Shown in pieces: positions 1 through 64,000 of a stretch of DNA of 64,000 bases. Source of the stretch: Halothermothrix sp. (GTDB taxonomy: Bacteria; Bacillota; Halanaerobiia; DY22613). Within the stretch, counting starts at the first letter, position 1, and each line of letters opens with the position of its first letter. The translations under genes and the position numbers were made by a program. The stretch lies in NCBI GenBank assembly GCA_016841825.1, contig JAENYK010000005.1, positions 186,001 through 250,000 on the forward strand. The letters run 5' to 3'. A model generated the notes under the pieces. The model was given only the letters and a program-made list of their open reading frames with translations, searched no databases and was not told the DNA's origin.

Positions 1-1
1 T

Positions 2-889
2 TTATTGGTGATCTCTATAATTAGTGGTTGTCAGATGTCTGATGTTAAAGTTGCAAGACTTCATCAACCTCGTCCGATTAGTGAAGAAGCAGCGATTGTT
101 CTTCCAGAACCACTTGAACTAAGTGAGATTCCCTATGTTGAAGAGATGCTGCCTCTGTGGAAACAAAGTACTCATTCTGGGTTGACCGCCGACGCCTGTT
201 CCTATTGGAATCTACCTACTAACAGAAAGAATAATCTGGCTGCTGCTTCAAAGATGCCTGATACATACCAGAGTGGTCTTGATCATGGATTTAACCAACA
301 ATGGTCTCATGCATATCTATACACTTCTTTGGGCTTCTGGATCTGGGGAGATGCCGATGATGACTTTTACGACAATTTAAATCAAGATGGTGGAGAGTTA
401 GAGAGCCCTGAAGGCTATAATGACAGATCTGCAAAATATTATTACGATCGTAATGATCAATATAATGGGGATTGGTATTTAGGCTATGCTGCTCATTATA
501 TTGAGGATGTTAGTCTTATTCTTCATGCCAGTGATCCAACTGTTGATATGTTAATCCATCATTTTGATTTTGAGGCCTGGATTGCTAATAACTGGACTTC
601 TGGTCATAACTTCGCTGCCACAGTTGCAGCCGACCAATACTACTACATCGTAAGTGATCCCAAGGCTTCAATTCGCAATGCTGCTAAAAACTGCAGTTAT
701 TGGACCAGCGACTTAGGTGAGACTGTATGGGATAATTATGAAGCAAGCGGATTCCCAACTGGAACAGGCATTGGTAATAGTTCTCTGGTTGCCAATACCA
801 AGACTATGTTAATTAGAGCTGCCCGTTATACACGTGGAACTATCAAATATACTTTAGATAAATATAACCAGTGGGGTAATGAATATTAA
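2..889 (+). CDS. Zinc-dependent phospholipase C / P1-nuclease-like lipoprotein (5' end outside window)
   Basis: The reading frame is open to the left edge. Its first residues (LLVISIISGC) look like the end of a lipoprotein signal peptide with lipobox ISGC, Cys codon at 29-31, so the true start lies upstream of the window. The mature part carries a metal-ligand pattern typical of the alpha-helical zinc phospholipase C/S1-P1 nuclease fold: THSGLTADA near the start, QQWSHAYLY, then HYIEDVSLILH (H-x3-D-x5-H) and HHFDFEAW (H-x3-E). This would make it a surface-anchored hydrolase of phospholipids or nucleic acids. Substrate cannot be decided from sequence. The N-terminal Trp ligand of secreted phospholipase C is not preserved, as expected for a lipidated protein. 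The next gene is convergent. Family call fairly sure, function inferred. Confidence 0.65.
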   Translation, partial: LLVISIISGCQMSDVKVARLHQPRPISEEAAIVLPEPLELSEIPYVEEMLPLWKQSTHSGLTADACSYWNLPTNRKNNLAAASKMPDTYQSGLDHGFNQQWSHAYLYTSLGFWIWGDADDDFYDNLNQDGGELESPEGYNDRSAKYYYDRNDQYNGDWYLGYAAHYIEDVSLILHASDPTVDMLIHHFDFEAWIANNWTSGHNFAATVAADQYYYIVSDPKASIRNAAKNCSYWTSDLGETVWDNYEASGFPTGTGIGNSSLVANTKTMLIRAARYTRGTIKYTLDKYNQWGNEY

Positions 890-966
890 ATTCAACTGTG
901 GGAGTCGTTTTGGGGTATGTAATCAATTAAACTAACTTATTTGCTCATGTTATTCCCTGAACAAAA

Positions 967-1052
967 GATAAAGGTGTTTGGAAACATATAATTGGTCATT
1001 TCAATTCACTGAGCTTGATTTAAAATGACAATACTCTCCAAACACCTTTATC
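967..1052. repeat. Long imperfect hairpin with perfect 15-bp arms
   Basis: GATAAAGGTGTTTGG at 967-981 is matched by its exact reverse complement at 1038-1052. Inside, ATTGGTCATTT and AAATGACAAT pair again, giving a nearly continuous stem with a loop of about 20 bases. It lies between two convergent genes, so it may act as a two-way terminator, although the T-run is poor. A short non-autonomous (MITE-like) element is another possibility. Confidence 0.6.
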
Positions 1053-1130
1053 TCAAATCAGTATTTTTGTAAATTTAAATCTACAGAGTAAAACTACCTC
1101 CCCACACTTTTTTCCCTAAAACTATAGTTT

Positions 1131-2969
1131 TTAATTAGTTTTGGTCAAATGTTCTGTAACCTTTTCTGAATGTGCTTCCAACTTTCGTATAGTCTTTCTA
1201 GATCCTTCAATGATTGGCTGTGGATACCCAATATATTCAAGAAGCCTGATAGCATTTCTGGTAGTGGCTGGTCCAGCCCAGAGATGATAATCAAAATATA
1301 ACCCAGTATCATCAACTAATTCTTTAAAATGAAAATTATGCAGCTTATCTTTTAACATCTCTGTCAACTCCAGGTCGTGAGTTGCAGCAAAGGTAATACA
1401 ATTCTCTGAACTAAGATAGCGAATTACTTCAGTAGATGCAGCAATTCGTTCTGCTGAGTTAGTCCCTCTAAATATCTCGTCCACAATGCAAAGAATAGTA
1501 ATCCTGGAATCAAGCTCTTTGATTATCCGCAACAGAGCTTTTGCCTCAACCATGTAATAACTATCACCTGAAATAACATTGTCAGTGCGACCAATTGAAG
1601 TGAGCAGTTTATAAAAACTCCCCTGATATTTTCGGCTCAGACTTGTATAGATAGTCTGCGACAACAATGTATTGATTCCTATAGCCCTCAACATTGTAGA
1701 TTTGCCGGACATATTAGAACCAGTAATTAGAGCTCCATTCTTTTCTATAACTAAAGAATTGCTTACAGGATCTTTCAGTAACGGATGATAAAGGTCTTCA
1801 ACATCCAGCTGATAATCTCTCAACTGAGGCAAACTATAATAGTTCAACCCAGCACGGTAAGACGCAATAGATAGATAGGCATCTAATTTTCCGATAGTCA
1901 GATAGATATTCTTCAAATCGTCCCGTTTTTTCTTAATCCTATTCAATACCTTATAAAAATTAATCGCCTCTGTATGGAATAAAATAAAAAAGTACTCTGC
2001 AATTTCGTTATTTTTCAAACCAAAGACTAACGTCTGTTTAGAAATCTTTTCCACAGCTCGCAGACTTTGAGCTAACTTTTCTTGAATTCTCGTAAATTCT
2101 GGATTATCGGTTTTCAACCTGGTAAATCTTTTCACACCAGTTAAAAAACTTCCGAGATAAGCAAATGCTCCGAGATGGGTAAAAATTTTTTTCTTTTCTC
2201 GATAATAGAAGAACATATTTATAAAAGTCATTGGCAACAGAGTATAGATAGCATAGATTGGTCTGTATAAGGTAAGGTTAATGCTGACTAGTGATAGGAA
2301 TGCTAAAAAGCGAAAAATCCAGACGGCTCTGGTTGAAGGAAGTTGACCCCAGATAAAGGAGACCATCCCTTCACCTCCATCTCGCCCCATATCATTCAAG
2401 ACCAATTGCAAGCTTTCTCTTAATTCAATATCATTATTTAGAGTTTCGATCTGTTCATTTCGCTCTGTTAAAATGGTATTACTAAATTCTGGCTTACGCA
2501 AAAGATAATAAAGATACTGTTCTCCAGTAAATGTCTGAGTTCTATCAATTTGCTGAAAGACCAGATCCATATCCAGATCCTGCCATGTTCGATCATCAAT
2601 ATAAAATTTCTCTCTCTCCTCTTCGCTCATCAATTCAAAAAGTTCCCTGGTTATCTCTAATTCCCGATTTTTTTTAATCTCTTTGCCCCAGTTAGCTTTA
2701 ACTTCAATCAAACGTTTGACCACTTTAATCTTCTTATTCAAACTCATTAGGATGGCAATAAGAACAAAGACGGAAATGATTAAGAAGTACAATCCAAATC
2801 TCGACTGTGATTCCAGAGTCATCGCTAAGATCAAAGTAATCCCAGCAGCTGCTACATAAAGTCCAATTCGGATGATTTTAAGCAGATGTAATCGACGATT
2901 ATCTTTACTGATAGTGTTATCTTCATTTAAAATTGATAGAAAATAAGCATATATTTGTTTGAAAAACAT
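1131..2969 (-). CDS. Membrane-anchored MutS-like ATPase
   Basis: The C-terminal third is a MutS-family ABC ATPase: Walker A GSNMSGKST near residue 415, Walker B with CIVDEIFRGTNSAERIA, and the ATHDLE switch. The mismatch-recognition domain I of MutS1 and the Smr nuclease of MutS2 are absent. Instead the N-terminus has two hydrophobic segments (about residues 30-75) and a second hydrophobic pair lies near 215-255, so it is probably membrane bound. A lever-like helical middle part follows. The start has a good site (AAGGAAGTG, 7 bases before ATG). This is a widespread but uncharacterised MutS subfamily; a role in classical mismatch repair is unlikely. Ends near the hairpin at 967-1052. Confidence 0.8.
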   Translation of the reverse strand: MFFKQIYAYFLSILNEDNTISKDNRRLHLLKIIRIGLYVAAAGITLILAMTLESQSRFGLYFLIISVFVLIAILMSLNKKIKVVKRLIEVKANWGKEIKKNRELEITRELFELMSEEEREKFYIDDRTWQDLDMDLVFQQIDRTQTFTGEQYLYYLLRKPEFSNTILTERNEQIETLNNDIELRESLQLVLNDMGRDGGEGMVSFIWGQLPSTRAVWIFRFLAFLSLVSINLTLYRPIYAIYTLLPMTFINMFFYYREKKKIFTHLGAFAYLGSFLTGVKRFTRLKTDNPEFTRIQEKLAQSLRAVEKISKQTLVFGLKNNEIAEYFFILFHTEAINFYKVLNRIKKKRDDLKNIYLTIGKLDAYLSIASYRAGLNYYSLPQLRDYQLDVEDLYHPLLKDPVSNSLVIEKNGALITGSNMSGKSTMLRAIGINTLLSQTIYTSLSRKYQGSFYKLLTSIGRTDNVISGDSYYMVEAKALLRIIKELDSRITILCIVDEIFRGTNSAERIAASTEVIRYLSSENCITFAATHDLELTEMLKDKLHNFHFKELVDDTGLYFDYHLWAGPATTRNAIRLLEYIGYPQPIIEGSRKTIRKLEAHSEKVTEHLTKTN

Positions 2970-2993
2970 GAAAATACACTTCCTTATGTTATT

Positions 2994-4100
2994 TTATATA
3001 TCAATAATCATCAGTTCATGAGGAGAATTGTTCACTCTCTGACAACCATTATCGGTAACTACTACAATATCTTCAATTCTGACACCGAACTCACCTTCAA
3101 TATAAATCCCTGGTTCGATACTGAAGACCATCCCGGCCTCTAAAATGCTTTCACTAACTCCAGTGATAAATGGTTCTTCATGAACCTCTAAACCTAGGCC
3201 ATGACCAGTACGATGGGTATAGTATTCTCCATAACCTTTATTTGCAATATATTGTCTGACTGCCTGATCGACTTCACAAGCTTTAATTCCAGGTCTGACA
3301 ATCTGAACACCAATTTCCTGGGCTTCCCGCACAATATTATGTACCTGGCGCATCTTTTCTGAAGGTTGTCCTAAACACAAAGTTCGAGTTGTATCTGAAC
3401 AATACCCTTTATACAAAGCTCCAAAGTCCATTAAGAGAAATTCACCTTCCTGAATCCGTCTCTCCCCTGTACTATGATGTGGTAAAGCAGCATTAGGTCC
3501 AGTAGCAACAATAGTTGGAAATGATGGTCCGCTGGCACCCCTTTTTTTCATCTCTTGTTCCATTATAGCTACAATCTCCATCTCACTCATTCCCGGTTTT
3601 GCGACCTGGTGAATAACTCCCACAATTTCATCAACAATCTTACCGGAATCCAAAATCTTAGCAATCTCATCTGCAGATTTTCGTAATCGTAAAGTACTCA
3701 TCAAATCTCCTAATTGAACAAATTTGGCCTCTGGTAAAATATTCATCATATTCAAGAGCTGTACTGCCCACATAGTATCATCTACAGCAAAAGCACCTTT
3801 AGTTAATCCCTTTTCTGTTAATACGTTTAATAAAACTTCATATGGATCGTCATCATCACCCCAGAGAATAATCTCCTCAATCCAGGATTCACCTTTGATA
3901 TGTGCACCAAACATTTGAGGTGCAATAAAAAATGGTGTTCCCTCTGCAGGAATTACAACTAAAAATAATCTCTCTCCTGGATGTGACTGAAATCCAGTTA
4001 AATAATACATATTGGGCGATGGGAACAATAACATTCCCAATAAGCTTTGTTCATCCAGCATTCTGGTGATCTGTTCGATTCTTTGTTGATAAATGGACAT
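2994..4100 (-). CDS. M24 family Xaa-Pro aminopeptidase/dipeptidase
   Basis: A 368-residue protein with an N-terminal creatinase/prolidase domain (to about residue 125) and a C-terminal pita-bread metallopeptidase domain. All five metal ligands can be seen: two Asp in MDFGALYKGYCSDTTRT, His in HRTGHGLGLEVHEE, Glu in FSIEPGIY and Glu in GVRIEDIVVV. It should remove an N-terminal residue before proline or split X-Pro dipeptides in the cytoplasm. A frame open to 4163 adds 21 residues, but GAGGAGGGATTAT directly before ATG at 4100 decides the start. It lies 24 bases upstream of the MutS-like gene, probably co-transcribed. Exact specificity (PepP or PepQ type) is not decidable. Confidence 0.88.
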   Translation of the reverse strand: MSIYQQRIEQITRMLDEQSLLGMLLFPSPNMYYLTGFQSHPGERLFLVVIPAEGTPFFIAPQMFGAHIKGESWIEEIILWGDDDDPYEVLLNVLTEKGLTKGAFAVDDTMWAVQLLNMMNILPEAKFVQLGDLMSTLRLRKSADEIAKILDSGKIVDEIVGVIHQVAKPGMSEMEIVAIMEQEMKKRGASGPSFPTIVATGPNAALPHHSTGERRIQEGEFLLMDFGALYKGYCSDTTRTLCLGQPSEKMRQVHNIVREAQEIGVQIVRPGIKACEVDQAVRQYIANKGYGEYYTHRTGHGLGLEVHEEPFITGVSESILEAGMVFSIEPGIYIEGEFGVRIEDIVVVTDNGCQRVNNSPHELMIIDI

Positions 4101-4667
4101 ATAATCCCTCCTCAAAAATATTTCTACCAGTTCAGTACTCCATAGCTTCAAAAAACAAATCATTGCTATTTTGGAGTACTTTCTTTTTTAATCTACTAAC
4201 TCTATCATTCAACATCTAAAACATTTCTCCTGTTTACTTCTAAAAAGAGTTTAAAAAGCTTTTTTCTTAGTATGCAATATTTTTCACATAATTACTAACT
4301 TCCAGAAAATTTCTCAAAGTATAATCATTGTTCTGAAACAGAATTAGCCTATTTCCATTCGCCTAAAGATATATCTAAGTATTATGACTCCCACTTCTAT
4401 AAGTGGAAGCTGCCTTGTTCTACTTCAGATGGGGTTGAATCCCAATCTAAAGCCCCAAAGTTCAGCTTTAGCTGAACGAGTTCACTTTTGCCTATAAAAT
4501 TCCAGGCTAATTATCTCCAAATTGTTTCGCCAAAGAAATAAGTTTTAAAAAAATCTTCCTCAGTATACAAAAAATTTTCTAAATCATACAGGAAAATCGT
4601 TAGAAATAGAGAACAAAAGTAGGTAGCCAACTATTCTTTCAAAGTATATTAAGAGAGGTGTATTAAT
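4101..4667. other. Intergenic region with hairpins resembling an IS200/IS605 right end
   Basis: No convincing coding sequence. Several short palindromes lie between 4385 and 4485: CCACTTCTATAAGTGG, GGGGTTGAATCCC and GTTCAGCTTTAGCTGAAC, followed by GAGTTCAC. A chain of small hairpins ending in such a tail is characteristic of right ends of IS200/IS605 (TnpB-type) elements, so this may be a solo remnant. No transposase reading frame is present. The divergent promoters of the two flanking genes should also lie here. Confidence 0.35.
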
Positions 4668-5852
4668 ATGGATTTATTTGATAAGTGTCATCAATTTGTT
4701 GATGCTAAAGAAGCAATAGCCGCTGGTCTTTATCCTTATTTCCATGAACTTCAATCTGGTCAAGACACAGAGGTTACTATGAGCAATAAAGACAATGTTT
4801 TAATGATTGGCTCTAACAACTATCTTGGCCTAACCAGTCATCCACGAGTAAAACAAGCTGCCATTGATGCAGTTGAGAAGTATGGTTCTGGTTGTTCAGG
4901 TTCCAGATTTCTCAATGGAACTTTAGATCTTCATGTTACCCTGGAAAATGAAATAGCCCGTTTTATGAAAAAAGAAGCTTGTCTTCTTTTTTCAGCAGGT
5001 TTTATTACCAACTTGGGGATTATTTCAGCGATTACAAGTAGAGGAGACTATATACTGTGCGATCGGGCAAACCATGCCAGTATCTATGATGGTTGTCGTC
5101 TTTCCTTTGCAAAACTGGTCAAATATGATCACAATGACATGGAAGATTTAGAAAGACATCTAGATAAGATTGGTAAAGATTCCAGCAAATTGATTATCAC
5201 TGACGGTGTTTTCAGTATGGAAGGTGACCTGGCAAATCTGCCGGAGATAGTAAAGTTGGCAAAAAAATATAACGCCCGAATAATGGTAGACGATGCTCAC
5301 GGTATCGGTGTACTGGGTGAAAATGGTCGAGGAACTGCCGAGTACTATGGGCTAGAAGATGATATTGATCTGATCATGGGAACCTTTAGCAAATCCTTTG
5401 CATCACTTGGCGGATTCATGGTTGGTCCTGAGCTAGCTTGCCATTTTGTCAAACATTTTTCCAGACCATTAATTTTTACTGCCAGCATGACTCCTGCTTC
5501 AGCAGCATCTGCTTTTGCTGCCCTTGAAATTATTAAAGCAGAACCACAAAGACGCAGACATCTTTTAGAAATATCAGACTATTTTCGTAAAGGTTTAAAA
5601 GATTTAGGTTTTACAGTTATGGATGGGATAACTCCTGTAATCCCGGTGTTTGTTGGTGATATGGAGAAGACCTTTATAGCCTGCAAACTCTTATTTGATA
5701 ACGGCGTTTATGTAAATCCTGTAGTAGCACCTGCAGTCTCTGTTGATGAGACTATGATTAGAACTAGCTTGACCGCTACTCATACCTTTGAACAGATGGA
5801 TCATGCCCTGGAAATTTTTGCACTTGTCGGTCATCAACTTGATTTAATCTAA
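4668..5852 (+). CDS. Alpha-oxoamine synthase, serine palmitoyltransferase-like
   Basis: PLP enzyme of the BioF/Kbl/SPT/ALAS family (394 residues), which condenses an amino acid with an acyl-CoA and releases CO2. Visible motifs: GSNNYLGLTSHP, GSGCSGSRFLNGT, the PLP-stacking His in CDRANHASIYDGC, DDAHGIGVLG, and the PLP lysine in GTFSKSFASLGGF (about residue 243). The GSRFLNGT, FSKSFASLGGF and IFTASMTP motifs and the C-terminal GVYVNPVVAPA block look closer to bacterial serine palmitoyltransferase than to 2-amino-3-ketobutyrate CoA ligase, which normally has SSVRFICGT. Good site AGAGAGGTG before ATG. It is convergent with an SDR gene, with a PlsY-like gene beyond. Substrate is inference: serine palmitoyltransferase, BioF or a related activity remain possible. 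Confidence 0.75.
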   Translation: MDLFDKCHQFVDAKEAIAAGLYPYFHELQSGQDTEVTMSNKDNVLMIGSNNYLGLTSHPRVKQAAIDAVEKYGSGCSGSRFLNGTLDLHVTLENEIARFMKKEACLLFSAGFITNLGIISAITSRGDYILCDRANHASIYDGCRLSFAKLVKYDHNDMEDLERHLDKIGKDSSKLIITDGVFSMEGDLANLPEIVKLAKKYNARIMVDDAHGIGVLGENGRGTAEYYGLEDDIDLIMGTFSKSFASLGGFMVGPELACHFVKHFSRPLIFTASMTPASAASAFAALEIIKAEPQRRRHLLEISDYFRKGLKDLGFTVMDGITPVIPVFVGDMEKTFIACKLLFDNGVYVNPVVAPAVSVDETMIRTSLTATHTFEQMDHALEIFALVGHQLDLI

Positions 5853-5922
5853 TTATTTTAAGTATAAGATGATATTTTGTTATTATGCTATTGTTAAATA
5901 TTAATAGAGTATTTACCCTATC

Positions 5923-5954
5923 AAAAAAGCAAAGGCAACAACCTTTGCTTTTTT
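5923..5954. terminator. Bidirectional intrinsic terminator
   Basis: Perfect stem AAAAGCAAAGG / CCTTTGCTTTT with a six-base loop, A-run on the left and T-run on the right. It sits between the convergent oxoamine synthase and SDR genes and can stop both transcripts. Confidence 0.9.
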
Positions 5955-6040
5955 GTTTAATTTTAACCCCTACCTCTTGCACTTAAACCACAAAAAGCAA
6001 TTTAAAAATATTACAAAAGAGATATATGATAATAGGTTAA

Positions 6041-6886
6041 TTACTCAAAATCAATTCCATAGAATACTCGAATAAGTTTCTCTTTCATCCGATCTGAAAC
6101 AAATCTACTGATTAATGGGAATTTAGTTGACAAAAAGTCTCCTGCTGCATACCTGGTACGGGGATTTTTTTTACGCAATACTCGATAGACCTTTCTGGCT
6201 ATTACCTCTGGACCAGGAGCATTTTGCATGTTTTTGTCGGTAATAACCCAGCTGGCTTTGGCCCATTTTGTATATGGAGAACCTTCAATATCTCCAAAAT
6301 CTATCATATCATTAAATTTTGTTTTAATATCTCCAGGTTCAATAGCTATTACTTTGATTCCAAAAGGTCTTACTTCCTGTCGTAATCCTTCAGTTAAGGC
6401 CTCGATAGCTGCTTTAGTAGCTGAATAATGAGTCTGGAATGGAATTACAAACTTTGCTCCTAATGATGACAGATTGACAATAGTTCCTGACTTCTGTTCT
6501 CGCATTGTTGGTAAAACCGTTTGAATCATCCGTAGAACCCCAAAATAGTTAGTTTCAAAGATTTTTTTGACTCCTGCAAGATAATATTCTTCTATTGATC
6601 CCAGGACACCAAATCCTGCATTATTGATCAAAATATCTATTCCACCAGCTTGCTGAAGAAATTCCGCAAACCCATTTTTGATAGATTCATCACTGGTTAC
6701 ATCCATACTTAAAAAATTAACCTTCTTTTGCAGCTCAGAAGGAAAATTTTTGACCTTACTGATATCCCGAGTAGTTCCCCATATCTGATAACCTCTATCT
6801 GCCAGGTAAATGGCAATAGCAGCACCAATTCCAGAGGAGGCACCCGTAATCAAAACCCTTTTTCCATCTATTCCATCTCTACTCAT
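6041..6886 (-). CDS. Short-chain dehydrogenase/reductase (ketosphinganine reductase-like?)
   Basis: Classical SDR of 281 residues: NAD(P)-binding TGASSGIG near residue 14, NNAGFG, the catalytic Ser in NLSSLGAKF and YSATKAA with the catalytic Tyr/Lys pair, then EPGDIKTKF. The C-terminal extension (about 50 residues after the core) is common in SDRs acting on lipid substrates. AAAGGAGTGATC before ATG at 6886 decides the start over an upstream extension. Lying tail-to-tail with a serine palmitoyltransferase-like gene and downstream of a PlsY-like gene, it is a candidate 3-ketosphinganine reductase. That role is inference; the family contains many oxidoreductases of other function. Confidence 0.75.
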   Translation of the reverse strand: MSRDGIDGKRVLITGASSGIGAAIAIYLADRGYQIWGTTRDISKVKNFPSELQKKVNFLSMDVTSDESIKNGFAEFLQQAGGIDILINNAGFGVLGSIEEYYLAGVKKIFETNYFGVLRMIQTVLPTMREQKSGTIVNLSSLGAKFVIPFQTHYSATKAAIEALTEGLRQEVRPFGIKVIAIEPGDIKTKFNDMIDFGDIEGSPYTKWAKASWVITDKNMQNAPGPEVIARKVYRVLRKKNPRTRYAAGDFLSTKFPLISRFVSDRMKEKLIRVFYGIDFE

Positions 6887-6957
6887 AATGATCACTCCTT
6901 TGTTATCTCTATCTCTTACTCTATAGAGATTTGACATAAAAGGAGTATTTTCCTTTA

Positions 6958-7118
6958 TTATATTTTCACAGGTAGTGTTTTATCAAAACTTAAACCAAGA
7001 CTATTTCCAATCAATCCGTCGACCACTTCAGATCCTGTTTTTATTATCCACTTATCAATCAGGTGGTATTTAACAATACTGTCTTCAATTGAGATACGTC
7101 TTTAGATTTTCTACTCAT
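6958..7118 (-). pseudogene. Small gene with an apparent frameshift
   Basis: An ATG at 7118 follows an ideal site (AGGGGAG, 7 bases upstream) and begins MSRKSK, but this frame stops after 19 codons. In another frame the same stretch reads on without stops from about 7100 to a TAA at 6958 (about 50 residues, ...IEDSIVKYHLIDKW...GSEVVDGLIGNSLGLSFDKTLPVKI). The two parts would join by one shift near 7095-7105. I do not recognise the product. It could be a decaying small gene, a sequencing error or chance. It lies between plsY-like and SDR genes on the same strand. Confidence 0.35.
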
Positions 7119-7125
7119 GATAAAA

Positions 7126-7167
7126 CTCCCCTTAGTTATAAACAGTTATTGTGTACAACAAGGGGAG
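7126..7167 (-). terminator. Hairpin after the PlsY-like gene
   Basis: Arms CTCCCCTT (7126-7133) and AAGGGGAG (7160-7167) with a 26-base loop, followed on the minus strand by TTTTA. It may end the PlsY-like transcript. The right edge of the stem also contains the ribosome-binding site of the small frame at 7118. Confidence 0.45.
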
Positions 7168-7194
7168 AATTTCGTTTTCCAATGTTCGTTTGTT

Positions 7195-7782
7195 TTACTC
7201 TTTTCTCATACTAATATAATGCGGATCGTCATATGTCTTGATAATAAACATTACAATAACCAAAATTGCTATAAATCTAATCTGTGGAGGAACATTACCA
7301 AAATATCTGTATGGGTCAATTGTAGTAAAAGCCAGGATTGCCAGCGGTAAACTACCGTAAAAAGTTTTATATTTGGTCAGTTCATTGGCCAGATAATGAC
7401 AGATTATCATTAATAGAAGCATTTGTGGGAATAATGCAAAACATCCGAAAGAAGACGCAATTCCTTTTCCACCTTTAAAGTCCAGGAAAATACTATAATT
7501 ATGTCCCAAAAGTACTGTAAGAATAACAAGACCCTGTATCCAATATGCTTCAGGCATCAGATTAACAGAAATCCAGATCATAAAATAACCTTTAGAAAAA
7601 TCGATTATAAATGTAAAAAGAGAAGCTTTAAAACCAAGATTATTTAACACATGTTTAGTACCCATCTGCCCATCCACAATTGGAACCTCCTGATGAAACA
7701 AATACTTAGATACCCAATATCCAGAAGGTATAGCACCAACAATATATGCACCTGCCAATAATACCAGATAATATAGCAGCAT
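7195..7782 (-). CDS. PlsY-like membrane acyltransferase, divergent
   Basis: Integral membrane protein of 195 residues with about five hydrophobic segments. The PlsY (acyl-phosphate:glycerol-3-phosphate acyltransferase) signatures are partly preserved: GAIPSGYWVSK near residue 15 and GHNYSIFLDFKGGKGIASSFG near 105. The second PlsY motif, normally GSGNIGATN, is replaced by DGQMGTKHV, so the phosphate/glycerol-binding loop differs. It is probably a paralogue with another acceptor rather than the housekeeping PlsY. AAAGGAGGGGATTAC before ATG at 7782 decides the start. It precedes the SDR gene on the same strand, which fits a lipid-modifying cluster (inference). Confidence 0.75.
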   Translation of the reverse strand: MLLYYLVLLAGAYIVGAIPSGYWVSKYLFHQEVPIVDGQMGTKHVLNNLGFKASLFTFIIDFSKGYFMIWISVNLMPEAYWIQGLVILTVLLGHNYSIFLDFKGGKGIASSFGCFALFPQMLLLMIICHYLANELTKYKTFYGSLPLAILAFTTIDPYRYFGNVPPQIRFIAILVIVMFIIKTYDDPHYISMRKE

Positions 7783-7991
7783 GTAATCCCCTCCTTTCAC
7801 CTATGCTTTATAACAAATATTTCGCTAAAACTGTTTAAATCTCCTTTTTACATAAATCTATTTTTTTAAGTAGCTACGAACCAATGGAACAAGATGTCAA
7901 ATTCCATCTCCAGAGTTGATAAGCAAAGATAATTAATCTTATGCTCAAAAGAGCAATTAAGATATTTGCTAAATTCGTTAAAATGAACTCA

Positions 7992-8021
7992 CAAAAAAAC
8001 CGCGCCTTTATCGACACGGTT
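7992..8021 (-). terminator. Intrinsic terminator
   Basis: On the minus strand AACCGTG and CGCGGTT pair around a ten-base loop and are followed by seven T. It ends the small gene at 8031-8276. Confidence 0.85.
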
Positions 8022-8030
8022 CCTCATTTA

Positions 8031-8276
8031 CTAATCTTCCTCAGAAAATTCTAATGTCATACTACCAAAACCAGCTCCATGATTCCACATAGTAATTGGT
8101 AGAGTAATTTTTTCATCATTACTGGAAATAGTAATATCACCATTCTTTTCTTTCTTAACTTTTGGGCCTTTAGCTTTATCAAATTTTGCATCATATAATT
8201 CATCAATATCAACAGCGCCATTCTCCGAAGAATAGTTCAGCATTACGACCATTTTTTTCTTAAGTTTTTTAGACAT
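8031..8276 (-). CDS. Hypothetical small protein (81 aa)
   Basis: I do not recognise a family. The protein begins with a lysine-rich stretch (MSKKLKKKMVV), has no signal peptide, membrane segment or cysteine, and ends acidic (LEFSEED). The alternating pattern in ITISSNDEKITLPITMW suggests a small beta-rich fold. It has a good site (GAAGGAAGTGAC before ATG) and its own terminator, so it is very likely expressed as a single-gene transcript. Confidence 0.7.
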   Translation of the reverse strand: MSKKLKKKMVVMLNYSSENGAVDIDELYDAKFDKAKGPKVKKEKNGDITISSNDEKITLPITMWNHGAGFGSMTLEFSEED

Positions 8277-8481
8277 TTACAGTCACTTCCTTCTTTTATT
8301 TTAAAATTGTGCGCTTTTGCGCTTTTAAAAAACAGAAATTTTCAGTTACAGTTAAGTATTTTCAATAATACTTATTATCTTTTCTACATTTATATATTTT
8401 TTTCCTGCTTTCAAACTGTCACAAATGTCTAAAAAACTCTTTTTGTATGTTAAAAAATTGTTATAAAGTGAGTGTAGATTA

Positions 8482-9252
8482 TTATAGTAAGAATTCTCTT
8501 AGTTTGCGATTAAATAATTGAGGCTTTTCCATATTCCAAATATGACCTACATCCGGAACAATTTCTATTTTAGCATTGGGAATCTGTGAAGCAATTCGTT
8601 CAGCGATCTTAATCATCAGAGTCTCTTTCTCGCCAGCAAAAACAAGAGTAGGCTGCTGAATATTTTTCAAATTATTACTATAATCCACCTCTTTTGCTGC
8701 TTCAGATAACTTAATCAACGCACTCTTATCAGTTTTTAGAGCTTCTTCTGTATAGATCTTTGCAGCTTCAGCATGTTCTGGATTAGGAAAGAAACCACTT
8801 GCTGATGATTCGACAATTTTCGATAATGTCATCTTTTTCAATAAATTTGTCCCCATCCAGGTTCTTAACTTTTCCTTCAATCCTTGAAGTTTCTCAAAGG
8901 TAGAAGAGATTACAAGTTTTGCTACCCTTTCAGGATAATGCACTGCCATGGCGATTGCAAGCCTTCCTCCCAGAGATAGACCTACAATGTTTGCTTTCCC
9001 GATACCAAGATGATCCATTAAACCCACCAGATCATCAGCAAGCCCTTTGTAAACGTTCGTTTCCGAAATCCTATTCTCTGACTGACCATGGCCTGGAAGA
9101 TCATAGACTATGACCTGAAAATCATTTTGTAAGTCTTCAATCTGCCACTTCCACATTTGATGGGTTACACCCAAACCGTGAATAAAAATTAAAGGTTGAC
9201 CTTCTCCATAAATCTCATAAAAAATCTCTTTCCCATTAATTTTTGCCAACAT
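8482..9252 (-). CDS. Alpha/beta hydrolase
   Basis: 256 residues with the alpha/beta-hydrolase fold: HGLGVTHQMW oxyanion region near residue 25, YDLPGHGQS, nucleophile elbow GLSLGG near residue 93 (Ser), and the catalytic His in DVGHIWNMEKP near the C-terminus. The acid is probably in FAGEKETLM. A cytoplasmic esterase, lactonase or C-C hydrolase; the substrate is unknown. Site GGGGAGATTGATAAG before ATG. The preceding gene on the strand ends in a terminator, so it has its own promoter. Confidence 0.85.
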   Translation of the reverse strand: MLAKINGKEIFYEIYGEGQPLIFIHGLGVTHQMWKWQIEDLQNDFQVIVYDLPGHGQSENRISETNVYKGLADDLVGLMDHLGIGKANIVGLSLGGRLAIAMAVHYPERVAKLVISSTFEKLQGLKEKLRTWMGTNLLKKMTLSKIVESSASGFFPNPEHAEAAKIYTEEALKTDKSALIKLSEAAKEVDYSNNLKNIQQPTLVFAGEKETLMIKIAERIASQIPNAKIEIVPDVGHIWNMEKPQLFNRKLREFLL

Positions 9253-9391
9253 CTTATCAATCTCCCCTCATTCAATATTAACTATAAATATCTTCAACAT
9301 CTAATTTTCTTTTCCTTCATTAATTTCAGTTTCTGCTTTTTTATCTTACAAATAAATCTAATCTGTTAGGCATTCATCTATTTTGAGTAAC

Positions 9392-9416
9392 AAAAAAACC
9401 CGCATTTAACGGGTTT
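9392..9416 (-). terminator. Intrinsic terminator
   Basis: AAACCCG / CGGGTTT stem with a seven-base loop followed by a T-run on the minus strand, directly after the TM1266-like gene. Confidence 0.9.
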
Positions 9417-9426
9417 GCTCATACTC

Positions 9427-9675
9427 TTAATCTAACCTCATCCATTTGGCTTTGACATCCTTTAAGGAATTAATATCATCTCCAAGGGCCTTGATCTGTT
9501 CATCTTCTCCACAGAGTTGTAAAATTATCAAACCAGCATTAGAACAACTCTCTACTTCATGAATGCCCAATCGGGTTTTGATAATACAACCATGCTTAGT
9601 AATTAATTCCTGAAATTTGGGTGCCTCAGTATTACGATTATCGATTGTTACTGCCATAATTGTGGGACACTTCAT
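9427..9675 (-). CDS. TM1266-like ACT-fold protein (putative iron-only hydrogenase system regulator family)
   Basis: 82 residues with a ferredoxin-like ACT-type pattern: strand AVTIDNRN, helix APKFQELITKHG, strand CIIKTRLGIHEVE, strand GLIILQLCG, helix QIKALGDDINSL, strand VKAKWMRL. This matches the small TM1266-type proteins often annotated as putative regulators of iron-only hydrogenases. No hydrogenase gene is in this window. It lies just downstream of nifJ, though separated by a terminator, which fits a link to ferredoxin-dependent metabolism. GGAGGTGAACTC before ATG. Family assignment moderate, role inferred. Confidence 0.6.
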   Translation of the reverse strand: MKCPTIMAVTIDNRNTEAPKFQELITKHGCIIKTRLGIHEVESCSNAGLIILQLCGEDEQIKALGDDINSLKDVKAKWMRLD

Positions 9676-9746
9676 GAGTTCACCTCCATTTTGATTATAT
9701 ATTTCCCCTTACAAATGATTTTAAACACAAACTGATACATTTAAAA

Positions 9747-9771
9747 AGCGAGTGGGAATCTCCCACTCGCT
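9747..9771 (-). terminator. Intrinsic terminator after nifJ
   Basis: Perfect 11-bp palindromic stem AGCGAGTGGGA / TCCCACTCGCT with a three-base loop and a T-run on the minus strand. Confidence 0.93.
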
Positions 9772-9785
9772 ATAAATAACCTGCT

Positions 9786-13307
<3,522 letters not shown>

Positions 13308-13539
13308 TTATAGTTAGATAATTTAAAGATATCAGTATCTTAACTCACCGAAAATAGTAAGTAATCAGTAAGTCAAACAATAATTAATCTTCTAGATTTA
13401 TCTCCATTTTCCTGCAAAAAAATTAAATTAAATTGTTAAAAAATGTTTGTAGAATTTTCGAACAATTGCTAATTACTTAGTGATTTTTACTTGTTTTTCT
13501 GCTTAAAACAAAATCACAATAAAATAGAGAAAAAAGTAA

Positions 13540-13989
13540 CTAACTTTGAGAATTTCGTTGCTTTGCTGCAAAATTAAATGCTTTCAATACTCCATTAATC
13601 ATGGTCATCAGAATACTTATGTTTATAAACCAATAAAATGTTTGATAGTATTTAGTCAATATTTCCGAAGAAAAATTCAATGCAGTCTGAGGAATTCCTC
13701 GAATCAAGATCATTGTACCAATACTTAATGCATCTTCTACAATACTGAATAATTCCTTTTGTCTCCGAAAAATAAATTCTCCAATAGTCATCAATAATCC
13801 AATCAAAGCCAAAACACTCAAAAAAACCTGATAGTATTCAATAGAATCAAATCGAATTAGCGGATGCCAGAACAAACCTCCTGTTTTTAAAATCGGTATA
13901 GATAATGGGGATATCGGGTTATTTATGAAAAGTAACCAGAGAATGTTAATAAATAATTTAAAAATTAATGTGATCAATTTATTTGTCAT
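13540..13989 (-). CDS. Hypothetical membrane protein (149 aa)
   Basis: Three to four hydrophobic helices can be seen (LITLIFKLFINILWLLFI near the start, a pair around QVFLSVLALIGLLMTIGEF, and FYWFINISILMTMINGV near the end), with short charged loops. No motif is recognised. The start at 13989 is set by AGAGGAGGTTTTTATT before ATG. It lies between nifJ and the tRNA operon terminator and is probably expressed alone. Confidence 0.65.
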   Translation of the reverse strand: MTNKLITLIFKLFINILWLLFINNPISPLSIPILKTGGLFWHPLIRFDSIEYYQVFLSVLALIGLLMTIGEFIFRRQKELFSIVEDALSIGTMILIRGIPQTALNFSSEILTKYYQTFYWFINISILMTMINGVLKAFNFAAKQRNSQS

Positions 13990-14173
13990 AATAAAAACCT
14001 CCTCTGTATGTGAGTTCAAGGTCTACAATATATCCACGCTATCTGATTACTATGTTAATTACGTTTTGTAGTCTGACCGTACAAGTTATCTTGGGCTATT
14101 TACCAGGTACTGTCAGACGGTGTTTACTCTGCCCTTATATACACCTACCTGGTTGGGAAAAACGGCTAACAAC

Positions 14174-14204
14174 AAAAAAAGCCATATCCGTTACCAGATA
14201 TAGC
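14174..14204 (-). terminator. Terminator of the tRNA operon
   Basis: GCTATATC / GGATATGGC (one G:U pair) with a seven-base loop, followed by seven T on the minus strand. It lies after the decayed tRNA copy. Confidence 0.9.
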
Positions 14205-14215
14205 TTACTAAACAT

Positions 14216-14289
14216 TGGTTGCGGAGACAAATTCAGACTTATGACTTTCAGGTTATAAACCTGATAAGTTATCAACCGCTCCATTATAG
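14216..14289 (-). pseudogene. Decayed copy of the initiator tRNA-Met gene
   Basis: The stretch aligns over its whole length with the intact tRNA-fMet gene at 14418-14493. It shares the CCA-side TGGTTGCGGAGACA, the anticodon-arm TCAGGTTAT block and GCTCCA near the 5' end, but has a one-base deletion in the T arm and many substitutions. The 5' acceptor strand (CGCGGAG) is lost and the anticodon triplet now reads TAT. It lies inside the operon, between tRNA-Phe and the terminator, and looks like a tandem duplicate that has lost function. Confidence 0.7.
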
Positions 14290-14336
14290 AAGACTGTATT
14301 CCCATTCTTCTGATAGTCTAATGTAAAACAAAAAAA

Positions 14337-14412
14337 TGGTGGTCAGACCCAGAATCGAACTGGGGACACGAGGATTTTCAGTCCTCTGCTCTACCATCTG
14401 AGCTATCCGACC
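14337..14412 (-). tRNA. tRNA-Phe (GAA)
   Basis: 76 bases folding as a full cloverleaf, acceptor GGTCGGA / TCTGACC with one G:U pair, D arm GCTC/GAGC, anticodon loop CTGAAAA (GAA), T arm GTTCGATTC, encoded CCA. Fourth gene of the operon. Confidence 0.95.
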
Positions 14413-14417
14413 ACAGT

Positions 14418-14493
<76 letters not shown>

Positions 14494-14497
14494 TTAA

Positions 14498-14573
14498 TGG
14501 TGAGTCATGATGGATTCGAACCATCGACACCCTGATTAAAAGTCAGGTGCTCTGCCGACTGAGCTAATGACCC
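14498..14573 (-). tRNA. tRNA-Lys (TTT)
   Basis: 76 bases, acceptor GGGTCAT / ATGACTC, anticodon loop CTTTTAA (TTT), T loop TTCGAAT, encoded CCA. Four bases from tRNA-fMet. Confidence 0.95.
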
Positions 14574-14634
14574 GTGTAGTTTAAATATACTCCCAGCTAT
14601 AGAGACTAGGAGACTATCCTTCTGAATTGTAAAG

Positions 14635-14709
14635 TGGCTGGGGTGGCAGGATTCGAACCTACGCATAACGGAGTCAAAGTCCGGTGCCTTACCGCTTGGC
14701 GACACCCCA
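14635..14709 (-). tRNA. tRNA-Gln (TTG)
   Basis: 75 bases, acceptor TGGGGTG / CACCCCA, anticodon loop CTTTGAC (TTG), encoded CCA. First gene of the operon. The 61-base gap to tRNA-Lys holds a small hairpin of the TACTCCCA type also seen near 17420. Confidence 0.95.
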
Positions 14710-14744
14710 ATAGTAGGTTAATCTGGTTCCCAACGACAGGTATT

Positions 14745-14773
14745 AGTTTACCATAGCAGTTTATAATTGTCAA
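14745..14773 (-). promoter_or_regulatory. Promoter of the tRNA operon
   Basis: On the minus strand TTGACA (14768-14773), a spacer of exactly 17 bases and TAAACT (14745-14750), 36 bases before the tRNA-Gln gene. A near-consensus housekeeping-sigma promoter. The remaining stretch 14774-15078 shows no supported gene. Confidence 0.85.
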
Positions 14774-15078
14774 GCAAATCAGACAGATTTTTTGTGTATT
14801 TTTTTATTTTATTTTCTAAGTCTACGATTAAGTCTTTCACATTGCGTCCGAGCCTAATATCCAAAAAATTTATTTTACAAAATAACCTTCTTCCCATTAT
14901 TTCATCATAGCAAAGAGAAGAAGGTTGTTTTAAAGATACCAATCATATTTACGGGATGCGTTTACGATACTTGTCTATAACCCCAGACCATCACATATGT
15001 TCCCTTCTTTTTCAAGAAAGCACTCTCCCATCGTTTAATCTGTACTAACCAAAAATACGCTTAACTCTATCCCGAATC

Positions 15079-15813
15079 TCAACCTACACCTTCTCTATTA
15101 AAAACATTTATTCCAGCAAATAGTTCATTTTCTATGCCTTGTAGTTGATAATCTTTTAATTTATGATCAGCCAAAACAAATGTTTCTTCTTCTGGAATAG
15201 ACCTACTTCCTCCAGCAAAGTCAAAAATTCTTTCGATACTGTACCTTTGAGTCTGATGACAGAGAACTGCAGACTTCTTTATATCATGATATTTTCTTAC
15301 ATCAATAATTGTTGTAATCTCACCATCATCGAAGGTCAAATCAGGATGCCGTGCCAATAATAATTCTCTGGGTACTGTGTGATAATAAAGTTTTTGCGGA
15401 TGTGCACTCATCCGAAATACTCGAGATGCCCACTTGTGGACTGTAATGTGATCTGAGTGCATGGAGATACCTGTAGGACCATAGGAGATCAAAACCTGAG
15501 GCTTGAAATCATTAACTATATGTAATATTTTTTCTATTGGTCTCTGAGGTTCCAAATCTTTTAAAGTCTTATCTATGTACCCAAGAAAATGAAGTTTTTC
15601 TAATCCCAATACCTTTACCGCTTCCTGTAATTCTCTTTCACGGATCTGACCGACTGGTTCATCAGTTCCCAGTGCATTTTTCCCAGCTTCTCCTTTAGTA
15701 GCAGTAATTAACTGCACTCTAGCACCAGTTTGTACATAATGAGCCAGAGTTCCAGAAGGTCCAAAGGATTCATCATCTGGGTGAGCGAAAATAACCATTA
15801 ACCTCTTTTCCAT
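15079..15813 (-). CDS. PIG-L/LmbE family deacetylase
   Basis: 244 residues with the zinc motif AHPDDE (about residues 10-15) and the third zinc His in HSDHITVHKW near residue 121. Members of this family remove acetyl groups from GlcNAc-type sugars (GlcNAc-PI, mycothiol and bacillithiol precursors, exopolysaccharide sugars). AGAGAGGTAGAG before ATG sets the start. Neighbours give no pathway: no BshA or BshC gene is visible, so a bacillithiol role (BshB) cannot be claimed. Confidence 0.85.
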   Translation of the reverse strand: MEKRLMVIFAHPDDESFGPSGTLAHYVQTGARVQLITATKGEAGKNALGTDEPVGQIRERELQEAVKVLGLEKLHFLGYIDKTLKDLEPQRPIEKILHIVNDFKPQVLISYGPTGISMHSDHITVHKWASRVFRMSAHPQKLYYHTVPRELLLARHPDLTFDDGEITTIIDVRKYHDIKKSAVLCHQTQRYSIERIFDFAGGSRSIPEEETFVLADHKLKDYQLQGIENELFAGINVFNREGVG

Positions 15814-16066
15814 AATCTCTACCTCTCTCTCGATAAATTCTTTAACTAAAAATAGATTTAGTTCTGCTTTAGGTTAAAAAACTGTTGATTATATATTTTG
15901 TTTCTAAAATATTGTATAGATTGTTAATAATTCATTGGTAAAAGTACTAATCCACCAAAAAGGTACAGGTGTCACATTATCAGGATGTCCTTCAAGGCGA
16001 GTTGCTAATCGCAAATTTTTAAAGGTTGATCCACAACCTTTTACAAGATGAAATTCCTTATGATGT

Positions 16067-16095
16067 AAAAAAACCTGCAGCTTTCAGCCGCAGGT
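16067..16095 (-). terminator. Intrinsic terminator
   Basis: ACCTGC / GCAGGT stem followed by seven T on the minus strand, just after the M23 peptidase gene. A second small hairpin (AAAGGTTG / CAACCTTT) lies at 16021-16041. Confidence 0.9.
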
Positions 16096-16103
16096 CGGGA
16101 TTA

Positions 16104-17138
16104 TCAAGGTAAGTAATGCAATGGATTTACAGTTTGCTCATTAAGCATAATTCTAAAATCCAGATGAGGTCCAGTACTCTGTCCCGTATTCCCAGATTTA
16201 GAAATTACCTGACCTACATGAACCATATCTCCTACTTTAACTAATATTTGAGAATTATGGCCATATAAAGTACTAACTCCATTACCATGATCGAGAACTA
16301 CTGTCTTGCCAAAACCAGTGATCCATCCTGCTCGAATTACTTTACCACCTGCAGCGGCCAGAACCGGCGTACCAGTAGATACTGCTATATCAATTCCACC
16401 GTGAAAATGTCTAGTGTTGAGAATTGGATGAATTCTATTACCGTATCCAGAACTGATTCTACCATTTACAGGCCAAATAAAAGCACCTTTCTCCAATCGG
16501 AAATTTTTACTCGGACCTACTTGCAGATATGGAATTACTAATCGCTGACCAACCTGAATCAGATCACTTCGTAAATTATTTGCATTCTTGATGGTGTCAA
16601 TACTAACGCCATAACGTTTTGCAATCTTAATCAACGCATCTCCAGGCTGTACCAGATGAATCGTATTGTTATAGACCTGTTCTTGCAGGCCTCCTCCCAC
16701 ACCTCTTCGGGGGATAGTCAAAGTCTGCCCTACATAAATAATGTCTGATTTGATAGTATTGTAAGCAAAAATATCAGCAAGCGTTACATTAAACTGTTCT
16801 GCAATCTCTGAAAGAGTATCCCCAGATTGAACCACATATTCAATACTCTCACTAACTTCCTTTAGTTTAAGTAAAGTTTGTGAACCCACAACTCCGTCAA
16901 TTAATAAACCCTGGGACAGTTGAAAGTCTTTAATGATCTTCTCGGTCTCTAAACCAAAAATTGAATCAACACTAAGATCAAATCCCATCTCCACTAGAAT
17001 CTGTTGGAGTTCTTCAACTTCTGGGCCAGACATACCTTTACGCAAAGGTAAATTATCAATTGTGGCATATGTAGTACTAATAGTGAGAAAAACTAATAAC
17101 AATGAGAGCAGGAACGCTTTAGTACATTTTTTCATCAT
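16104..17138 (-). CDS. Exported peptidoglycan-binding, LysM and M23 endopeptidase-like protein
   Basis: 344 residues: signal peptide (MMKKCTK then a hydrophobic core ending TTYA), a PG_binding_1 domain (LRKGMSGPEVEELQ), two LysM repeats (VVQSGDTLSEIAEQF and LVQPGDALIKIAKRY, each ending VGQ-LTIP or VGQ-LVIP), and a C-terminal M23/LytM domain. Zinc ligands H and D of HFHGGID are present, but the HxH motif reads GPHLDF: the second His is Asp. This may alter activity or make it a non-catalytic cell-wall scaffold. It acts outside the membrane in wall remodelling. Site TTGGAGGTAGTAATAT before ATG; own terminator. Confidence 0.88.
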   Translation of the reverse strand: MMKKCTKAFLLSLLLVFLTISTTYATIDNLPLRKGMSGPEVEELQQILVEMGFDLSVDSIFGLETEKIIKDFQLSQGLLIDGVVGSQTLLKLKEVSESIEYVVQSGDTLSEIAEQFNVTLADIFAYNTIKSDIIYVGQTLTIPRRGVGGGLQEQVYNNTIHLVQPGDALIKIAKRYGVSIDTIKNANNLRSDLIQVGQRLVIPYLQVGPSKNFRLEKGAFIWPVNGRISSGYGNRIHPILNTRHFHGGIDIAVSTGTPVLAAAGGKVIRAGWITGFGKTVVLDHGNGVSTLYGHNSQILVKVGDMVHVGQVISKSGNTGQSTGPHLDFRIMLNEQTVNPLHYLP

Positions 17139-17678
17139 ATATTACTACCTCCAAATCAAAAGTTGATTAAAGTGATATAATAATCTTGTTATTACATCAT
17201 AGGGTTTAACAATTTCAAAAACTAAAAATGTTCAGCCCATATGTTACTACTATACGCTTGAAGTATTAAAGATGTTCTACTTAAACTTCCTTCATTTAGG
17301 GAGAAAAAATATTAAACTTTTAAAAAGTTATTAAAGTTGCCTTAACAACATACTGTTAAAGCTGAGCTTTGGCGAATTTAAAAGGGAATTTGGATCTTCA
17401 CTGAAGGAAAACACTATTTAGTTATACTCCCAACCATAAAGATTGGAGAACATCCCTTTTTACATATCGTTAAAAGTCTACTACTCCCAAAGGAAAAAAG
17501 TAGAAAACTAATGCTCCATCAATATCTTAGACCTTTTATCTTATAATTATTCACCATTTTGTAATCTAAATCCTGCTGAAAATCTACAAAAAAATTGTTT
17601 TTGCTTACTTTTTAATAAAATAGGACTAAAGAATCATATATTGAAATAAAAATCAGGCTATGTGCCTGACTTTTAAAT
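17139..17678. other. Intergenic region without supported gene
   Basis: AT-rich and without a credible reading frame. A hairpin of the TACTCCCA type (stem TCCAATCT/AGATTGGA-like, followed by ACATCCC) lies at about 17416-17460. At 17651-17673 an AATCAGGC/GCCTGA(C)TT hairpin with T/A runs on both sides probably terminates the small gene at 17679. Confidence 0.5.
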
Positions 17679-17834
17679 TTATGCGTCAGTTGTTTTATCT
17701 TTGGTGACAATAAGTTTGCCATTTTTGCAGACGATTTTGTGATCTGTCTCAGAGTACATGATCTGGTTTTTACATCCATTGTAAGCTTTATCACATCTCT
17801 CCGCTATTTTACCTTGACATGCCACTTTAATCAT
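17679..17834 (-). CDS. Small four-cysteine protein (51 aa), unknown
   Basis: ATG at 17834 opens a 51-codon frame, too short for many gene finders, with Cys at residues 6, 14, 21 and 36 and a Lys-rich tail (KLIVTKDKTTDA). The spacing could bind a metal or form disulfides; no known family is recognised. It is followed by a good hairpin terminator (17651-17673), which supports a real gene. The ribosome-binding site is weak (GGTGATG far upstream). A longer overlapping frame at 17612-17794 runs through the terminator and is rejected. Confidence 0.5.
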   Translation of the reverse strand: MIKVACQGKIAERCDKAYNGCKNQIMYSETDHKIVCKNGKLIVTKDKTTDA

Positions 17835-17873
17835 CTTCACCAGGCATCACCATCCAATTATTCTAATTTGATC

Positions 17874-18182
17874 CTATCGGTCAACTTTTTCTATAGTTCC
17901 CTTACCTCCCTTGACGGGAAACAGATTACTTTCATCATCATGGGTAGTGTCCGATTCCTCTGTAACAATCTCCCGTAACATCTCACCTTCATAGCCCTGC
18001 AAAAAGAGTAAATCTTCTGGATTAGGATCGTGTGTAGGAAAATCTTTAACAAAATCCTCTTCAGCATCTGGTCTAACTAATTCGTCAAAATACCCATCTG
18101 TATCCAAACATCTGGTAGAAGATTTCTTCGCCTCTGACAGATGTCTGGATTTTCCGGGATTGAATATCTTACCTTTCCGCAT
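17874..18182 (-). CDS. Hypothetical acidic protein (102 aa)
   Basis: No recognised domain. It starts basic (MRKGKIFNPGKSRH) and becomes strongly acidic, with one Cys and the motif DPNPEDLLFL, similar to the NPDDI/NPDDL motifs of the upstream gene. Its ATG overlaps the TAA of that gene (TAATG), implying coupled translation. Probably cytoplasmic. Confidence 0.6.
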   Translation of the reverse strand: MRKGKIFNPGKSRHLSEAKKSSTRCLDTDGYFDELVRPDAEEDFVKDFPTHDPNPEDLLFLQGYEGEMLREIVTEESDTTHDDESNLFPVKGGKGTIEKVDR

Positions 18183-18364
18183 TATCTCGAAGATCTACTT
18201 TTCGATTTTGTTGGTGTCAGGTCATCAGGGTTATAGTCATCTTTCTGTTCAACCAATGCCTGGAGATCTTCTCGTTCTCCTACCTCGATATCATCAGGGT
18301 TGAACTCTTTGGTGAGATTAAGAATCTTGTCCAGTGGAACCTTTTTGCTATCTTCTTTTAACAT
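18182..18364 (-). CDS. Hypothetical small protein with repeated NPDD motif (60 aa)
   Basis: Charged 60-residue protein containing FNPDDIEVGE and YNPDDLTPT, two copies of an NPDD-hydrophobic motif 20 residues apart. AAGGAGGAATCTATGT before ATG is a strong site. It is translated together with the 102-residue acidic protein downstream, which carries a related NPEDL motif. Function unknown. Confidence 0.6.
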   Translation of the reverse strand: MLKEDSKKVPLDKILNLTKEFNPDDIEVGEREDLQALVEQKDDYNPDDLTPTKSKSRSSR

Positions 18365-18430
18365 ACATAGATTCCTCCTTATCGCTCAAACTATTATTAG
18401 TCTATCCAGAAGGAATCCTATTTATGATTC

Positions 18431-19429
18431 TTAATCAAGAATCTGTGCAATATCTATAGCGACCATACCTTTAACTAACTCAACACAAGCCTTTACATCA
18501 TTCAGGTCTACCATTTCAGAAGGTGAATGAACATAGCGACATGGGATGGAAATGGTTCCCGATGGAATACCTTCTTTAGTTAGATGGATAGCACCAGCAT
18601 CGGTTCCGCCTGCAGTTAAAACTTCTAGCTGATATTTAATATTATTCTTTTCTGCCACATCAATCATGAAATTCTTCACAAGTGGATGAGCGATAACTGA
18701 AGCATCTTTTACTTTAATCGCAGTTCCATCTCCTAATTTGACATTTAATTTAGCACCTTCCGGGGTATCTCCCGTTGGAGTTACATCTAAAGCTACACCC
18801 ATATCCGGATGGATGCGATAAGCAGAAGTCTTTGCTCCCCTTAAACCTACCTCTTCCTGAACACTGAAGACATAGTAGATATCGTTAGGACTGGACTTTA
18901 CTTGTTGAGCAGCTTCAATTAAAATCACACAACCAATCCGATCATCCATAGAATTACCAATCATCCGCTGACCATTAGCCAGGGTAGAATTGTAAAATCC
19001 ACAACTATCACCAATTTTAACCATAGATTCGGCTTCTGCTTTATCTTTAGCACCAATATCAATAAATAGTTTGTCATAATTTAACTCATTGGGTTTAGTA
19101 TCACTATGACAATCAATATTACCTATGACCCCATTGTCAAAGATCACCCGTAAACCTTTTAAAGTCCAGGGTCGATGACCGCCGATGTTGGTGAATCGCA
19201 AATAGCCCTCTTTTTCAATATGTGTAACCATAAAACCAATTTCATCCATATGAGCAGAGAACATTATCTTCTTCCCTGGGCCCTTTTTGTGTGCAATCAA
19301 GTTACCCATAATATCAACATACATCTCATCTACATGACCTTCGAGTTCAGCTTTAATCAACTCAACAACTTTACTCTCCTGACCAGATGGGCCAAAGACT
19401 TCAGTAATTCTTTTAATCAGATCTTTCAC
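18431..19429 (-). CDS. M42 family metalloaminopeptidase (third of three)
   Basis: 332 residues with all M42 markers: AHMDEIGFMV (metal His), DDRIGCVILIEA (bridging Asp), SVQEEVGLRGA (catalytic and metal Glu), ALDVTPTGDTP (Asp) and IPCRYVHSP (His). A tetrahedral TET-type aminopeptidase that degrades peptides in the cytoplasm. It starts with GTG (AAGGAGG seven to ten bases upstream) and overlaps the stop of the previous gene by GTGA, so it is translationally coupled. Last gene of a three-paralogue operon. Confidence 0.9.
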   Translation of the reverse strand: MKDLIKRITEVFGPSGQESKVVELIKAELEGHVDEMYVDIMGNLIAHKKGPGKKIMFSAHMDEIGFMVTHIEKEGYLRFTNIGGHRPWTLKGLRVIFDNGVIGNIDCHSDTKPNELNYDKLFIDIGAKDKAEAESMVKIGDSCGFYNSTLANGQRMIGNSMDDRIGCVILIEAAQQVKSSPNDIYYVFSVQEEVGLRGAKTSAYRIHPDMGVALDVTPTGDTPEGAKLNVKLGDGTAIKVKDASVIAHPLVKNFMIDVAEKNNIKYQLEVLTAGGTDAGAIHLTKEGIPSGTISIPCRYVHSPSEMVDLNDVKACVELVKGMVAIDIAQILD

Positions 19430-20457
19430 TTGCTAAAACCTCCTTTAGCGATTTTCTGGAGATATTTTTCAGTTAAATCAATCACAGAATTGTAATCATT
19501 CAGATTCATCATGGAAATAGGTGAATGAATATAACGACAGGGTGCAGAGATAACAGTGGCAGGAATACCTTCTTTAGTCAGACTAATTCGACCAGCATCT
19601 GTTCCTCCAAAGTTCGTACGACGGAATTGATAGTTTATTCCATTCTCCTCAGCAACCTCGACTATACCTTGAACAATTTGCTTATTTGCAATCAAACTAC
19701 TGTCCATTAATGAGATGGCAGGTCCATTCCCCAAACTGGTAGAATAATGATGTTCTTTCATTCCGGGGACATCAGATGCAGTAGTACCTTCAAAGGCTAA
19801 AGCCAGATCTGGAGCTGGGTCAAGATCATAAGCAGCAACACTGGCTCCTCTTAAGCCAACCTCTTCTTGAACGGTAAAGACAGCATATAATGGTAAAGTT
19901 ATATCTCGCTTTAATAGTTCAATTAACACAGCACAACCAACCCGATCATCAAAAGCCTTACCTTTAACACATCCTTCACCAATTTCACTGAATTTGGTGT
20001 CAAAAACTACACCATCACCAATTTTGACAAGCTCTTTAGCCTGGTCTTCATCCTTAGCACCAATATCAATGTATAAACTACTTAATGGGATAGCATCTTT
20101 TCTCTCAGAAGATTTCTGGAGATGGATAGGTTTTGAACCTATTACACCGGGAACCCTATCAGGCCCGATCAGGACTTTTTTAGCCACTAATACCCGGGGA
20201 TCAATTCCACCGAGAGGTTTAAAATTCAGCAAACCATTGTCCTTAATATAAGTAATCATCAGACCTATTTCATCCATATGAGCAGCAAGCATCACTACAG
20301 GGCCATCTATCTTGCCTTTTTTAAAAGTAATCAGATTTCCCAGTGCATCTGTTCTCATCTCATCAACCAGGTCTTTAACCTCTTCTCTAATCAGATTCCG
20401 TACCTCATCTTCAATTCCTGGAAGCCCAGCGGCTTCTGTAAGACGTTTTAGAAGCAT
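19426..20457 (-). CDS. M42 family metalloaminopeptidase (second of three)
   Basis: 343 residues: AAHMDEIGLMI, DDRVGCAVLIELL, TVQEEVGLRGAS and APCRYIHSP are intact. The position of the third-shell metal Asp reads LAFEGTTASDVPG, with Glu in place of Asp, a variation that may mark a subfamily with other specificity. The site GGAGGG lies before ATG at 20457. The gene overlaps the upstream M42 gene by 10 bases and the downstream one by 4. Confidence 0.9.
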   Translation of the reverse strand: MLLKRLTEAAGLPGIEDEVRNLIREEVKDLVDEMRTDALGNLITFKKGKIDGPVVMLAAHMDEIGLMITYIKDNGLLNFKPLGGIDPRVLVAKKVLIGPDRVPGVIGSKPIHLQKSSERKDAIPLSSLYIDIGAKDEDQAKELVKIGDGVVFDTKFSEIGEGCVKGKAFDDRVGCAVLIELLKRDITLPLYAVFTVQEEVGLRGASVAAYDLDPAPDLALAFEGTTASDVPGMKEHHYSTSLGNGPAISLMDSSLIANKQIVQGIVEVAEENGINYQFRRTNFGGTDAGRISLTKEGIPATVISAPCRYIHSPISMMNLNDYNSVIDLTEKYLQKIAKGGFSK

Positions 20458-21503
20458 TTTAATCCCTCCACAAATTCATGATCAATTCTGGCGATAAAAT
20501 TAGCCAGAAGTCTGGCGGCACTTTTGATATCTTCTAAATCCAGGGTTTCTACAGAGGTATGCATATACCGCAATGGTATCGAGATCAGAGCTGTTGGAAC
20601 ACCACTTCTGGTAATTTGCATAGCGTATGCATCAGTTCCGCGAGGAGATGGAGATGGTTCAATCTGGTAAGCTATTTTTAGTTCATCGGCCAGTTCAGTT
20701 AACTTTTTGCGAATCTTTGGATGAACATGAGGACCTAAGCCAATACCCGAACCTTCACCCATCTCCATAGTATCTTCTTTATTCAATATACCCGGCATAT
20801 GACCATGACCAACATCAATGGCTATACCAATGTCTGGCATAATCCCATAAGTACTAGTAAAAGCTCCACGTGTACCAACTTCTTCCTGGACTGTAGCAAC
20901 ACCATACACATCAATAGAATGTTTTAAATATTGTAATTCTTTTAGAGTCTCTAAAATTAAAGCCACTCCAGCCCGATCATCCATCGCTTTAGCAGCAGCT
21001 TTACTCTTATGTAATTGGGTGAATTCTCGATTAATAGTAATCAGATCACCAACTCTAACCAGTTCTTTAATCTTCTCTTCACTGAATCCACAATCAACGT
21101 ATAAATCATGCATCTTGATTGATTTAGTTCTCTCATCTGGCTGCTGCAAATGAGGTGGCTTGGCACCAATTATACCAATAATTGGCTTTTTCCCATGTAC
21201 GGTTACCTCTTGTGACAGTAAAGTTCGCTCATCAACACCGCCCACACTGGTCACCCGCAAAAAACCTTTCTCTTCAATTTTTAAGACCATTAGACCAATC
21301 TCATCCATATGGGCTGCGAGCATTATTGAAGGACAATTTTTGCCGCTGCCCTTCTTTAAGGCGATCAGGTTTTGTAAATTATCTTTCCTGACTTCGTCCA
21401 CATATGGAGAGAAAGCCTGGCCAACCAGATCACCCATCTGGCCTTCATATCCGCTGACACCTGGAGCTTCTGTCAGTTGAGCCAAAAATTTCTCCAACTT
21501 CAT
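20448..21503 (-). CDS. M42 family metalloaminopeptidase (first of three)
   Basis: 351 residues: AAHMDEIGLMV, DDRAGVALILET, TVQEEVGTRGA, AIDVGHGHMPG and IPLRYMHTS. All metal ligands are present; GTRGA replaces GLRGA. AAAAGGAGTGAGATAGGC before ATG. It heads the three-gene M42 run and lies 26 bases after trmL on the same strand, so trmL may be co-transcribed. Three different paralogues could form separate or mixed dodecamers with complementary residue preference (inference). Confidence 0.9.
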   Translation of the reverse strand: MKLEKFLAQLTEAPGVSGYEGQMGDLVGQAFSPYVDEVRKDNLQNLIALKKGSGKNCPSIMLAAHMDEIGLMVLKIEEKGFLRVTSVGGVDERTLLSQEVTVHGKKPIIGIIGAKPPHLQQPDERTKSIKMHDLYVDCGFSEEKIKELVRVGDLITINREFTQLHKSKAAAKAMDDRAGVALILETLKELQYLKHSIDVYGVATVQEEVGTRGAFTSTYGIMPDIGIAIDVGHGHMPGILNKEDTMEMGEGSGIGLGPHVHPKIRKKLTELADELKIAYQIEPSPSPRGTDAYAMQITRSGVPTALISIPLRYMHTSVETLDLEDIKSAARLLANFIARIDHEFVEGLKCF

Positions 21504-21529
21504 GCCTATCTCACTCCTTTTTCAAAGAA

Positions 21530-21994
21530 TTATTCCATATTAGGAAAATTTAGTTGACGCAAAGCTTCAAAAACAATGATCGCAACAGAGTTACTCAAGT
21601 TAAGAGATCTGGCTAAAGGATCGTGAAGCATTGGAATACGAATATTGTCATCGGCATATTTTTTTAACAGATCTGTCGGAAGCCCGGCGGTCTCTTTGCC
21701 AAAAACGATGAAGTCATCTTTAGCATATGAGACATCGCAATAGGTCTGTTTTGCTTTAGTAGTAGCCATAAAAAACCTACCAGCTGGGTATTCGGCTGCT
21801 AATTGGGCAAAACAATCGTGATAATGAATATCTAAAAGATGCCAATAATCCAATCCTGCACGTTTTAATTTTTTGTTATCAATATCAAAGCCTAGCTTAC
21901 CAACCAGATGTAGGCTAGTATTAGTAACAGCACAGGTGCGAGCAATATTACCGGTATTTTGAGGAATTTCAGGTTCGACCAGAACAATGTGCAC
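21530..21994 (-). CDS. trmL: tRNA (cytidine(34)-2'-O)-methyltransferase
   Basis: 154-residue SPOUT methyltransferase with the TrmL pattern: MHIVLVEPEIPQNTGNIART at the start, LHLVGKLGF, KRAGLDYW, FGKETAGLP and the C-terminal knot segment IPM...RSLNLSNSVAI. It methylates the wobble ribose of tRNA-Leu isoacceptors using SAM. GTG start after AAAGGAGTGAGTTAG. Length is typical of the family. Confidence 0.92.
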   Translation of the reverse strand: MHIVLVEPEIPQNTGNIARTCAVTNTSLHLVGKLGFDIDNKKLKRAGLDYWHLLDIHYHDCFAQLAAEYPAGRFFMATTKAKQTYCDVSYAKDDFIVFGKETAGLPTDLLKKYADDNIRIPMLHDPLARSLNLSNSVAIIVFEALRQLNFPNME

Positions 21995-22423
21995 CTAACT
22001 CACTCCTTTACTTTTGCACACAAAGTACAACTGATATAGTTTACAGATCAAAATTATAATATCCAGATTTGCATCATCTGAACCAGATTCATTTAACTTA
22101 TCTAAATTATTTCGGTACAGAAAACAAATATCCTTCAAAAATTATGCTAATATTAGTATTTATCCGAAATTTTTTTGTGGTGATAAAGAATTTTGTCATT
22201 AAAATTATAGTCTCTATCTCTATAGAATATGTTTTACTCCTAAAAACAAATTAGAGACATCATCGTCTCTAATTTGTAAACTCAAAATATTCATTTATAT
22301 TTAAGTTAGGAGAAAGGACTCACCAGGTAAAACAGCATCATTTAAGTTATCTCATTATAGATCATAAATCTAAAAAAGATATAAAAATGATTTAAATAAC
22401 AGTGAATATTTACTTTCAAATTC
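21995..22423. other. Intergenic region with terminator only
   Basis: Apart from the hairpin at 22248-22275 no gene, RNA motif or repeat can be supported. Confidence 0.5.
22248..22275 (-). terminator. Intrinsic terminator
   Basis: AAATTAGAGAC / GTCTCTAATTT with a six-base loop, five T on the minus strand. It probably ends the HAD-kinase transcript, about 150 bases after its stop. Confidence 0.75.
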
Positions 22424-23713
22424 TCATTTACTCAACTTTTTTGACTTTTTTTCCTTAAATACTGTTTTCGGATAAAAAAAATCTGTGTTATTAATTATCA
22501 GGTCAGCTCGATCCATCGGTCTCCAGAGATCTAAGTATTTTTGCTGGATTGGGATATACTTTTGTCGATAACGCTGAATAAATTCCTGACCATATTTAGG
22601 AACATCTCGAATCTTTGCTCTATTTAACACTTCAGCAAAACTTATGTCTAAGAATATACGATAATTAAAAAAGTGATCTAATGGTTCACGGTATAATAAG
22701 ACTCCTTCCAGTATCACTACTGTATCCTCATCTATGGAAAAGCGTTTTTTTAAAGTAAAAGAATTGCTATCTAAATCCAACAGAGTTAATTCCTTATCGA
22801 TAATTTTACCTTCTGAAATCGGGTTTAAAATCTCCTGACAGATCATCTCCAGATTAAAAGCATTATCTATATAGCTCTGAATAGGTTCAGATCCTGAGTT
22901 TCTAACCTCTGACGGATTATGAAAATCATCTAAATGGATAACTATTACTTTGAATCCCTGCTTTTGTAGGTAATTCTCTAACAATACCGCAGATGAAGTT
23001 TTACCAGATGTGTCAACACCATTTATTCCAATAATGGGAATTTTATTTTGGAGCAAAAACTCCTCCAGCCAACTCTGAAGTTGAGTAAAAATCTTCAACC
23101 AATGAACATAATAACCAACCTCTCGGGGATCGCTGGCGAGGAAGTGAGTTTCTGACAGTTCTGCTTGACCAAAACCATACTTTGCACCGATAAAAGGCAA
23201 GCCATTTTCTTGCGCAGCCAAAAAATCAGTATCTCGATCTCCAATTACTATCGCAAAATCTGCAGCAAACTCTGTCAATACTTCCCTGATCAAATTTCCT
23301 TTAGTGTTATTCCCCTGACTAGATTTGATCAGGTCAAAATACTCCTTTACCCCCATTAATTCAATGACAAGGTTGATATATTCAACACTACCGGTAGAAC
23401 AAATAACCAGCTTATTATCAGATGTCTTTAAATTCATCAGTAACTCTTTGACTCCAGAATACAGTTGTCCCTGTTCGGACAGATACTTTCTTTCATAATA
23501 TCGAATCCGTTCCCTTAAGCCAGATATGTCTTCAGGGGCCTGATTGGTGCTAATAGAGCTATAAAACTGAGCCGAAGGTTGCCCTATCCCATAACAGATC
23601 TCCTCTTCAGATATCTGAGGTAGATTAAACTCTTGCAATGTTTGCATTACCGCGGGCACTATCGTAGTACTGGTGTCAAACAATGTACCATCAAGATCAA
23701 AGATAATTATCAT
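22424..23713 (-). CDS. HAD phosphatase fused to a uridine kinase-like P-loop kinase
   Basis: Two enzymes in 429 residues. Residues 1 to about 205 form a HAD hydrolase of the phosphoglycolate phosphatase/PpaX type: nucleophile motif FDLDGTLFDTS, motif II ICSTGS and motif IV VIGDRDTDF. From about residue 223 a P-loop kinase follows (GINGVDTSGKTSS, then HLDDFHNP, VILEGVLLY and a lid with RAKIRDVPKYG), resembling uridine kinase or phosphoribulokinase. The opposite activities suggest control of one phosphorylated metabolite, perhaps a nucleoside or sugar phosphate; the substrate is not known. Start supported by AAAGGAGTAATTTACTG before ATG. A genuine fusion with no stop between the parts. Confidence 0.85.
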   Translation of the reverse strand: MIIIFDLDGTLFDTSTTIVPAVMQTLQEFNLPQISEEEICYGIGQPSAQFYSSISTNQAPEDISGLRERIRYYERKYLSEQGQLYSGVKELLMNLKTSDNKLVICSTGSVEYINLVIELMGVKEYFDLIKSSQGNNTKGNLIREVLTEFAADFAIVIGDRDTDFLAAQENGLPFIGAKYGFGQAELSETHFLASDPREVGYYVHWLKIFTQLQSWLEEFLLQNKIPIIGINGVDTSGKTSSAVLLENYLQKQGFKVIVIHLDDFHNPSEVRNSGSEPIQSYIDNAFNLEMICQEILNPISEGKIIDKELTLLDLDSNSFTLKKRFSIDEDTVVILEGVLLYREPLDHFFNYRIFLDISFAEVLNRAKIRDVPKYGQEFIQRYRQKYIPIQQKYLDLWRPMDRADLIINNTDFFYPKTVFKEKKSKKLSK

Positions 23714-24173
23714 CAGTAAATTACTCCTTTGACTGGATGTATTTTACTCAATCCCAATCAATATTCGCGCTTCCGTTTATCAAACCTGGTTATCTGCGGA
23801 TAACCAACTCTCTTTAACAAACCCAGACTGCTAAAACTAAACAACCTACATCATCAGGTTGATGTGCATCTGAGGATAGGGTAAGACAAATTCCATCTGA
23901 TTCCAGATGGCTATGATAATCGCTTCGCATAATCTCACCTACGATCAATCTTTTTTGGAAATAATATTGTTAAATCTTTCATCCTTCAATATCTTTATTC
24001 TATCACTCAAATCCCGTTAAGGTCAATAAATTTAACTTATATTGTCATATTAGATCAATTTGTTTGTTGTTGACATTTGCCGATTTATTTCGTATACTAA
24101 AATAATGTTAGAAGTGTAGTGAGAATCGAAATCCCCATTCTTGTAAAAACTATAAAAAACGCGGAGGTATTTT
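23714..24173. other. Divergent promoter region
   Basis: Between divergent genes. Besides the promoter at 24070-24098 it contains small hairpins, CAACCT / AGGTTG near 23844-23863 and CCATCTGATTCCAGATGG near 23893. No coding sequence supported. Confidence 0.5.
24070..24098 (+). promoter_or_regulatory. Promoter of the MATE gene
   Basis: TTGACA (24070-24075), 17-base spacer, TATACT (24093-24098), 75 bases before the ATG of the MATE transporter. Near-consensus housekeeping-sigma promoter. Confidence 0.88.
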
Positions 24174-25547
24174 ATGGAAGTAAATAAAAAGTCAAATCGT
24201 TTAGGAACAGAACCAATTGTTCCTTTGTTACTCAAACTTTCCATCCCTTCTATTTTGGGAATGGCAATTCAAGCTTTATATAATGTTGTTGATAGTATTT
24301 ACATCGGAAGGTTAAGTGAAGATGCCCTTGCCGCTTTATCTCTTGCATTTCCTATCCAGATGGTGCTAATTGCTGTTGCAGTAGGGACCGGTATTGGAAC
24401 CAGTTCTTTAATCTCCCGTCTCCTGGGTCAAAAAAGAGGCCATCGAGCCAATAACGCTGCAGAACATGCAATGATTATTACCATCTTTTATGGAATAATT
24501 TTTGGAATAATTGGATACTTTTATGCAGAAAATCTGATTGGGTTACTGACAAACAGTCCAGTTCTTATTGATTTAGGAACCAGATATATTCGGATTATAA
24601 TGATGGGATCAGTAGCATTGTTCTTCCCGATGATCTCTAATAACATCCTTCGGGGTGAAGGTAATACATTTGTTCCCATGCTGACAATGTTGATTGGAGC
24701 CGTCTTAAATATAATCTTAGATCCATTATTTATCTTCGGTATCGGATTTATTCCCCACATGGGAGTGGAAGGTGCAGCAATTGCCACCGTATTATCCAGA
24801 ATTATTAGTGGTACCTTCATAGGTTTTATTCTCTTTAGCGACAAAAATCAACTTACTTTACGTATCCGGGATTTCAAATTTGATTTTGAGATTATTAAAG
24901 AGATCTATCAGGTTGGTTTCCCCGCTATGGTGATGCAGTTATTGGGTAGTTTCATGATCTCTTTAGTTAACATTATCGTCGGTCAATATTCTGATACAGC
25001 AATCGCAGTAGTTGGAGTTTACTTCCGTCTGCAATCCTTCGTCTTTATGCCAGTTTTTGGACTTAATCAGGGGTTTATTCCAATATATGGGTATAATTAC
25101 GGTCATAAAAACCCTGGACGGATGAAGCAGACTTTTAAATATGGACTTTTGATCTGTATGCTGTTTGCATTCTCTGGATTTGCCCTATTTCAACTTTTTC
25201 CCAAAACATTAATCATGTTATTTAACAAAAATCCTGAGTTGGTTGCTATTGGAACTACAGCTTTAAAGCGGATCAGTTGGGCATTTCCAATAGCTGGCCC
25301 GGCAATATTCGGTTCAACGACCTTCCAGGCTATTGGTAAGGGACTTCCCAGTCTGAGTATCTCTTTTTTACGACAGATTATCTTATTAATCCCGATTATG
25401 TACATTTTGAGTACTCTTTTTGGGCTAGATACTCTGTGGTTTGCTTTTCCTATTGCAGAACTATTGACCGGAATAGTTATGTTTTTCTGGTTGTCCGCAA
25501 CTTTGAAAAAGTTATATCTCGGTTTGGAAAAAGCGAAAGCACAATAG
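24174..25547 (+). CDS. MATE family efflux transporter
   Basis: 457 residues, about 12 transmembrane helices in two homologous halves. The N-terminal LLKLSIPSILGMAIQALYNVVDSIYIGRL and AALSLAFPIQM are MATE signatures. Such transporters export cationic drugs, dyes or metabolites using Na+ or H+ gradients. GCGGAGGTATTTT before ATG. Single-gene transcript with a strong promoter and a terminator-like hairpin downstream. Confidence 0.92.
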   Translation: MEVNKKSNRLGTEPIVPLLLKLSIPSILGMAIQALYNVVDSIYIGRLSEDALAALSLAFPIQMVLIAVAVGTGIGTSSLISRLLGQKRGHRANNAAEHAMIITIFYGIIFGIIGYFYAENLIGLLTNSPVLIDLGTRYIRIIMMGSVALFFPMISNNILRGEGNTFVPMLTMLIGAVLNIILDPLFIFGIGFIPHMGVEGAAIATVLSRIISGTFIGFILFSDKNQLTLRIRDFKFDFEIIKEIYQVGFPAMVMQLLGSFMISLVNIIVGQYSDTAIAVVGVYFRLQSFVFMPVFGLNQGFIPIYGYNYGHKNPGRMKQTFKYGLLICMLFAFSGFALFQLFPKTLIMLFNKNPELVAIGTTALKRISWAFPIAGPAIFGSTTFQAIGKGLPSLSISFLRQIILLIPIMYILSTLFGLDTLWFAFPIAELLTGIVMFFWLSATLKKLYLGLEKAKAQ

Positions 25548-25897
25548 CATTTTCTTTAAATTAAACCTCGACACCCTCACTGTTAAACAGGTGGACATCC
25601 CAGCGTAATTATATAATTTAGTCCTCTGAGTATCAATAAGTTCCTACCTCTTTTGCGTTAGCGTGGATGTTGAATAGTTCACATTCTTATATTAAGCTCT
25701 TATGGGATAATAACAGATCATGTTCATCCAACTATTACCCATCAGAGCTTTTTATTTTATACCAATTTAGCAGCATTAACATTAAGCTATTGATGGTATA
25801 TATACAAACTCACATATATATGTTAAAATTTAGATAGCATCAATTTTGTCCAACCTGTGAAGAACCGATTCGATAAGTTAGATTAGGAGGATATGTT
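25548..25897. other. Intergenic region with terminator
   Basis: AGCTCTTATGGGATAAT near 25696-25712 pairs imperfectly with ATTACCCATCAGAGCT near 25735-25750 and is followed by a T-rich run: probably the terminator of the MATE gene. A hairpin-like stretch ending GGACATCCC lies near 25568-25602. No gene seen. Confidence 0.5.
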
Positions 25898-27328
25898 ATG
25901 CAAAGAGAGTTGAGATTTAGAAATCTTATCAGTTATGGTGTAGGAGATTTTTTCGGAGGGGGTTCATTTTTCATTATTGGAACTTTATTTTTGATCTTTC
26001 TCACAGATGTAGTTGGTCTCTCTCCACTCAGTGCCGGAGCGGTTCTGATTGTTGGTAAATTTTGGGACGCTATCTCAGATCCATTTATGGGATATATATC
26101 TGATAATACCAGATCCAGATTTGGGCGGCGGAGATTATATTTTCTATTAGGATTGTTAACCATTGGACTAAGTTTTGCTTCTCTCTGGTACCCGATTAAA
26201 TCAGATAATAATACCTTTTTGTTTATCTATTATATGTTTGCATATATTTTCTTTAGTTCTGTTTTTACCATGGTTATGGTTCCCTATTCCGCTTTGAATG
26301 CAGATATGACCTTTGATTATAAAGAAAGAACCCGTTTATCTGGCGCAAAGATGATCTGTTCACAACTATCTGTGTTAATCTGTGGCATTATGCCGCAGAT
26401 AATCATCAACATGTTTCCGGATACCAATACTGGGCATCTATACATGGGGATTATTTTTGGTATCTTTTTTACAATTCCCTGGTTATTTGTCTTCCTTGGA
26501 ACCTGGGAACTTGAAGACTCCAGAGACAGAGATTCCATGAATCTGAGACAATTTATGGTCAGTTTTACAACTGTCTTTAAAAACAAGTCGTTCAAAATTC
26601 ATATCTTGATGTACCTTTTCGCCTATTCTGCTATGGATATTATGATGGCCTTATTTGCTTATTATCTAAATTACTATATTCAACGTCCCGACCTTTTCTC
26701 ATTTAGCCTGGGGATAATGGTTCTGGGTCAGATTACCTCCCTACCTCTATATATCTATCTTCTCAATAGGATTGGCAGTGGTAAGACCTATATTTTGGGA
26801 GTCAGTATCTGGGGTATTGCCATGTTTGGACTGTTTGGTTTAAGTGGTTCTAGTCCCACACCGCTAATTTTTCTGAACTGTCTTTTGATCGGCTCTGGTT
26901 TATCGGCGGGAGTAATGATTCCATGGGCCACTCTGCCTTTCATCGTCGATATTGATGAGATAATTACGGGTGAGAAGCGGGCAGGCGTATATTCAGGAAT
27001 GATGACTCTAATTCGTAAAACAGTTCAGGCAGGGGTACTCTTTTTAGTTGGAGTAGCTCTGAGTTCTATTGGATATATAGCCAATATCGAACAAACTGCG
27101 GAAACTCTTGCAAAGCTTAAGTATCTTTTTATCTTATCACCACTAATCTTTATGGTTTTGGGGATCGTCTGTGCAGCAATGTTTAAAGTCACTCCATACA
27201 CCCATACCATTTTGATGAGAGAACTAGATAGATTAAGAAAAGGTGGAAAGCGAAACAAAGCCACTTCTAGAGCTATCAAAGTCTGTGAAGAGGTTACCGG
27301 TATTGCCTATCCCGAGCTCTATCAGTAA
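25898..27328 (+). CDS. GPH family (MelB-like) sugar:cation symporter
   Basis: 476 residues, 12 transmembrane helices, with the glycoside-pentoside-hexuronide signature: NLISYGVGDFFGG near the start, FWDAISDPFMGYISDNT and SRFGRRRLY (loop 2-3), and VPYSALNADMT. It should take up an oligosaccharide, glycoside or other solute with Na+ or H+. GATTAGGAGGATATGTT before ATG. No sugar hydrolase or regulator adjoins it, so the substrate is unknown. Confidence 0.9.
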   Translation: MQRELRFRNLISYGVGDFFGGGSFFIIGTLFLIFLTDVVGLSPLSAGAVLIVGKFWDAISDPFMGYISDNTRSRFGRRRLYFLLGLLTIGLSFASLWYPIKSDNNTFLFIYYMFAYIFFSSVFTMVMVPYSALNADMTFDYKERTRLSGAKMICSQLSVLICGIMPQIIINMFPDTNTGHLYMGIIFGIFFTIPWLFVFLGTWELEDSRDRDSMNLRQFMVSFTTVFKNKSFKIHILMYLFAYSAMDIMMALFAYYLNYYIQRPDLFSFSLGIMVLGQITSLPLYIYLLNRIGSGKTYILGVSIWGIAMFGLFGLSGSSPTPLIFLNCLLIGSGLSAGVMIPWATLPFIVDIDEIITGEKRAGVYSGMMTLIRKTVQAGVLFLVGVALSSIGYIANIEQTAETLAKLKYLFILSPLIFMVLGIVCAAMFKVTPYTHTILMRELDRLRKGGKRNKATSRAIKVCEEVTGIAYPELYQ

Positions 27329-27462
27329 AGGTCAGCCACCTGACACTTCAGGGATGATTATGTTTATCTGGACAAAGTAGAAATAGGTAATCTGACTATC
27401 TTTATATAGAATCAGATTACCTATTTGGAGTCTACTAATTAATTACATATTTAAGATGTGAA

Positions 27463-29418
27463 CTAAACTTTAATAAAATAGGGAACATGCGCAATTACTT
27501 CCTTCGGAACCTCAACAAATACGTCTTGCTTAACTGGTAATAAAGTTTTAATCTGTCCGGCTTCGCCTTCAGCTTTAAAAGATTGCACAATATCTCTAAA
27601 ATTAACCTGTCGATAGATACTGCTCTTCTCTGTAACCAGCAGTCCAGCTGATACAGATTTGCTGCTTAGCAGAGAGTATATAGCGATAAAGAAAGCATTA
27701 CTTATATCTGCATCAATCCGACTCAAGATAGGACTCAGTTCTACGAAGAAGTTCTTCCCATAGATCTTCTCGCGTAAGTGAAACCTGTCACGGATAAAAA
27801 TAAAAGTTCTCCTTAACAAATTAACTACCTTTTGTTCTGGCTGCCCAATAAAGTATAACTTACCATTCCCACCTCTGGCTTCTATCTTTAACCGTAATAG
27901 TGCAAATTCCTGATTGTTCAGGATCTGACCGATGTAGACCACACCTGGTTCGGCTAATTTCCGTCTAATCTCGACACTAAGCTTCTCTTCTGGAAGAGTT
28001 GGTAAATACTGCTGTCTGGTCTCTCGATCCACATACTCAAAAGTAGATAGTTCATATTCGAATGATCCCAATTTAGTTAACTGTTCTTTAATCCGCTTGC
28101 GTCCTTCCAAAGCCAGCTCTAAATACCCTCTTACATCCTCTTTAGTAAAATTACCAGTAGGATGAAGCAGTTTCAAAAAACCTGAGACCGTCTTTTTAAC
28201 AGCCCGCAAATCTCTTGCATCCATCCCGGGATCAAACACATAGTATTGATCTGGTATAGTAGTATAGTCTAAATTCCGCAAGTGCTGAAAAACAAGACTT
28301 AAGTAATCAGCCTGTAACCCATAATGTGTGGTAAAATCCACTTCTTTTAGTTTAGACATCTCCCAACCAGGTAAATAAAAATGAAACCTATCGATCAAAG
28401 CCATATCCTGCAATATATCAGGTAATGGTTCAAATAGATGACTGCTATGTAATAATACCAAAAGGTCATGATTTATGTTTCCCAAAAAAACCATAGATGC
28501 ATTGGTATTGACTTCTTCTTTACCCCTGCTAAAAGAACCCATCTCCATATAATCTTTCAAAATCTGAATGGCTGTCTTATCTTCAAAATCGACATAAGCA
28601 ACTTCGTCAAAAGCCACTACATTCCATCTGCCGACAAGCCCCATCTCTCTGGTACCCATGTTGTAAAAAAGGTTTGCTACAGTAGTCTTCCCACCAGAAA
28701 CCAGTACAGAATCACAGGATATCTGTCGATAAATATATGATTTGCCTGTTCCCCTGGCCCCTAATTCGATAAAATTATAATTTTTCTCGACAAAGGGAAT
28801 TAAGCGACTCAAAAATAATAACTGTTTCCTTTCAGGCATTATTAAAGGCTCAATCCCTAAACTTCTCAGCAATAGCGTACGCCACTGAATAGGAGTCAGT
28901 TTAGCAACCATGTTCTGAAATTCTTTGAAGTCAATCACCGTCTGTTGAAGAGGTTGAAAATCTGTAATTGCAAATTCGCTCTCATCAGTAGCCTCATCCT
29001 CAAGAAATATGACTCTAATCTCAGCCCATAAACCGCTCTCCAAAAGGTCTGGATATGCCTCGACGATCTCATTGGGAATCTGGGCTTTCTTAACAGCTAA
29101 AACCGGAATCTCAGCCCAATACTGTTTCTTACCACCTCTAGCTCTGGCATTAACCCTGGTAATAATATCTATAGATCTATTTTCTCTAATTTTTGCCTGA
29201 ATTTTGAGACTCTCTCCAGGGTTGACAATCTTTTTGTTGGCCAATTTACTAATCCGATCAACCTCTTTAGAGTTAATCTCACCATCCTGGTATTTGGAGA
29301 TTATCTTTTCGGTAATATAGTTGGGGCAGTTCAATTTCTCTTTAAATTTAAATATTAAATTTTTTAAAAATATTTTATCAGAAAATATTGTCTGAACTCG
29401 CTGGTCAATTATAGTCAT
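27463..29418 (-). CDS. BrxL-like AAA+ (Lon-related) protein, orphan
   Basis: About 651 residues. The central part is an AAA+ ATPase: Walker A ELGARGTGKSYIYR near residue 224, Walker B VVAFDEVAYVDF, and a sensor region with VFLGNI. The C-terminal part (about 520-650) is Lon-protease related. The whole matches the BrxL family of BREX phage defence (the Lon-related protein with an MCM-like N-terminal DNA-binding part). None of the other BREX genes (brxA, brxB, brxC, pglX, pglZ) is in the window. Possible starts at GTG 29430, ATG 29424 and ATG 29418; the last has the best spacing to GTGGGGA. Family call good, role open. Confidence 0.75.
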   Translation of the reverse strand: MTIIDQRVQTIFSDKIFLKNLIFKFKEKLNCPNYITEKIISKYQDGEINSKEVDRISKLANKKIVNPGESLKIQAKIRENRSIDIITRVNARARGGKKQYWAEIPVLAVKKAQIPNEIVEAYPDLLESGLWAEIRVIFLEDEATDESEFAITDFQPLQQTVIDFKEFQNMVAKLTPIQWRTLLLRSLGIEPLIMPERKQLLFLSRLIPFVEKNYNFIELGARGTGKSYIYRQISCDSVLVSGGKTTVANLFYNMGTREMGLVGRWNVVAFDEVAYVDFEDKTAIQILKDYMEMGSFSRGKEEVNTNASMVFLGNINHDLLVLLHSSHLFEPLPDILQDMALIDRFHFYLPGWEMSKLKEVDFTTHYGLQADYLSLVFQHLRNLDYTTIPDQYYVFDPGMDARDLRAVKKTVSGFLKLLHPTGNFTKEDVRGYLELALEGRKRIKEQLTKLGSFEYELSTFEYVDRETRQQYLPTLPEEKLSVEIRRKLAEPGVVYIGQILNNQEFALLRLKIEARGGNGKLYFIGQPEQKVVNLLRRTFIFIRDRFHLREKIYGKNFFVELSPILSRIDADISNAFFIAIYSLLSSKSVSAGLLVTEKSSIYRQVNFRDIVQSFKAEGEAGQIKTLLPVKQDVFVEVPKEVIAHVPYFIKV

Positions 29419-29615
29419 CTGCATCCCCACTTTAAAGGAATCTTTTTCTTATTATTTAATTGTTAATAATTCTACATAATAAGCCAAAATACCTGCAATC
29501 TCTAGGGGTTTTTGTAGTTTTTATCACTATTCCCGCAAATCCAACACACTCAAAGTATCAGATTTGAAATCAATTAAAATTTTAGAAATTTGAAGTGGTT
29601 GTTCTGGAAAAATAA

Positions 29616-31688
29616 CTATTTTATCTCCAATCCCAATCTCCAGGCCATAAAAGACCAGATATCTGCCTGTTCATTAACAAGCATACTCATTGGTTTACCA
29701 ACTCCGTGTCCTGCATCAAATTCTACACTCAATAATACTGGTCTCTTAGGATCACTGAATCTCTGCAGACTTGCAGTCATTTTCATAGCATGTAAGGGAT
29801 GAACTCGACTATCTGAGGCTGCTGTATAAAAGAATACAGGTGGATATTCAACAGACTCTTTTACATGATGATATGGAGAATATGCATATAACCATGAAAA
29901 CTCCTCTGCTATATCCGGAGAACCATATTCATCTGTCCACATCGCACCAATCAAAAATTTATGATAACGTAACATATCCAATAAAGGTACCCCACAGGCT
30001 ACCGCCCGAAACAATGTTGGTTCTTGAGTTAAGGCTGCACCAACTAACAAGCCACCATTACTGCGTCCATGAATTCCTAAATGCTGTGAATCAGTATAGC
30101 CTTCCTCTATTAGGTATTTGGCAGCGTAGATAAAATCATCAAATACATTCTGTTTATTCTCACGCATCCCGGCCCGATGCCAATCTTCACCGTATTCACT
30201 ACCACCTCTTAGATTAGCCAGAGCAAAGATCCCTCCATTTTCTAACCAGGGGAAGAGTGCTGCATTATATTCAGGACTAGAACTAACATTAAACCCTCCA
30301 TAGCCATTTAAGACTGTTGGAGTTTTCCCATTAGGCACTATATCTGAACGATGGAGAATAAACATAGGAACTCTTATCCCATCTTTAGATTTATAGAACT
30401 TTTGGTGAATGACAAACCTTTTTGGATCGATACTAGCTTCTATTCCTGCCCAGGGAGTCAACCGAAAATTCTCCAGATCTACCTGATAGATCTCCGGTGG
30501 GTATAGGAATGATTGAAATACCAGATAAGGCTTGCCACTAGCACCTACTTCTGTTAGTTTATCTATTGATCCTAAAGTAGGTAATTCAATGTCAGCAATA
30601 AAATTTCCCTGAATATCATATACTTTTAAATATGCTGTAGCATCTTTTGCAAAACTAACGAGAATCCTTCCATTGACATAGCTAGCACCTTCGAGGATCA
30701 TATTCTTATCTTCTGGAATTATCGTCTGGAATGACTCAATCTCTGTTACACCGTCAGCTAAAACTCTGCCCAGATCTTCTGCGACCAGTGTATAATTGGG
30801 AGCATTATAGTTTGTGAATAGATAAAAAATATCATCAATTACTTCGCCATAGAAAAGACCTTCTAAATCGGTTATTAAAGGTTTAAAGTTTAACTCTTTT
30901 TGGGTAAAATCTGCAATATAGATATCATTTCTTCTCCAACCATGCTGCACATTTATTAAAATATATCGTCTATCATGAGTCAATCTAATCCCCAGCATTA
31001 CTTTCATCGGAAGATCTTCTCCAAAGATTAATGGATCATTCTCCCACTCGGTGCCAATCACATGATGGAAAATTCTCATATGGTAGTTCTCTTCACCAGG
31101 TGGAAATTCTCCTGGCTGCGGATAACGATTATAGTAAAAACTATGCTGATCTTTCCAGATTACATTGGCATATCGACAGCGAGGAATCTGATCTGTCAGT
31201 ACTTCTCCAGTCTCGATATTGAGAATATGTAGTGTACTCCACTCATCGCCACTCTTAGATAACCCGTAAGCCAGCAGTTTACCATCATCAGAAGGAAACC
31301 ACCAGTCTAGAGATACAATGCCAGTATTACTCTCTTTGTTAGGATCTAAAACTATCCTTTCCTGGTCATCTGTTTCATGCTCAAAACGATAATACAGAAT
31401 AGGTTGGTTTTGACCCTGTTTACGTCGTAAATAGAAGACTCGATTATCAAAAACTTTTGGATAATCAATCTTCTCAGTGTCCAGATACTTTTGTAATCTT
31501 GCTACTATACCTTTTCGTTCAGGCAGTTTTTCTAAAATTCCTCTGGTAAGTTGATTCTGCTGCCTGACCCATTCCTGAGTTTCAGGATTATCCATCTCTT
31601 CTAACCAACGATAATTATCAACAATCTCATGTCCATGTAACTGATCTACAACTGGTCTAATTGGAGTATCAGGATACCTTATATTCAT
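29616..31688 (-). CDS. Prolyl oligopeptidase (S9A)
   Basis: 690 residues without a signal peptide. An N-terminal segment (YPDTPIRPVVDQLHG and VDNYRWLEEMDNPE) leads into a seven-bladed propeller (about 70-410) and a C-terminal alpha/beta-hydrolase domain. Catalytic triad: Ser in HGRSNGGLL, Asp in SDSRVHPLHA, His in DAGHGVG. It cleaves short proline-containing peptides in the cytoplasm. AAGGAG eight bases before ATG at 31688 sets the start. No operon partner. Together with the M24 and three M42 enzymes it points to an active peptide-based metabolism (inference). Confidence 0.93.
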   Translation of the reverse strand: MNIRYPDTPIRPVVDQLHGHEIVDNYRWLEEMDNPETQEWVRQQNQLTRGILEKLPERKGIVARLQKYLDTEKIDYPKVFDNRVFYLRRKQGQNQPILYYRFEHETDDQERIVLDPNKESNTGIVSLDWWFPSDDGKLLAYGLSKSGDEWSTLHILNIETGEVLTDQIPRCRYANVIWKDQHSFYYNRYPQPGEFPPGEENYHMRIFHHVIGTEWENDPLIFGEDLPMKVMLGIRLTHDRRYILINVQHGWRRNDIYIADFTQKELNFKPLITDLEGLFYGEVIDDIFYLFTNYNAPNYTLVAEDLGRVLADGVTEIESFQTIIPEDKNMILEGASYVNGRILVSFAKDATAYLKVYDIQGNFIADIELPTLGSIDKLTEVGASGKPYLVFQSFLYPPEIYQVDLENFRLTPWAGIEASIDPKRFVIHQKFYKSKDGIRVPMFILHRSDIVPNGKTPTVLNGYGGFNVSSSPEYNAALFPWLENGGIFALANLRGGSEYGEDWHRAGMRENKQNVFDDFIYAAKYLIEEGYTDSQHLGIHGRSNGGLLVGAALTQEPTLFRAVACGVPLLDMLRYHKFLIGAMWTDEYGSPDIAEEFSWLYAYSPYHHVKESVEYPPVFFYTAASDSRVHPLHAMKMTASLQRFSDPKRPVLLSVEFDAGHGVGKPMSMLVNEQADIWSFMAWRLGLEIK

Positions 31689-31837
31689 CAAATCATCTCC
31701 TTAATAAAAATCTGTAAATTCTATTTATTTATGTTCTCCATTTAATGGTTTTCTCCTCTCTTGTAATGGAAATCATTTTGGACAACAAAATATTTTTAAC
31801 TCACATGATAAATTAGTATTTGAATAAAAAAATAAAA

Positions 31838-31866
31838 AGTCACCTGATTGAAATAGCTAGGTGACT
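31838..31866 (-). terminator. Intrinsic terminator
   Basis: AGTCACCT / AGGTGACT stem with a 13-base loop and T-run on the minus strand, after the Dabb-domain gene. Confidence 0.88.
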
Positions 31867-31882
31867 TAACTGATCTGTTTGG

Positions 31883-32170
31883 CTAGACTTCATAATCTAC
31901 AGCAATAATTTTATCTGAAACATCTTTTACGTATTTCAACACAGGTAAATGAATCGGATGGGTTGCATAAATATCTAGATCCTCTTTAGAATTAAAATGA
32001 CTAATTAAAACAAGATCAAAAGATCTTTCGGATCTAGCAAAATCTACACCGACTTCGAGAAATTGGAGTTCGGGAATCTGTCCATTCATTCCGCGAAGTA
32101 ATTCTGCAGCTCTGTTAATATTATCCGGAGTTGGATCTTTTAATTTAAAACAGACAACATGTTTGATCAT
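31883..32170 (-). CDS. Dabb (stress-responsive alpha/beta barrel) domain protein
   Basis: 95 residues with the Dabb pattern: IKHVVCFKLK at the start, helix INRAAELLRGM, GVDFARSERSFDLVLISHF, and YATHPIHLPVLKYV near the end. Dabb proteins are small dimeric ferredoxin-like barrels of mostly unknown function. AAGGAGGAACACATTC before ATG. Single gene with its own terminator. Confidence 0.88.
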   Translation of the reverse strand: MIKHVVCFKLKDPTPDNINRAAELLRGMNGQIPELQFLEVGVDFARSERSFDLVLISHFNSKEDLDIYATHPIHLPVLKYVKDVSDKIIAVDYEV

Positions 32171-32315
32171 GAATGTGTTCCTCCTTGTATAATGTAGTGT
32201 TAGCTATTTTACTCATATAATGCTCTCATTTACATTGCGTAAAATCAAGTTAATTTACCAGCTTAGAGTAATATCCGATCCCGAACTTAATATCTGTCTG
32301 GCCTAATTCAAAAAA

Positions 32316-32348
32316 TGCCCCAAAGTGTCCCCTCTACACTTCGGGGCA
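32316..32348 (-). terminator. Terminator of the glycine cleavage operon
   Basis: TGCCCC / GGGGCA plus AAGTGT / ACACTT pairing form a long stem on the minus strand followed by a T-run, just after the lpdA stop. Confidence 0.9.
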
Positions 32349-32360
32349 ATAGGAGATTAT

Positions 32361-33737
32361 CTATTTATGCACTGCCATTCCATGCACATCTTCTGCTGCT
32401 TCCAATAAAGCCTCAGCAAGTGTCGGATGGGCATGAATAGTCTGGGTGATGGCATCTATGGTCATTTTATTCTCCACCGCCAGAGCATATTCGTGGATCA
32501 GGTCTGAAGCGTGCGGCCCAATAATTTGAGCACCGATCACAACTTCATTCTTATCAACCACCACTTTGGCAAAACCATTGGTCTCATTGATAGTGACAGC
32601 TTTACCAATGCCTTTAAAAAAGAACTTACCGACAGTTGGATTTAAACCTTTATCCCGGGCAGCTACTTCTGTCATACCGACTGAAGCAATCTCTGGATGG
32701 GTAAAGATGCAGCTGGGGATTACTTCATAACTCATTGATTTCTTCTCCCCAAAAATATTCTCCACTACCCGCAGAGCCTGAGCAGAAGCCACATGAGCTA
32801 ACATCACTTTATTGGTCACATCACCAATAGCATAAATATTAGGTATATTGGTCTGCATATATTCATCTATAACCACACCTCGATCAAGCTTAACCCCAAC
32901 CTCTTCTAAACCTAAATTATGGGTATAAGGACGTCTCCCCAGAGATAATAATGCCAGAGTTGCTTCGGTTTCTGTACCATCTGCAAATTTGGCAACTATG
33001 CCACTTACTGTTTTTTCAATACTTTCGATTTTAGTATCGGTCAGAACTTTAATTTTAGCACGTTTAAAAAATCTCTCCAGTTCCTGACTGAGTTCTTCAT
33101 CTTCGTTAGGAATCAGGCGTGGCATAATATCAACCACAGTTACCTTACTACCCAGATCAGCAAAGATTCCCGCAAACTCACAACCCACAACTCCACCGCC
33201 TACAATTAACAGACTTTCCGGAATCTCAGTTAACTGTAGAATTTCATCACTGGTGATGATTCGTTCGCCGTCAAAATTTAAAGCCGGAAAAGTAGTAGCC
33301 TCAGAACCAGTGGCAATGATAACATACTCTCCAGTGATTTTCTGTTCTTCTGCCCCGCTAACCTGAATAGTGTTAGGATCAATAAGCTTTCCTATTCCCT
33401 TATATACGTCAATCTTATTCTTTTTGAATAAGAATTCTATTCCTTTAACCAACTGGCTCACAGTACGCTCTTTATGTGACATAATCTTTGGAAAATCAAT
33501 AGAATAATCTTCAACATTAATCCCAAATCGTCTGGCATCTTTAATGTTTCGCAATACTTGACAACTGGCTGTCAATGCCTTGGTTGGGATACATCCTTTG
33601 TTCAAACAAGTTCCACCTGGTGATTCTTTTTCCACAATTGCTACTTTTTTGCCTAGTTGAGCAGCCCGAATAGCCGCAACATACCCTCCTGGGCCAGCCC
33701 CAATAACCAACAAATCATAATGTTTCTCCATACTCAT
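32361..33737 (-). CDS. lpdA: Dihydrolipoyl dehydrogenase (L protein)
   Basis: 458 residues. FAD-binding GAGPGGYVAAIRAAQLG, redox-active disulfide GGTCLNKGCIPTKAL, NAD-binding GGGVVGCEFAG, second FAD motif AIGDV, and the C-terminal His-Glu pair in HAHPTLAEALLEA. It reoxidises the dihydrolipoyl arm of GcvH, passing electrons to NAD+. Of several in-frame ATGs the one at 33737 has ideal distance from GGAGG. Last gene of the gcv operon, 5 bases after lipM. It could also serve 2-oxoacid dehydrogenases, but none is in view. Confidence 0.95.
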   Translation of the reverse strand: MSMEKHYDLLVIGAGPGGYVAAIRAAQLGKKVAIVEKESPGGTCLNKGCIPTKALTASCQVLRNIKDARRFGINVEDYSIDFPKIMSHKERTVSQLVKGIEFLFKKNKIDVYKGIGKLIDPNTIQVSGAEEQKITGEYVIIATGSEATTFPALNFDGERIITSDEILQLTEIPESLLIVGGGVVGCEFAGIFADLGSKVTVVDIMPRLIPNEDEELSQELERFFKRAKIKVLTDTKIESIEKTVSGIVAKFADGTETEATLALLSLGRRPYTHNLGLEEVGVKLDRGVVIDEYMQTNIPNIYAIGDVTNKVMLAHVASAQALRVVENIFGEKKSMSYEVIPSCIFTHPEIASVGMTEVAARDKGLNPTVGKFFFKGIGKAVTINETNGFAKVVVDKNEVVIGAQIIGPHASDLIHEYALAVENKMTIDAITQTIHAHPTLAEALLEAAEDVHGMAVHK

Positions 33738-33742
33738 TGCCA

Positions 33743-34567
33743 TCACCTCCGAAAATTCCATTCATCATTAGCATATTTCTCCCGTATCAGTCTCTCTGTT
33801 AACTGCAGTTCCTCAACAGTTAACTCTCCAGGTTCTAATTCTATCTCTAGCGCTTCTCTAAAACCTCTGGTAAATGCCTCTACCAACTTACTATAAGGAT
33901 AGCGATAACCGAGTACCTGCTCGATAGAAGTAGCTTTAGTGACAAAAATATTCTTCATCCGTTCTTTAATTCGCTCACTGCTAAATCGCAAAACAGCGAA
34001 TAATTTCTCCACATCCATCGTATTCAAAATAGAACCATGTTGTAGGATCATCCCCTGCTGACGATTTTGGGCACTACCTACTAATTTTTTGCCGTCCACA
34101 GCAATCTCATACCAGGATGGTGCATCAAAACATGCCGAGCTGTTATGGGGATTCATTGCCGAACGATCTTTCCCTTCCAGAGAAACCATCTCGGCAGGAA
34201 TGTTCAGTAACTGTAAACCATTCAATATTCCCCGACTAATCACTTTATAAGATTCTATCACTGTAGGTGGAAACAATGGATGGGTATCCTGAACCAGCAA
34301 ACTATAGGTTAACTCATCATCGTGTAAAACTGCTCTTCCTCCAGTTAATCGTCGGACTATACCAATTCCCCTGGATTGACAGGCCTGAACGTCAATCTCA
34401 TCTTTCATCTTCTGAAAATATCCGATCGAAATAGATGCTGGCAGCCACCCATAAAATCTAATAGTTGGCGGTAATTTGCCCTGAGAAATCAATTGAATCT
34501 GTGCTTCATCTAAAGCCATATTATATGCCGGACTATTAAAACCGGTGTCCAATAGACGCCACTTCAT
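33743..34567 (-). CDS. lipM: Octanoyl-[GcvH]:protein octanoyltransferase-type (LipM-like) ligase
   Basis: 274 residues of the biotin/lipoate ligase fold (BPL_LplA_LipB). Motifs: RRLTGGRAVLHDDELTYS (substrate loop), SACFDAPSWYEI with the Cys expected to form the octanoyl thioester in LipM, and GKKLVGSAQNRQQG with the conserved Lys. It lacks the C-terminal accessory domain of LplA. It should move octanoyl from acyl carrier protein to GcvH, giving the substrate for sulfur insertion by the two radical-SAM proteins upstream. AAGGGGAGGTGACTCAGAG before ATG. LplA-type ligation cannot be fully excluded. Confidence 0.85.
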   Translation of the reverse strand: MKWRLLDTGFNSPAYNMALDEAQIQLISQGKLPPTIRFYGWLPASISIGYFQKMKDEIDVQACQSRGIGIVRRLTGGRAVLHDDELTYSLLVQDTHPLFPPTVIESYKVISRGILNGLQLLNIPAEMVSLEGKDRSAMNPHNSSACFDAPSWYEIAVDGKKLVGSAQNRQQGMILQHGSILNTMDVEKLFAVLRFSSERIKERMKNIFVTKATSIEQVLGYRYPYSKLVEAFTRGFREALEIELEPGELTVEELQLTERLIREKYANDEWNFRR

Positions 34568-34584
34568 CTCTGAGTCACCTCCCC

Positions 34585-35580
34585 TTACTCTAAGTCAGTA
34601 CTACTATGATCTCTAATACCTTGATAGATCTCCAATCCTGACCACAATCTGGATTCCTTTAGTGCCCCATACGTCTCTTCCGGAGTTAAAGGTCGTGGAT
34701 AATTGTAAATAACCCCACCGGGACGTTCATTATAATAAGGTCGATTACAGTCAAGACAACCACTGGTTTCAAAAGCTTTACCATCAGTTAACAACCGCAA
34801 AATTGCTTTTTTATCCTGTGAGAACCCAGTCAAACAGGTGTTGGAGAAAACAAAATCAGACCCGATAAATCCATGTTGTTTAATCAAAAAATAAGCTATC
34901 TGAATTCGACGATAAATTCCCTCAGCGGGTTGAGGATAATTAACCAGAGGAGTTCCCTGAAGAGGTGTAAAGGCAAAAAGTGCCACATTAATTCTCTTCT
35001 CAGTCAGCTCTGTGATCTTTGTAATCACCTCTTCTTCTGTCTCACCCAGACCAATAATTATGTGGGTGCCAATTCGACCGGGATAAGCCTGAGCTGCCTG
35101 TAATAAAAATCTCCATCTGTTCTCAAAAGAGCCGCCTTTAACATCTTGATAAATCTCCGAATTTATAGCATCTAAAGCTATAGTAACCCGCTCTACACCT
35201 AAATCCAACAATCTATCAACCTCTTCAAGATCTCTGATATCTTTTGAAACACACAGAGGAATACCGGAACTCACCAGTTCCTGAATTTCATGGGTCAACC
35301 CTTCTTCGAAACCATCGTCAACTACCTGAATACAACAGCGTTTTAATATATTCTTACCTCCTGAATGCTTAAGACCTCCTGCAATCTCTTCCATTTGGAA
35401 CTGTGGCCAGATTATCCGTGAAAGCATCTGAGAATCTGCTCCACTTCCGGTAGCCTGAGCACAAAATTTACAATTTCGTCGACAACCTTCACCATGCATG
35501 AGATAGGCGGTAGTTGGTAATGCGTCTGATTTGATCTTCTTTAAACCCAGAACATGGGCAGTTCCGATGGATACTCTCAT
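34585..35580 (-). CDS. Radical SAM protein, LipS1/LipS2-type lipoyl synthase component
   Basis: 331 residues. Radical-SAM cluster motif CRRNCKFC near residue 36, preceded by TTAYLMHGEG, in a BioB-like arrangement, with further Cys-rich positions (SGCLDCNRPYYNERPGG) near the C-terminus that could hold a second cluster as sulfur source. ATG at 35580 overlaps the TGA of the previous gene (ATGA) behind AAAGGAG. Two adjacent radical-SAM genes between gcvPB and lipM match LipS1/LipS2, which together make lipoyl from octanoyl without LipA. Which of the pair this is I cannot decide. No lipA gene is in the window. Confidence 0.75.
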   Translation of the reverse strand: MRVSIGTAHVLGLKKIKSDALPTTAYLMHGEGCRRNCKFCAQATGSGADSQMLSRIIWPQFQMEEIAGGLKHSGGKNILKRCCIQVVDDGFEEGLTHEIQELVSSGIPLCVSKDIRDLEEVDRLLDLGVERVTIALDAINSEIYQDVKGGSFENRWRFLLQAAQAYPGRIGTHIIIGLGETEEEVITKITELTEKRINVALFAFTPLQGTPLVNYPQPAEGIYRRIQIAYFLIKQHGFIGSDFVFSNTCLTGFSQDKKAILRLLTDGKAFETSGCLDCNRPYYNERPGGVIYNYPRPLTPEETYGALKESRLWSGLEIYQGIRDHSSTDLE

Positions 35581-36455
35581 AAAACACAACACTCCTTTTG
35601 ATAGATGATCTGATATCCTAACTCTTCTGCACGTTTAACGGCTAATGGTGTCGGATTAACAATCTTATTTACTCCTGCCTCTATTGCAAAGAAATCAACT
35701 TCAGCCCGATACCTTCCCCCGGGCCGCATACATCCCAGATGAATGGGAATCGTGGGAAATAGTTGGCGGGCATGGACCAATATTTCTAATACCTCTTCCA
35801 AAACTGGTGGTTTTCTATCTGCGTATAGAGTTCCAGGGGTTGGAATAAAGATAATAAAAACAACCCCCTCTGTTCCTAATTTAACCAGAGTCTCCAGAGC
35901 TTCATACTCACCCTGAATCCGACCTCCCTTCAACCCTATACAGATATGAGGCATAACTCTTACATATTTGCGCAACATCTGGTATGTTTGAATATAGTCT
36001 TGACCAGTCCGATTAAGATGATATACTTCTTTAATTGTCTCATTATCCACGACAAAATCGAAGGAAACACAATCGATTTGGTGTGCGATTGATTTCATCT
36101 CATCTTCACTAATTAAACCAACATGAGCATTAACTTTGAGTCCTTCGATTGCTGACTGTAAAGGTTTTAGATCGATTGCTACTTGCCCCAGATGACTACA
36201 ACCACCACTAAGCAAACAACTTGTACTCCCCCGGGAAGTAACTACCTGTGCAGCATCTTCGATGGAAGTCATGTGCTCCAAATATCTTCCACCACAGTGG
36301 GCACAATCCAGATCACAGTTGTTGCCAGTCATAGTTATAACTGTAGTCGCTTTGGGTGAGGTAAAAAAAATCTGGCCCGGAAAATTCGTTTCTTTGATTT
36401 TCCGGGCAGTATTTAGTTTCGCCAGTAAAGCAGAATCTAGTCTTCTGGCTGCCAT
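35577..36455 (-). CDS. Radical SAM protein, LipS1/LipS2-type lipoyl synthase partner
   Basis: 292 residues. Radical-SAM motif CDLDCAHC near residue 49, [11 protein letters not shown] (possible additional cluster ligands) near 80, and conserved glycines of a TIM barrel (HICIGLKGG). A C-terminal Cys ([28 protein letters not shown]) may add ligands. It overlaps the gcvPB end by 19 bases and the next radical-SAM gene by 4, so translation is coupled. Paired with that gene it is expected to insert two sulfur atoms into octanoyl-GcvH. Assignment rests on gene context plus the radical-SAM pair. Confidence 0.72.
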
Positions 36456-37897
36456 TTAAGAATTGGAGTTCTGGCTGCTGTTACCTCATCTAAACGACCG
36501 ACGGCGGTCGTTAGTGGTGCATCAGTAACAGTATCCGGATTTTGTTCAACCTCTTTAGCAATCTTAACCATCGTCTCAGCAAAAGCATCCAGAGTCTCTT
36601 TACCCTCTGTCTCAGTTGGTTCAATCATGATCGCTTCCTTAACAATTAACGGAAAATAAATAGTTGGTGGATGATATTTGTAATCAATTAACCGTTTTGC
36701 AATATCCAGAGTAGAAGCTCCCTGTTTTTTCTGTTTAGAACCAGATAAGACAAATTCATGTTTACATACCTGATCGTAAGGTAATTCATAATATTCTTTC
36801 AAAATTTCTTTCAGATAATTAGCATTCAGTACTGCATCTTCACTGGTCAGACGCAATCCTTCTGCACCCATGGCCAGAATATAAGCAAAGGCTTTTACAA
36901 CTACACCAAAATTACCATAACAGTTTTTGACCTTACCAATGCTAAGTGGACGTTCAACATCCATATAATATCTGTCATCTAATTTTTCAATAACAGGTAC
37001 AGGTAAAAATGGAATTAACTCTGTCTTAACACCCACCGGGCCAGACCCTGGACCACCGCCGCCATGAGGAGTTGCAAAAGTCTTATGCAGATTTAAATGC
37101 AGTACGTCAAAACCCATGTCCCCAGGACGGGCTTTACCCAGAATGGCATTGGCATTAGCTCCATCATAATATAAGAGCCCTCCTGCTTTATGAACAACTT
37201 CAGCCATCTCTAAAATCTCATTTTCAAATAAACCCAAAGTATTGGGATTAGTTAACATTAGGGCTGCAGTCTTCTCACTAACCGTATTTTTTAACGCTTC
37301 TAAATCTACTAATCCCCGCGCATTAGACGGAATCTCCACAGTTTTAAAACCAATCATTGCTGCACTGGCTGGGTTAGTACCATGAGCAGAGTCAGGTACG
37401 ATTACCTCTATCCGTTCAGTATCACCATTGTTCCGATGAAATGCTTTAATAATCATCAATCCAGTTAATTCACCATGGGCACCGGCAGCTGGTTGAAGAG
37501 TGAAGCGATCCATACCGGTTATCTCCTGTAACATCTGATCCATCCAATGAATCAACTTTAAGTTGCCCTGAACTGTCTCCTGCGGTTGAAAAGGATGAGC
37601 CAGGGCAAAACCTGAATAACGTGCCACATCTTCATTCACCTTTGGATTGTACTTCATGGTACAGGAACCTAAAGGATAAAATCCAGAATCCACTCCAAAG
37701 TTGCGACTGGATAGGGTAGTGAAATGACGAACTACATCAACTTCGCTAACTTCCGGAAGATTCGGTTCCTCTTGACGCAGATAATCTGAATTCAGATAGG
37801 AACTGACTTCAATTCCTGTAAAATCATCTTCAGGTAAGGAAAAACCAACACGACCAGGAGTACTCATTTCAAAGATTAATTTCTTTTGTTCTCTCAT
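36437..37897 (-). CDS. gcvPB: Glycine dehydrogenase (decarboxylating) subunit 2
   Basis: 486 residues, the PLP-carrying half of the split P protein. PLP lysine in [28 protein letters not shown] and [12 protein letters not shown] near residues 77 and 118 are family signatures. With GcvPA it decarboxylates glycine and loads aminomethyl on the lipoyl arm of GcvH. GGAGGGAGTAAA before ATG, overlapping the gcvPA stop by ATGA. Confidence 0.96.
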
Positions 37898-39240
37898 TTT
37901 ACTCCCTCCAATACCTGAATAAATTGATCGAGCTCTTCTTTAGTACGCTTTTCGGTCACTGCAATCATAAAACTATCAGTTAACTCAGGATAATCTTCAC
38001 CCAGAGCATAACCACCCAGGATCTTATGTTCCAACAGGCTTTGCAAAACCACATCAACATCATGCTCTGTCTGAACAACAAACTCTCTGAAAAATGGTCC
38101 ACCATATTTAGCTTTGAATCCCGGAATTTGATTAATTCTTTCAAATAGATAATGAGCTTTCTTGAAAGAATCCACTGCTACCTGAGACAAACCTCTCTTC
38201 CCCAATAGCGACAAATAAATCAATGCTGCCAGAGCATTCAATGCCTGATTGGAACAGATGTTAGAAGAAGCACGATGACGTCGAATATGCTGTTCTCTAG
38301 CCTGAAGGGTGAGAACAAATCCACGGTTGCCTTCATGATCTACAGTCTGCCCAACAATTCGACCAGGCATATTACGGGTATATTTCTGCTTACAGGCGAG
38401 GAATCCAAAGGTAGGTCCACCAAATCCCATAGGATTACCCAGAGCTTGCCCTTCACCTGTAGTTAAGTCAGCACCTAAAGTACCTGGATCGGCCAACATG
38501 CCCAGAGAGATAGGGTCAGCCTGCATTACCAGTAAACTATCATTGGCATGAACCTGATCGCCAATAGCTGACATATCTTCGATGATGCCAAAAAAGTTGG
38601 GATATTGACAGATAACCCCGGCGACATCATCATTTAGTTTGGCTTTAAGATCAGCCAGATCCGTCATACCATCTGTCATCTCGATCTCAACCAGATTATA
38701 ATCAGCACTGTTAAAGTATGTTTTGACAACCTGGCGAACATGGGGATGAACTGTTTTGGATATCAGAACAGTATTCCGCTTACGGGTGATCGCCAGAGTC
38801 ATAAAACCTGCTTCTGCAGTAGCGGTTGCACTATCATACATAGATGCATTAGATACATCCATTCCGGTCAATTCGCAGATCATAGTCTGGTATTCGAAAA
38901 TAGCCTGTAGATAACCCTGACTCCGTTCAGCCTGATAGGGAGTATATGCTGTATAGAACTCTGATCTAAGCAACATATGATCAATGACTGATGGAATATA
39001 GTGGTCATAATAACCTGCTCCCAAAAAGCAGGTATAATCCTCTGTTGTGATATTCATCTCACTTAAATTTTTACAGATCTTTTTGATCTCCATCTCAGAA
39101 TATGGATGATTCAGATTAAGATTGTTTTTGATCCTGATAGACTCAGGAATATCATTAAAAAGTTCGTCAATGGAACTGATACCAATCCGCTCCATCAACT
39201 CCTGTCGTTCTTCGTGGGTATGGGGTAGATAAGGGAACAT
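37894..39240 (-). CDS. gcvPA: Glycine dehydrogenase (decarboxylating) subunit 1
   Basis: 448 residues, the second half of the split P protein. [14 protein letters not shown] at the start, [29 protein letters not shown] and the glycine-rich [12 protein letters not shown] are typical. The PLP lysine is on GcvPB, as expected. GAGGAGGAATAAGGA before ATG. Three bases from gcvH. Confidence 0.96.
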
Positions 39241-39243
39241 TCC

Positions 39244-39627
39244 TTATTCCTCCTCTGCACAGAATTCTTCATACTCCTTAGCATTTAACAGACTCTCAAT
39301 CTGTTCTTCATCTGTTAACTTAACTTTCACTAACCAATTCTCATATGGATCTTCATTAATCAGTTCGGGAGCATCAATTAGTTCTTCATTTACTGCCACA
39401 ATCTCACAATCGAGAGGCATATATACATCAGAAGTAGCCTTAACTGAGTCAACTACAGCAAAGCTATCACCTTCAACAAACTCTTCCTCGGTCTCTGGCA
39501 ATTCAACAAAAACGATGTCTCCTAAGTGTTCCTGTGCAAAGTCAGTGATTCCGATAAAAGCTATCTCACCTTCAATTCTAATCCACTCATGCTCTTTTGT
39601 GTACTTAAGATCTTTTAAGATTTTCAT
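39244..39627 (-). CDS. gcvH: Glycine cleavage system H protein
   Basis: 127 residues, lipoyl-domain carrier protein. KYTKEHEWIRIEG at the start, FVELPETEEEF, and the lipoyl lysine in DSVKATSDVYMP (near residue 63). It shuttles the aminomethyl group between P, T and L proteins and is here also the scaffold for lipoyl assembly by LipM and LipS. AGGAGGCGTTTGTTA before ATG at 39627 sets the start. Confidence 0.96.
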   Translation of the reverse strand: MKILKDLKYTKEHEWIRIEGEIAFIGITDFAQEHLGDIVFVELPETEEEFVEGDSFAVVDSVKATSDVYMPLDCEIVAVNEELIDAPELINEDPYENWLVKVKLTDEEQIESLLNAKEYEEFCAEEE

Positions 39628-39650
39628 TAACAAACGCCTCCTCAAAATTT

Positions 39651-40754
39651 TTATTTTTTGTAGTTCTTTTTATAGAAAGGTTTGGCAATAACCTTTGCCT
39701 TCATGGCACGTTTACCACGAACGATCTCAAATTCTGTTCCTAACTCACTATACTGGCTTTGAACCAAAGCCAGACCAATATTTTTATCTAAAGTTGGCGA
39801 GTAAGAACCAGTTGTGACAAATCCGATGATCTGACCATCTTTTTGCACTTCAAACTCAGCCCGCGGAATTCCCCGATCAATCATCTCAAATCCGACCAAT
39901 TTGCGAGGCAGTCCCTCAGCTTTCTGCTTAACAAGAACATCTTTGCCGATAAAGTCGTCAGTATCCAGTTTGACAAAAAAGCCCAGGCCAGCTTCCAGGG
40001 GAGTTATATCTTTGGATATCTCATGCCCATAGAGAGGTAGTACAGCTTCAAAGCGCAAAGTATCGCGTGCGCCTAGACCGATAGGTTTTACACCCAGATC
40101 TTTTCCTGTCTCTAAGATCAGATTCCACATCTCTACAGCATCTCCAGGTTGTAAGTATACTTCAAAACCGTCTTCGCCAGTATAACCAGTCCGGGAGATA
40201 ATCACATCTTTACCCCCAACCTTAGTCTCAGCAAAGTAGAAGAATTTGATACTTTGCAGATCATAATCAGTCAGTTTTTGCATAATCTCCTCTGCCCTGG
40301 GTCCCTGAACTGCTATTTGAGAAGTGTCATTTGAGATATTTTTTAATTCTACAGCAAAATTTTTGCCATTTTCAACTATCCAGGCAAAATCTTTTTCTAT
40401 ATTGGAAGCATTAACTACTAACATATAACGTTCAGTTGAGTATTTGTACACCAAAAGGTCGTCAACAACCCCACCATCATGGTAACACATTAAATTATAC
40501 TGAACCTGAAAATTTTTCATACTTTTGACATTGTTAGTCACCAGATTTTGCACAAAAGCTTCAGCCTCTGATCCAACTACACTTATCTCTCCCATATGGG
40601 ACACATCAAAAATACCTGCGGCCTGCCGGACAGTCTGGTGCTCCTCAATTATATTTGAATACTGTACCGGCATCTCCCAACCACCGAATTCGACTATCTT
40701 GCCACCATATTGTTCGTAAACTTCAAAAAGCGGTGTTCGTTTTACATCAACCAT
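39651..40754 (-). CDS. gcvT: Aminomethyltransferase (T protein)
   Basis: 367 residues with family hallmarks: TPLFEVYEQYGGKIVEFGGWEMPVQY at the start region, FDVSHMGEI, GYTGEDGFEVY, and the C-terminal YSPTLDKNIGLALV. It releases ammonia and transfers the C1 unit to tetrahydrofolate. First gene of the operon, directly behind the glycine riboswitch and its terminator. AAGGAGGGAATTTGAAAA before ATG. Confidence 0.96.
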   Translation of the reverse strand: MVDVKRTPLFEVYEQYGGKIVEFGGWEMPVQYSNIIEEHQTVRQAAGIFDVSHMGEISVVGSEAEAFVQNLVTNNVKSMKNFQVQYNLMCYHDGGVVDDLLVYKYSTERYMLVVNASNIEKDFAWIVENGKNFAVELKNISNDTSQIAVQGPRAEEIMQKLTDYDLQSIKFFYFAETKVGGKDVIISRTGYTGEDGFEVYLQPGDAVEMWNLILETGKDLGVKPIGLGARDTLRFEAVLPLYGHEISKDITPLEAGLGFFVKLDTDDFIGKDVLVKQKAEGLPRKLVGFEMIDRGIPRAEFEVQKDGQIIGFVTTGSYSPTLDKNIGLALVQSQYSELGTEFEIVRGKRAMKAKVIAKPFYKKNYKK

Positions 40755-40798
40755 TTTTCAAATTCCCTCCTTGTGAAATTTTGCGTTAATAGAAAAAA

Positions 40799-41025
40799 GG
40801 GAGCATAGTTTTACCTATGCCCCCTGTCATTCCTGAGAGATTGGACCAACCAGACTGCGAATCTGGGGTCTTGCCCCGTCGGTGTTATTCTCACAATGTA
40901 AGATAACATTTCCAGAGATTCTGTCCTGATGCAGTCCTTGGGCCTGAAAGTTTCATTGCTGGCTTTTTGCAACTTGCTCCTTCGGCTTTCCTTAATAGTA
41001 ATCAGGAAATCTCCTACATCGTTCA
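40799..41025 (-). promoter_or_regulatory. Tandem glycine riboswitch with intrinsic terminator
   Basis: On the minus strand two glycine aptamers follow one another. The first (about 40905-41025) has GCCGAAGGAGCAA, CTTTCAGGC and GGACAGA; the second (about 40825-40905) has ACACCGACGGGGCAAG, CTCTCAGGAATGACAG. Then a terminator (GGGGGCATAG / CTATGCTCCC and six T, 40793-40824) precedes gcvT. In known gcv riboswitches glycine binding favours read-through, switching on glycine degradation. A probable promoter upstream is TTGAGG, 18 bases, TTATAC at about 41054-41083. Confidence 0.93.
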
Positions 41026-41108
41026 TCCAGTACTTTTTCAGTTTTCTTTACGTATAATTTATATTACGACGTTAACCTCAATATTCCTTCCGACCGTCGT
41101 AAAAAAAG

Positions 41109-41342
41109 TTAGTTATTTTTGCCACAATCACTACAACCGCCACATTTATGATCATTTCCATTCTGATGAGGACAGTCAACATCAACTGGTTCTTCGGAAT
41201 ACACTGTCTGAATGACCATATCTTCACCACAATTATCACAGTGCCAGACTTCACCTGACTTGTGTTTACAACAACCTACAATAATGTCTGACTTATATTC
41301 AACTTTGTCAGATGAACAGTTAAAACAACGAACTGTACGCAT
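41109..41342 (-). CDS. Cysteine-rich zinc-ribbon-like small protein (77 aa)
   Basis: Ten cysteines in 77 residues: CFNC near the start, GCC, CDNC, then DCPHQNGNDHKC and the tail CGGCSDCGKNN. The CxxC pairs suggest two zinc-ribbon-like sites, and the Cys/His-rich tail a further metal site. AGAGGAGGATATATTT before ATG at 41342. I do not recognise the family; metal storage, a regulator or a DNA/RNA-binding ribbon are possible. A parS-like site lies 23 bases before the start. Confidence 0.7.
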   Translation of the reverse strand: MRTVRCFNCSSDKVEYKSDIIVGCCKHKSGEVWHCDNCGEDMVIQTVYSEEPVDVDCPHQNGNDHKCGGCSDCGKNN

Positions 41343-41847
41343 AAATATATCCTCCTCTGGAAAATGTTTCACGTGAAAAAATGCTATATTATGTTATTTT
41401 ACTGTTTGTTCTCAAATTCCAGTTACATCAAATTTTTCTCCGAAAAGCATCATTTTGAATTGTGTTTGGCGAGTTTTAAAGAATAATTTTGCTCTCTTTG
41501 TGAAAAAGATATTTTTCACAATATCCATCTATTTTCCCTGTATATTCTCCTCTTTAATCAAAAATAATTTACTTTTTCAAACATTTTTTTATTATTCAAA
41601 TTATACTTATATTAAAATCCGTAAACTATTCCGATCCAGCCTTTATTCTGATGAGTACCCCAGTCCAGATAACTCTGACAGATCATCTACTCGACGTCAA
41701 CCTGCGGCATTCCCTCTACTATGAAAATCGAAACCTGTAGTTCTTTCAATCTACTCAAAAATGTTAACCTGACTATATTATTGTTACAGATTAAAAATTG
41801 ACCCTTCATCAGTAGTCTATGGAAATTCCCCCCGAATAATACAAACT
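41343..41847. other. Intergenic region with parS-like site
   Basis: Apart from the site at 41365-41380 and the promoter of the Cys-rich gene nothing is supported. A plus-strand frame at 41455-41724 is AT-rich, lacks a ribosome-binding site and has no recognisable protein character. Confidence 0.5.
41365..41380. promoter_or_regulatory. parS-like chromosome partitioning site
   Basis: TGTTTCACGTGAAAAA matches the bacterial parS consensus TGTTTCACGTGAAACA at 15 of 16 positions, with the complete 12-bp palindrome core TTTCACGTGAAA. ParB/Spo0J binds such sites, which cluster near the replication origin. Confidence 0.75.
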
Positions 41848-43032
41848 CTATCTCACCAGTTTTCCGGATTTAAATACCATCTGTACCTCAAATAGATCTT
41901 CTATATTCTCTACCGGATTACCGGCAATTACTACCAGATCAGCAATTTTACCTTCTGCAATAGTCCCATAATTCTCTTCGATACCCAATAGTTCAGCACC
42001 TACTTTAGTTGAAGCTATGAGAGCTTCTATTGGTAACATACCAGCATCTACCATCATTTTTAGCTCAAAAGTATTATTACCGTGAAGATTGAATGGGGTT
42101 CCGGCATCTGTTCCCATAGCGATTTTGATTCCAGCTTTACGGGCCAATCCAAAACTTTTGAAGTGACTTTCAATTATTCGCTTGGATTTTTCCACAGCAT
42201 AGGCCGGAATGCCTTTTTCTATTCCTGCCTCCACAATCCAATAAGGTGCAGCCAGAGTTGGTACCAGATAGACATCATTTCTGACCATTAACTCTATAGT
42301 CTCTTCATTCAAAAAAATGCCGTGTTCGATAGAATCGATACCCGCCAATAGAGCATTTTTGATTCCTGCTGTACCCTGTGCATGAGTGGCAGTCTTTCTC
42401 CCTGCCTTATGAGCTTCTTCAATGGCTGCTGTCATCTCGTCCTTAGTTAATTGGGGAGAACCAGGTTCTACTCCTCTGGTCATAACTCCTCCAGTAGCCA
42501 TTATTTTGACCACATCTACTCCAGCTTTCAACTGTTCACGGGCAGCTTTGCGGGCATCTTCCACCCCATCGGTCTCCCGACCGATAGAATATCCATGACC
42601 ACCAGTCATTGTAATAACCTTACCCGCCACCTGCATCCCCGGGCCAGAAATAAGTCCAGTATCAACAGCATTTCTTAACTCCAGGTCTAGATAATCTTTT
42701 CCACCCAGATCCCTGATATATGTAATTCCTGCAGCCAGTGTTCTCTCAAGGTTTTTCACTGCTCTTAATGTTGTATATGGACAACTCTCTTCAGCCAGAT
42801 TTTTAAATGGATCACCGGAAGCATCCAGAATACAGTGTGTATGAGCATCAATCATTCCCGGAATAACAGTCATTCCACTCAGATCAATCACTTCTGCACC
42901 TTCGGGAATCTCTAAATCTCCCATGCGTGCTATCTTAGTAAACCTTCCCTTTTCGACAAAAAGAATTGCCTGTTCAAGTATTTCCAATCTGTCACAGGTG
43001 ACCAGACGCATTCCTGTAAATACTTTGATCAT
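41848..43032 (-). CDS. Metal-dependent amidohydrolase (imidazolonepropionase/prolidase-like)
   Basis: 394 residues. Composite N/C-terminal beta domain, zinc motif GMIDAHTH near residue 62, the bridging Lys in VVKIMATGG, His in THAQG and SIEHGIF, and Asp in MGTDAGTPFN. This subfamily of the amidohydrolase superfamily includes Xaa-Arg/Xaa-Lys dipeptidases and other carboxypeptidase-like enzymes. No signal peptide, so cytoplasmic. GAGGAGGTTTTAACT before ATG. Dipeptide hydrolysis would fit the many peptidases nearby (inference). Confidence 0.88.
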   Translation of the reverse strand: MIKVFTGMRLVTCDRLEILEQAILFVEKGRFTKIARMGDLEIPEGAEVIDLSGMTVIPGMIDAHTHCILDASGDPFKNLAEESCPYTTLRAVKNLERTLAAGITYIRDLGGKDYLDLELRNAVDTGLISGPGMQVAGKVITMTGGHGYSIGRETDGVEDARKAAREQLKAGVDVVKIMATGGVMTRGVEPGSPQLTKDEMTAAIEEAHKAGRKTATHAQGTAGIKNALLAGIDSIEHGIFLNEETIELMVRNDVYLVPTLAAPYWIVEAGIEKGIPAYAVEKSKRIIESHFKSFGLARKAGIKIAMGTDAGTPFNLHGNNTFELKMMVDAGMLPIEALIASTKVGAELLGIEENYGTIAEGKIADLVVIAGNPVENIEDLFEVQMVFKSGKLVR

Positions 43033-43263
43033 AGTTAAAACCTCCTCAGATTGATGTTATACAAATAGAATTTTTATCATATTAACATAACAAAGCGAAA
43101 TTTTCAACATGGACAACTACATTTTTCCCGATTATTCTCACCTGGAGATAGACCAATAGGGATCGAAAGACTTCTTTTCAGAAATATCGTTAAATCTCTA
43201 TAATGGTTATTAATCTCTTAGCTGGACAGATTGTTTTCGAAGCTAACCAGATTGATGTATTAC

Positions 43264-44064
43264 TCATTCAATCAAACTATAGTGTCTTTTCAACCAGGCA
43301 CTCAAACCGTCTAGACCGGGAAAGATTGTTCGTTCATTTATATTAGCCTGATCCAATTTATCTCTGATCTCTCTTTTTAGTGCTCTGGGAATGATTATCC
43401 GAAAATAGTATTCGGGACGAGCTGTTAACCATTCACTTAACAGTCCATTAGGTTTTGACATCATCGAGAATAGTGCATATTGATTAATTATCCACTCATC
43501 AATAGACGGTGGTTCCATGAACAGCACAAAGTCTTCTTTTTTATAGCTATACTCTTCCAATTCGTTTAAGTCACCACATATTTTGCTCAACATCTCCACA
43601 GTGAAGATATTAGAACCTTCCTCTTCAATGACTTCCTTCAACCTAAAAGGTAATAGTTCATTCAACTCCATAAAGTTGACACACCAGATGACACCGTCAT
43701 TATCAAATTCAGTAATTTCTGCAGTGGCAAAGTGTAACGCCACATAAGGTGAATAAGTCCAATCAAGGAGTCGGGTAGGCAGACCATGATGCTGAGCCAG
43801 AGATAACCATTCCCATGTTGAATCTCTCTTTAACGGCACTGTATTTTTTAATGAATATTTGCGGAAGTTCCGTAATAGGTGTTTTTCCAGTTTAACATAA
43901 TCTCCTCCCATCCGCATTAAACTGGTCATTAACTGGTGATCTTTATTTGCCATCCCCCGATATGCATATGGTGAGCGATAACGATTAATCCGTTCATCCC
44001 ACGTATTGTGAAATAATACTTCCTGTAATTCCCCCCAGGATTCTGGAATAATATCTTTTTTCAT
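43264..44064 (-). CDS. FRG domain protein
   Basis: 266 residues. The FRG motif is clear: PYAYRGMANKDHQLMTSLMR (F/Y-R-G) near the start, then WLSLAQHHGLPTRLLDWT and PYVALHFA. FRG proteins occur in many defence- and toxin-associated loci; their biochemical role is largely unknown. GGGGGAGGAACAG before ATG at 44064 fixes the start. A single gene, not next to a recognisable antitoxin. Confidence 0.85.
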   Translation of the reverse strand: MKKDIIPESWGELQEVLFHNTWDERINRYRSPYAYRGMANKDHQLMTSLMRMGGDYVKLEKHLLRNFRKYSLKNTVPLKRDSTWEWLSLAQHHGLPTRLLDWTYSPYVALHFATAEITEFDNDGVIWCVNFMELNELLPFRLKEVIEEEGSNIFTVEMLSKICGDLNELEEYSYKKEDFVLFMEPPSIDEWIINQYALFSMMSKPNGLLSEWLTARPEYYFRIIIPRALKREIRDKLDQANINERTIFPGLDGLSAWLKRHYSLIE

Positions 44065-44236
44065 CTGTTCCTCCCCCATTCTTTAAATAAATAACTTACA
44101 GGTAGTATGTCTAAAATTAACTTCCCCCAGTATTATAAGTTTTTCTTCGCTTTTTTTTAACTAAAATCCTCCCAGTTAAAATAAATTTAACGTTAATTCA
44201 AAATGAAGGAATTCGTGATGCTAACTGATAAAAAAA

Positions 44237-44258
44237 ACACCGGAATAATATCCAGTGT
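44237..44258 (-). terminator. Intrinsic terminator
   Basis: ACACTGG / CCGGTGT (one G:U) with an eight-base loop and a T-run on the minus strand, after the DUF362 gene. Confidence 0.82.
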
Positions 44259-44282
44259 GTTATCAGTCTCTATGCTAGACAA

Positions 44283-45449
44283 TCATTTCTGTTTTCTAAA
44301 GAGCAGTCTTCCCAGTAAAGGACGTTGAATCGACACTGCTTTTTTGGGACACAGTTCCTGACAGCAAAAACAGCGGATACATTTATCCAGATCAGCTTTT
44401 ACCCCTTTCTCCATCCTGGTGATAATCTGAGGCGGACAACTGCGAATACAATCTCCACATTGAATACAAATCTCTGGATCAAAGATCGGTTTTGGCTTCA
44501 GTGCCCGGGTTACCCATTGAGCAACAAAATTCGGTAAAAATCTCTCAAGCAACTTTGCTGAATAGCTAATATCTGGCGATGCGAATTCTGTAGGTTGTAG
44601 TTCCTGCAGTGGAGTTCCCAAAAGTTCGATCTCATTTAATAAAGCTACTTGTCCTCTTTCACCAGCCGCTTTAATAGTTGGAATTTTGTCCTGTTTGATC
44701 TTAACCAATTCAGCTACAGCCACATCAATAGCAAAAGGATTAGAACTGATTAATAGAGTATTCAACTCGATAGATTTACCACCGGAAGGGCCTTCTCCTT
44801 CCATCCCAATTATTCCATCCGTAATGGTCAGATCTGGAGCTGTGGCTAAGGCGATATCAATTAATACATTGGAAAAATCATTAATATCCTGCATGTTCAA
44901 ATGATACTCAGCTTTAATCAATCCCGGAATAGCACCAAACATATTTTTGACTCCCCCGGTCATTTTTGTCATCCCATGAGTTTTCAACTTGGGGAGATTA
45001 ATGATTACATCAGCATCATCAATAAATTTACCCAGAGTAAGCGTTTTCAAAATCTTACCCTCTGGATTTGGACGTTCGACAGCACCAAAATCCCAGTTCA
45101 ACTCAACACCGGTCGCATTAGCTACCCCTTCCATACCAGTTCGACGATAGACCCGCTGCAGTAGGGCTTTAGTAAATGGACCTCCTGGACTATCGCCAAT
45201 CACAACCTGACCCTGGGCTGCCTGAACAAGCTCTGTAACTGCCTGAACTACTGCCGGATGAGTGGTGGTTACTTCTTCAGGTTTTTTGGCCATCAAAAGA
45301 TTCACCTTTAATAAAACCCGCTGACCCGGTTTTACAAAATGCTCAATCCCACCCCAGGGTTGTAAACCTTCCTGCAAAATTGTTTTAATCATATTGACTT
45401 CATAGCGTTCACAACGCATCACCATAACTCGCTTGTCCTGTAAATTCAT
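44283..45449 (-). CDS. DUF362 protein with two [4Fe-4S] clusters
   Basis: 388 residues. DUF362 domain (to about 300): VLLKVNLL, TTHPAVVQAV, GDSPGG, NLPKLKTHGMTKMTGGVKNMFG and TITDGIIGMEG are typical. The C-terminal bacterial ferredoxin domain has CIQCGDCIRSCP and CIRCFCCQELCP for two [4Fe-4S] clusters. Family members are thought to be redox proteins of anaerobes, but the reaction is unknown. It overlaps the PsbP-like lipoprotein gene by ATGA, so both are co-translated. Confidence 0.88.
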   Translation of the reverse strand: MNLQDKRVMVMRCERYEVNMIKTILQEGLQPWGGIEHFVKPGQRVLLKVNLLMAKKPEEVTTTHPAVVQAVTELVQAAQGQVVIGDSPGGPFTKALLQRVYRRTGMEGVANATGVELNWDFGAVERPNPEGKILKTLTLGKFIDDADVIINLPKLKTHGMTKMTGGVKNMFGAIPGLIKAEYHLNMQDINDFSNVLIDIALATAPDLTITDGIIGMEGEGPSGGKSIELNTLLISSNPFAIDVAVAELVKIKQDKIPTIKAAGERGQVALLNEIELLGTPLQELQPTEFASPDISYSAKLLERFLPNFVAQWVTRALKPKPIFDPEICIQCGDCIRSCPPQIITRMEKGVKADLDKCIRCFCCQELCPKKAVSIQRPLLGRLLFRKQK

Positions 45450-46021
45450 TGACCGTACTCTCCTTCATTAGTAATGATAATTAAACTGGCTAATATTTGA
45501 TCTAAGGTCACACTATATTTATCATAATACTGAGTAATGGCTTGAGCACCAACTAAATAGACAAGATCATTAGCTTGAACCAGAACCAGTACCATCTTCA
45601 GAGTAAGACCTTTCTCAACCTTTAATAATTCAACCCTATATCCAGGATCTCCTGTTCTATAATCGACCTTACCTTCCTGCAAAATCTTTATGTTCTCCCC
45701 AGATCGCAGAATTTGATCAATCAAAGCTGGCCCATCCATCTCCCACCTGGGATCAGAGACAGTCGTGGTAAATACACTAATGGCTTCTCCCTCTTCAATT
45801 GTTACAAAAGATGTAAAGGTAAAACCTTGTTCAACAAAACGTTTGATAGCCCACTCTGGTGGATATTTTAAAGAATATCCGTCACGAGAATTTTCATAAA
45901 TCTCCCATGAACCAGAAGTTTTGATCTTCTCAAACTCCCAGAGAGGTGCATTATCTTGTCTGGTACATCCTGTAACTAATATGAAAAGAATCAAGAGAAT
46001 AAAAATTATTTGTCTCTTCAT
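45446..46021 (-). CDS. PsbP-like lipoprotein
   Basis: 191 residues. Lipoprotein signal MKRQIIFILLILFILVTGC (Cys 19). The mature part has a PsbP/DUF1795-like pattern: GYSLKYPPEWAIKR and a C-terminal helix with QITQYYDKYSVTLDQILASL. Anchored on the outer face of the membrane, function unknown. AAAGGAGCAAACTGTAG before ATG. Coupled to the DUF362 gene downstream. Confidence 0.8.
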   Translation of the reverse strand: MKRQIIFILLILFILVTGCTRQDNAPLWEFEKIKTSGSWEIYENSRDGYSLKYPPEWAIKRFVEQGFTFTSFVTIEEGEAISVFTTTVSDPRWEMDGPALIDQILRSGENIKILQEGKVDYRTGDPGYRVELLKVEKGLTLKMVLVLVQANDLVYLVGAQAITQYYDKYSVTLDQILASLIIITNEGEYGQ

Positions 46022-46091
46022 CTACAGTTTGCTCCTTTATCTTCAAGTAAATCAGCCTAAGTATATAAAAATTACATAAAATAATTATTAG

Positions 46092-47426
46092 CTATTCATA
46101 TAAAGAAAAAATCTCAATATCCTGATAGTAATGAGTGAGGATCTGCCGATAATCAGCATCGCCTACAGCCATAGCATATGCTCCCCACTGGCTTAATCCT
46201 ACCCCATGTCCCCAACCCTGCCCAACTAACTCGATCCCGGCAGGAACATTCCCGGTAAAATCATCAGGTTTGTGATTATTCTGTTTGATAACAGCCTTGA
46301 CCAACTCTTCTACAGACTGGGGATTCACCTGCTGTGGACTATGATTGACGATGGTAAATTTAGTGCTCTTCAATCCTAAAGCAAAACGAAAATCGGTCCC
46401 CTTCATTACCTCGTCTCCATCATACCCGATTATTTTGATTTTGACAACCCTGTCTGATTGGTCAACCTCAACAGGTTCCAAATCTAAGACTACACCTACA
46501 TCCACCCCGACAGCCTTTAATAGTGACTCAATCTCTTTTGTCGTAAAAGAGGCCTTCCATTGAAAGTGTGGAGATTGTTGGTCAAAATCGGGTACACTTC
46601 TCAGATAGGGTAATGCCCTTCCCCAGACATCTTCACTATTGGCAGTACTTCCACCACCAGCAGCATAGAAATATGCCTGAATAATCTTGCCATCGTAAAT
46701 ACCAACCTGACCTCTGGTGGCTTGCACCGCTGCGGTAGTGTTGGGATTTTCCTTTCTCACTCCATAATAGACCTGTGAGCGCACATCATCATAAAGATCG
46801 AATTCTTCCTGTTCTTTAATCTGAGTAAGAGCATAGCATCTGGCTGCTACAGCCTGTGCCTTCAGCACTTCTATTGGCCATCCCGGAGCAATTTCGCTGG
46901 GTAAAACGCTATATAGATATTCCTCCAATTTTAAAAAGTTAATCACTCTCATTCCAGCTGTCGTGGGGGTTAGCATAATCTGCCCCCGATAAGGTTGACC
47001 ATTAACCAGCAAATTTCCCCTGACAGGTGTAATCATTAACGGTCCTTGGACATCAACTGTGGTAAATATCTGCTCACCATGGGCCACTATCGGAACAATC
47101 ATCCCGATAATCTCCATCTCTCCACTGATAGTCACACTTTTCAGATCTTCTTCTAATAGTATCCTAATTAGCGGTTCTGACTCAATATAGTCATCCTTAA
47201 GAGTTACCTCTTCCAAATCTGTTTCAATTACCGCAGATTCAGCGTCAATTCGGTTCTCCTGAAGGGTGTACTCATCATCCAGAGTGGTCGTCTGAGGAAT
47301 TGTCCGCAGATATAGGTCATCCGCTGCCAGAGCATCACCCACAAAAACGATTAACATCAAGATTAATATTAGAATATGAAGATATGTATTTGTAATATGA
47401 TTAAAAAAATGGCGGTTCCGGTTCAA
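46092..47426 (-). CDS. SpoIID/LytB domain protein
   Basis: About 444 residues. Hydrophobic signal segment (YLHILILILMLIVFVGDALAA), an N-terminal beta-rich part, then the SpoIID core: LEEYLYSVLPSEIAPGWPIEVLKAQAVAARCYAL, QAYFYAAGGGSTANSEDVWG and the C-terminal GWGHGVGLSQWGA. SpoIID is a lytic transglycosylase that digests denuded peptidoglycan; homologues without sporulation roles also exist. The best start is a TTG at 47426, 9 bases from GGAGG. No other sporulation gene is nearby. Confidence 0.9.
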   Translation of the reverse strand: MNRNRHFFNHITNTYLHILILILMLIVFVGDALAADDLYLRTIPQTTTLDDEYTLQENRIDAESAVIETDLEEVTLKDDYIESEPLIRILLEEDLKSVTISGEMEIIGMIVPIVAHGEQIFTTVDVQGPLMITPVRGNLLVNGQPYRGQIMLTPTTAGMRVINFLKLEEYLYSVLPSEIAPGWPIEVLKAQAVAARCYALTQIKEQEEFDLYDDVRSQVYYGVRKENPNTTAAVQATRGQVGIYDGKIIQAYFYAAGGGSTANSEDVWGRALPYLRSVPDFDQQSPHFQWKASFTTKEIESLLKAVGVDVGVVLDLEPVEVDQSDRVVKIKIIGYDGDEVMKGTDFRFALGLKSTKFTIVNHSPQQVNPQSVEELVKAVIKQNNHKPDDFTGNVPAGIELVGQGWGHGVGLSQWGAYAMAVGDADYRQILTHYYQDIEIFSLYE

Positions 47427-47561
47427 CGCCAATCTCCTCCCGCTATATCCAATTTTGATTGTGAAAAAATACTTTAGCTTAATAAATCATTTTAGTTAAC
47501 TTCCTCCTCACCGTCGCAAATTCCTGCTTTTCTATGATAAATTAACGAAAACAATACAAAA

Positions 47562-47586
47562 GACTGTCCCAAGATTACAGACAGCC
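47562..47586 (-). terminator. Intrinsic terminator
   Basis: GGCTGT / ACAGTC (one G:U) with a 13-base loop, followed by TTTTG on the minus strand, after the amino-acid permease. Confidence 0.7.
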
Positions 47587-47599
47587 TCACTAAAAACTA

Positions 47600-49039
47600 T
47601 TATTCCCGGGGGTTCTTGCGTCTGATTGGATAACCTCCCAGAAAAGAAGCAAACTCCGCATGGCGCAATTCACCTCTATATCCAAACTTCACTCTAGATT
47701 TACCCGAGAGGAAATAATATCCTGAAATTAAAGCCAACCAACCTAATCCGGAGAAGATCCCAATTCTCTGCTCAGGAATAAACCATAAAGTGATTAAAAC
47801 TCCTGACAGTAAAACTACTGCTATCCAGGAAGTGTATGGATAGCCTGGCATGGAAAAATCTAGCTCTCCATTGGCCCGGGCTAACAATATGGGTCGATAG
47901 AAGATATGTGTTAAAGAGATAATCGACCAGATAAACATAAAACCGAAAGCAGAAATTCCAGTAATATATAAAAACGCACTCTCGGGTGAGATGTAATAGA
48001 CAGCAACCCCGACATATAAGAAAAACGTAGACGCCAGAACTGCATAGGTAGGGACTTTGGTTCTGGGATTAACCTTTTTTAGCACATGGGGAGTAAAACC
48101 ACTCTGTGCCAGAGAATAAAGCATCCGTGAACTGGTATACAATCCACTATTCATTCCCGAAAGCGCGGCACTGATTACCACCAAATTCATAATAAACCCG
48201 GCAGCGGGAATCCCTATGCGATCAAAGACCAGAACAAAAGGGCTTCCCTGAAGCCCGATATTAGTCCAGGGAATTACTCCCACCAAAACCGCAATTGATC
48301 CTACATAGAGAACCAATGTCCTGACGACTATTCCATTAATAGCTTTGGGAACATCTTTTTTCGGATTTTTAGTCTCTCCAGCTGCAACACCGATAACTTC
48401 AGTTCCCCCATACCCTACCATAACCATCACCATCGACAGAAGAAGGCCGGTTATTCCTTTGGGGAAAAATCCTCCATGCTGCAGATAATTCGTCGAACCG
48501 ATAGGTTGTCCAAATAAACCCAAAATTAGTCCACCACCAATGATAATAAATAATACAATTGCCACAACTTTGATAAAAGATAACCAGAATTCGATTTCGC
48601 CAAAAGATTCAACACTTCGTAAATTAACCCCGGTCATAACCAGAGAAAAGACTATCCCGAAAATCCAGCCATATTGTCGGGGAAACCAATAACTCATATA
48701 AGTAGAAGCAGCCACAATCTCTGCCGACATGACTACAACCCAGGAGAGCCAGTAAGTCCATCCTACTATATAACCTATATATGGACCAAGAGCTTCAGCA
48801 GCATATACCCGAAAAGACCCCGGGACAGGATTAGCAACAGACATCTCTGCTAAAGCCAGCATAACCAGCATCATAATTCCACCTCCCAGAGCATAGGCTA
48901 GAATAACTCCTGGCCCTGCCAGAGACACGGTGGCTCCACTACCCAAAAACATCCCCACACCAATTACTCCACCAATCGAGATCATCGTCAAATGCCGTGA
49001 TGTTAAACCGTGACCTAATTCATCTTTCTTCTCAGTCAT
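47600..49039 (-). CDS. Amino-acid permease (APC superfamily, AAT type)
   Basis: 479 residues, 12 predicted transmembrane helices. Typical start GLTSRHLTMISIGGVIGVGMFLGSG and AGPGVILAYALGG, then AEMSVANPVPGSFRVYA and GWTYWLSWVVVMSAE. It imports amino acids with protons or exchanges them. AGGGGGATTTGT before ATG. No riboswitch or T-box is seen upstream, so specificity is not indicated. Confidence 0.92.
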   Translation of the reverse strand: MTEKKDELGHGLTSRHLTMISIGGVIGVGMFLGSGATVSLAGPGVILAYALGGGIMMLVMLALAEMSVANPVPGSFRVYAAEALGPYIGYIVGWTYWLSWVVVMSAEIVAASTYMSYWFPRQYGWIFGIVFSLVMTGVNLRSVESFGEIEFWLSFIKVVAIVLFIIIGGGLILGLFGQPIGSTNYLQHGGFFPKGITGLLLSMVMVMVGYGGTEVIGVAAGETKNPKKDVPKAINGIVVRTLVLYVGSIAVLVGVIPWTNIGLQGSPFVLVFDRIGIPAAGFIMNLVVISAALSGMNSGLYTSSRMLYSLAQSGFTPHVLKKVNPRTKVPTYAVLASTFFLYVGVAVYYISPESAFLYITGISAFGFMFIWSIISLTHIFYRPILLARANGELDFSMPGYPYTSWIAVVLLSGVLITLWFIPEQRIGIFSGLGWLALISGYYFLSGKSRVKFGYRGELRHAEFASFLGGYPIRRKNPRE

Positions 49040-49289
49040 ACAAATCCCCCTATCTGTTTACTAAATCTAGTTTCTACAGATAGACAAAATTTTATCAAAC
49101 CTTTAATTCAGTTAGCCAGGATAATCTATCCAGATTTCCATTTATTTGCATTTAGTTATGTTGATCGAATTATAGCGAAATAAACAATATTGGTAGAAAA
49201 AACTCTATAATCCCCACAATTATAGGTTTTACAGATTCAATCATTGGTTATCATAATCTTAGTAAACCAGTACAGAGGATGTGAACAGA

Positions 49290-49826
49290 ATGAGAATAGA
49301 ATACATCTTTTCCAACGGTTCTGAAGAACAATATTGTGAATTAGTAGTTGATGATGGAGATGTAATGCTGACTTTTAGCAAGAATGATGACTCTTATGAA
49401 GCTGATGGTCGGATGGATGAAGCAGATTTGAGCAAACTCAAAGAACTTCTTGCAGTGATCGAATGGAATAATATTCAGACCCAATATGGAGAAATAAATT
49501 ATGAGCACTACTATCATACTGTTTTAATTGACTTAAATGAAGCACAAAGATATGGAGTAACAATTGAAAGCACTGCATATAACAAACTACATAAAGACCT
49601 GGATAAACTCATCTACCACCTGATTCTGATGCAGGGGAAATATTTACAAAAACATGGAGGTAGGTGCAATCCAAAACGGATGCCTTTTCCGTATTCCTTG
49701 ACTTGTGACAAAAATGAAGAAGTCACTAAACGAATCTTACAAGATTTTATCATGGAATCAAGAAGATCTCCTGAAGATATTACAAAGTTGGAAGGAGAAC
49801 TACGGGAACGATGGAAGAATGCATAA
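49290..49826 (+). CDS. Hypothetical protein (178 aa)
   Basis: No family recognised. Soluble and acidic, with a beta-rich first half (MRIEYIFSNGSEEQYCELVVDDG) and a helical second half ending RSPEDITKLEGELRERWKNA. AGAGGAT precedes both a GTG at 49281 (too close) and the ATG at 49290 (11 bases), so the latter is preferred. It has its own terminator. One of five plus-strand genes in the window. Confidence 0.7.
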   Translation: MRIEYIFSNGSEEQYCELVVDDGDVMLTFSKNDDSYEADGRMDEADLSKLKELLAVIEWNNIQTQYGEINYEHYYHTVLIDLNEAQRYGVTIESTAYNKLHKDLDKLIYHLILMQGKYLQKHGGRCNPKRMPFPYSLTCDKNEEVTKRILQDFIMESRRSPEDITKLEGELRERWKNA

Positions 49827-49831
49827 TCGAA

Positions 49832-49860
49832 AGGGTTTTCTGAATCATTCAGAAAACCCT
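49832..49860. terminator. Bidirectional intrinsic terminator
   Basis: Perfect stem AGGGTTTTCTGAAT / ATTCAGAAAACCCT between convergent genes. Confidence 0.85.
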
Positions 49861-49867
49861 AATTCTT

Positions 49868-50779
49868 TTACTCAATATTCAAAACCCGGGCAGGATTAGT
49901 AACTGTTAATTGGGTAATAATCTCATCCGGGATACCACTAGCTTTACACAATGGTAAAAATTCAGTGAAGAACAGATGATATGGATTAACATATTTACCT
50001 TTATCTTTACCAACCACATACCAACCTCTATCCTGAGAGAGTAATAACTGATCTGTCAAACCTTCAGCGATTAAAGTTTTTAACATTTGCAGATGATTCT
50101 CGTAAGGAATATAACCGATTGAATCGATCTGCAGCCAGACACCTTTTCGACCCATCTCTATCATTGCGGGAATATCTTGTTGGCAATCAGAATGAGTCCA
50201 GATGTATCTGTCAACTGGTAAGCCTTCTTCTGTGATAATCGTATATGCTTCTCTCATAGTTTGCGGCAAGATTGTATGAGCCTGAATGGCCATGCCGGTC
50301 TTAAGACTCGTTCGAATACCTGCCCGCAAAATCTTCTTCTGATCATCTGAGATAGCGCCATCATCTAAGGCAACTTTAATAAACCCTGGTCTAATGCCGG
50401 TACTCTCAATCCCTTCAGCAAATTCTGCAATCCACAACTCTGCGATCTGATCAATCTCCATGGTTCGCATAATTGTTGGAACAGCGTTAGCCTTAAAAGT
50501 ACCCGTACAGGTAATAAAATACATTTTGGATTGTAGAGCACATTCTTTCAATACCAGCACATCTCGACCACTACCTGCAGGGGTGGCATCAACAAATGTG
50601 TTACAACCTGCTTTGGATAATTCTAACAGATAAGGCAGCATAGTATCTACTATCTCCTGACGATCATAGTGCTCTTTGTGAAGAAAGTCAGCTCCACTGT
50701 AGTCAGTCATCACATGTTCATGCATCAAAGTCCTTCCCAATTGATCCGGGGATATCGGACCTAGCGCTGTATGAATCAT
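49868..50779 (-). CDS. Phosphotriesterase family (PHP-type) hydrolase
   Basis: 303 residues, amidohydrolase superfamily TIM barrel: LMHEHV (metal HxH), GFIKVALDD (the bridging Lys), QAHTI and THSDC (metal His pair) and LSQDRGW (Asp). Members include phosphotriesterase homology proteins and lactonases; natural substrates are poorly known. GAAGGGAGGTAATTAG before ATG. Single gene next to a terminator. Confidence 0.88.
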   Translation of the reverse strand: MIHTALGPISPDQLGRTLMHEHVMTDYSGADFLHKEHYDRQEIVDTMLPYLLELSKAGCNTFVDATPAGSGRDVLVLKECALQSKMYFITCTGTFKANAVPTIMRTMEIDQIAELWIAEFAEGIESTGIRPGFIKVALDDGAISDDQKKILRAGIRTSLKTGMAIQAHTILPQTMREAYTIITEEGLPVDRYIWTHSDCQQDIPAMIEMGRKGVWLQIDSIGYIPYENHLQMLKTLIAEGLTDQLLLSQDRGWYVVGKDKGKYVNPYHLFFTEFLPLCKASGIPDEIITQLTVTNPARVLNIE

Positions 50780-51017
50780 CTAATTACCTCCCTTCAAACT
50801 AGTAGATCTGTTATTAGTTCTTATATGTTGGGTATGGTTATAATATTTGATGGGTTAGATTGTCTGAGGAATTCCGGAAACTTCCTGCAATATGTTTTAT
50901 ATAAATATATACGACATATTTCTCTCCAGTTCCTTCCTACTAAGGACTCATCCTTTCCTCTACTTAAAGCATAAGGTAAATTAGATAAGCTTTAAATATG
51001 ACTATCAATTCTTCCCC

Positions 51018-51695
51018 TTAAACAAAAGGTTTGCTGCCTATTTTAGTCAGAACTTTATTCTTCAATGCTCCAAATATCCAGGAAATACTGGCAATCGAAG
51101 TATACATCCATTTATAAGGAATCGGTGGAGTAGCCATATATTCAATAGCCTCTTCAGGAATCTTATCTTCTTTTTGAACAATTGACTCAACTACCAGATC
51201 CAGTGCATTGACAATGTTAGTACCTATACCACCCAATTCACTTACTGGCTTACCGTGAACAACTCCCCCCATACCTAGTGACAGTCCTCCCATCCAGTGT
51301 ATTCCTGCCTCTTGTGCAAATTGTTCACAGATAGCGAGAGCCCATTCATTATGGCTAGCTTCCGGAAAACCACAGTTAACTATAGCGATTAATTTCTGAT
51401 TATTTACCTGAGACTTCACCCTCCGATCTCTAATTAATTCCAGAGTGTTAATCACAGGAGCGGGTAGAGAATCTACATAGAGAGGAAAAGTGAGTAGTAT
51501 TATCTCAGCATCGTCGATAGTTTTGCAGAAAGTTTGTAGGTCACTGGACTGTACTTCTGACTGAATATTTAATTCTGTAGTCACAAATCCCTGTACTGCT
51601 AATTGATCCAATATATAGTGACCTAATGATGCCGATGTACTGGAAGCCCCACCAGGACTACCTACTAATAGAAGGATGTTTCTACTCTTATTCAT
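51018..51695 (-). CDS. Flavodoxin-like NAD(P)H-dependent FMN reductase
   Basis: 225 residues. Flavodoxin fold: VGSPGGASSTSASLGHYIL phosphate loop at the start and ILLTFPLYVDSLPAPVINTLELI, then AIVNCGFPEASHN. The C-terminal 50 residues (PPIPYKWMYTSIASISWI) are an added hydrophobic tail. It overlaps the upstream paralogue by 8 bases; the two may form one redox module. Substrate unknown. Confidence 0.8.
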   Translation of the reverse strand: MNKSRNILLLVGSPGGASSTSASLGHYILDQLAVQGFVTTELNIQSEVQSSDLQTFCKTIDDAEIILLTFPLYVDSLPAPVINTLELIRDRRVKSQVNNQKLIAIVNCGFPEASHNEWALAICEQFAQEAGIHWMGGLSLGMGGVVHGKPVSELGGIGTNIVNALDLVVESIVQKEDKIPEEAIEYMATPPIPYKWMYTSIASISWIFGALKNKVLTKIGSKPFV

Positions 51696-52266
51696 AATTC
51701 ACACCTACCTTGCTTAAAAGTGAGTTAATTTTCAGCTCTATCTCCTGAAGACTCTCTCCTGCAGTAAAAACCTGACTGGCATGGGACGGAGAGTGAAAAT
51801 TATAGGCATTACGTTCGACCAAATTGGTGAATAACTCTGCCTGATCTTTATTATATTCGGAGAATACGCCTATACCTATTAGAGATGGATATTTCTTATA
51901 GCGAGGTCGATGATGAACTTCACCATGATATGTTCCAAAGAATGGTGATATTAAAGAGATATTTCTATCCAGAGCTTTTTTTAACTGAGATGAATATCCT
52001 CCAAAGGTCACAGGGGTCAAGTAGATTATGATATCAGAATTAATAACCTCTCTGGCAACCTCCTGAGCGTCGTCTTCAATGATACAGATACCAGGTTTTT
52101 TCAACCAGCAGCCAAAACACCCGATACAATTCCCAATATTCTTCTCATGGAGAATAATTGTCTTTATTTGATATCCTGCCCCCTTTAGAAGATCTTCAAT
52201 AATTTTCGAGAATTTACTCAAAGAATATTCAAAACTTCTCTCACCGTTAAGGATTAAAGCTTTCAT
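51688..52266 (-). CDS. Flavodoxin-fold protein with Cys-rich loop (iron-sulfur flavoprotein-like)
   Basis: 192 residues. NADPH-dependent FMN reductase fold (KALILNGERSFEYSLS; YLTPVTFGGYSSQLKKALDR) with a cysteine loop GNCIGCFGCWLKKPGICIIEDD, as in iron-sulfur flavoproteins (C-x2-C-x2-C-x7-C), which may hold a [4Fe-4S] cluster. TGGAGGTAAAAAA before ATG. Co-translated with the downstream flavoprotein; probably an electron-transfer pair of anaerobic metabolism. Confidence 0.82.
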   Translation of the reverse strand: MKALILNGERSFEYSLSKFSKIIEDLLKGAGYQIKTIILHEKNIGNCIGCFGCWLKKPGICIIEDDAQEVAREVINSDIIIYLTPVTFGGYSSQLKKALDRNISLISPFFGTYHGEVHHRPRYKKYPSLIGIGVFSEYNKDQAELFTNLVERNAYNFHSPSHASQVFTAGESLQEIELKINSLLSKVGVNYE

Positions 52267-52443
52267 TTTTTTACCTCCAATCAGATAGTATATGAATATT
52301 TTACCATATTAGTGGTCAATTGAACACCTGTAATTGTTCAGGTTAATTTATTTAACTCAATATTTACTTCCAATACATCAAACCTCCAAAGATTATTTAC
52401 CATTTACTTCTACATTTTTATTGGATTTTCCTGTAGAAGAGAA

Positions 52444-52474
52444 AAAATACCTGCCCGGATTGGACAGGTATTTT
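52444..52474 (-). terminator. Terminator downstream of the CRISPR array
   Basis: AAAATACCTG / CAGGTATTTT stem with T-runs on both strands. On the minus strand it follows the array, so it can end the pre-crRNA. Confidence 0.8.
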
Positions 52475-52537
52475 AATAATCATTATACGAAAATGTACTG
52501 ATCTGGTCAAGTTCCTTTATAAGACTCTTCATCAATC

Positions 52538-52613
52538 GACAAACTCAATGGACTTAATCCAGATTATCTATTACCCAGTATCCTGACCACTCAAGCGACT
52601 GGCTGCTTTCATC
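52538..52613. repeat. Direct repeat copy 1 flanking the array
   Basis: 76 bases, about 80 percent identical by eye to 53464-53539. Shared blocks include GACAAACTC-ATGGACTTAATC, ATTATCTATT, TCCTGACCACT and CGACTGGC. The two copies enclose the array and its leader. Confidence 0.8.
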
Positions 52614-52637
52614 ATTACAATAAGTCAATCAGGATGG

Positions 52638-52825
52638 GTTTCAGTCTCCTACAAAACGGAGCTATCATTGTAACATAAAGATCAAGAAGTATGGGTGATT
52701 TGTTGCAACAGAAGTTTCAGTCTCCTACAAAACGGAGCTATCATTGTAACATTATTGAGTTCCACGCAATTGATTTTTATGATAAAGAGTTTCAGTCTCC
52801 TACAAAACGGAGCTATCATTGTAAC
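52638..52825 (-). CRISPR. CRISPR array, three repeats and two spacers
   Basis: Three identical 37-base repeats at 52638-52674, 52714-52750 and 52789-52825. Spacers are 39 bases (52675-52713) and 38 bases (52751-52788). In crRNA sense (minus strand) the repeat begins GTTACAATGATAGCTCC and ends TAGGAGACTGAAAC, the GAAAC tail common to type I-B/III-A arrays. An inner inverted repeat (AGCTCCG...CGGAGCT-like) is weak. The leader is on the right (52826 onward), so the array is read leftward, in line with the cas genes. Confidence 0.97.
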
Positions 52826-53190
52826 CGCAAAATCATCCCCCGACAAACGACGCAAATACGCCATCTTGAGAACCCATTTTACTCAAAAACATTCTGTCAC
52901 CTTCGCAAATCTCTTTTTGGCTGAAAAAGTAGGGGTATTTGCAATTCTAATCTAACCCCATTTAGCACAATTATACCATAATTTCAGCAATCTACATAAA
53001 TTAACTCACAATTTCCCACGTATCCTTTCTAAATCCCTTTCAAGTTAGTTCTTAATCCTGATAAACATTTTATATTATCCATTATTTTCCACTTAAAATC
53101 CATTCCAATTGCCGATTTGCGAAAGTAACATTATCTTCTTCCTAGTATATATTCTCCACAATCCGGCACCTGTTCTTCTTACGGATTTTG
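52826..53190 (-). promoter_or_regulatory. CRISPR leader A
   Basis: Directly follows the first repeat in transcription sense. It is homologous over about 350 bases to the stretch at 63440-63790: shared CGCAAAATC at the repeat border, TTCGCAAATCTCTTTTT, GGGGTATTTGCAATT, CAATTTCCCACGTATC, AAAATCCATT and GATTTGCGAA. The arms TCGCAAATC (52903-52911) and GATTTGCGA (53114-53122) are inverted and kept in both leaders. The rest to 53641 has no supported gene. Confidence 0.8.
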
Positions 53191-53436
53191 CCAATCTACT
53201 AACAGCATAGCTCAGATTCCTTCAGATTAAAACCATAGCCCAATTTCAGACTAGCGTTGATTTGCTTCTTATCTCAGAGTAGTTAATTCTACTCTATAAC
53301 CACAATGAAAGCTGGACAACTTTCCCTAACATTGCAAAATATTGATTACCATTATCTACAAACCATAACCCCAATTTCCTGTTACACATTCAAACCCAGA
53401 TACTCAATTCAACTAGTATTCCAAACTTTACCCAGT

Positions 53437-53485
53437 GATTAAGTCCATCCAGTACATCCTACAGACAAACTCGATGGACTTAATC
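53437..53485. repeat. 12-bp perfect inverted repeat
   Basis: GATTAAGTCCAT (53437-53448) and ATGGACTTAATC (53474-53485) are exact reverse complements. The right arm is the start of direct repeat copy 2. Confidence 0.75.
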
Positions 53486-53539
53486 TGATAATTATCTATT
53501 GACAGTTCCTGACCACTAAATCGACTGGCAATCTTCATC
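53464..53539. repeat. Direct repeat copy 2 flanking the array
   Basis: Partner of 52538-52613, same orientation, 850 bases further right, beyond the leader. See copy 1. Confidence 0.8.
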
Positions 53540-53641
53540 TCTCCAAAATTCTCCTGTGGGGAATAATAATATCTGACTGAGATAGAGAAGAATTGGATAG
53601 CAAGATGGTAATCAGGACAGATAACAGAATTTCTGCATCTG

Positions 53642-54604
53642 CTAGCAATTCAATTTTGGATTTTCATCATTATCCACCTCAGTTACTGCATAATTTTTGA
53701 AGAAAGAACCCAAACATAAATGAATATTATGGAGCAATGTTAAAGGTAAGTTCGCAAAGACATGCCAGATATATTTTTCCAGAGAATCAGATTTTATTTT
53801 TTTAGGAGAATAGATAATCAGAGGAATAATTTTATCTTTCTTCTCTTTGGAAAAATCGCATAAATCTCCAACTAATTTTTCTAATTTAGAATCTTTTTCT
53901 TCAGTAATCGGGCCATATATTATTAACTCATTTCTTTGAAAATCTATCTTTTCATAATTCCTTCGTTTTTCAATCTGATTAAAATGCGGTGTTAGATAGG
54001 ACTCAATTTTATTAGCTTTTTCTTCAGATTCAGATATAATTAAGATTTTGATTTTTTTGTTTACAAATTTATCTATTCCAATAATTTGCGTTTCTAGTTT
54101 GATTCTTTTTCTCTCCAATTCTTTAAATTGTTTTTCAAAATGTTCTTTTTGAAGATTCAATTCTTCTAAATCTTTTTCGGTTTTTTTAATCTTTCTTTCT
54201 ATATCATTTTTAACAGTAGCCTTCAAAGAACCAAAGGTAGAATATCCCAAAAACCCCAAAATAGTAGTCGCCACAGTTATCATGATCAGAATTGCCATTT
54301 TCACATTATCAAATGTATCTTCCATATACTCTCTATATTCGAACAATTCATCTCGCAAATCATTGCGATACTCAATAAATTCATCAGATATTAACTTCAG
54401 TTTTTTCTGCTCTAAACTCAGATTGATCAGTTCCATAATCTCAGCTTCACTCAATGTACGGGATAATCCTTCAACTTTATTCTGGTCTACTGGTTGAGTG
54501 TCATCCCCATAATCTACTGCTTCATCAGCAAAACTGACTACTGTCAGGGTAAGCAGGATTAGTATCCCCAGAATCACAATTTTAGATATGGACTTATTAG
54601 CCAT
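53642..54604 (-). CDS. Membrane-anchored coiled-coil protein of the type III-A locus, candidate effector
   Basis: 320 residues, no recognised family. Order: an N-terminal hydrophobic segment (KIVILGILILLTLTVVSFA, signal peptide or anchor), an acidic region to about residue 95, a transmembrane helix (MAILIMITVATTILGFLGYS, about 104-123), a charged coiled coil (about 130-180, rich in Lys/Glu), and a soluble domain (about 184-300) with Rossmann-like strands KIKILIISES, NELIIYG and IIPLIIYSP. No HEPN, HD, GGDD or textbook CARF motif is visible. GAGGAGGTCACAAAT before ATG, 52 bases after csm5, so it is the last gene of the effector operon. Inference: a membrane effector or sensor working with the Csm complex. 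Confidence 0.75.
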   Translation of the reverse strand: MANKSISKIVILGILILLTLTVVSFADEAVDYGDDTQPVDQNKVEGLSRTLSEAEIMELINLSLEQKKLKLISDEFIEYRNDLRDELFEYREYMEDTFDNVKMAILIMITVATTILGFLGYSTFGSLKATVKNDIERKIKKTEKDLEELNLQKEHFEKQFKELERKRIKLETQIIGIDKFVNKKIKILIISESEEKANKIESYLTPHFNQIEKRRNYEKIDFQRNELIIYGPITEEKDSKLEKLVGDLCDFSKEKKDKIIPLIIYSPKKIKSDSLEKYIWHVFANLPLTLLHNIHLCLGSFFKNYAVTEVDNDENPKLNC

Positions 54605-54656
54605 ATTTGTGACCTCCTCACTTTCATTGATATCTAGCCTTCAAAACAAAGATACT

Positions 54657-55823
54657 TTAAATCACATCTAATTTAGCCCAACCCAGAGGACTTAGTAGCT
54701 GATCATTATCCCAAATGATTTTTCTGGTTTTAGGGAATAGTGGAAAATCTCTATCAGAAACTACTCTACCCCATTGTTGACGCAATTTTGGTTCCAAGAG
54801 TAACAGCATTGTCATCGAATTCAAGCCCGAACCCCATCCAAGACGAAAATTAACCTCTTCAGTCGGTCTCCGATAATAATTTAAGAGCGGATTAATACTG
54901 ATCCGTGTTTTGGAGTGATTATCTATGCGATTATTTAAGGCAAACTCAAAATATTTGTATTCATCAGCAAAAATCCCCTTGCTCAACTGTTTCCAGAAGG
55001 AAAATATGTCTTCTATATCTTCAAATGGTAAAGATTCTGTAGTGGAGCCAGACTTAAAGATATCATAAATGTGTTCATCGATGGAGATCTCAAATTCAAC
55101 CTCTGTCTCTGCCGGTAGACATTCAACGAATACGCTGGCCTTACAATACAGTTGGCTTTCATTATTAAAATTTAAAACTTTAATTTCCATTATTGTAGTT
55201 TGATTTTGAGATAGCGAGTTTGAATCTGAGACTTTGATCGCTCTCAATAGATCTTTATGAGGATTTTCAACCTTACCCAGCCCCCTATAGTTCAGATAGA
55301 AATTTTGCAAAGATTGGCGTTCAATATTATCAAGAAAAGCAATATTATTACCTTTTTTGTGTTTTATAGATTCTATCTTTTGTACAACCAGTTTATTATA
55401 TTGCTTAATATTGTTCATCTTCATCTTTTGCAGAATTCCATAGAGAATTCCTGTTCGGAGAGCACCTTTAACTGCAGATCCTGGAACATACGGTTGTTGA
55501 TAGATATCTTTAATAAAGGGATGATACTCCCGAAAATAATTTTGAGGAGCAACCTTAATAGATTCTTTAGAAATTCGGTTTAAGGCTTCTTTATTAAGCA
55601 GATTTTTATCTTTTAATAGGTCCTGAGGACTTCGATACTTTTTTCCCAGTTGTAAAGAAAAGAGATCTAGAAGATTTTTCTCCTGCAAAAATTCGAAAAA
55701 AGCTTGTTCGGATATTGGATACAGATAATTTCCGTACCTGATATAATCAACAGGATTTAATGTCTGAACAGATCCTCCAATAAATAATGGACTTTTTAAA
55801 GTCATCCTAATTTTGTATTTCAT
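54657..55823 (-). CDS. csm5: Type III-A RAMP protein Csm5
   Basis: 388 residues. RAMP fold with KSPLFIGGS near the start and the glycine-rich YVPGSAVKGALRTGILYG near residue 115; the N-terminal TLNPVDYIRYGNYLYPIS pattern and position after csm4 are typical. Csm5 caps the crRNA 3' end and helps recruit maturation nucleases. ATG at 55823, 5 bases after the csm4 stop, with GGAGGTG formed by the end of csm4. Confidence 0.92.
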   Translation of the reverse strand: MKYKIRMTLKSPLFIGGSVQTLNPVDYIRYGNYLYPISEQAFFEFLQEKNLLDLFSLQLGKKYRSPQDLLKDKNLLNKEALNRISKESIKVAPQNYFREYHPFIKDIYQQPYVPGSAVKGALRTGILYGILQKMKMNNIKQYNKLVVQKIESIKHKKGNNIAFLDNIERQSLQNFYLNYRGLGKVENPHKDLLRAIKVSDSNSLSQNQTTIMEIKVLNFNNESQLYCKASVFVECLPAETEVEFEISIDEHIYDIFKSGSTTESLPFEDIEDIFSFWKQLSKGIFADEYKYFEFALNNRIDNHSKTRISINPLLNYYRRPTEEVNFRLGWGSGLNSMTMLLLLEPKLRQQWGRVVSDRDFPLFPKTRKIIWDNDQLLSPLGWAKLDVI

Positions 55824-55828
55824 TTTGC

Positions 55829-56821
55829 TCACCTCCGAATCGGAACAGTGAGAGCCAGTCCATAACGGTAAACACGATGATATTCAGCCCTCAACCAGTC
55901 TTTTGGTGTCACATCAACAATTCTTCCCTCTAACTGTGTTGGAAATACAGAACCTTCAGTAAACATACGACAGCTTTGTTTTTTCAACTGAGCATCAATA
56001 GCCGTCGAAAAAATCCAACCTCTCCGCTGAATCAGATTGTAAGCGGATTCGACCAACATCTCGTGGCTTATCTCACCTGGTTTTGGATTTACCAGGGATA
56101 AAGTACACCATGCCTGATCATCTGGGGAAGATTGAAATAATTCTTTCCATAAGGGGACATTTTCGACATTTATCCATTCGGGTATAAAAGCACCATATCC
56201 AATGCTCCGTTTACCGCCTATTCCCGAATCAGCAAGCAATGAGACCACCGCCTGCAGTTTGTCAATTATACTATCATCCAATTTGAACAGACAGTATAGT
56301 CCACAATTTTCCTGATATTTAACCAGACCACAGTGATATATGTTCGACTTTAGGTTATCTCTATCCAGAGATACTTTTGGTGTAACATATTCAACAAAAC
56401 AGTCCTGATATTCATCACTTACTTCACTAACTCTCTGATAGATGTTTAACTTTTCACCTTTTACCCACTGAAGAAATATTTCTAAAGGAATATACTTGGC
56501 CTTTCTCACCCTTTTGCCATATTCAGCAATATCTTTTGGAGTAATCTGAACATCAGGTTCAGTTATTGGACGAGGTAAATAGTATGTATCCCTGCCAAAA
56601 TAGAATAATGAAGATAATAATAGACTACTATTCCCATTTTGCATCGGTTCTAATAAAGTCTGTTCTAAATCATCACTGCCAAACAGTTCAACCCAACCAT
56701 TACATAACGCACTAAAAAAACTATCCGAATGAAGAATAGAACTCACTCCTTCGATGCCAATTCCCGCCTCTCCAAAATGAACTGGACCAGTAAAATTCAA
56801 TTTTAATAAGTACAGATTCAT
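55829..56821 (-). CDS. csm4: Type III-A RAMP protein Csm4
   Basis: 330 residues (Cas5 group). LYLLKLNFTGPVHFGEAGIG at the start, HSDSFFSALCNGW, LPRPI, and the C-terminal GSVF-PTQLEGRIVDV ... YRYGLALTVP. GGKRSIGYG is the glycine loop. It binds the crRNA 5' tag and Cas10. ATG overlaps the csm3 TGA (TGATG). Confidence 0.93.
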   Translation of the reverse strand: MNLYLLKLNFTGPVHFGEAGIGIEGVSSILHSDSFFSALCNGWVELFGSDDLEQTLLEPMQNGNSSLLLSSLFYFGRDTYYLPRPITEPDVQITPKDIAEYGKRVRKAKYIPLEIFLQWVKGEKLNIYQRVSEVSDEYQDCFVEYVTPKVSLDRDNLKSNIYHCGLVKYQENCGLYCLFKLDDSIIDKLQAVVSLLADSGIGGKRSIGYGAFIPEWINVENVPLWKELFQSSPDDQAWCTLSLVNPKPGEISHEMLVESAYNLIQRRGWIFSTAIDAQLKKQSCRMFTEGSVFPTQLEGRIVDVTPKDWLRAEYHRVYRYGLALTVPIRR

Positions 56822-57597
56822 CAATCATCAGTCCTTTGATTATTCTCCTTGAATACACTGCATATCTCCGCTAAAATATTATCTTGATCATCTAAATAGA
56901 TCTCCTTAGATTCAACATCTTCTCCCTCAAGATAATAGTCACTATTCCTTGGCCATAATTTGATATCTGTAAATTTAATCTTTCCATGTCCCCGAGAACC
57001 GTTGCCTCCTAATGCATCATCTTCAAGTAAGCGGAGTATCGTAAAAATATTCTGCAGATCCTGAGCAAGCTCATCAAGATTTTGGACATTATAAACCATT
57101 GAAAAGTCAAATGCTGAACCTTTGGGAACACGTTCATATTGCCTGGGAGTTGCTTTTGCGGTAATACGATGGATGTTGTTCTCGGTCTTCCATTCGGCAT
57201 ATAGTAAATCGGTTTCTATAGTTTCTAGACTCTGAAGAGTTTCTTTCGTTAAAAAAGCATCCCGAACTATCAATCTTGATGGTATATTGTCCTCTTTCTT
57301 ACTGATCGATCCAAATAGGCGGCAAATACAACAGCTTTTATCTGAACACTCATGACGCCCTTTTCTCGTATCTAGACTTTTAGGAGTGATATTCTCAAAT
57401 AAGGCTCTCATCTTTCCTTTCAGTCCAGAACCAGGTATATAGGGCTGAAAGGTAAGTGGGTCACGAATAATTGCATTGTTGATACCTCCAATATCCAGAT
57501 TACCGCCAGATCCTCCAATGTGTAATCCGGATTGACATACTATCTGACCAGTAATAACTATCTTCCCAAGTAATCTTTTTTTATCTTCTGTCATCAT
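56821..57597 (-). CDS. csm3: Type III-A RAMP protein Csm3 with Asn at the RNase Asp position
   Basis: 258 residues, backbone Cas7-type subunit that tiles along the crRNA. Motifs: SGLHIGGSGG, IRDPLTFQPYIPGSGLKGKMR, the Cys cluster HECSDKSCCICRLFGS, and the G-rich GGNGSRGHGKI. In characterised Csm3 proteins the catalytic Asp sits in the motif IGxI-D-(S/N)-x-VI(K/R)DP. Here that motif reads IGGI-N-NAIIRDP, so the residue is Asn 40 (codon AAC at 57478-57480). Target-RNA cleavage every six bases is therefore expected to be lost or weakened. An Asp five residues earlier (D35) might compensate. GGGGGTCATAG before ATG. Confidence 0.93.
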   Translation of the reverse strand: MMTEDKKRLLGKIVITGQIVCQSGLHIGGSGGNLDIGGINNAIIRDPLTFQPYIPGSGLKGKMRALFENITPKSLDTRKGRHECSDKSCCICRLFGSISKKEDNIPSRLIVRDAFLTKETLQSLETIETDLLYAEWKTENNIHRITAKATPRQYERVPKGSAFDFSMVYNVQNLDELAQDLQNIFTILRLLEDDALGGNGSRGHGKIKFTDIKLWPRNSDYYLEGEDVESKEIYLDDQDNILAEICSVFKENNQRTDD

Positions 57598-58041
57598 CTA
57601 TGACCCCCTTTTTGATGAGAATTTTTTATTGGAATTCCGCCTTTTCTGACGCTCTTGATTCGCCTCTTCAGTATAGAACTTGTGATATGCTACAATACTC
57701 TCATAAAACCTGGCTAATTTTTTAAAAGATTCCCTTGTTTTAACCTGATCAATTATTGGAACTAGTATCTCATATAAATTTTTCAAATTATAATTCCTAC
57801 TAACCGCATAGGCTAATTTAGGTTTAAGAAAAAGCATTTTCTCCCTAAGCGATGAATCATCAATCTGATATAATTCAGTCTTTATCCGATTAATGTAATC
57901 TAAAAATTTACGCAATTGACTTGTTCCAACACTGTTATCTCCAACATTTTTAGCAAGATCTCTTGCTATTTTTGAAGCATATTCTACCAGATCTTTAGCA
58001 TCTATCTCTGCAAAGTCAGTTTTAATTTTTTCAATCGTCAT
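57598..58041 (-). CDS. csm2: Type III-A small subunit Csm2
   Basis: 147 residues, all-helical and basic, ending in an Arg/Lys/Ser-rich tail (NQERQKRRNSNKKFSSKRGS, 20 residues). The pattern TSQLRKFLDYINRI and FKKLARFYESIVAYHKFY fits Csm2. It forms the inner filament that contacts target RNA. It overlaps the end of cas10 by 11 bases, behind GGAGGTGTTGAAG; one base separates it from csm3. Confidence 0.9.
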   Translation of the reverse strand: MTIEKIKTDFAEIDAKDLVEYASKIARDLAKNVGDNSVGTSQLRKFLDYINRIKTELYQIDDSSLREKMLFLKPKLAYAVSRNYNLKNLYEILVPIIDQVKTRESFKKLARFYESIVAYHKFYTEEANQERQKRRNSNKKFSSKRGS

Positions 58042-60274
58042 CTTCAACACCTCCGCGAATTAATAATTCTACCCAGGTTAACGGTACAAGAAGTTTACTA
58101 ATAAAATCTTCATTAAACAGCACATTCTTTATTCTCTGAAATCCTGCTAAAACTCCTTCTTCTACGTGCCTTTTAGATAATTCTTTTTCTGTCCGCCCGA
58201 CTAAATAATAAATTTTGGGCAAATACCAGATCCCTTGCCGTAACCATAAATCATACATAATGAATAGCTGACGGAGAAAGGAGCGAGAGATCAATAACTT
58301 AAAGCGATTTTCCTGTTTATCAAAGAGCGACATTTGAATAAACATGGGTTTTAAGAACTCTTCCATAATAATTGCCAATTCACTCCAATGATAGGTAGTC
58401 TGTCTTTTCCGTGGGTTATCTTTTGAAGCTGATATGGGTATCTGAAATAAGGTCAAACTATCCCGCTGGTTATCCTTAGCACGGTTTTCAGCTTTACCGG
58501 CAAGTTCTGCCATTTTGTACAATGGAAATATTGGTTCTGTAACAATTGCTCCGCCAGATATAGTAACTCTCTGATCTGTATATCTCTGAAATGATTGGTT
58601 AATATCAAAAGCAACTTCTACGACATCGTTCCAGGAACCAATGATAAAAAGATCGTCACCACCCGCATAAACTATGGATATCTTCCTTTCACGAGACTCT
58701 TTACCAAAGGTCAATGGGGATAGATCTTCACCCAAATCTCCCTTGCAGATGGAGTTAATGAATATTTTGAAAAAATAAGTCATCAGGCGAGAAAGGGTTG
58801 CCATACCAATCAAGTTACGATATTTAGCTGGAAGTTTTGAACTAAAAATAGAACCCAAATGATCTACATCCATTCGTAATGTACCAATCCGATCTGCACC
58901 GATTGCTGATTTAGCAAAATCATCAAAATCGAAAGACTTATTATCATTTTGTGCAAAGTAATTACCCAGGTATAGTGGGGTAAGTGAAAAATTTGACTGT
59001 AAATAGGCGTCAAATTCAAAGTTGTTGATTACCCACCCCTGACTGAAGACCATCGTTGAATCCAACGATTCTTTTAACAGATAGATGGTATCCTGTAATC
59101 TAAGATAGCACTCTGTATCAACAGGTATTGAGTCTGTTATCAGGATATATTTGGCTTGATTAATCCGTTCTCCCCATTTGATGAATTTATAACACAAAGG
59201 ACAGACTGATTCATCCCCTTCCTCATCAAATTCTACAAAACTCAAACCAGACTGCTTACAGATACAGCAAGATTCAGTTCCTTCTTCCACTGGCTCAAAT
59301 TCCCCCAGAAGAAATTCTGCAAATGCTGATTTCTTCTCTTCATTCAATAAATCACCTATCTTGCTCCACAAAACACTAAAATTTTTCTCCTCCTCATCCC
59401 GCTGTAAGTATGCTGAACCAAAATCTAACCAGTTCATCGCAAGAAATAGATTACCTTGATGTTCTCGATAAATCCAGCGGTTGAATTCACTCCGCCATCG
59501 ATGAAGCTTGTCTTTGACCTCCGGAGTATGTGGAGCGATGAGATAAAATTTAGCACCTCCGCTAAATACCAGATTAGCTCTGGTCAGCTCTAATTCCTGT
59601 AAAATACTAAATATTATATGCTCAGTTAGTAATTCCAGGTAGAATGATCTGGCTCTTAAGGTCTTCAAAGCAGATTTGGACGTGATGGTGTAAATAAACC
59701 TTTGAACTCCCGAAATATCCCCACCAATTAAAAGATACGGTGTATTGGAATTTAGTGACTCATGGAGCAGACAGCTACTGATGGCAACATGAGTTTTTAT
59801 CAAATCATAAAAAGAGGTTTCCTGATCAATCCCAATAAAAGAGGTATATTTTTCTAAGAGAACCAGGGCAATATTTGGTGTCAAGTCATCAATTTTTTTC
59901 AAATCCTGTTCAAACGCCTGTTTCCACTGATTCAACTTTGCTCTTGAAATATTAGAGGAATTCTGAGTATAAATAGGTTGATTAGTCAAAATATCATAAT
60001 CAAAATAGGACTTACTGCTTTTCCCTCGATTTATGTTATGTTCAAGGGTTGTGAAAATAGACCGAATTGGCGATAATTGGGTACACTTATGAGGATAAGC
60101 TAATAAGTTCATCGATTTTTGAGAAATTGTTTCTATGATTTTCCGCTCATCATTAGACAATCTGCTAAGTATTTTTGTTTTAATTGAAGTCAAATCAATG
60201 GATAAGGAAGCACTTGCCACAAGCTTTTCAATCTCATCCAAAAAAATCTTACTGATCGCATGATCAACAATCAA
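58031..60274 (-). CDS. cas10: Type III-A Cas10/Csm1, HD domain absent, GGDD present
   Basis: 747 residues. First palm domain from about 180 (LLIGGDISGVQRFIYTITS), a zinc finger (CCICKQSG ... CPLC, about 325-350), second palm with YAGGDDLFIIGS near residue 525, and a C-terminal helical domain (from about 630). The N-terminal HD nuclease found in most Cas10 proteins is missing: no HD motif precedes the palm. The TTG start at 60274 has GGAGGTG 7 bases upstream and an in-frame TAG lies two codons before it, so the short N-terminus is real as sequenced. Cyclic oligoadenylate synthesis should be possible, target-stimulated DNase should not. Confidence 0.95.
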   Translation of the reverse strand: MIVDHAISKIFLDEIEKLVASASLSIDLTSIKTKILSRLSNDERKIIETISQKSMNLLAYPHKCTQLSPIRSIFTTLEHNINRGKSSKSYFDYDILTNQPIYTQNSSNISRAKLNQWKQAFEQDLKKIDDLTPNIALVLLEKYTSFIGIDQETSFYDLIKTHVAISSCLLHESLNSNTPYLLIGGDISGVQRFIYTITSKSALKTLRARSFYLELLTEHIIFSILQELELTRANLVFSGGAKFYLIAPHTPEVKDKLHRWRSEFNRWIYREHQGNLFLAMNWLDFGSAYLQRDEEEKNFSVLWSKIGDLLNEEKKSAFAEFLLGEFEPVEEGTESCCICKQSGLSFVEFDEEGDESVCPLCYKFIKWGERINQAKYILITDSIPVDTECYLRLQDTIYLLKESLDSTMVFSQGWVINNFEFDAYLQSNFSLTPLYLGNYFAQNDNKSFDFDDFAKSAIGADRIGTLRMDVDHLGSIFSSKLPAKYRNLIGMATLSRLMTYFFKIFINSICKGDLGEDLSPLTFGKESRERKISIVYAGGDDLFIIGSWNDVVEVAFDINQSFQRYTDQRVTISGGAIVTEPIFPLYKMAELAGKAENRAKDNQRDSLTLFQIPISASKDNPRKRQTTYHWSELAIIMEEFLKPMFIQMSLFDKQENRFKLLISRSFLRQLFIMYDLWLRQGIWYLPKIYYLVGRTEKELSKRHVEEGVLAGFQRIKNVLFNEDFISKLLVPLTWVELLIRGGVEDDD

Positions 60275-60322
60275 TATCTAACACCTCCCGTTATTTTTTA
60301 TAAAGTTAAAAGATAAATGTAA

Positions 60323-60352
60323 GGAGAATTTTACCTACAGACTAAATTCTCC
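60323..60352. promoter_or_regulatory. Inverted repeat in the leader of the cas10 operon
   Basis: GGAGAATTT (60323) and AAATTCTCC (to 60352) form a hairpin or operator about 50 bases before the cas10 start. The gap 60275-60518 must hold a promoter, because a terminator closes the upstream cas1 operon; I could not place it with confidence. Confidence 0.4.
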
Positions 60353-60492
60353 ATTTTACGTTGATTTCCTTTAGTTATGGAATTATTTTCTTTATTAAAT
60401 TGTTGATTAATTTAAGTCTCGTCAATCTGCGACAAAATATATATTTTATTGTTGAATCCAAATATCCTTCTTGCTAATCATCCACTGGTATA

Positions 60493-60517
60493 GAAAAAAC
60501 CAACCTCCTCTGGTTGG
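60493..60517 (-). terminator. Terminator of the cas1-cas2-cas4-csa1 operon
   Basis: CCAACC / GGTTGG stem with a six-base loop and six T on the minus strand, overlapping the stop region of csa1. Confidence 0.88.
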
Positions 60518-60518
60518 C

Positions 60519-61433
60519 TTAACAATTTTCTTTATACGGGCAACCCTCATAACAATTAACTGCTTTATCAGGGTCTATCTCTTCGTAAACCATTCGCATC
60601 TTACGGTCTCGCTCCTCAATAAACCATTGTCGAAGTTCATCATCAATGATATAGAACTCTTTGTTATACCTAAGACGACCATTGAAAAAATCTGGATACA
60701 CAATACACCCAAGGTTCATTGGAACAGAAGTAAAAACCTCCATTGCCAGAGCAGACCCCGTAAGGAATAAACGATGAAATGATCTAGGTTCACCAAATTG
60801 AATACTTATCACCATCGGTGGTGTAAAGTTAATAGCATCTATGCCTAGATAACTGGGTAATCCTAAAAAAGAACCATCTACTTTATACCCTACGATAATA
60901 GGGATTGCTCTAGCAACTAATGAGTCTTCTCTGCTATAAAGCTGTTTTACCAGACTCTCCCGTACACGAAAACAGATTCGTTGACTTTCAAACTCCCATA
61001 AGAGTTTGATTTTATTCCAGATATCCGATCTTAATTGTTTATCAGTAAGCTTATCAAGTTCTGATAGTACAGTCTCCTCTACTTGTGAGATCTGCTGCAA
61101 AGCGTAATCAAGCTCTGATATACCGTGCACATAAATTAGACGTTTTGCTCTTTGAATCAGAACGGTTAAGGTGCTGCATAGCATTGCTTCTTCGATCATC
61201 TTATCGGATGGATCGAGTTTAATTTCTTTAACCCGACTCAAAAAAAGATCTCTGCCACTCTCACAATATTGAACTGCTATTTCAGGTAATGTTAAAGATT
61301 GTTCATACATCTTTTCTAAAGGTGCTCGATGCCAATTCCATCCTCTTAAATCGTCACTAATTACCAGCTCTCGTGAATGTGGAAGAATTCCCCTGAATAA
61401 TTTTTCTCTCTCTTCATCAGTAAAGAAATACAC
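60519..61433 (-). CDS. csa1: Cas4/Csa1-type adaptation protein
   Basis: 304 residues. LRGWNW near residue 50, then LPEIAVQYCESGRDLFLSRV, IDAINFTPPMVISIQFGE (the degenerate PD-(D/E)xK core) and C-terminal cysteines CYEGCPYKENC. One Cys near residue 75 plus three at the end is the Cas4/Csa1 iron-sulfur arrangement known from type I-A loci. It should help in spacer trimming together with Cas4. GTG start at 61433 behind AGGAGGTAATCAA. Csa1 with a type III-A effector is unusual. Confidence 0.82.
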   Translation of the reverse strand: MYFFTDEEREKLFRGILPHSRELVISDDLRGWNWHRAPLEKMYEQSLTLPEIAVQYCESGRDLFLSRVKEIKLDPSDKMIEEAMLCSTLTVLIQRAKRLIYVHGISELDYALQQISQVEETVLSELDKLTDKQLRSDIWNKIKLLWEFESQRICFRVRESLVKQLYSREDSLVARAIPIIVGYKVDGSFLGLPSYLGIDAINFTPPMVISIQFGEPRSFHRLFLTGSALAMEVFTSVPMNLGCIVYPDFFNGRLRYNKEFYIIDDELRQWFIEERDRKMRMVYEEIDPDKAVNCYEGCPYKENC

Positions 61434-61444
61434 TTGATTACCTC

Positions 61445-62023
61445 CTATACATCTCCACAATAATTCTGGTATTCACAATCTCTACAACGTTTATCTGCAA
61501 ATTTAGTATCAGGAAATCTCTCTGCCCTAATCAGGTTACGAATCTGTGATATAGTTTTGATAACATAGTCACGCATTGGTCGAGTGATTATAAATTGTTG
61601 GATTTCGTTGGTTGGAATCTGATAGACAAACCCTCTCTTGACTGGTTGATCATAACAATCTTCTAATAATAAGGTGTAGGCTGTTAACTGATATTTATGA
61701 CTCAGACCACAGAGGTTTATTGAGTTTTTAAACTCAACAGGTATAATCTCCGATGAAGTTCTTATCATCATATCCAAAATACCTGTTAATCCTAAGCGAT
61801 CTGATAAAAGTTTTACTTTAAAGCTTCTTTCTCCTTTATGAAGATCATATCGCTGTAAAGTCCTCTTTCGTTCTCTAGTCTCAATAGTTCTATGTTCCTC
61901 TTCTCCAATTCGCATCTTATAGGTAGTCTTACAGTGAACAGGTTGACAGTATTTATAATAGACTGTTCTCGGGCAATATGTAAATTTTTTAATATCAGTT
62001 ACGGTTAGCGGAATCTGCTCCAT
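61445..62023 (-). CDS. cas4: CRISPR-associated exonuclease Cas4
   Basis: 192 residues, RecB-type nuclease with [4Fe-4S] cluster: first Cys in FTYCPRTVYYKYCQPV, catalytic LTGILDMM (Asp) and PVEFKNS (Glu-x-Lys), QLTAYTLLLE (QxxxY), and the Cys triplet CRDCEYQNYC at the end. It processes prespacer 3' ends and selects PAM. Starts inside the end of cas2 (29-base overlap), with GGAGATAAATACCT before ATG. Confidence 0.94.
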   Translation of the reverse strand: MEQIPLTVTDIKKFTYCPRTVYYKYCQPVHCKTTYKMRIGEEEHRTIETRERKRTLQRYDLHKGERSFKVKLLSDRLGLTGILDMMIRTSSEIIPVEFKNSINLCGLSHKYQLTAYTLLLEDCYDQPVKRGFVYQIPTNEIQQFIITRPMRDYVIKTISQIRNLIRAERFPDTKFADKRCRDCEYQNYCGDV

Positions 62024-62264
62024 AGGTATTTATCTCCTTTTTCAACTTTATGTCCTTTGAACATATTTGATATAATTGAACATTACCTTCTGTATTGCCT
62101 AAACCCCGACGAATTCTCATTATCAGCTCTTCACGTCGATTGTGATTAATCTCCCCAAAAAAAGCACTGTATTGAATTCTTCGCAAAGAGTAATCTTTAC
62201 AGAGTTCAGCAATTTGATTGCGAACTTTGTCTTCTACAATATCATAAATAAGAAGAGTGTACAT
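61995..62264 (-). CDS. cas2: CRISPR-associated endonuclease Cas2
   Basis: 89 residues. MYTLLIYDIVEDKVRNQIAELCKDYSLRRIQYSAFFGEI shows the ferredoxin-like fold with the conserved Asp after the first strand and the SxF segment. It bridges Cas1 dimers during integration. ATG at 62264, directly after the cas1 stop. The C-terminal tail overlaps cas4. Confidence 0.93.
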   Translation of the reverse strand: MYTLLIYDIVEDKVRNQIAELCKDYSLRRIQYSAFFGEINHNRREELIMRIRRGLGNTEGNVQLYQICSKDIKLKKEINTYGADSANRN

Positions 62265-62268
62265 AATG

Positions 62269-63288
62269 CTACCAACCAGAGATAAATGGTTGATATTCAC
62301 CTTCTTCCCGTAGAGTTACTGCCAGATGACGAGCCTGTTTTTGTAGTATATTCTTCAGCTTGTATTTGTGACCATCATATTTCTCTGTAGAATCCAATCT
62401 ATCATGGATTCTGTCTGCAATGATTTTCCGGGTATTTATACTCAAACCTTCCTCATCCAACTCAAATTTGATTCCTTTATTGAGAGAAGAAAGTATAGTT
62501 CTATCAACAATTGATTGCCGAAACTCTTCGATAAAATCCAGAACCAGCGACGGCTTACCGGAACGGTCAACGTGGATAAAACCGGCAAATGGATCTAACC
62601 CTGCTCTAATCAAAGCTCCCCAGACCTTAGTGTAGAGAATGCCATATCCATAGTTTAAAAGTGAATTTACTAAATCCGTTGCTCCACGAGTCTTCCTGTT
62701 AAAAAATTCTATCTCTGACGGAAGCAGTTTTCCAAATATTGACCAATAATGCTTAGAACCTAACCCCTCATAAGCCATTAAACTACTCCTGATCTCATCT
62801 ATCTTAGAATTCGGAAGACTGAGGATTTGATTTATGCATTTATCAATATCCGCGATAACTGTTAATGCATCATTATATAAGCCCCTATCCTTACTCTTTC
62901 GATATTTTGAAAAATATTTGAGCAATACTTGTTGATTTGAAAGTTTTCCTATGGAAAATGCTTTAGCTAGTTTAACACTTCGCCAATCATTATAAGCTAA
63001 AAGCTGGGCTCGCCTGGTTTTAACCGTTCCCGTCAGGTTAGGACCCATCAAGTTGGCATACGGTTCACCGTTACGTAATAAAAAATTAATTGGAATTCCT
63101 CTCTGACAGCATTCCCAGATTAAATCTGTACTGATCGATACTCCTGCCGATAAAATGGAGATCTCTGCAAGGTCATAAAATGGTACTTCATTAATGACCT
63201 GCTTTTTGTCTTTGATGATCAATCGCTCACGCTTTTTACGTAGGGAAACACCATAATCCTCAATGACCATCTCAACTTTGCTACTCAT
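62269..63288 (-). CDS. cas1: CRISPR-associated integrase Cas1
   Basis: 339 residues. N-terminal beta domain (VIEDYGVSLRKKRERLIIKD), then the catalytic helical domain with Glu in MAYEGLGSKHYW, NYGYGILY, His in GFIHVDRSGKPSLVLDF and the acidic pair in the following helix (DFIEEFR). All three metal ligands seem present, so spacer acquisition should work. AGAGGTGAGGACA before ATG at 63288. First gene of the adaptation operon. Confidence 0.95.
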   Translation of the reverse strand: MSSKVEMVIEDYGVSLRKKRERLIIKDKKQVINEVPFYDLAEISILSAGVSISTDLIWECCQRGIPINFLLRNGEPYANLMGPNLTGTVKTRRAQLLAYNDWRSVKLAKAFSIGKLSNQQVLLKYFSKYRKSKDRGLYNDALTVIADIDKCINQILSLPNSKIDEIRSSLMAYEGLGSKHYWSIFGKLLPSEIEFFNRKTRGATDLVNSLLNYGYGILYTKVWGALIRAGLDPFAGFIHVDRSGKPSLVLDFIEEFRQSIVDRTILSSLNKGIKFELDEEGLSINTRKIIADRIHDRLDSTEKYDGHKYKLKNILQKQARHLAVTLREEGEYQPFISGW

Positions 63289-63360
63289 TGTCCTCACCTC
63301 TTCACAAAGATTATAGAATAATTGTTTACAGAAAATTAGATATTTAAACCTCCAAAATCG

Positions 63361-63389
63361 AAAAACCTGACCAAGCTAGCTGTCAGGTT
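63361..63389 (-). terminator. Terminator after the solo CRISPR repeat
   Basis: AACCTGAC / GTCAGGTT stem followed by TTTTTC on the minus strand. A second pairing, CGAAAAACCT with AGGTTTTTCG (63400-63409), overlaps the repeat border. Confidence 0.7.
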
Positions 63390-63401
63390 AATAAATTTAA
63401 G

Positions 63402-63439
63402 GTTTTTCGTCTCCTACATAGCGGAGCTATCATTGTAAC
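63402..63439 (-). CRISPR. Solo CRISPR repeat with altered distal end
   Basis: The leader-side 31 bases match the array repeat with two changes (CAAAAC to CATAGC on the plus strand). The far end reads GTTTTTC instead of GTTTCA. No spacer or second repeat follows; a terminator comes next. It looks like an array reduced to one repeat or never expanded. Confidence 0.85.
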
Positions 63440-63790
63440 CGCAAAATCTTCTCTCAACAAATGGTGTCAATACGTCACCTTGCAAACTAATTTTCCCCAT
63501 AAACTCCTCTCCTTTTTCGCAAATCTCTTTTTCACTAAAAAAGCAGGGGTATTTGCAATTCCGATCTAATATCCTTCAGCACAACTACACCTCATATTAA
63601 GCCATCTACACAGATTAACTCCCAATTTCCCACGTATCATCTTCCTGGTACTCCTGGATTGCTCCTTATTCCCAATCAGTAGCTTTCACCATCTAATATC
63701 TTCCATCCAAAATCCATTAAAATCAGCGATTTGCGAATAACAGTATTCTAACCCTCCTAGCATATATTCTTCACTATTCGCCTCCAATCC
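63440..63790 (-). promoter_or_regulatory. CRISPR leader B
   Basis: Homologous to leader A (52826-53190) over its length, starting from CGCAAAATC at the repeat border, with the conserved inverted arms TCGCAAATC (63517-63525) and GATTTGCGA (63728-63736). Lies between cas6 and the solo repeat. Confidence 0.8.
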
Positions 63791-63803
63791 TCCCTCCAAC
63801 CCA

Positions 63804-64000
63804 CTACTTCCAACTTAACCCATATTCTCCCAGACCAAAAACACACCCTTTTCCCACATGAGTAAACTGACCCAGAATCAGATAAGGCAAAAACTCTTCC
63901 AGATCTCCCTGGTAATGAGCCAGACCTTTGAAAACCAATAATCGAGAGTTTTGCTTGTTGTCTGTTAGAATATCGTGAACATTTTTGCCAAGATGTTTGA
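63804..64000 (-). CDS. cas6: CRISPR repeat endonuclease Cas6, C-terminal part (cut by right edge)
   Basis: The minus-strand frame entering from the right edge gives about 64 residues and stops at 63804-63806. It contains LVFKGLAHYQGDLEEFLPYL and the Cas6 C-terminal glycine-rich loop GKGCVFGLGEYGLSW, preceded by GQFTHV. Cas6 cuts the pre-crRNA within repeats. The catalytic N-terminal part is outside the window. As the first gene of the cas set it supplies crRNA for the Csm complex. Confidence 0.82.
   Translation of the reverse strand, partial: KHLGKNVHDILTDNKQNSRLLVFKGLAHYQGDLEEFLPYLILGQFTHVGKGCVFGLGEYGLSWK

Follow-up and report, generated by a model that had tools for sequence, protein, structure and literature searches.

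Organization of the locus

A complete type III-A CRISPR operon and its adaptation genes occupy 52.6-63.4 kb on the minus strand of the window, the whole 64,000-nucleotide stretch of DNA that was analyzed. The genes run in the order cas1-cas2-cas4-csa1, then cas10-csm2-csm3-csm4-csm5, and are followed by a gene for a membrane protein. The features are as follows.

62269-63297, minus strand: cas1 (PF01867, E 5.6e-73)
61995-62300, minus strand: cas2 (PF09827, E 1.9e-17)
61445-62023, minus strand: cas4 (PF01930, TIGR00372)
60519-61460, minus strand: csa1, Cas4-a (PF06023, E 8.7e-60)
60275-60518, minus strand: intergenic region, with a terminator-like hairpin after csa1 and a ribosome-binding site before cas10
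58031-60274, minus strand: cas10/csm1, 747 aa, without HD motif, GGDD intact (TIGR02578, E 1.5e-147; alignments)
57598-58050, minus strand: csm2 (PF03750, E 2.6e-29)
56821-57597, minus strand: csm3, with Asn40 at the catalytic Asp position (TIGR02582, E 2.6e-70; PDB alignment)
55829-56824, minus strand: csm4 (TIGR01903, E 7.2e-82)
54657-55832, minus strand: csm5 (TIGR01899, E 6.8e-30)
53642-54604, minus strand: candidate accessory effector, 52 bp behind csm5, with transmembrane (TM) helices and homologues in CBASS operons
52639-52825, minus strand: CRISPR array, three repeats of 37 nt, leader at right
63399-63440, minus strand: degenerate CRISPR repeat at the opposite end of the locus

Membership in type III-A is indicated by Cas10/Csm1 and Csm2-Csm5, which are encoded in one operon and each score above the curated cut-offs, and by CRISPR arrays at both ends together with cas6. 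The main arrays and cas6 lie beyond the window (C2:250001-254130), with about 18 further repeats past the degenerate repeat and cas6 itself just outside at C2:253168-254130. The catalytic Asp of Csm3, which is usual in III-A but not obligatory, is absent and Asn40 stands in its place. The HD nuclease motif of Cas10, likewise not obligatory and found in 65% of III-A systems (PMC11229360), is also absent. The Palm2 GGDD motif expected of type III systems that signal through cOA is intact (YAGGDD). Subtypes III-G and III-H combine an inactivated cyclase with an active HD domain; here GGDD is intact and HD is lost. Comparison of the array spacers with known phages yielded no match.

The csa1 gene (60519-61460), a Cas4 variant named for type I-A, belongs in this case to the adaptation module of a bacterial III-A system, and the same csa1-cas4-cas1 set adjoins III-A in genome G091 (L066 2557-3474). 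Beside the intact cas6, arrays and a 3' cas6 fragment are tandemly repeated in units of about 1.05-1.1 kb (L018 1-3415, corresponding to C2:250001-253415, and window 63385-64000).

The catalytic position of Csm3

A first-pass annotation, made from the letters of the DNA, had claimed that Csm3 carries Asn40 where characterized Csm3 proteins have the catalytic Asp, and alignment bears this out. In LDIGGINNAIIRDP, N40 falls in the column of the Asp of PDB 6muu Csm3 (GGIDNPVIKDP), and the PDB chains 6mur and 6o7h carry an engineered Ala there. The codon is AAC, one transition from GAC (Asp). Among 54 Csm3 proteins of the phylum, comprising the window and 53 other loci, residue 40 is Asp in 50, Glu in three and Asn in the window alone. 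When a further class sample and plasmid records are added, the totals for 70 Csm3 are D 65, E 3 and N 2. The search of related genomes for the same Asn that had been proposed thus returned no other case among the 54 phylum sequences and one further case, on plasmids of Halocatena marina. A scan of 84,980 genomes with an Asn-version motif, a pattern of little power that fits only about 8% of Csm3, gave a single match, by chance, opposite a carbon-starvation-type transporter gene. Scans of viral contigs for the csm3 motif gave zero matches, the Asp version included, and are hence uninformative. The window Csm3 also differs by S58G in IPGSS.

The three Csm3 proteins with Glu in the catalytic Asp column are those of L022, L080 and L071. 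The Cas10 HD motif is intact in L022 and L080, and L071 yielded no Cas10.

In Pfu Cmr4, the identical substitution D26N abolished target RNA cleavage in vitro (PMC7192623), and this Asp has been reported to bind a metal without which cleavage does not occur (PMC11026444). For these reasons, the window complex has likely lost its target RNase activity. Alternatively, some target RNA cleavage might persist, either slowly or by means of Asn40 or another residue, and the system would then be an ordinary HD-less III-A. The Cmr complex of Vibrio metoecus is naturally slow at target cleavage (PMC8682760), and three relatives have Glu at residue 40, which also counts in favour of this view. However, Pfu Cmr4 with this very Asp-to-Asn change is inactive in cleavage, no other acidic residue takes the place of Asp40 in the window Csm3, and D35 is common in proteins that have Asp40. 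Residual cleavage is, in our judgment, quite unlikely. D35 had itself been named as a possible active-site Asp and was ruled out, as relatives have D or E at position 35 plus D40, for example SLDIGGVD in L077.

Loss of the HD motif and retention of GGDD in Cas10

Both statements previously made about the Cas10 motifs were confirmed by alignment. YAGGDD is intact at about residues 535-540, with the alignment placing the start of GGDD at residue 538, and GGDD is present as in 58/58 full-length Cas10 compared. The LHDIGK motif of the nearest Cas10 relatives is missing, and the match to TIGR02578 starts only at model position 48 of 753. The accompanying description of a protein that starts directly before the palm domain was inaccurate. 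Palm1 (GGDISGVQ) begins near residue 184 and is preceded by about 180 residues, and the remainder of the HD region can be aligned to residues 1 to about 60, which are without the catalytic residues of HD. Cas10 has a TTG start with its own ribosome-binding site, GGGAGGTG, and an HD motif is absent from every frame of the 244 bp upstream of cas10, so the start is not a missed 5' end. A missed HD exon or a frameshift 5' of cas10 was likewise ruled out by the upstream frames. A separate HD nuclease gene, which had been raised as a possible replacement, was not seen near cas6 (C2:253168-254130).

Based on this sequence evidence and the published mutants, we favour the view, already suggested in the first-pass annotation, of a window complex devoid of both target RNA cleavage and Cas10 DNase activity.

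A second case on Halocatena marina plasmids

A III-A system that also has Asn in this Csm3 column (GGVNGPVV) was found on two plasmids, from two strains of the haloarchaeon Halocatena marina. In its Cas10, the HD motif LHDIGK has become LSEIGR and GGDD is kept. Both strains are identical for the Asn and for the HD loss. The genes nearby encode a CARF protein (csx2), a SAVED-TIR protein and a DUF4231/SLATT (SLATT-like 2TM) protein. Because the Halocatena system is unrelated to that of the window, the double loss is, to judge from these sequences, one that arose at least twice.

This recurrence bears on the concern that N40 might be an artefact of sequencing or assembly, or a recent and private mutation, in a species that otherwise has an ordinary HD-less III-A system with an active Csm3. 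A single transition, GAC to AAC, in one genome would suffice, and a close relative with N40 was not found. However, Halocatena shows that Asn occurs naturally together with HD loss, in two strains that agree. The presence of both losses and an intact GGDD in an independent archaeal system argues against a one-off error, and we see only a slim chance of one.

The nearest plasmid relative of the Halocatena system, in Rhodothermus, has lost the HD motif (LHAIGL) and keeps the Csm3 Asp, which suggests that HD loss precedes loss of the Csm3 Asp. Among the 58 loci with a full Cas10 N-terminus, eight are HD-less and both Asn variants fall within the eight (Fisher p 0.017, for two cases, post hoc and with kinship ignored).

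Phylogeny and signs of decay

In the Cas10 tree, the window sequence groups with five rows (support 95/88), all of which keep the HD motif and the Csm3 Asp. The tree and alignments therefore indicate that both losses are derived in the window lineage. Five rows of the tree that were first labelled degenerate or HD-less would need five separate losses. The H and D letters survive in two of these, L019 and L097, which were scored as HD in the later 58-locus test.

The end branch of the window Cas10 is long. Of 56 positions that are otherwise conserved, 12 are changed in this protein, three of them in the HD motif, which is more than in any other of the 43 sequences. Together with S58G in Csm3, this makes drift or decay of the window Cas10 and Csm3 possible. 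In the extreme, the whole locus would be in decay, with the disappearance of the HD motif and of the Csm3 Asp marking stages in the breakdown of the interference module, and the complex would have little or no function. The deviating Cas10, its long branch and the Csm3 S58G are what such decay would leave, and the duplicated cas6 fragments and arrays beside the locus and the spacers without a match are also consistent with it. However, the cas genes are all full-length open frames of a single operon that has a good ribosome-binding site, GGDD is kept, and arrays of about 20 repeats stand alongside. Csm4 deviates at only 1 of 21 conserved positions and Csm5 at 0 of 15, which argues against general decay. 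The separate occurrence of both losses in Halocatena, where two strains agree, points in the same direction. On balance, decay of the locus is unlikely.

A candidate accessory effector

It had been anticipated that immunity would have to come from an accessory effector, and a concrete candidate gene, kin to CBASS genes, was found directly behind csm5. The encoded protein has 320 residues, with hydrophobic helices at 9-27 and 101-119, a coiled coil and a C-terminal alpha/beta region. Two full-length homologues were found among 398 genomes of the phylum, both in type II CBASS operons, where they adjoin a SMODS-family cyclase (CD-NTase), an E1-E2 protein and a JAB protein. The homologue in L106 is full length with 26% identity (E 8e-11), and that in L107 has 24% identity (E 4e-5). 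One of the two matches the PADLOC model 'Mem_02' (2TM with globular domain), and the window protein gave no match to the PADLOC models. Its sequence kinship to effectors of CD-NTase operons is that expected of a CBASS-type effector. Homologues were not found in plasmids, phages, viral contigs or the other sampled III-A loci. Structure models of the protein had pLDDT values of 46 and 40 (the second without alignment), and Foldseek gave no usable match. The two CBASS operons span L106 6125-10051 and L107 885-4827, and their two-TM coiled-coil effector falls below every Pfam cut-off.

A Csx1-CARF gene was not found in the genome, which leaves the neighbour protein as the sole effector candidate found. 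The search with PF09651, one CARF family, gave no match anywhere, controls included, and is uninformative for that reason.

Similar to the type III membrane effectors Cam2, Cam1 and Cap1, the neighbour protein combines TM helices with a cytosolic domain. Cam2, whose role as a membrane effector is predicted, belongs to type III loci that are HD-less and cyclase-positive (PMC11229360), and the neighbour protein adjoins a locus of the same kind. In contrast, the protein has no sequence match to any model, and its coiled coil and CBASS kinship set it apart from these effectors. Cam2 has N-terminal TM helices and a C-terminal REC-like domain; for the window protein, a REC-like fold is suggested by element order alone. 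Type II CBASS with a 2TM effector possesses full-length homologues of the protein next to its CD-NTase, E1-E2 and JAB genes. The messenger source differs, however, being the CD-NTase in type II CBASS and, as predicted, Cas10 in the window system. Effectors of the CBASS kind, or candidates for them, accompany both double-loss systems: SAVED-TIR in Halocatena and the two-TM coiled-coil protein in the window.

A further possibility is that the complex sends its signal in trans, either to a III-C system or to effectors encoded at other places in the genome, and that the membrane protein has no part in it. Signalling between loci has been put forward for those that lack an effector (PMC11229360), and the genome has a III-C system and a CD-NTase gene on other contigs. 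However, the membrane protein gene lies 52 bp behind csm5 and has CBASS-effector homologues, and no Csx1-CARF was found in the genome. We regard signalling in trans as decidedly improbable.

A complex that may signal without cutting

Overall, we consider it moderately probable, on the strength of the motifs and their neighbourhood, that the type III-A complex of the window is a crRNA-programmed RNA sensor that signals and does not cut. The complex would bind complementary phage transcripts through its crRNA. The bound target RNA would be left unsliced because Csm3 is without the metal-binding Asp, and no DNA would be cut because Cas10 lacks the HD site. The cyclase, whose activity is predicted from GGDD only, would make a nucleotide messenger as long as target RNA remains bound. 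This messenger would be the putative ligand of an accessory effector, for which the two-TM coiled-coil protein beside csm5 is the likeliest candidate, and that effector may disturb the membrane and stop growth. As the complex would signal without cutting, target cleavage would no longer end the signal. Instead, the signal could end by turnover of the target by host RNases, by crRNA mismatch, by a ring nuclease (none found) or with growth arrest as the end point.

RNase-dead backbones with an active Cas10 show prolonged activation or lethality (PMC7192623, PMC9368842). If the sensor reading is true, the hosts must be able to endure a long-lived signal or keep it in check by other means, since the second change is toxic in the laboratory with active Cas10. 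Prior loss of HD would make the loss of the Csm3 Asp easier to bear. A broader reading is that signal-only III-A systems are recurrent and convergent, with HD loss followed by Csm3 Asp loss in the company of CBASS-type effectors, so as to form an RNA-programmed CBASS whose alarm is not stopped by target cleavage. We give this generalization somewhat less than an even chance.

Relationship to known systems

HD-less, cyclase-positive type III systems and the Cas7-inactivated III-G, III-H and type VII systems are already known. The III-B Cmr systems of Vibrio metoecus, with NucC, and Bacteroides fragilis, with CorA, have an HD-less Cas10 as in the window (PMC8682760, PMC10600005). Both have an active cyclase and confer immunity via an accessory effector, a likeness that is predicted for the window system. 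In contrast to the window Csm3 with its Asn, however, Cmr4 retains its catalytic Asp in both systems, and target RNA is cleaved, slowly by the V. metoecus complex and rapidly by that of B. fragilis. The engineered RNase-dead Cmr4 variants D26N of Pfu and D27A of S. islandicus affect the position that is changed in the window, the Pfu change being Asp-to-Asn as well, and lead to prolonged activation. While their Cas10 activities remain, such mutants were either not recovered (Pfu) or were dormant or dying (S. islandicus), whereas the window case is natural and HD is lost too. Natural loss of the Cas7 catalytic Asp is shared with III-G, III-H and type VII. However, III-G and III-H keep HD and lose the cyclase, which is the reverse of the window system, and type VII differs in that it cuts RNA through Cas14. 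A literature search, mostly of open-access papers, found no III-A system with both nucleases lost and the cyclase kept that arose twice with CBASS-type partners. The double-loss, cyclase-keeping combination in III-A appears to be undescribed.

Target RNA cleavage is the accepted off-switch of type III immunity, and its removal in Pyrococcus and Saccharolobus resulted in strains that were unobtainable or dying. Natural systems without target cleavage would show that this off-switch is dispensable and would make the avoidance of autoimmunity directly testable. As the same pair of losses is found in a haloarchaeon, some CRISPR complexes may serve purely as virus alarms. Additionally, a complex that binds and signals without cutting might be suited to RNA detection, where the target would not be consumed.

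The genome itself carries a second type III system, which is III-C-like (L017 6331-14163, at C21:64.3-72.2 kb). Its Cas10 of 1214 aa has the HD motif GLIHDIGK and MADEF in place of GGDD, and its Cmr4 keeps the Asp, so that it lacks what the window system keeps and keeps what that system has lost. A separate SMODS-family CD-NTase with an E1-like neighbour (G000:C8:23919-24410, L114) is a CBASS candidate in the same genome.
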